From an uncultured Collinsella sp. (lineage in GTDB: Bacteria > Actinomycetota > Coriobacteriia > Coriobacteriales > Coriobacteriaceae): 14,844 bases of DNA. Shown here piece by piece: positions 1 to 14,844 of the stretch (position 1 is the first letter of the stretch; the number at the start of each line of letters is the position of its first letter). Under the pieces are notes generated by a model. The model saw nothing but the letters and a program-made list of their open reading frames with translations, was not told where the DNA came from and searched no databases. The position numbers and the translations under genes are program-made. The DNA lies in the NCBI GenBank assembly GCA_900555765.1, contig USMA01000004.1, positions 1-14,844 on the forward strand, in the 5' to 3' direction.

Positions 1-711
1 CAGCGCACACAGGGCATCGTAGCCAGTAGCGCCTTCGTTAAAGGTAAAGGTGCCACCAGAGGACACAGGATTGCCCACGGCGCTCGATGTGACCGAAACC
101 GTTACCGTGACGTAGTTGGACTCCTGCGAGCCGCCCTGTCCGCCCGAGGGAGCGCTTCCGCCATTAGAGCTGGAGGCTCCATCAGACGACTGACCGCCGC
201 CCGAAGAAGCCCCGCCAGACACATTGGGAGTATCGCCGGCTACCGTATTATGGGCAGCGGATTTATCTCCAGACTGCTTGCCTTTCTGATCATCTGACTT
301 TTTGCTATCCGAGCTTTTATCCGATTCCTTGTCCGAAGACTCGGAATCGTCCTTGCCGTCGTTCGAACCCTTGGACTCGTCTTTTGCATCATTCGAAGAT
401 TTGGAATCCTTGGAACTGGCCTCGCCCGAAGCGGCAGACGAGCCAGACCCCTTGGAGTCCTTGGTGACGACGCTCTCCCCCGTCACGGTCTGAATGATCC
501 AGTCGATGGACCAGACACCGCTTGTGGAAGGATAGACGAAACCCAGCGAGACGACGATCAGAATGGTGCATGCGGCAGTCAGAACGCCAAGGAGCGCCTT
601 GTGACGAGAGGCGGACGCCGCCGAAGCGGCGCCCTTTTGCTTTGGATCATCGAGCTGGATAAACGAGGAGTCGGGCTGTTGCCCGCTGGTCTCCTTGGGC
701 TTATCGGGCAT
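1..711 (-). CDS. Membrane-anchored DUF4430 (transcobalamin-like) protein, C-terminus outside window
   Basis: The reading frame is open for 237 codons from ATG 711 to the window edge, so the 3' part is missing. Residues 1-36 are polar and presumably cytoplasmic. About 37-60 (KALLGVLTAACTILIVVSLG...) is one hydrophobic segment, an uncleaved signal anchor. About 80-195 is a low-complexity Ser/Asp/Lys then Gly/Ser linker, typical of a wall-spanning stalk. From about 198 (VTVTVSVTSSAVGN...TFNEGATGYDAL) it resembles the first strands of a DUF4430/transcobalamin C-terminal-like domain; that family is linked to corrinoid binding in transcobalamin and intrinsic factor. The start lies inside the end of the upstream gene, giving an 11-base overlap, with AAGGGTG about 7 bases ahead, so translation is probably coupled and under the same cobalamin riboswitch. 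The domain call rests on a partial domain; the membrane-linker architecture is clear. Confidence 0.75.
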   Translation of the reverse strand, partial: MPDKPKETSGQQPDSSFIQLDDPKQKGAASAASASRHKALLGVLTAACTILIVVSLGFVYPSTSGVWSIDWIIQTVTGESVVTKDSKGSGSSAASGEASSKDSKSSNDAKDESKGSNDGKDDSESSDKESDKSSDSKKSDDQKGKQSGDKSAAHNTVAGDTPNVSGGASSGGGQSSDGASSSNGGSAPSGGQGGSQESNYVTVTVSVTSSAVGNPVSSGGTFTFNEGATGYDALCAL

Positions 712-3700
712 TACCGTCACCCTTGCCGCGCTTGGTCAGCACGAAGACGGCGATGAGCGCGAGGCCAATCACGCCGGCGGCGATGCCAACGATGGCGAGC
801 GCATTGGTGCCAGTCTCCTGCTCGGCAGCACTAGAGGACTTCTTAGCAGTGGTCGTGGAAGCAGCACCCGTATCGGACTTGGAATCGGACTTCTTGTCGG
901 ACTTGCTGTCCTTTTTGTCAGACTTCTTCTCGTCCTTCTTATCGGACTTATCGGAGCCCTTCTTTTTGGACTTGTTGTCCTTGGTCTCGCTCTTGGTCGA
1001 CACCGTCGTCTTGGTCACCGGCTTCTTGCCCGGGGCAATAGCGCCGCCCTTCGAGCCGGAGCCGGAACCCGTGCCAGTGCCAGTGCCAGTGCCAGTGCCG
1101 GAACCAGTACCGGTACCAGAACCGCCGCCGCCATTCGAACCAGCGCCGCCATTACCGCCAGGGTTAACGGCATTCTTGGTCCACTTGGCATACAGCGTCA
1201 GATCGGCCGTCACCGGCGTGCTAAAGTCATACGCCTGCGTGCAAGCCTCATCGGTATACCAACCGCCGAAAGTGTAGCCATCGCGCGTCGGATTGGCCGG
1301 CTTGACCAGCTTGCCATCGGCCGTAGCAACAAACTTAGTGTCGCAAGCAGACCCGCCGTTGGAGTTAAAGGCAACCGTCCAAGACTCGACAGCTCCAAGT
1401 TTAAACAGCGTGCCCGAATCATTAATGTAGTAGAGATTGCCAGAAGCATCGGCAATGACCGGAGAGTCACAGTACTGGTAATGGCCAGCCGCATCATAAA
1501 TCTGCGTCGCCCCTGCATCGCCGAGCGTATAGCGATACACGCCACCACCAGCAGAGTAGTTGACGTAATCCTTGCTATCCGCGCTGTTAACGGTGAAGTA
1601 CACATAGGTCTTGCCGCCCTGAACACTCACCAGCGGAGTAGCAGCAATACCGTTGAGGCCAGCCGGCAGCGCCTTGCCGTCGGCAGCAGCGACCATCGTG
1701 GTCTTACCCGTCTTCAGGTTATAGAGAACCAGAGCAGAGCCCGTAGCCGTCTGTCCGCCGACAATCAGATTGTCACCAAACACCGCAGGGGCGCTCAGAT
1801 TATTCGTAAGGCCCAGATCAACCGTCTTCTGCTCGCTCAGTACGCCCTTCGCCGAAAGCGAAATCACATGGAGCTTTCCGTCGTGTGTCATCTGATAGAA
1901 GGTCGAACCATTAGACGGATCGGCAATGCAATCGGCATTTGCGACAACGCCGAGCTTTATGGTCGAAATGACATCGCCCGTCGTCTTATCAATGCACTTA
2001 AGCGTGCCCGCGCTCGTAGGAACAATGGTGTACTTATCCGTCAGCGCAGCGCCAGTCCAATAATAGCCCTCGGAAGCGTCAATGTTCTGCCAAGAGACTT
2101 CGCCCGTGGCAATCTTGATACGCTTAAGGGAGCCGTTGCCGTAGGTCGCGTTGTAGTTCTCATCATACGAAATATCGACCGTACCAACATAGACGTACTC
2201 GCCGTCCGAAACGACGGTGCAGGAGCTCTGCGTCAAGTCCGTCAAACCGGGCGTCAGCCACTTGCAGATCAGCTTGTCTGCAGTAATCGCCTGGACCGCA
2301 CCGCCGTTGAGCGGAACGATGATAAGGCCATTGGTATAGATCGGACGAGAGGTATAGCTCACCTTGGAGGCAAGCGGCGCAGAGGCAACCTTTTTGCCCG
2401 TGGACGAATCGATCTTAATGAGCTCGTTCTCGGTCGCAATATACACAAAGCCGTTAGCGATGACAGGTTCGCTGCAGTTGGCATACTGCTGACCAGACTC
2501 GGCCTTCCAATCGAAGGCCCACTTAAGACCGGCAGCCTGCGCAGGCGTCTTGGCATCCGTTACGGTCGAACCGTTGCCACTGTTGCCGTAGCCGGCCCAC
2601 TCGGCATCCCAATCAGGAGTCGTCGCACTCGGGTCCACGACAATCTTGTCGGGATCGGGCATGGGCGAGTCATCGGTCGTATAGGCAAGCGTAACCTTAT
2701 CGCCACTCTTGAGCGTAATCTGATTGGCGCAGAGTAAGGAGGGCTCTCCATTGATATACAGGTGCCAATATTTATTGGTCGTAGCATCCCAGACATACGG
2801 CTTGTGATCGAACGGCGAAGAAACGGAATTGAGGACCCAGTATGCACCACTCTGGGAGGCCTTGTAATCAACGCGCTTTGCCTTCAGAACCGTCTCAATG
2901 AAATCCTGAGCCGTAGAGCCTTCGGGCAGAGAAACGTTGCTTGCCGAGCCCCAGCGAGTATTGTTGCCGTTGACATCGGGACCGATAACATCGACAGAAC
3001 CAAGAACCTGGCCAGGAAGGGCATCGGCGTCAGCACCATACATAAAGGTGACGGCGTCACCCTCTTGGAGCTCATAGGCACCGGCGCCGGCGTCGGCGAA
3101 CTTGCCATTTACGTAGAAGCGCCAATAGCTATTGGTCGCAGCATCCCAGCCATAGGACTTACCATCGAACGGCGAATAAATGCCGTTGAGGAACCAGCCC
3201 CAAGACGATTCGCCAGCATCGAGAGTAAGGCCGGTCTGCTCAAGGAGCTCCTTAGCAGTGGAGCCTGCCTTGAGGCTCGTCTGGCCCGTCGAAGCCCAAA
3301 CCTGCTGCTTGCCGTCCTTGTCCTTACCAAGTACCTGAACGGAAGCATGGACGGAATCAGAGGGCAACTGGTCGCCCCAGCCACCGTAGAACCACGTAAC
3401 GGTATCGCCAGCATGAATGGTGACATTGTCTGCCGTGTAGTCGCTCGGCTTGCCGTTGATAAACAGCTGCCAATAGGTCGAATAATCGAGCGGCGTACCC
3501 AGCTCAACGCCGTTGTACTTAAGGCTCAGAATGAAGGAGCCCGCAGCAACGGCGTCAATATCATTCGCCTCGAGCGCGACCTTCGTAAGGTCAAGCGCGC
3601 TCGAACCGGACGTCACCACATACTGCGCGTTATCGACCCAAGTCTGAGTCTTGCCCTGGGCATCGCGACCAATGACGGTCACATTCGCAGCAAGCTGGTC

Positions 3701-4582
3701 CTTAACGACAGGGGACGAGCTACCAGCCGTATAGGCAAACTCAATCTTCTGCCCCTGGGTGAGCTTGACGCTGCTCGCGCCAACCGAGGAAGACGCGCCG
3801 TCGACGAACAGCTGCCAGTAGGCATGAGTCGTCGGATCGTAGGCAAGCGTGCGGCCATCGCTCGGGGATGTGATGCTTTCGAGGTAGAAACCGTATGCCG
3901 TGTTCGGATCGTACTTCGCCTTGAAGCCCGTCTTCTGCTGCAGCTTAATGAAGGCATCCGCAGCCGTCGCGCCCTCGTCGAGCTTGAGCTGCGTAGGTGC
4001 CACCCAGGTCTGAGCCTTGCCGTCGGCATCGGTGCCGATAATCGAGAACGAGACCTCGACTTGCTTCTTGGCGACATCGCCGGTTTCTGTCGGGTTCTCT
4101 GTCTGGACGGCAGTCGCGGCGGCAGATCCTGCTTGGCCAGCGGATGCCGTCGAAGACTGCTCGCTCGTGGCAGGGCTCTCCCCCGTCGCCGAGCCTTCGT
4201 CGCCAGTTGCCGCCTCTGTAGTGGCGGCACTAGCTGCAGGCGCGCTCCCGGAATCCGAAACCTCGGCGCCGCGCTGCGCAGCGGTACCGCCCGCAAGCGC
4301 TGCGTCCTCGCCCGGCGTTGCAGCCTGAACCACAGCGTCGGTAATGCCCTCGGCGCCCTCGGCCCACAGCTGAGCCGGCGTGGTGCCAAAGGCCATCGCG
4401 AAGGCCAGGAATGCCACCAGGCAGCGCTTGGCTACACCGCGTGCAATCGCGCCACTGCGATGCAACGAGGCGCGCTCACGCTCGTCCTCAAACATATCCA
4501 TTTGTCCCCCATTGTCTGTACTTGGAGCGTTGCCTTGAGGCTGCCCCACGTCATCGCGCATGTTGCGCTCGAGTTCCCCCAT
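701..4582 (-). CDS. Cell-surface protein: four transcobalamin-like (DUF4430) domains + PQQ beta-propeller + InlB B-repeat
   Basis: The protein has 1293 residues. ATG 4582 is chosen because AAGGAGGA lies 5 bases upstream; an in-frame TTG at 4645 falls inside the riboswitch. Residues 1-53 are polar; 54-76 form a signal peptide or anchor (CLVAFLAFAMAFGTTPAQLWA). After an Ala/Ser/Thr linker come four DUF4430-like repeats at about 174-286, 299-400, 412-516 and 527-635. Each ends in a YWxxxxxxG motif (YWQLFVDG, YWQLFING, YWRFYVNG, YWHLYING); three carry SP(S/F)D before it, and repeat 2 lacks this. Residues 684-1064 are a PQQ/WD-like propeller (DSSTGKKVAS, KIATGEVSWQ, DKTTGDVIST, NLKTGKTTM blades). 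Residues 1066-1136 are an InlB-type B-repeat (FNSNGG...GYTFGGWYTD...LYAKW). A Gly/Thr tract and a Lys/Ser/Asp tract follow, then a TM helix at about 1260-1283 and a basic tail. The riboswitch and the domain family suggest corrinoid capture at the surface; this is inferred. Alternatively the propeller and B-repeat serve adhesion. Confidence 0.88.
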   Translation of the reverse strand: MGELERNMRDDVGQPQGNAPSTDNGGQMDMFEDERERASLHRSGAIARGVAKRCLVAFLAFAMAFGTTPAQLWAEGAEGITDAVVQAATPGEDAALAGGTAAQRGAEVSDSGSAPAASAATTEAATGDEGSATGESPATSEQSSTASAGQAGSAAATAVQTENPTETGDVAKKQVEVSFSIIGTDADGKAQTWVAPTQLKLDEGATAADAFIKLQQKTGFKAKYDPNTAYGFYLESITSPSDGRTLAYDPTTHAYWQLFVDGASSSVGASSVKLTQGQKIEFAYTAGSSSPVVKDQLAANVTVIGRDAQGKTQTWVDNAQYVVTSGSSALDLTKVALEANDIDAVAAGSFILSLKYNGVELGTPLDYSTYWQLFINGKPSDYTADNVTIHAGDTVTWFYGGWGDQLPSDSVHASVQVLGKDKDGKQQVWASTGQTSLKAGSTAKELLEQTGLTLDAGESSWGWFLNGIYSPFDGKSYGWDAATNSYWRFYVNGKFADAGAGAYELQEGDAVTFMYGADADALPGQVLGSVDVIGPDVNGNNTRWGSASNVSLPEGSTAQDFIETVLKAKRVDYKASQSGAYWVLNSVSSPFDHKPYVWDATTNKYWHLYINGEPSLLCANQITLKSGDKVTLAYTTDDSPMPDPDKIVVDPSATTPDWDAEWAGYGNSGNGSTVTDAKTPAQAAGLKWAFDWKAESGQQYANCSEPVIANGFVYIATENELIKIDSSTGKKVASAPLASKVSYTSRPIYTNGLIIVPLNGGAVQAITADKLICKWLTPGLTDLTQSSCTVVSDGEYVYVGTVDISYDENYNATYGNGSLKRIKIATGEVSWQNIDASEGYYWTGAALTDKYTIVPTSAGTLKCIDKTTGDVISTIKLGVVANADCIADPSNGSTFYQMTHDGKLHVISLSAKGVLSEQKTVDLGLTNNLSAPAVFGDNLIVGGQTATGSALVLYNLKTGKTTMVAAADGKALPAGLNGIAATPLVSVQGGKTYVYFTVNSADSKDYVNYSAGGGVYRYTLGDAGATQIYDAAGHYQYCDSPVIADASGNLYYINDSGTLFKLGAVESWTVAFNSNGGSACDTKFVATADGKLVKPANPTRDGYTFGGWYTDEACTQAYDFSTPVTADLTLYAKWTKNAVNPGGNGGAGSNGGGGSGTGTGSGTGTGTGTGTGSGSGSKGGAIAPGKKPVTKTTVSTKSETKDNKSKKKGSDKSDKKDEKKSDKKDSKSDKKSDSKSDTGAASTTTAKKSSSAAEQETGTNALAIVGIAAGVIGLALIAVFVLTKRGKGDGNAR
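1071..1124. repeat. Hexanucleotide tandem repeat encoding a Gly-Thr/Ser tract
   Basis: Nine consecutive 6-base units, four gtgcca then variants (gtgccg, gaacca, gtaccg, gtacca, gaaccg), encode the Gly-Thr/Gly-Ser linker between the B-repeat and the Lys/Asp-rich tract of the surface protein. Because the unit is a multiple of three, slippage would change stalk length without breaking the frame. Confidence 0.85.
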
Positions 4583-4587
4583 CGGGG

Positions 4588-4595
4588 TCCTCCTT
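4588..4595 (-). promoter_or_regulatory. Shine-Dalgarno site deciding the start of the riboswitch-controlled gene
   Basis: On the minus strand this reads AAGGAGGA, five bases before ATG 4582. It fixes the start and would be the target of any translational switch, because the riboswitch 3' end (transcript CCUCCC, about 4649-4654) contains a matching CCUCC. Confidence 0.8.
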
Positions 4596-4644
4596 CCCTC
4601 CAGAGCCCTATGCACACCGGCGGCATACGCCGCAGCCGCATGCA

Positions 4645-4817
4645 AGATGGGAGGCGATCCGACTTAACCTTAACGGCTCAGGCGTGCCGTCCGATCTGCG
4701 ACGCGAACATCCCGAGCCAAGAGGAATTACGGTTACTGGTACAGCCGGGGACTTGCACCCCGATTCTCCCAAACGCGCAGGAAAACCGCGCATTCGTGCG
4801 TCTCCGCACCACCATCT
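4645..4817 (-). ncRNA. Cobalamin riboswitch
   Basis: Read on the minus strand, the segment carries the conserved core of cobalamin riboswitches. GGGGUGCAAGUCCCC (rc of 4747-4761) is followed by GCUGUACCAGUAACCG (rc of 4730-4745), matching the family's GGTGCAAxTCC...CTGT...GTAA pattern. A B12-box-like AAGUCGGAUCGCCUC (rc of 4651-4665) lies near the 3' end. P1 closes perfectly: AGAUGG (rc of 4812-4817) pairs with CCAUCU (rc of 4645-4650). The aptamer ends about 60 bases before the start codon of the DUF4430/propeller gene. No hairpin followed by a U-run lies between them, so control is more likely translational. Cobalamin aptamers normally repress uptake and synthesis genes when B12 is plentiful. 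Confidence 0.9.
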
Positions 4818-4826
4818 AGGCCATCG

Positions 4827-4855
4827 ATTAAAACCGTCAACATGCTATCACGCAA
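4827..4855 (-). promoter_or_regulatory. Putative promoter of the riboswitch transcript
   Basis: On the minus strand TTGCGT (4855-4850) and TTTAAT (4832-4827) are separated by 17 bases. The -10 matches TATAAT at five of six positions; the -35 is weak. A start about 7 bases downstream would place the 5' end just before riboswitch stem P1, which supports the assignment. Confidence 0.45.
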
Positions 4856-4881
4856 AAGGGCCTCGCACGCAGGAGAAGCCC
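4854..4881 (-). terminator. Rho-independent terminator after the AarF-family gene
   Basis: On the minus strand GGGCTTC (rc of 4875-4881) can pair with GAGGCCC (rc of 4858-4864), including one G-U, around a 10-base loop. TTTT follows directly (rc of 4854-4857). It lies about 50 bases beyond the kinase stop codon and just before the putative riboswitch promoter, so it separates the two transcripts. Confidence 0.55.
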
Positions 4882-4932
4882 AAGGTAAAAGCTATTGTTT
4901 GCGAAAGGAAAATGCGGTGACGGTCGCAGCCT

Positions 4933-6696
4933 CTAGTGCTTGCCGCCGTGGCTGTTGAGCCAGATATTGCGGCCCAGCATGAGCGCCAGCACCAGCGCAC
5001 TCACGTAGCCCATAAAGCCAATGACTGGGATACCAAACACAACCGGCTCGATGCGTGCGTAGTACACCACCGACGAACCGATAAACAGACCGGCGATAAC
5101 GATAGCCATCGACATGCGGTCGATAATTCCACCCAGCTGTCGCAGCGCCTTATCGCTGCTCATGATCTGCGTGTTCACCTTAAGCTGCCCGCGTGTGAGC
5201 ATACGCGAAGCCAGCCCCAGGTACTCAGCCGCCTCGAGTGAGCCCTTCGCCGCGCGATAACTGCTCGCGGCAAAGTCGCGGCTCATCTCGCGCATGCGGG
5301 CATAGGTGCTCTTCTCGTTTTTGATATGAGCCTGAATGATCTGGATCATGTTGACGTTGGGCATGTACTCGGTCAGCAAACCCTCGAGCGTCACCATGCC
5401 GCGGGCGAACATCGTCACCACGCTCGGCAGCTCAACGTCATTTTTGCGCGCCAGATTGAGCAGCGAGGTCAAAAACTCGCCGATATCCAGGTCTTTAAGG
5501 TCGAGCCCGGCAAAGTCGGCAACAATAAAGTCCAAGTCGGACAAAAAGGCCGAATGGTCAAGCTCGGCCGAATCGCCGCGCGTCACGGCAAAGCGCATGA
5601 GCGAATCCTTGAGCTTGGGCACGTCGCCCTCGGCCACGGCGAAAATCATGTCCTTGACGATACCGCGGTCGTGGCTCGACATGCGTCCGACCATACCCAA
5701 GTCGATAAAGTAAACGATGCCGTCCTTGAGGATGATATTTCCCGCATGCGGGTCAGCATGGAAAAAGCCGTCGTCGAGCACCTGCGTCGAGTAGTCCTCG
5801 ACAATCGCGGCACCTATCTTTTCCAAGTCATAGCCCTCGGCCACTAAGCGTTCAGGATCGGCGATCGAAATGCCGTCGACGTAGTCCATAACCACCACGT
5901 GCTCGGTGCACAGGTCCAGATAGGATTTAGGACACGTCACGCCATGAACGCTCTTATGGAACTCGTAGAAGTCGTTGAGGTTTTTGGCCTCGGCCAAAAA
6001 GTTGGTCTCCTCGCGAAACGAGGTCCACAACTCCTCGACTACGCCGTGCAGGTCAACGAATTGATCGGTGTTGACGAACTTGGAAACGATACGCACCACC
6101 GAGCGGATGATATCGATGTCCTGTGCCATAACCTGCTGCGCACCGGGGCGCTGCACCTTGACGGCCACGTCCTCGCCCGTCACCAGACGAGCGCGGTGCA
6201 CCTGCGCGAGCGATGCGCTACCAAGCGGATTGGGGTCGATCGCATCGAACATCTCCCCCAGGCGCAGGCCGTATTCTTCTTCCAGGCAACTGAGTACGAC
6301 CTCGTACGGCACCGGCTCCACGTCGGAGCGCAGACGACGCAGCTCGTCGCAAAAGCGCTGCGGCAGAATCTCGGACCGGTTGGCCAAAATCTGCCCCATC
6401 TTGTCGAACATGGGGCCGAGTTCCTCGAGCAGGCGGCGCAAACGAACCGGCGTGAGGTTATCCCACACGCGGTACTTTTTGACCAGGCGAACAATCTGCC
6501 CAATGCGTTCGCGACGACCCGCCGGCGTGAGCTGGTATTCCTCGTCCGGCGCCATCGCGTCGGGCTCCTCGGGGACCATATCGACAGCGCGCGGCTTCTT
6601 GCGAGCGCCCGAGACGACGGCATCGACCTCATCGACAACCGCCGCCTCGTCACCCAAGGGATCTAGATTGTTGTAATCGGTGGTGGAATCTGCCAT
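4933..6696 (-). CDS. AarF/UbiB (ABC1) family atypical protein kinase-like membrane protein
   Basis: The protein has 587 residues. The family's hallmarks are present in order: the N-terminal KxGQ motif (K99-M-G-Q102), an Ala/Ser-rich nucleotide loop (GSASLAQVH, 159-167), the VAVKVQRPG lysine (K180), the catalytic-loop HADPHAGN (313-320) and the DLG metal-binding Asp (D332). Two hydrophobic segments at about 527-545 and 551-575 anchor the C-terminus in the membrane, as in UbiB/ADCK proteins. Residues 1-55 are an acidic, poorly conserved extension. Members act as ATPases or kinases linked to ubiquinone or isoprenoid-lipid metabolism; the substrate here is unknown, and no quinone biosynthesis gene is in view. 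It follows the phasin-like gene by 8 bases, in the same operon, and ends before a terminator. The family call is secure; the biological role is not. Confidence 0.93.
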   Translation of the reverse strand: MADSTTDYNNLDPLGDEAAVVDEVDAVVSGARKKPRAVDMVPEEPDAMAPDEEYQLTPAGRRERIGQIVRLVKKYRVWDNLTPVRLRRLLEELGPMFDKMGQILANRSEILPQRFCDELRRLRSDVEPVPYEVVLSCLEEEYGLRLGEMFDAIDPNPLGSASLAQVHRARLVTGEDVAVKVQRPGAQQVMAQDIDIIRSVVRIVSKFVNTDQFVDLHGVVEELWTSFREETNFLAEAKNLNDFYEFHKSVHGVTCPKSYLDLCTEHVVVMDYVDGISIADPERLVAEGYDLEKIGAAIVEDYSTQVLDDGFFHADPHAGNIILKDGIVYFIDLGMVGRMSSHDRGIVKDMIFAVAEGDVPKLKDSLMRFAVTRGDSAELDHSAFLSDLDFIVADFAGLDLKDLDIGEFLTSLLNLARKNDVELPSVVTMFARGMVTLEGLLTEYMPNVNMIQIIQAHIKNEKSTYARMREMSRDFAASSYRAAKGSLEAAEYLGLASRMLTRGQLKVNTQIMSSDKALRQLGGIIDRMSMAIVIAGLFIGSSVVYYARIEPVVFGIPVIGFMGYVSALVLALMLGRNIWLNSHGGKH

Positions 6697-6704
6697 CTAC
6701 GCTG

Positions 6705-7121
6705 CTACTCGGCCTCTTCGGTATCCTTCGCATCGTCGGGCCCAACGGACTCGACGGGCACCGAGGTCACGTTGTCCTCGACCGAATCGACGATGTCGCG
6801 TACATGAGCCAGGAAGGCCGTGCGCTCGGGGGCGGTCATAACGCGGACGCGGGCAAGGATGAGCTCGTCGAGCACGCGCTGGGCCGCGGTCTCGCCCTGC
6901 ATGCCCAAGCGCTCGGTCAGATCGGAGATGGTACCGCCGGCCTGCTCGAACATGTCGGACACACTGCGGGCGATATCGGGGGTGGCGGTGTCCTTGCGGA
7001 CCTGCTCGCCCTTGGTACTGAGGTCGTCGAGAACCTTCTTGCTGCCCTCGACGGCAACGGCGGCAGCGCCAAAGCCAACGTTGATGGCGCCGTTAACAAG
7101 CTGATCGAGTTTCATAACCAT
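6705..7121 (-). CDS. Phasin-like small alpha-helical protein
   Basis: The protein has 138 residues. ATG 7121 has GGAG about 7 bases upstream; an in-frame TTG at 7133 overlaps that site and ATG 7115 is a further alternative. The N-terminus (MVMKLDQLVNGAINVGFGAAAVAVEGSKKVLDDL) is an amphipathic, alanine-rich stretch. A long predicted helix follows (GEQVRKD...SDMFEQAGG...LTERLG), then a segment rich in Val/Arg/Ala, and an acidic tail (DDAKDTEEAE). There are no cysteines and no signal peptide. This composition resembles phasin-type or polyhydroxyalkanoate-regulator-like coiled-coil proteins, which in other bacteria can sit next to AarF-family genes. It is probably translated together with the kinase 8 bases downstream. 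No PHA synthase is in the window, so a true granule role is unproven; it may be a partner or regulator of the kinase. Confidence 0.75.
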   Translation of the reverse strand: MVMKLDQLVNGAINVGFGAAAVAVEGSKKVLDDLSTKGEQVRKDTATPDIARSVSDMFEQAGGTISDLTERLGMQGETAAQRVLDELILARVRVMTAPERTAFLAHVRDIVDSVEDNVTSVPVESVGPDDAKDTEEAE

Positions 7122-7220
7122 GGTTGTCTCCAATCACAAACAACTGCATTGGCGTTCTTGTACCCAAGATTGAGTGAAAGCGACAAAGCGTTTTAGCACT
7201 ATTCGATCGACGGGAAATCC

Positions 7221-8744
7221 CTACCTCACGTTGTCGTTCATCGCGAAAGAGTTCTTCATGGCGCAGCTCGTGGTGTAGAGCACCTTGCCCAGTAGAGCAT
7301 CGGTCTCCACGCGAACACGCTCGGCAAAGGCCTCGTTGGCGCGTGCAAGCTCGGCAGGCACCTCGGCCTCGGGCAGAACGGCTACGGCAGCGTCGACGTC
7401 ATGGATCTGCTTGTGGCCCATGCCACCGACCTTCTCCTGATAGTCCTCGACCGCGCGACCGCACTCATGGAAGCGGACGTCAGCCAGCGCGCCGATCAGG
7501 CGGTTGGCCCAGTAGAAGTTTTCGGACGTCACGCGAGCCTGCGTGTCGGCATAGTACTCGGGCATGGTCTCGACGTTGGCGTACAGCGGAACCAGCGCGT
7601 TAAACGAGTTGGAGCCAAACGCCATCCACTGCACGGCGCGATAGGCCGGCTGCGCATAGGGACGCAGCTGCAACACGGCGAGCTGGCTGTTGCGATTGAT
7701 GCCGATGGGGCGATAGGCGCCACGCGTAGCGGGCGTGCCCTTGCTACCGTAGCAATCGTACTCCGTGCCCTGGTAGTGGCTCGAGAGTACGTACTTGATG
7801 TCCTCGATGGTCACCTTGCGCTCGGGCACGCGGCTCCAGGGGATATCGTCGCTCTCGGGCGTGTAGTCGGCGTCGGGGCCATCCCACACGTCGCTGGGGT
7901 TGAGACAGCGCTGCATGTACCACGCGCGCGGCGTGTTGTAGACGTGGTCGCTGTCGCTGTGCGAGCCAAAGGCCTCGCGCGGGTTAAAGACCGCAGCCGG
8001 GCCGTCGCCCTCGACGCCCAGCGTCAGGTCCAGATGCCACTCGGCCATCCAGGCGCGCAAGTCGGCGGAGCACATGTGGTCGGCCTGGGCGCCCTCGGCG
8101 TCATCCAGGTCAAAGCTGTCGATACCCAGCTGGTTGGGCATGGTCACGTAGGCGTCGTCAGGCACGCGCTTGGCAATCCAGTGGTGACCACCGATGGTCT
8201 CGAGCCACCAGATCTCGTCCACATCACTAAAGGCGATGCCGTTGTTCTCGTAGGTGCCGTAGCGCTCGAGCAGGTCGCCCAGGATACGAACGCCGTCGCG
8301 GGCGGACTTAGCGTACGGCAGGACCAGGGTCACCATGTCCTCCTCGCCCAGGCCACCAGGCTGCGCCGGCACATAGCCGTCCTCACCCTCGTTGCCCTTG
8401 GCGGGCACGTAGTCCACGAGCGGGTCGGCGCCGCGAACGCGCTCATTGGTGGTGAGCGTCTCGGTTGCGGACATGCCCACATTGAGCTCGTTGAAACCGG
8501 CCTCGGCCCAGATGCCGTGGCCCGGGACAACATCGGGGACACTCGTGTAGCGCATGGGGTTATCGGGCAGCTCAACGGTCAGGTGACTCAGGACGCTCGT
8601 GTAGACGCGCGGCTGCTCGTCGGGATGCACCACGCGCATACGCTTGGGCTCAAACACCCCGTTGGACGAGTCCTCGTTACGCGCGACAAGCGTCGACCCG
8701 TCGTAGCTCGCGTTCTTACCGACCAGAATCGTTGTGCACGGCAT
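7221..8744 (-). CDS. C69-family dipeptidase (PepD-like, N-terminal nucleophile hydrolase)
   Basis: The protein has 507 residues. The N-terminus reads MPCTTILVGKNASYDGST, followed by ARNEDS. In peptidase family C69 (Lactobacillus PepD type) the Cys becomes the N-terminal nucleophile after removal of the short leader, here Met-Pro, so Cys3 is the predicted catalytic residue. Other family features are PGHGIWAEAGFNELNVGMSATET, the DEIWWLETIGGHHWIAKRVPD stretch, and WMAFGSNSFNALVPLYAN near the C-terminal third. The length is usual for the family. There is no signal peptide, so it acts in the cytoplasm, hydrolysing dipeptides. Two ATGs (8750 and 8744) lie close together; GGAGG abuts the first and stands 6 bases before the second, so 8744 is preferred. 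It is a single gene with a 99-base gap to the next. Confidence 0.93.
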   Translation of the reverse strand: MPCTTILVGKNASYDGSTLVARNEDSSNGVFEPKRMRVVHPDEQPRVYTSVLSHLTVELPDNPMRYTSVPDVVPGHGIWAEAGFNELNVGMSATETLTTNERVRGADPLVDYVPAKGNEGEDGYVPAQPGGLGEEDMVTLVLPYAKSARDGVRILGDLLERYGTYENNGIAFSDVDEIWWLETIGGHHWIAKRVPDDAYVTMPNQLGIDSFDLDDAEGAQADHMCSADLRAWMAEWHLDLTLGVEGDGPAAVFNPREAFGSHSDSDHVYNTPRAWYMQRCLNPSDVWDGPDADYTPESDDIPWSRVPERKVTIEDIKYVLSSHYQGTEYDCYGSKGTPATRGAYRPIGINRNSQLAVLQLRPYAQPAYRAVQWMAFGSNSFNALVPLYANVETMPEYYADTQARVTSENFYWANRLIGALADVRFHECGRAVEDYQEKVGGMGHKQIHDVDAAVAVLPEAEVPAELARANEAFAERVRVETDALLGKVLYTTSCAMKNSFAMNDNVR

Positions 8745-8750
8745 GTGCAT

Positions 8751-8755
8751 CCTCC
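8751..8755 (-). promoter_or_regulatory. Shine-Dalgarno site deciding the dipeptidase start
   Basis: On the minus strand GGAGG ends immediately before ATG 8750, leaving no spacer, but is six bases before ATG 8744. That argues for the second ATG, which also places the catalytic Cys at residue 3. Confidence 0.75.
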
Positions 8756-8830
8756 GTGAGCGAAGAAATCTAACGGCAACAGTGTATCGCTTCGACGCTA
8801 AAAGGGCGATACCACGGCCTCGGCAGCCCC

Positions 8831-9062
8831 CGTGGTCAAAAAATGCCAAATATGAGTACTGTCACCAATTTAGTAGCAGCAAATTTCCTTGTAATGAGTG
8901 CCGGAAATCCCTATTTGTCCAAAAGCGAGGCAGCGTTATTCCCCATAGGTTCAATAAAATGGGCTTTCTAACGAGAATGAATATCGTTAGGAAGCCCAAA
9001 AGACGTAAAATATATGTGACTATCTTGGCAACAGTACTCATATTTAGCGCTTTTTGACCACG
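8831..9062. repeat. Terminal-inverted-repeat element in an AT-rich gap (MITE-like)
   Basis: Positions 8831-8862 and the reverse complement of 9031-9062 are 32-base arms with 29 matches; the only differences are at arm positions 13, 14 and 17. The innermost 12 bases (tatgagtactgt / acagtactcata) are perfect, and weaker similarity extends about 16 bases further inward. The enclosed 168 bases are clearly more AT-rich than the genes on both sides and hold no credible gene. One internal hairpin lies at 8960-8998. I see no target-site duplication, so the boundaries are uncertain. A small non-autonomous mobile element is the best reading; a long folded RNA is the alternative. Confidence 0.55.
8953..8998 (-). 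terminator. Terminator-like hairpin downstream of folD
   Basis: Arms 8960-8974 and 8984-8998 pair over 15 bases with a single wobble or mismatch around a 9-base loop. Reading on the minus strand, ATTTTATT follows. The position, about 100 bases past the folD stop and in the correct orientation, fits the end of the fchA-folD transcript. It lies inside the inverted-repeat element, so that element may have supplied the terminator. Confidence 0.6.
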
Positions 9063-9098
9063 TGGTATATAGCCAACCCCTCAAACAGCCCAAAACGC

Positions 9099-9953
9099 CT
9101 ATATCGATGAGCGCTCGGCCGCATCGATCACGTGTTTGGCGAGCATCGCCGTAGACACGGCGCCCACGACGCCCGGCACGGGGGTGATGGCACCAACAAC
9201 CGGCTCCGCGGCAACAAAATCGACGTCACCCACCAGCTTGCCAGCGTCCTCATCCCAGTTAATGCCCACATCAATGATCGTCTGGTCCTCGCGAACGGCA
9301 TCCACGCCAATCGTGCGCGCGCGTCCAACGGCGGCAACCACAATGTCAGCAGCACAGCACTCGGCGGCAAGATCGCGCGTATGCGTATGGCACGTCGTCA
9401 CGGTTGCGTTGCGCGCCGTAAGCATGGCGGCAACGGGGCGGCCAATTACCAGTGAGCGTCCGACCACGGCAACTTTGGCGCCGTCCAGCTCAACGCCGTA
9501 ATGATCCAGCAAAGCAAGCACGGCTTCAGCTGTGCAGGGGGCAAAACCCTCGCCGCGCCCCGAAAGCGTGGTAAGCAGCGAAGCCGGCGTCATGGAGTCA
9601 ACATCCTTGGCGGGATCGAGCGCCGCGGCAACCGCATCCTCGTCAAGCCCAGCGGGCAGTGGGCGAAACATCAGGCAGCCATGAACAGCGGGGTCGGCAT
9701 TGATGTCCCTAATAGCCGCCAGCAGCTCATCCTGCGAAACATCGGCAGGAAGCAAAACGCCGCGAGCCTCAATGCCAACCTTCTCGCAGCGCTTGAGGGC
9801 ACCGCGCTCGTAGGACAGGTCGTCCTCGCGCTCGCCCACACGAACAATGGCCAGCGTCGGCACAACGCCGCGTTCGCGCAAAGCAACGCAGCGAGCAACG
9901 AGCTCCTCGGTCAAAGCACGGGCAACGGGAGCACCCTTAAGCAGCTCGGCCAT
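9099..9953 (-). CDS. folD: FolD-type methylene-THF dehydrogenase lacking usual cyclohydrolase residues
   Basis: The protein has 284 residues. ATG 9953 follows AGAGGGG by 6 bases; longer in-frame extensions overlap the upstream gene. The substrate half has the GRSLVIGRP Rossmann signature (165-173), the DVGIN motif (228-232) and a terminal TPVPGVVG (257-264), all FolD hallmarks. FolD oxidises 5,10-methylene-THF with NAD(P) and then hydrolyses methenyl-THF. The usual YxxxK catalytic lysine is absent: Y48 is followed by E-R-G-A52. The Gln of the usual VQLPLP motif is also missing (M95-F96-R97-P-L-P), while the Asp of DVD (D119) remains. In studied FolD enzymes these Lys and Gln residues are central to the cyclohydrolase step. 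The gene follows an FchA-like cyclohydrolase gene by two bases, so this FolD may be essentially a dehydrogenase. The fold is certain; activity is inferred. Confidence 0.88.
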   Translation of the reverse strand: MAELLKGAPVARALTEELVARCVALRERGVVPTLAIVRVGEREDDLSYERGALKRCEKVGIEARGVLLPADVSQDELLAAIRDINADPAVHGCLMFRPLPAGLDEDAVAAALDPAKDVDSMTPASLLTTLSGRGEGFAPCTAEAVLALLDHYGVELDGAKVAVVGRSLVIGRPVAAMLTARNATVTTCHTHTRDLAAECCAADIVVAAVGRARTIGVDAVREDQTIIDVGINWDEDAGKLVGDVDFVAAEPVVGAITPVPGVVGAVSTAMLAKHVIDAAERSSI

Positions 9954-9955
9954 GG

Positions 9956-10588
9956 CTATCCCCTCTTCCTGGCTGCATCGGCGGCGCGGCGCGCCAGCGC
10001 ATCGGCGCGCGGCAGCCACGTATCCAGCATCTCATCGCACGCCGCCTCGCGCTCCTCGGCACGCACCCGGTCTTTCATAGATGTGGTGTTGGCAAAGAGC
10101 GTCAGGCTCGCGCCTTGCATGGCGGCGCGGCAGAATACGGCACCGCACGCCACGTCGGACAGCAGCTGTCGGGAGCCCTTGTCCGCCATGTCCTCGAGCA
10201 GCGCCAGTGCGCGCCCGCAGGCATCCATAATGCGATACGGCGGCATGGCGGCCACGTGCAGCGCATCCTGAATCGCGGTCGCTCGAGCCGGATCGTCACG
10301 CGGAATACCGTACGCCGCGGACACCCGCCTGTAGGCACGAACGTCCTCGGAAACCAACTCGACAAGCTCCTGGGCCAGCTCATCAGCCTGGGCAAACGCA
10401 CGCGTCAGGTCATCCGCACGATCAGCAAGCGCGGGATTGGTCGCACCGAAGCGGGCAACCATTCCGCACAGCGAGGCGCCCAGCGCGCCCACATAGGCGC
10501 TCGCGCTGCCACCGCCGGGAACCGGCTCGCGCGCGGCAAGCGCCTCGGCAAACCCGCGGCAGGTTTTGTCCATCATCTCTTGGCTCAT
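9956..10588 (-). CDS. Cyclodeaminase/cyclohydrolase family protein, probable methenyl-THF cyclohydrolase (FchA-like)
   Basis: The protein has 210 residues. ATG 10588 has GAAGG 9 bases upstream; a GTG at 10594 is too close to that site. The family signature PVPGGGSASAYVGALGASL (about 23-41) is the folate-binding loop of the FTCD C-terminal/FchA family. It is followed by an all-helical body with conserved Asp/Arg (SEDVRAYRRVSAAYG) and a segment around ALHVAAMPPYRIMD. The length agrees with stand-alone members. Such proteins are either formiminotetrahydrofolate cyclodeaminases or methenyl-THF cyclohydrolases. The immediate downstream neighbour, two bases away, is a FolD lacking its cyclohydrolase residues. 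That makes cyclohydrolase the more likely function; no histidine-degradation genes are in view. The substrate choice is inference. Confidence 0.85.
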   Translation of the reverse strand: MSQEMMDKTCRGFAEALAAREPVPGGGSASAYVGALGASLCGMVARFGATNPALADRADDLTRAFAQADELAQELVELVSEDVRAYRRVSAAYGIPRDDPARATAIQDALHVAAMPPYRIMDACGRALALLEDMADKGSRQLLSDVACGAVFCRAAMQGASLTLFANTTSMKDRVRAEEREAACDEMLDTWLPRADALARRAADAARKRG

Positions 10589-10613
10589 ACGCACGCACCT
10601 TCAAGTCATATAC

Positions 10614-10642
10614 ATCGGTCGGGTGGCAACCACCGACCGACC
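10614..10642 (-). other. Hairpin in the leader of the fchA-folD operon
   Basis: On the minus strand GGTGG-TTG-CCACC forms a core extended by about six further pairs across a single bulged C, using the repeated GGTC sequence on one side and GACCG on the other. It ends about 25 bases before the start codon and has no U-run, so it is not a terminator. It may stabilise the leader or affect translation. It does not match the folate or ZTP riboswitch patterns I know. Confidence 0.4.
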
Positions 10643-11048
10643 GCATCGATCACATAATGGTGCTAAGTCTAGCCCATAAGTACTCGAGCGTCAGCGCACC
10701 TGGCCATCGCGGATTTCTATGGCACACGATAGGCCATGCCAACGCAAACATGGGAAACATGGCCCGCCTTTCGGGACTGCCGGACGTCACAAACTGGGGC
10801 ATATCTATAAACAAGGAACCTGTTGGGGCAACGCCCGCGTACACGCGCCCCTTTAAAACAACGGACACCTCACCCCGGGGAGAGCCGACAACACCGGCCC
10901 TCCCCTCTTTTGGACCCGCGCATATTGCCACTTGTCGGCGCAATTCCAGCCCTCAGAATGGGACACATGGCCCACCCGAGCGAGCCGCTCGCGCGTACAG
11001 TAAAGGCAGGTAATCCATGGGCGGTTACAGATCGAGGAGGACACGACC
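10643..11048. other. Intergenic region between divergent transcripts
   Basis: This stretch separates the minus-strand folate operon from the plus-strand lipoprotein. Open frames on both strands exist, but none has a plausible ribosome site, family signal or coding look. It holds a TATAAA at 10806-10811, a GC-rich hairpin around 10825-10851 followed by TTTAAAA, and a terminator-like hairpin at 10877-10911. A strong ribosome site (GAGGAGGA) sits at its end. Both transcripts presumably start within it; no -35/-10 pair is convincing. Confidence 0.5.
10877..10911 (+). terminator. Orphan terminator-like hairpin
   Basis: On the plus strand GGGGAGAGCCG can pair with CGGCCCTCCCC with one A-C mismatch around a short loop, and TCTTTT follows. 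No plus-strand gene precedes it, so it would end an unannotated transcript or act as an attenuator in the lipoprotein leader. Confidence 0.4.
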
Positions 11049-11648
11049 ATGAAAAAGAAGGCCTTTGCGATTCTCATCCTCTGCATCAGTCTCTTTGCCG
11101 CGGTTGCCTTGGTGGGTTGCGGTGGCAGCGGCGGCGCTACCGGCAGCGGCGGTGGCGGTGGCGGTGGAGCGGAAAAGCCAGCCGTGGATATGAGGACTGA
11201 CTTCATTTGGTTTAAAGTCGAGGTGCCCGAGGGCGTCGAAATCACGGACGTTGCAGGCGATACCGCCGACAGGTCCCAGTTTAAGTTCACCGAGAGCGAG
11301 CATGCCAGTGACCGCTTCATCCCCGTCTTCGATCCTGACAAGAACGCCGATGAACTGTTCGACTACGAGGCAAAGTGGAAGGCCAACTCCGGATGGACCG
11401 AGAGCGATCCCGTTAAGTACAACGGCAAGACCTGGCGCAGCGCCTACTTTACGCACTCGGGCGGCGTGACGACCGAGTACTTCACCGACGTTGACGGTGG
11501 CAGCGTGTATGTACGCATCGACAACATCGAGGAGCACAAGGACGCCGTCGAGACCATGATGAAGTCCCTGGAATTTGCCGATGACATCGCCGAGGCCAAG
11601 ACCGAGGCCATGGACGTCAAGCTCGACGATATCGAGATCAAGCGATAA
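11049..11648 (+). CDS. Small secreted lipoprotein, function unknown
   Basis: The protein has 199 residues, with GAGGAGGA 7 bases before the ATG. A short basic N-terminus (MKKK) and a hydrophobic stretch lead to the lipobox LVGC, so Cys24 is the predicted lipidation site. A Gly/Ser-rich linker (25-40) follows. The globular part (about 45-180) opens with FIWFKVEVPEGVEI and contains YNGKTWRSAYFTHSGGVTTEYFTDVDGGSVYVRI and an acidic helix (EEHKDAVETMMKSLEFA). This strand-rich pattern with a closing helix recalls small membrane-tethered lipoproteins of Gram-positive gut bacteria; I recognise no named family. It is a single gene with its own terminator about 70 bases downstream. Confidence 0.88.
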   Translation: MKKKAFAILILCISLFAAVALVGCGGSGGATGSGGGGGGGAEKPAVDMRTDFIWFKVEVPEGVEITDVAGDTADRSQFKFTESEHASDRFIPVFDPDKNADELFDYEAKWKANSGWTESDPVKYNGKTWRSAYFTHSGGVTTEYFTDVDGGSVYVRIDNIEEHKDAVETMMKSLEFADDIAEAKTEAMDVKLDDIEIKR

Positions 11649-11719
11649 GCGACTGGCGAGCGCAGCGGGATACGCGGGCGCAGTGCAAACAAGCGACGGT
11701 ACCCAGCGCTTCGTACCCA

Positions 11720-11751
11720 GGGAGGGCCGGTAAACCGACCCTCCCTTTCTT
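11720..11751 (+). terminator. Rho-independent terminator of the lipoprotein gene
   Basis: GGGAGGG (11720-11726) pairs with CCCTCCC (11739-11745); one mismatch precedes three more pairs closing a TAAA loop. TTTCTT follows. It lies about 70 bases after the lipoprotein stop. Confidence 0.85.
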
Positions 11752-11952
11752 ATGCCGGTAGCCAACGAACGCGAGGATGCCGGACGCCGGAACCACCACA
11801 AATGTGACAACAGTACGAAAACGGCAAGCACCCCAACACGTCCGCCCGCCGATTTATAGCGCCGCACAGACAATTAAACCGGCGTCTTTAAACATCTGGG
11901 CAGTATAGTGACCAAAACCAGCGCATAACCGCACTCTGCGAACGGAGGAACT
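11752..11952 (+). promoter_or_regulatory. Upstream region of the phospholipase gene with a possible -10 box
   Basis: About 200 bases without a gene. TATAGT at 11904-11909 is a reasonable -10 about 44 bases before the start codon, but I see no good -35 at the expected distance. GGAGGA lies five bases before ATG 11953. No riboswitch or operator pattern is apparent. Confidence 0.3.
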
Positions 11953-14445
11953 ATGACCGAACACCATGCCATCAGTCGCCGAGCGTTTACGCTGGGCCTT
12001 GGACTCGCCGCGTTGTCGCCACTTGCAAGCCTGTCCGAAACCGCAGTACCGGGCATTCCCCTGCGAGCGGCATTTGCAGACGACGCCGCCACAGCGGCAG
12101 TCAGCCTCGACAATTTCGTCATTCGCCTTCGCCCCGCGGGCTATTTTCGTACCGCGAGCGTCAACGAAGACGGCAACGTCATCGGCAACGTCTGCCACCT
12201 GTTTAATGACGGCACGTCCAGCAAGCTCATCCTTGAGAACGTAACGACCAAGAATGACGATACAAACTGGTATGCCATCCGCACCCTGCTCAATTTCGAA
12301 GAGCACAAGAAGACGGGCTACAGCATTTGGTCGGTCGATGGCGACTCGGACAAAGATGGAAAGGTCATCCACGTATGGAGCGGCGAGTATGACAACAAGC
12401 CCAGCCGCTCTTTTGCGTTCGAGCGTCAATCAAACGGTACCTATATCATCCGAGACCGCACGGTCGAGAAAGAAACCGAGAAAAAAGACATTAAGTACCT
12501 GGCCATAGAAAAGGACGGCAAAGACCAGGACAACAATAAGATCTGCCATAAGAGTAAGAGCATTCCGTGGGAGCTCGAGCTTGTCGGCTACAGCATGGAC
12601 AAGACCAATGCCACAGTTAGCAGCATCGACTGGACCACGTATAGCAGCTACGTCGACGGACCATGTTGGATGAGCCACGTCGATGGCAGCAAGTACCTCG
12701 ACGAACTGAGCATCCCGGGAACTCACGATTCGGGCACCTGCAGCGTCGACAACGACACCGAGCCCCAAACCTCGCTTGCAAAGTGCCAGCAGGATTACAT
12801 CCCCACGCAGTTGCTCGAAGGCATTCGCTATTTTGATATCCGACTTGGAAAGAACGACAAGAACGGCGACCCCGGCATCGACCATGGAATATGCTACCTG
12901 CACAAAAAAGACGGGGGCTTTATGCAACTCTCCGATGTCATCGGTTACTTCAAAACATTTTTGAACGAACACCCGTCAGAAGCGCTCATCATGCTGGTGT
13001 CACGAGGCAACGACGAGGCTACCGACGAAAGCGTTACGACGGCTTTCGCCAATGTTATGGGCAATAACTCCGATCTGTTCTATACGTCGAGCCATGTCCC
13101 CACACTGAACGAGGTGCGCGGAAAGATCGTCCTGCTGCGTCGATTTAAACTCGCCGGCGACAGCGTAGACGGCCACACGTGGGGCCTCGACCTCACTGAA
13201 TGGGACGACAAAATCAAGGCGCATTCCGGAAAGTCCATGTGCCTCGTCCAAGACGCGCGAGGCTTTGAGGCTGCGCGCAATGCGGGTGCCAAAGAGCCCT
13301 ATTGCACCAAGGTATATGCCCAAGACCATTACGACTGCACGGGATCCAGTAAGATCGACTGGGTCGATATGGCCCTGAAGGCAGCGTCCGAGTTCGAGCG
13401 CAGCACCGTAGATATCACTGCCGCGGACGGGACAACGGTGCAGGCACCGGAGCGCTGCTGGTTTATCAACTACACGAGCTGCACGCAAAACAACCCTTTT
13501 ACCGCAGCGCGAGTGGTCAACGAGCACCTGTACAAGAGCTCGTATATAAACAATACCGGAGTTGAGAGCACAAAGGCGGACTGCCGCAAGCACATTGGCA
13601 TCATCGCATCCGACTTTGTTGATGCGGCACTGGCCCGGAGCATCTACCAGCGCAATTACAACGATGCGCAGCACAAGCAAACCGTTTCGTGCTATCTCCC
13701 GACCCGCATGCGCATGACGTACGGCGACTCGCTGAGCGATGCCTCGCTCCAAGATGGCAAGACCGTTGGCGAGGGCCATTTCCGCCTTGTCGACAGCAGC
13801 AACGTACTCAACGTGGCGGCTTCGGGCCATGCGTTTGCCATCGAATATGTTGATGTCGATGCTCTGGGTAACGAGACCGTCACGGGGCTGCAGGGCTCCG
13901 TGCCCATCGATATCGATCCACGCGCGCTGACACCCCATTTTGAGGGACTCGAAGGCCTTAAGGCCGGCGAAGACGTGCGCGCCAAGATTGCGGCATCACT
14001 CGAGGGCAAGCTCGAAACCGATGCCTGCACGGCCCATCTCGAGTTTGTGCACGACGCGAACGGCGCTCCGGGAACGGCGATGGCCGAGGGCGAGGCATTT
14101 GCCGCGGGGACGTATTGGGTGCGTGCGAAAGGCCTGTTGGGCGACGCGGCGCAAAACTACACGCTTGCCACCGACGGAGCCGCAAGCTTTACTGTGACGA
14201 CTTCGGGCAACGCGGGCGACACCGGCAACGGTACCGACGGCGGCAACGGCAACGATGCCACCACGGACAGCGCCGACAAGAACGGTAAGGGCAACAAGGA
14301 CAAGGGCTCGGGCGGAAAGCTCGCCGACACAGGCGACGGCTCCGGTATTGCCGCCGGGCTCGCCGCTGCCGCCGTGGCGACAACGGTCGCCGGCGCAGCA
14401 ATGCTTGCCAGTGACCGCGAAAACGCTGGGGACGGTAGCGAATAG
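11953..14445 (+). CDS. Secreted, wall-anchored phosphatidylinositol-specific phospholipase C-like protein
   Basis: The protein has 830 residues. The N-terminus carries a Tat-type signal (S8-R-R-A-F-T-L-G, then a hydrophobic stretch ending near AFADD at 40-44), so it is probably exported folded. Residues about 52-215 form a strand-rich module, possibly ricin-like (weak call). The PLC-X catalytic domain spans about 232-570. IPGTHDSGT gives the general base/nucleophile-type His258, YFDIRLG gives Arg297 and DHGICY gives the second His, H311; these match the His/Arg/His set of bacterial PI-PLC. Known enzymes cleave phosphatidylinositol and can release GPI anchors. Residues about 605-750 resemble one or two Ig-like modules. 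A Gly/Asn/Asp linker leads to LADTG (790-794), a TM stretch (about 799-819) and a short tail. LAxTG is a class E sortase-type motif; the tail is unusually acidic. The substrate is inferred. Confidence 0.85.
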   Translation: MTEHHAISRRAFTLGLGLAALSPLASLSETAVPGIPLRAAFADDAATAAVSLDNFVIRLRPAGYFRTASVNEDGNVIGNVCHLFNDGTSSKLILENVTTKNDDTNWYAIRTLLNFEEHKKTGYSIWSVDGDSDKDGKVIHVWSGEYDNKPSRSFAFERQSNGTYIIRDRTVEKETEKKDIKYLAIEKDGKDQDNNKICHKSKSIPWELELVGYSMDKTNATVSSIDWTTYSSYVDGPCWMSHVDGSKYLDELSIPGTHDSGTCSVDNDTEPQTSLAKCQQDYIPTQLLEGIRYFDIRLGKNDKNGDPGIDHGICYLHKKDGGFMQLSDVIGYFKTFLNEHPSEALIMLVSRGNDEATDESVTTAFANVMGNNSDLFYTSSHVPTLNEVRGKIVLLRRFKLAGDSVDGHTWGLDLTEWDDKIKAHSGKSMCLVQDARGFEAARNAGAKEPYCTKVYAQDHYDCTGSSKIDWVDMALKAASEFERSTVDITAADGTTVQAPERCWFINYTSCTQNNPFTAARVVNEHLYKSSYINNTGVESTKADCRKHIGIIASDFVDAALARSIYQRNYNDAQHKQTVSCYLPTRMRMTYGDSLSDASLQDGKTVGEGHFRLVDSSNVLNVAASGHAFAIEYVDVDALGNETVTGLQGSVPIDIDPRALTPHFEGLEGLKAGEDVRAKIAASLEGKLETDACTAHLEFVHDANGAPGTAMAEGEAFAAGTYWVRAKGLLGDAAQNYTLATDGAASFTVTTSGNAGDTGNGTDGGNGNDATTDSADKNGKGNKDKGSGGKLADTGDGSGIAAGLAAAAVATTVAGAAMLASDRENAGDGSE

Positions 14446-14475
14446 GCAAGCCGGCCTTTTAAACACATCGACTCA

Positions 14476-14514
14476 ATCGGGGGCGCAGAACACCGTTCTG
14501 CGCCCCCGATTTTT
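14476..14514 (+). terminator. Strong rho-independent terminator of the phospholipase gene
   Basis: A perfect 16-base stem (14476-14491 with 14495-14510) around an ACC loop is followed by TTTT. It lies 30 bases past the stop codon and between convergent genes. Confidence 0.95.
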
Positions 14515-14539
14515 ACCTTGGCCCGAACGCCGCCATAGG

Positions 14540-14844
14540 CTACATCACCATGTTCAGCGCGTTCACAAATTCCTGGGCCTTCGCACGGCTGCTCAGGCTA
14601 AAGACACAAGCAGTCAACAGCCTGTTACGTAGGAAAACGTCGCGGCCCTTGATCCTGTTGACCCCCGTGATGTCCTTAAGGTAGACAATCTCGGTGTGCT
14701 TGCCGCCAAAAGTGCCCTTCTTGAGTAACTCAATGCGGTTAGGGTAGATCTAGCAGTATTTAAAACTAAACGAAACTTTGTCCTGGAACAGCAGCGAGTT
14801 GTTGTCCATAAGCGTCGCTACCGCGGGGTTCGCTAAGACTGCCT
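14540..14844 (-). pseudogene. Broken 3' end of a PH-like-domain gene with an in-frame amber stop
   Basis: The minus-strand frame from the window edge to TAG 14542-14540 reads as a coherent domain: MDNNSLLFQDKVSFSFKYC, a stop, then IYPNRIELLKKGTFGG and VYLKDITGVNRIKGRDVFLR, ending NALNMVM. The strand pattern and the IYPNRIEL and YLKDITGV motifs look like the bacterial PH-like domains in short membrane-associated or stress proteins of gut Actinobacteria. TAG at 14752-14750 lies in the same frame on both sides, so no frameshift is involved; one base change from TGG would give it. No usable start follows the stop. The 5' part is outside the window. A sequencing error or amber suppression cannot be excluded. 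Confidence 0.6.

Follow-up and report, generated by a model that had tools for sequence, protein, structure and literature searches.

A candidate corrinoid-capture operon behind a conserved cobalamin-riboswitch-like leader in Collinsella

Introduction

A corrinoid-capture operon under B12 riboswitch control is the best explanation, and in our judgement a likely one, for two neighbouring genes in the window, which is the whole stretch of 14,844 nucleotides analysed from an uncultured Collinsella sp. (GenBank assembly GCA_900555765.1, contig USMA01000004.1). A cobalamin-riboswitch-like leader precedes the gene of a surface protein with four DUF4430 domains, and a second gene follows which is cut at the window edge (Table 1). 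The leader, its conservation, its linkage to DUF4430 genes, the predicted domain fold and the linkage to energy-coupling factor (ECF) transporter genes in relatives were established by computation, and from these we infer the ligand and its hand-over to the transporter. The preliminary description of this DNA, made from the letters alone, had suggested such a Gram-positive, B12-regulated capture system. It is right in essence, erred in the Rfam family and was rightly cautious on corrinoid binding; its idea is now the best-supported reading, with strong DUF4430 matches, a strong covariance-model match and S components of ECF transporters as neighbours in relatives. The capture of B12 by Gram-positive gut bacteria is poorly known, and for it candidate proteins can now be named in a human gut commensal.

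Table 1. Positions of the operon features in the window
Feature	Position	Strand	Basis
Cobalamin-riboswitch-like leader, P1 to P1'	4641..4822	-	RF01689 sub-gathering match, alignment A2, covariation, R1
P1 5' strand AGATGG	4812..4817	-	partner CCATCT 4645-4650
P1 3' strand CCATCT	4645..4650	-	helix drawn at P1 position
B12-box-like AGTCGGATCGCC, 3' side of P6 and P3	4653..4664	-	A2 columns mostly invariant or near-invariant
P4 hairpin CGGGG-UGCAAGU-CCCCG	4746..4762	-	both-sided pair changes
L5 CCAG, proposed kissing-loop half	4736..4739	-	invariant A2 columns
CTGGA beside Shine-Dalgarno, proposed L5 CCAG partner	4599..4603	-	conserved; pairing inferred
Shine-Dalgarno AGGAGG	4589..4594	-	sequence
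Surface protein gene, ~1293 aa from ATG 4582	701..4582	-	ORF, Pfam, start behind AGGAGG
N-terminal hydrophobic export signal	4361..4429	-	by eye
DUF4430 domain 1	3716..4069	-	Pfam, alignment A6
DUF4430 domain 2	3371..3694	-	Pfam, A6
DUF4430 domain 3 (structure modelled)	3011..3358	-	
DUF4430 domain 4	2666..3010	-	Pfam, A6
PQQ/BamB-type beta-propeller	1391..2614	-	
List_Bact_rpt (PF09479)	1184..1378	-	Pfam
C-terminal membrane span, basic tail	728..802	-	by eye
Second gene, membrane-anchored, DUF4430 domain cut at window edge	1..720	-	ORF

Structure and Conservation of the Leader RNA

At gathering thresholds, Rfam gave no match in the whole window. A permissive Rfam search of 501 nt placed AdoCbl-II (RF01689) at 4681-4769 on the reverse strand with 29.2 bits (E 8e-5), which falls below the gathering score of 36.5 bits; a further match from this clan, with a lower score, was omitted unnamed from the output. 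RF00174, by which the preliminary description had proposed to check the leader, was absent from the matches of the leader stretch at E values up to 10 in this search and was dropped as family label, while its sister family RF01689 gave a weak match and a model trained on relatives a strong one (see below). The window leader thus reaches the curated threshold of neither family (clan CL00101).

Alignment A2 comprises the window leader and 36 leaders of relatives (37 aligned, 35 distinct rows), including relatives that pass the RF01689 cut-off; it is without G046 and G049, and three duplicate rows were removed from A5. Invariant or nearly invariant columns abound in the cobalamin core (GGGTG, AA, CC, CCAG, AACCGT and AG-CGGA). 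A 13-pair structure from P3 to P6, borrowed from the RF01689 layout, has 98.9% of its cells paired over the 37 leaders (35 distinct rows), against only 38-60% when the structure is slid. Its covariation score is 0.188 versus 0.084 when shuffled, and none of 500 shuffles equalled it, although these figures are not probabilities, the rows of A2 being related and the structure coming from one family model. Two P4 pairs are altered on both sides (C-G to G-C and G-C to C-G), each in 8 of the 35 distinct rows. At the P1 position 37/37 leaders allow a helix of 5-9 bp, where the best helix was picked per leader without a null; the window leader folded alone gave a z of -1.45, which is not significant. 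The conserved core (P3-P6, GGUG..AA..CC and the B12 box), with its covariation, is present in the window leader, and the riboswitch core, P1 and B12 box read previously by eye are upheld by the 37-leader alignment, the covariation and the P1 helix. The positions given earlier also fit, with the P1 5' strand at 4817-4812 and a coding sequence at 701-4582 on the reverse strand that starts from the ATG behind AGGAGG; the start chosen by the ORF tool is TTG 4645.

The 3' pairing of RF01689, which falls on an internal CGGCACGCC, was set aside for the window, because A2 puts the conserved AGTCGGATCGCC at the 3' part instead. A covariance model (R1) was built from 34 leaders, and it scores 126.3 bits at 4653-4771 on the window, whose own leader is in the training set. 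The low Rfam score accompanies a P6 region enlarged by a long insertion (RF01689 alignment, A2). The RF01689 cut-off is passed in 8 of 58 relatives' genomes and in 4 of the 35 in-genus, whereas the R1 element occurs in 33/35 in-genus genomes (many of them in the R1 training set), and this points to a riboswitch subclass that mostly escapes the Rfam cut-offs.

Linkage of the Riboswitch to DUF4430 Genes

RF01689 matches were found in 36 of the 58 relatives, and 32 of the 38 matches are followed by DUF4430 on their own strand within 6 kb, compared with 17 of 38 for RF00174. The RF01689 matches without DUF4430 within this distance are G038:C36, G046:C155, G049:C21, G054:C96, G007:C32 and G044:C5. 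In the 65 family genomes, R1 occurs in 57 and DUF4430 in 58; both are present in 57, DUF4430 only in one (G022, where no riboswitch was detected), the riboswitch only in none and neither in seven, which corresponds to a Fisher p of 1.1e-8 for co-occurrence with kinship ignored. Counting the DUF4430 rows among the matches listed and five rows of an earlier DUF4430 search, at least 56 of 62 R1 matches have DUF4430 downstream within 8 kb, as do at least 24 of the 27 in genomes outside the first sample. Of the R1 matches lacking downstream DUF4430, those at G030:C19, G068:C2, G007:C13 and G070:C3 have weak scores of 21-28 bits, and the one at G079:C221, which is without DUF4430 among the matches listed, points to the first base of its contig, 480 bases off. 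Behind the match at G007:C32, a long ORF runs to the contig end; its cut piece of 1461 aa is without DUF4430, and a different contig carries DUF4430 at its end. This family-wide tie of the riboswitch to DUF4430 genes constitutes independent regulatory evidence for the corrinoid-binding prediction of 2007 discussed below.

A separate observation concerns L171 (G030:C19, 3835-8617), where an RF00174 match of 48 bits stands before a 1558-aa FIVAR-domain surface-type ORF without DUF4430.

The Surface Protein and Its Partner

Four DUF4430 domains had been claimed for the surface protein, and the Pfam check bears them out: DUF4430 (PF14478) matches in four stretches well above the cut-off of 23.8, with 143.1 bits (E 3.6e-42). 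In named genomes, homologues of the protein occur at 20 loci, all of them Collinsella and many of them C. aerofaciens, where the best segments are 36-94% identical; this places the window in Collinsella or a very close relative. In two Collinsella genomes (L006 at ~16020-16035, and G025:C1), the big surface protein is broken by an in-frame stop close to its first and second DUF4430 domains.

A structural search with the whole 891-aa model was swamped by the propeller, and one DUF4430 domain was therefore modelled alone; the model predicts the specific transcobalamin-type beta-domain fold. In profile searches, the long profile A3 reached transcobalamin-2 at E 0.048 only. With A4, a profile of the second-gene type of DUF4430, transcobalamin was not among the matches up to E 1, and the top PDB match was 3u7z (E 0.078). 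The alpha/alpha barrel half of transcobalamin was not detected in the window protein, so the affinity could be low. Among structures, the propeller is best matched by YxaL, BamB and the designed Cake8 and Tako8, of which Tako8 is titled eight-bladed. BtuG was considered as a relative of the propeller; the matches listed contain no BtuG entry, though a kinship may exist all the same. In L077 (1-1308, reverse strand, G057), a propeller-type ORF is divergent from a riboswitch-led DUF4430 gene.

The cut piece of the second gene gave no DUF4430 match in Pfam; its full-length relative, L006:12120-13031, has DUF4430 at E 6.5e-19. Elsewhere in the window, 11953-14445 on the forward strand encodes a protein with a PI-PLC-X domain and, as seen by eye, a C-terminal sorting-like signal of LADTG type, and at 9099-10594 on the reverse strand a FolD-type gene (THF dehydrogenase/cyclohydrolase) adjoins an FTCD_C/FchA-type gene.

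ECF Transporter Genes and Corrinoid Metabolism in Relatives

At L076, L084 and L095, the gene order is riboswitch, DUF4430 protein(s), double ABC ATPase and S component; L080 and L103 carry DUF4430, ATPase and S component together, with no riboswitch detected close by. A CbiQ-like T component was recognised in L084 (above the cut-off) and in L080 (below it), while the presumed T components of G001 and of L076 (7889-8815) matched no Pfam or NCBIfam family and are T by place only. The best PDB match of the L076 S component is 6FNP (E 3.4e-9), the ECF-CbrT complex of Lactobacillus delbrueckii, which was shown experimentally to be a B12 transporter (PMC5997447, available text). A profile of four S components from DUF4430 neighbourhoods gave 51 rows in 47 of 58 genomes. 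The preliminary description had staked its reading on the operon neighbouring corrinoid genes in some related genomes, and such neighbours do occur: based on 24 DUF4430 rows judged to be on possibly matching contigs, 16 S-component rows, from 15 of the 47 S-bearing genomes and 11 genera, have a DUF4430 on their strand at a distance of up to 4 kb, and the one tested has CbrT as its best PDB match. In Collinsella itself, the S component is near DUF4430 in 3 of 34 genomes and unlinked in 31, and it is not near DUF4430 in the nearest relative of the window. G001 has a double ATPase, which passes the cbiO model TIGR01166, together with an S component (best PDB match 6FNP, E 1.1e-5) at a place away from DUF4430. 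At L110 (3206-6346, G017) and L147 (5724-8129, G018), ECF ATPases and S component are seemingly fused in one ORF behind a riboswitch-led DUF4430 gene.

A B12-binding domain is present in 48/58 relatives, in Collinsella mostly in one protein of ~850 aa, which is presumably MetH. CbiG is found in 22/58 relatives and in 13/35 in-genus genomes, including the nearest relative of the window, so the cell may make corrinoid. G001 carries CbiA, CbiK and a Peripla_BP_2/FecCD/ABC importer. In this genome (L174, G001:C60, 10571-16000), a weak cobalamin-riboswitch-like element precedes CbiK and the importer near CbiA, with 17.9 bits for R1 and 13.2 bits, below threshold, for RF00174. C. aerofaciens is reported to need B12 although its set of synthesis genes is complete (PMC6593275, available text). 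In view of the synthesis genes and this reported requirement, the system may import cobalamin itself, precursors of it, or the two together; and with the S component mostly unlinked in-genus and CbiG in 13/35 genomes, scavenging is a tentative reading.

Proposed Mechanism of Control and Capture

An L5-L13 kissing contact beside the ribosome site is a usual control mode in the cobalamin riboswitch class. CCAG in L5 is present in 37/37 leaders of A2, and further downstream CTGGA occurs in 35 of the 37 and CTGGG in the other two. In 32/37 leaders CTGG[AG] lies 16-23 nt before the chosen start; it does not lie at this distance from the script-chosen start in G038:C36, G054:C96, G044:C5, G014 and G031. 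Over the fetched loci, with riboswitch-led genes included, 17 of 213 ATG starts led by a Shine-Dalgarno sequence have CTGG[AG] at 16-23 nt, and 14 of those 17 are riboswitch-led genes (rows judged by reading). The contact is only proposed, since both partners are nearly invariant and the pair accordingly yields no covariation evidence.

At high intracellular cobalamin, the leader RNA would bind the ligand and form the CCAG (L5)/CUGG contact beside the Shine-Dalgarno sequence, which would deny the ribosome access; under B12 shortage, translation of the operon would proceed. This direction of control is a reading of the riboswitch class and the conserved sequence. Two proteins would then be produced, one anchored at the surface and composed of four beta-grasp domains of transcobalamin type and a propeller, the other a membrane-anchored partner with a single DUF4430 domain. 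Outside the membrane, both would bind cobalamin or another corrinoid and hand it on to an ECF transporter whose S component resembles CbrT. Genes for such a transporter lie beside the DUF4430 genes in several related genera and at other places in most of the Collinsella examined. A speculative extension, which we hold to be possible though doubtful, is a new architecture of B12 binder, in which the beta-propeller of BamB type, or the second DUF4430 protein, would complete the clamp together with the beta-grasp domains, the role of the alpha-barrel in animals, with several sites per molecule, and which could compete with host B12 carriers in the gut.

Alternative Explanations

The surface protein may be an adhesin, or a binder of cell wall or host glycans, that is merely switched by B12 and whose DUF4430 domains bind something else. 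List_Bact repeats and BamB/YxaL-type propellers, both present here, are of kinds widespread in surface proteins, and the FIVAR-domain ORF of G030 likewise stands behind a cobalamin riboswitch; but an adhesin would not predict the recurrent neighbourhood of DUF4430 and CbrT-like S components or the specific transcobalamin-type fold, and we regard this explanation as unlikely. Rather improbable, too, is that the protein captures not cobalamin but a precursor or degraded corrinoid such as cobinamide, which the cbi genes of the cell would then complete. CbiG in the nearest relative and 12 further in-genus genomes, CbiA and CbiK in G001, and the B12 requirement of C. aerofaciens alongside its full synthesis set (PMC6593275, available text) would agree with it, as would the uptake of cobinamide by CbrT (PMC5997447, available text), yet among the 22 of 35 in-genus genomes without a CbiG match the riboswitch is kept in 21 and DUF4430 in all 22.

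That the leader is a decayed, non-functional riboswitch might be read from its place below the Rfam cut-offs; this we consider very improbable, as its core columns are invariant, its helices covary over several genera and its low score goes with the P6-region insert. Corrinoid capture under riboswitch control remains the reading we prefer.

Comparison with Known Systems

The animal carriers intrinsic factor, haptocorrin and transcobalamin appear to share with the modelled DUF4430 domain the fold of their beta domain, a part that grips the vitamin, but differ in their alpha/alpha barrel half, which was not detected in the window protein. In the open-access literature, no corrinoid-binding data for a bacterial DUF4430 or transcobalamin-like domain were found among the matches listed, nor was a riboswitch-DUF4430 link reported in the titles and abstract starts among them. 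The ECF-CbrT system of Lactobacillus delbrueckii has a detectable relative in the DUF4430-associated S component, and the available text of its paper mentions neither DUF4430 nor a riboswitch (PMC5997447).

Burroughs et al. defined in 2007 the transcobalamin-like SLBB clade and proposed B12 scavenging for it, describing surface anchoring, fusion to a beta-propeller (Clostridium), paired SLBB genes and CbiO/CbiQ neighbours (PMC1796856, available text). The operon in the window resembles these systems in its secreted transcobalamin-type beta-grasp domains, propeller fusion and second paralogue, and the loci of its relatives do so in their CbiO-like ATPase and CbiQ-like neighbours. In contrast, a riboswitch is unmentioned in the available text of that paper, whereas here a conserved cobalamin riboswitch leads an operon with four tandem domains and a propeller, and a CbrT-like S component accompanies DUF4430 in relatives and is encoded elsewhere in most Collinsella examined. 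BtuG of Bacteroides, also a beta-propeller, would work alike in riboswitch-controlled capture of B12 at the surface (PMC6143338, available text). However, BtuG is described there as seven-bladed and confined to Bacteroidetes, while the window propeller has its best matches, among those listed, in YxaL, BamB, Cake8 and Tako8 and is joined to transcobalamin-type domains.
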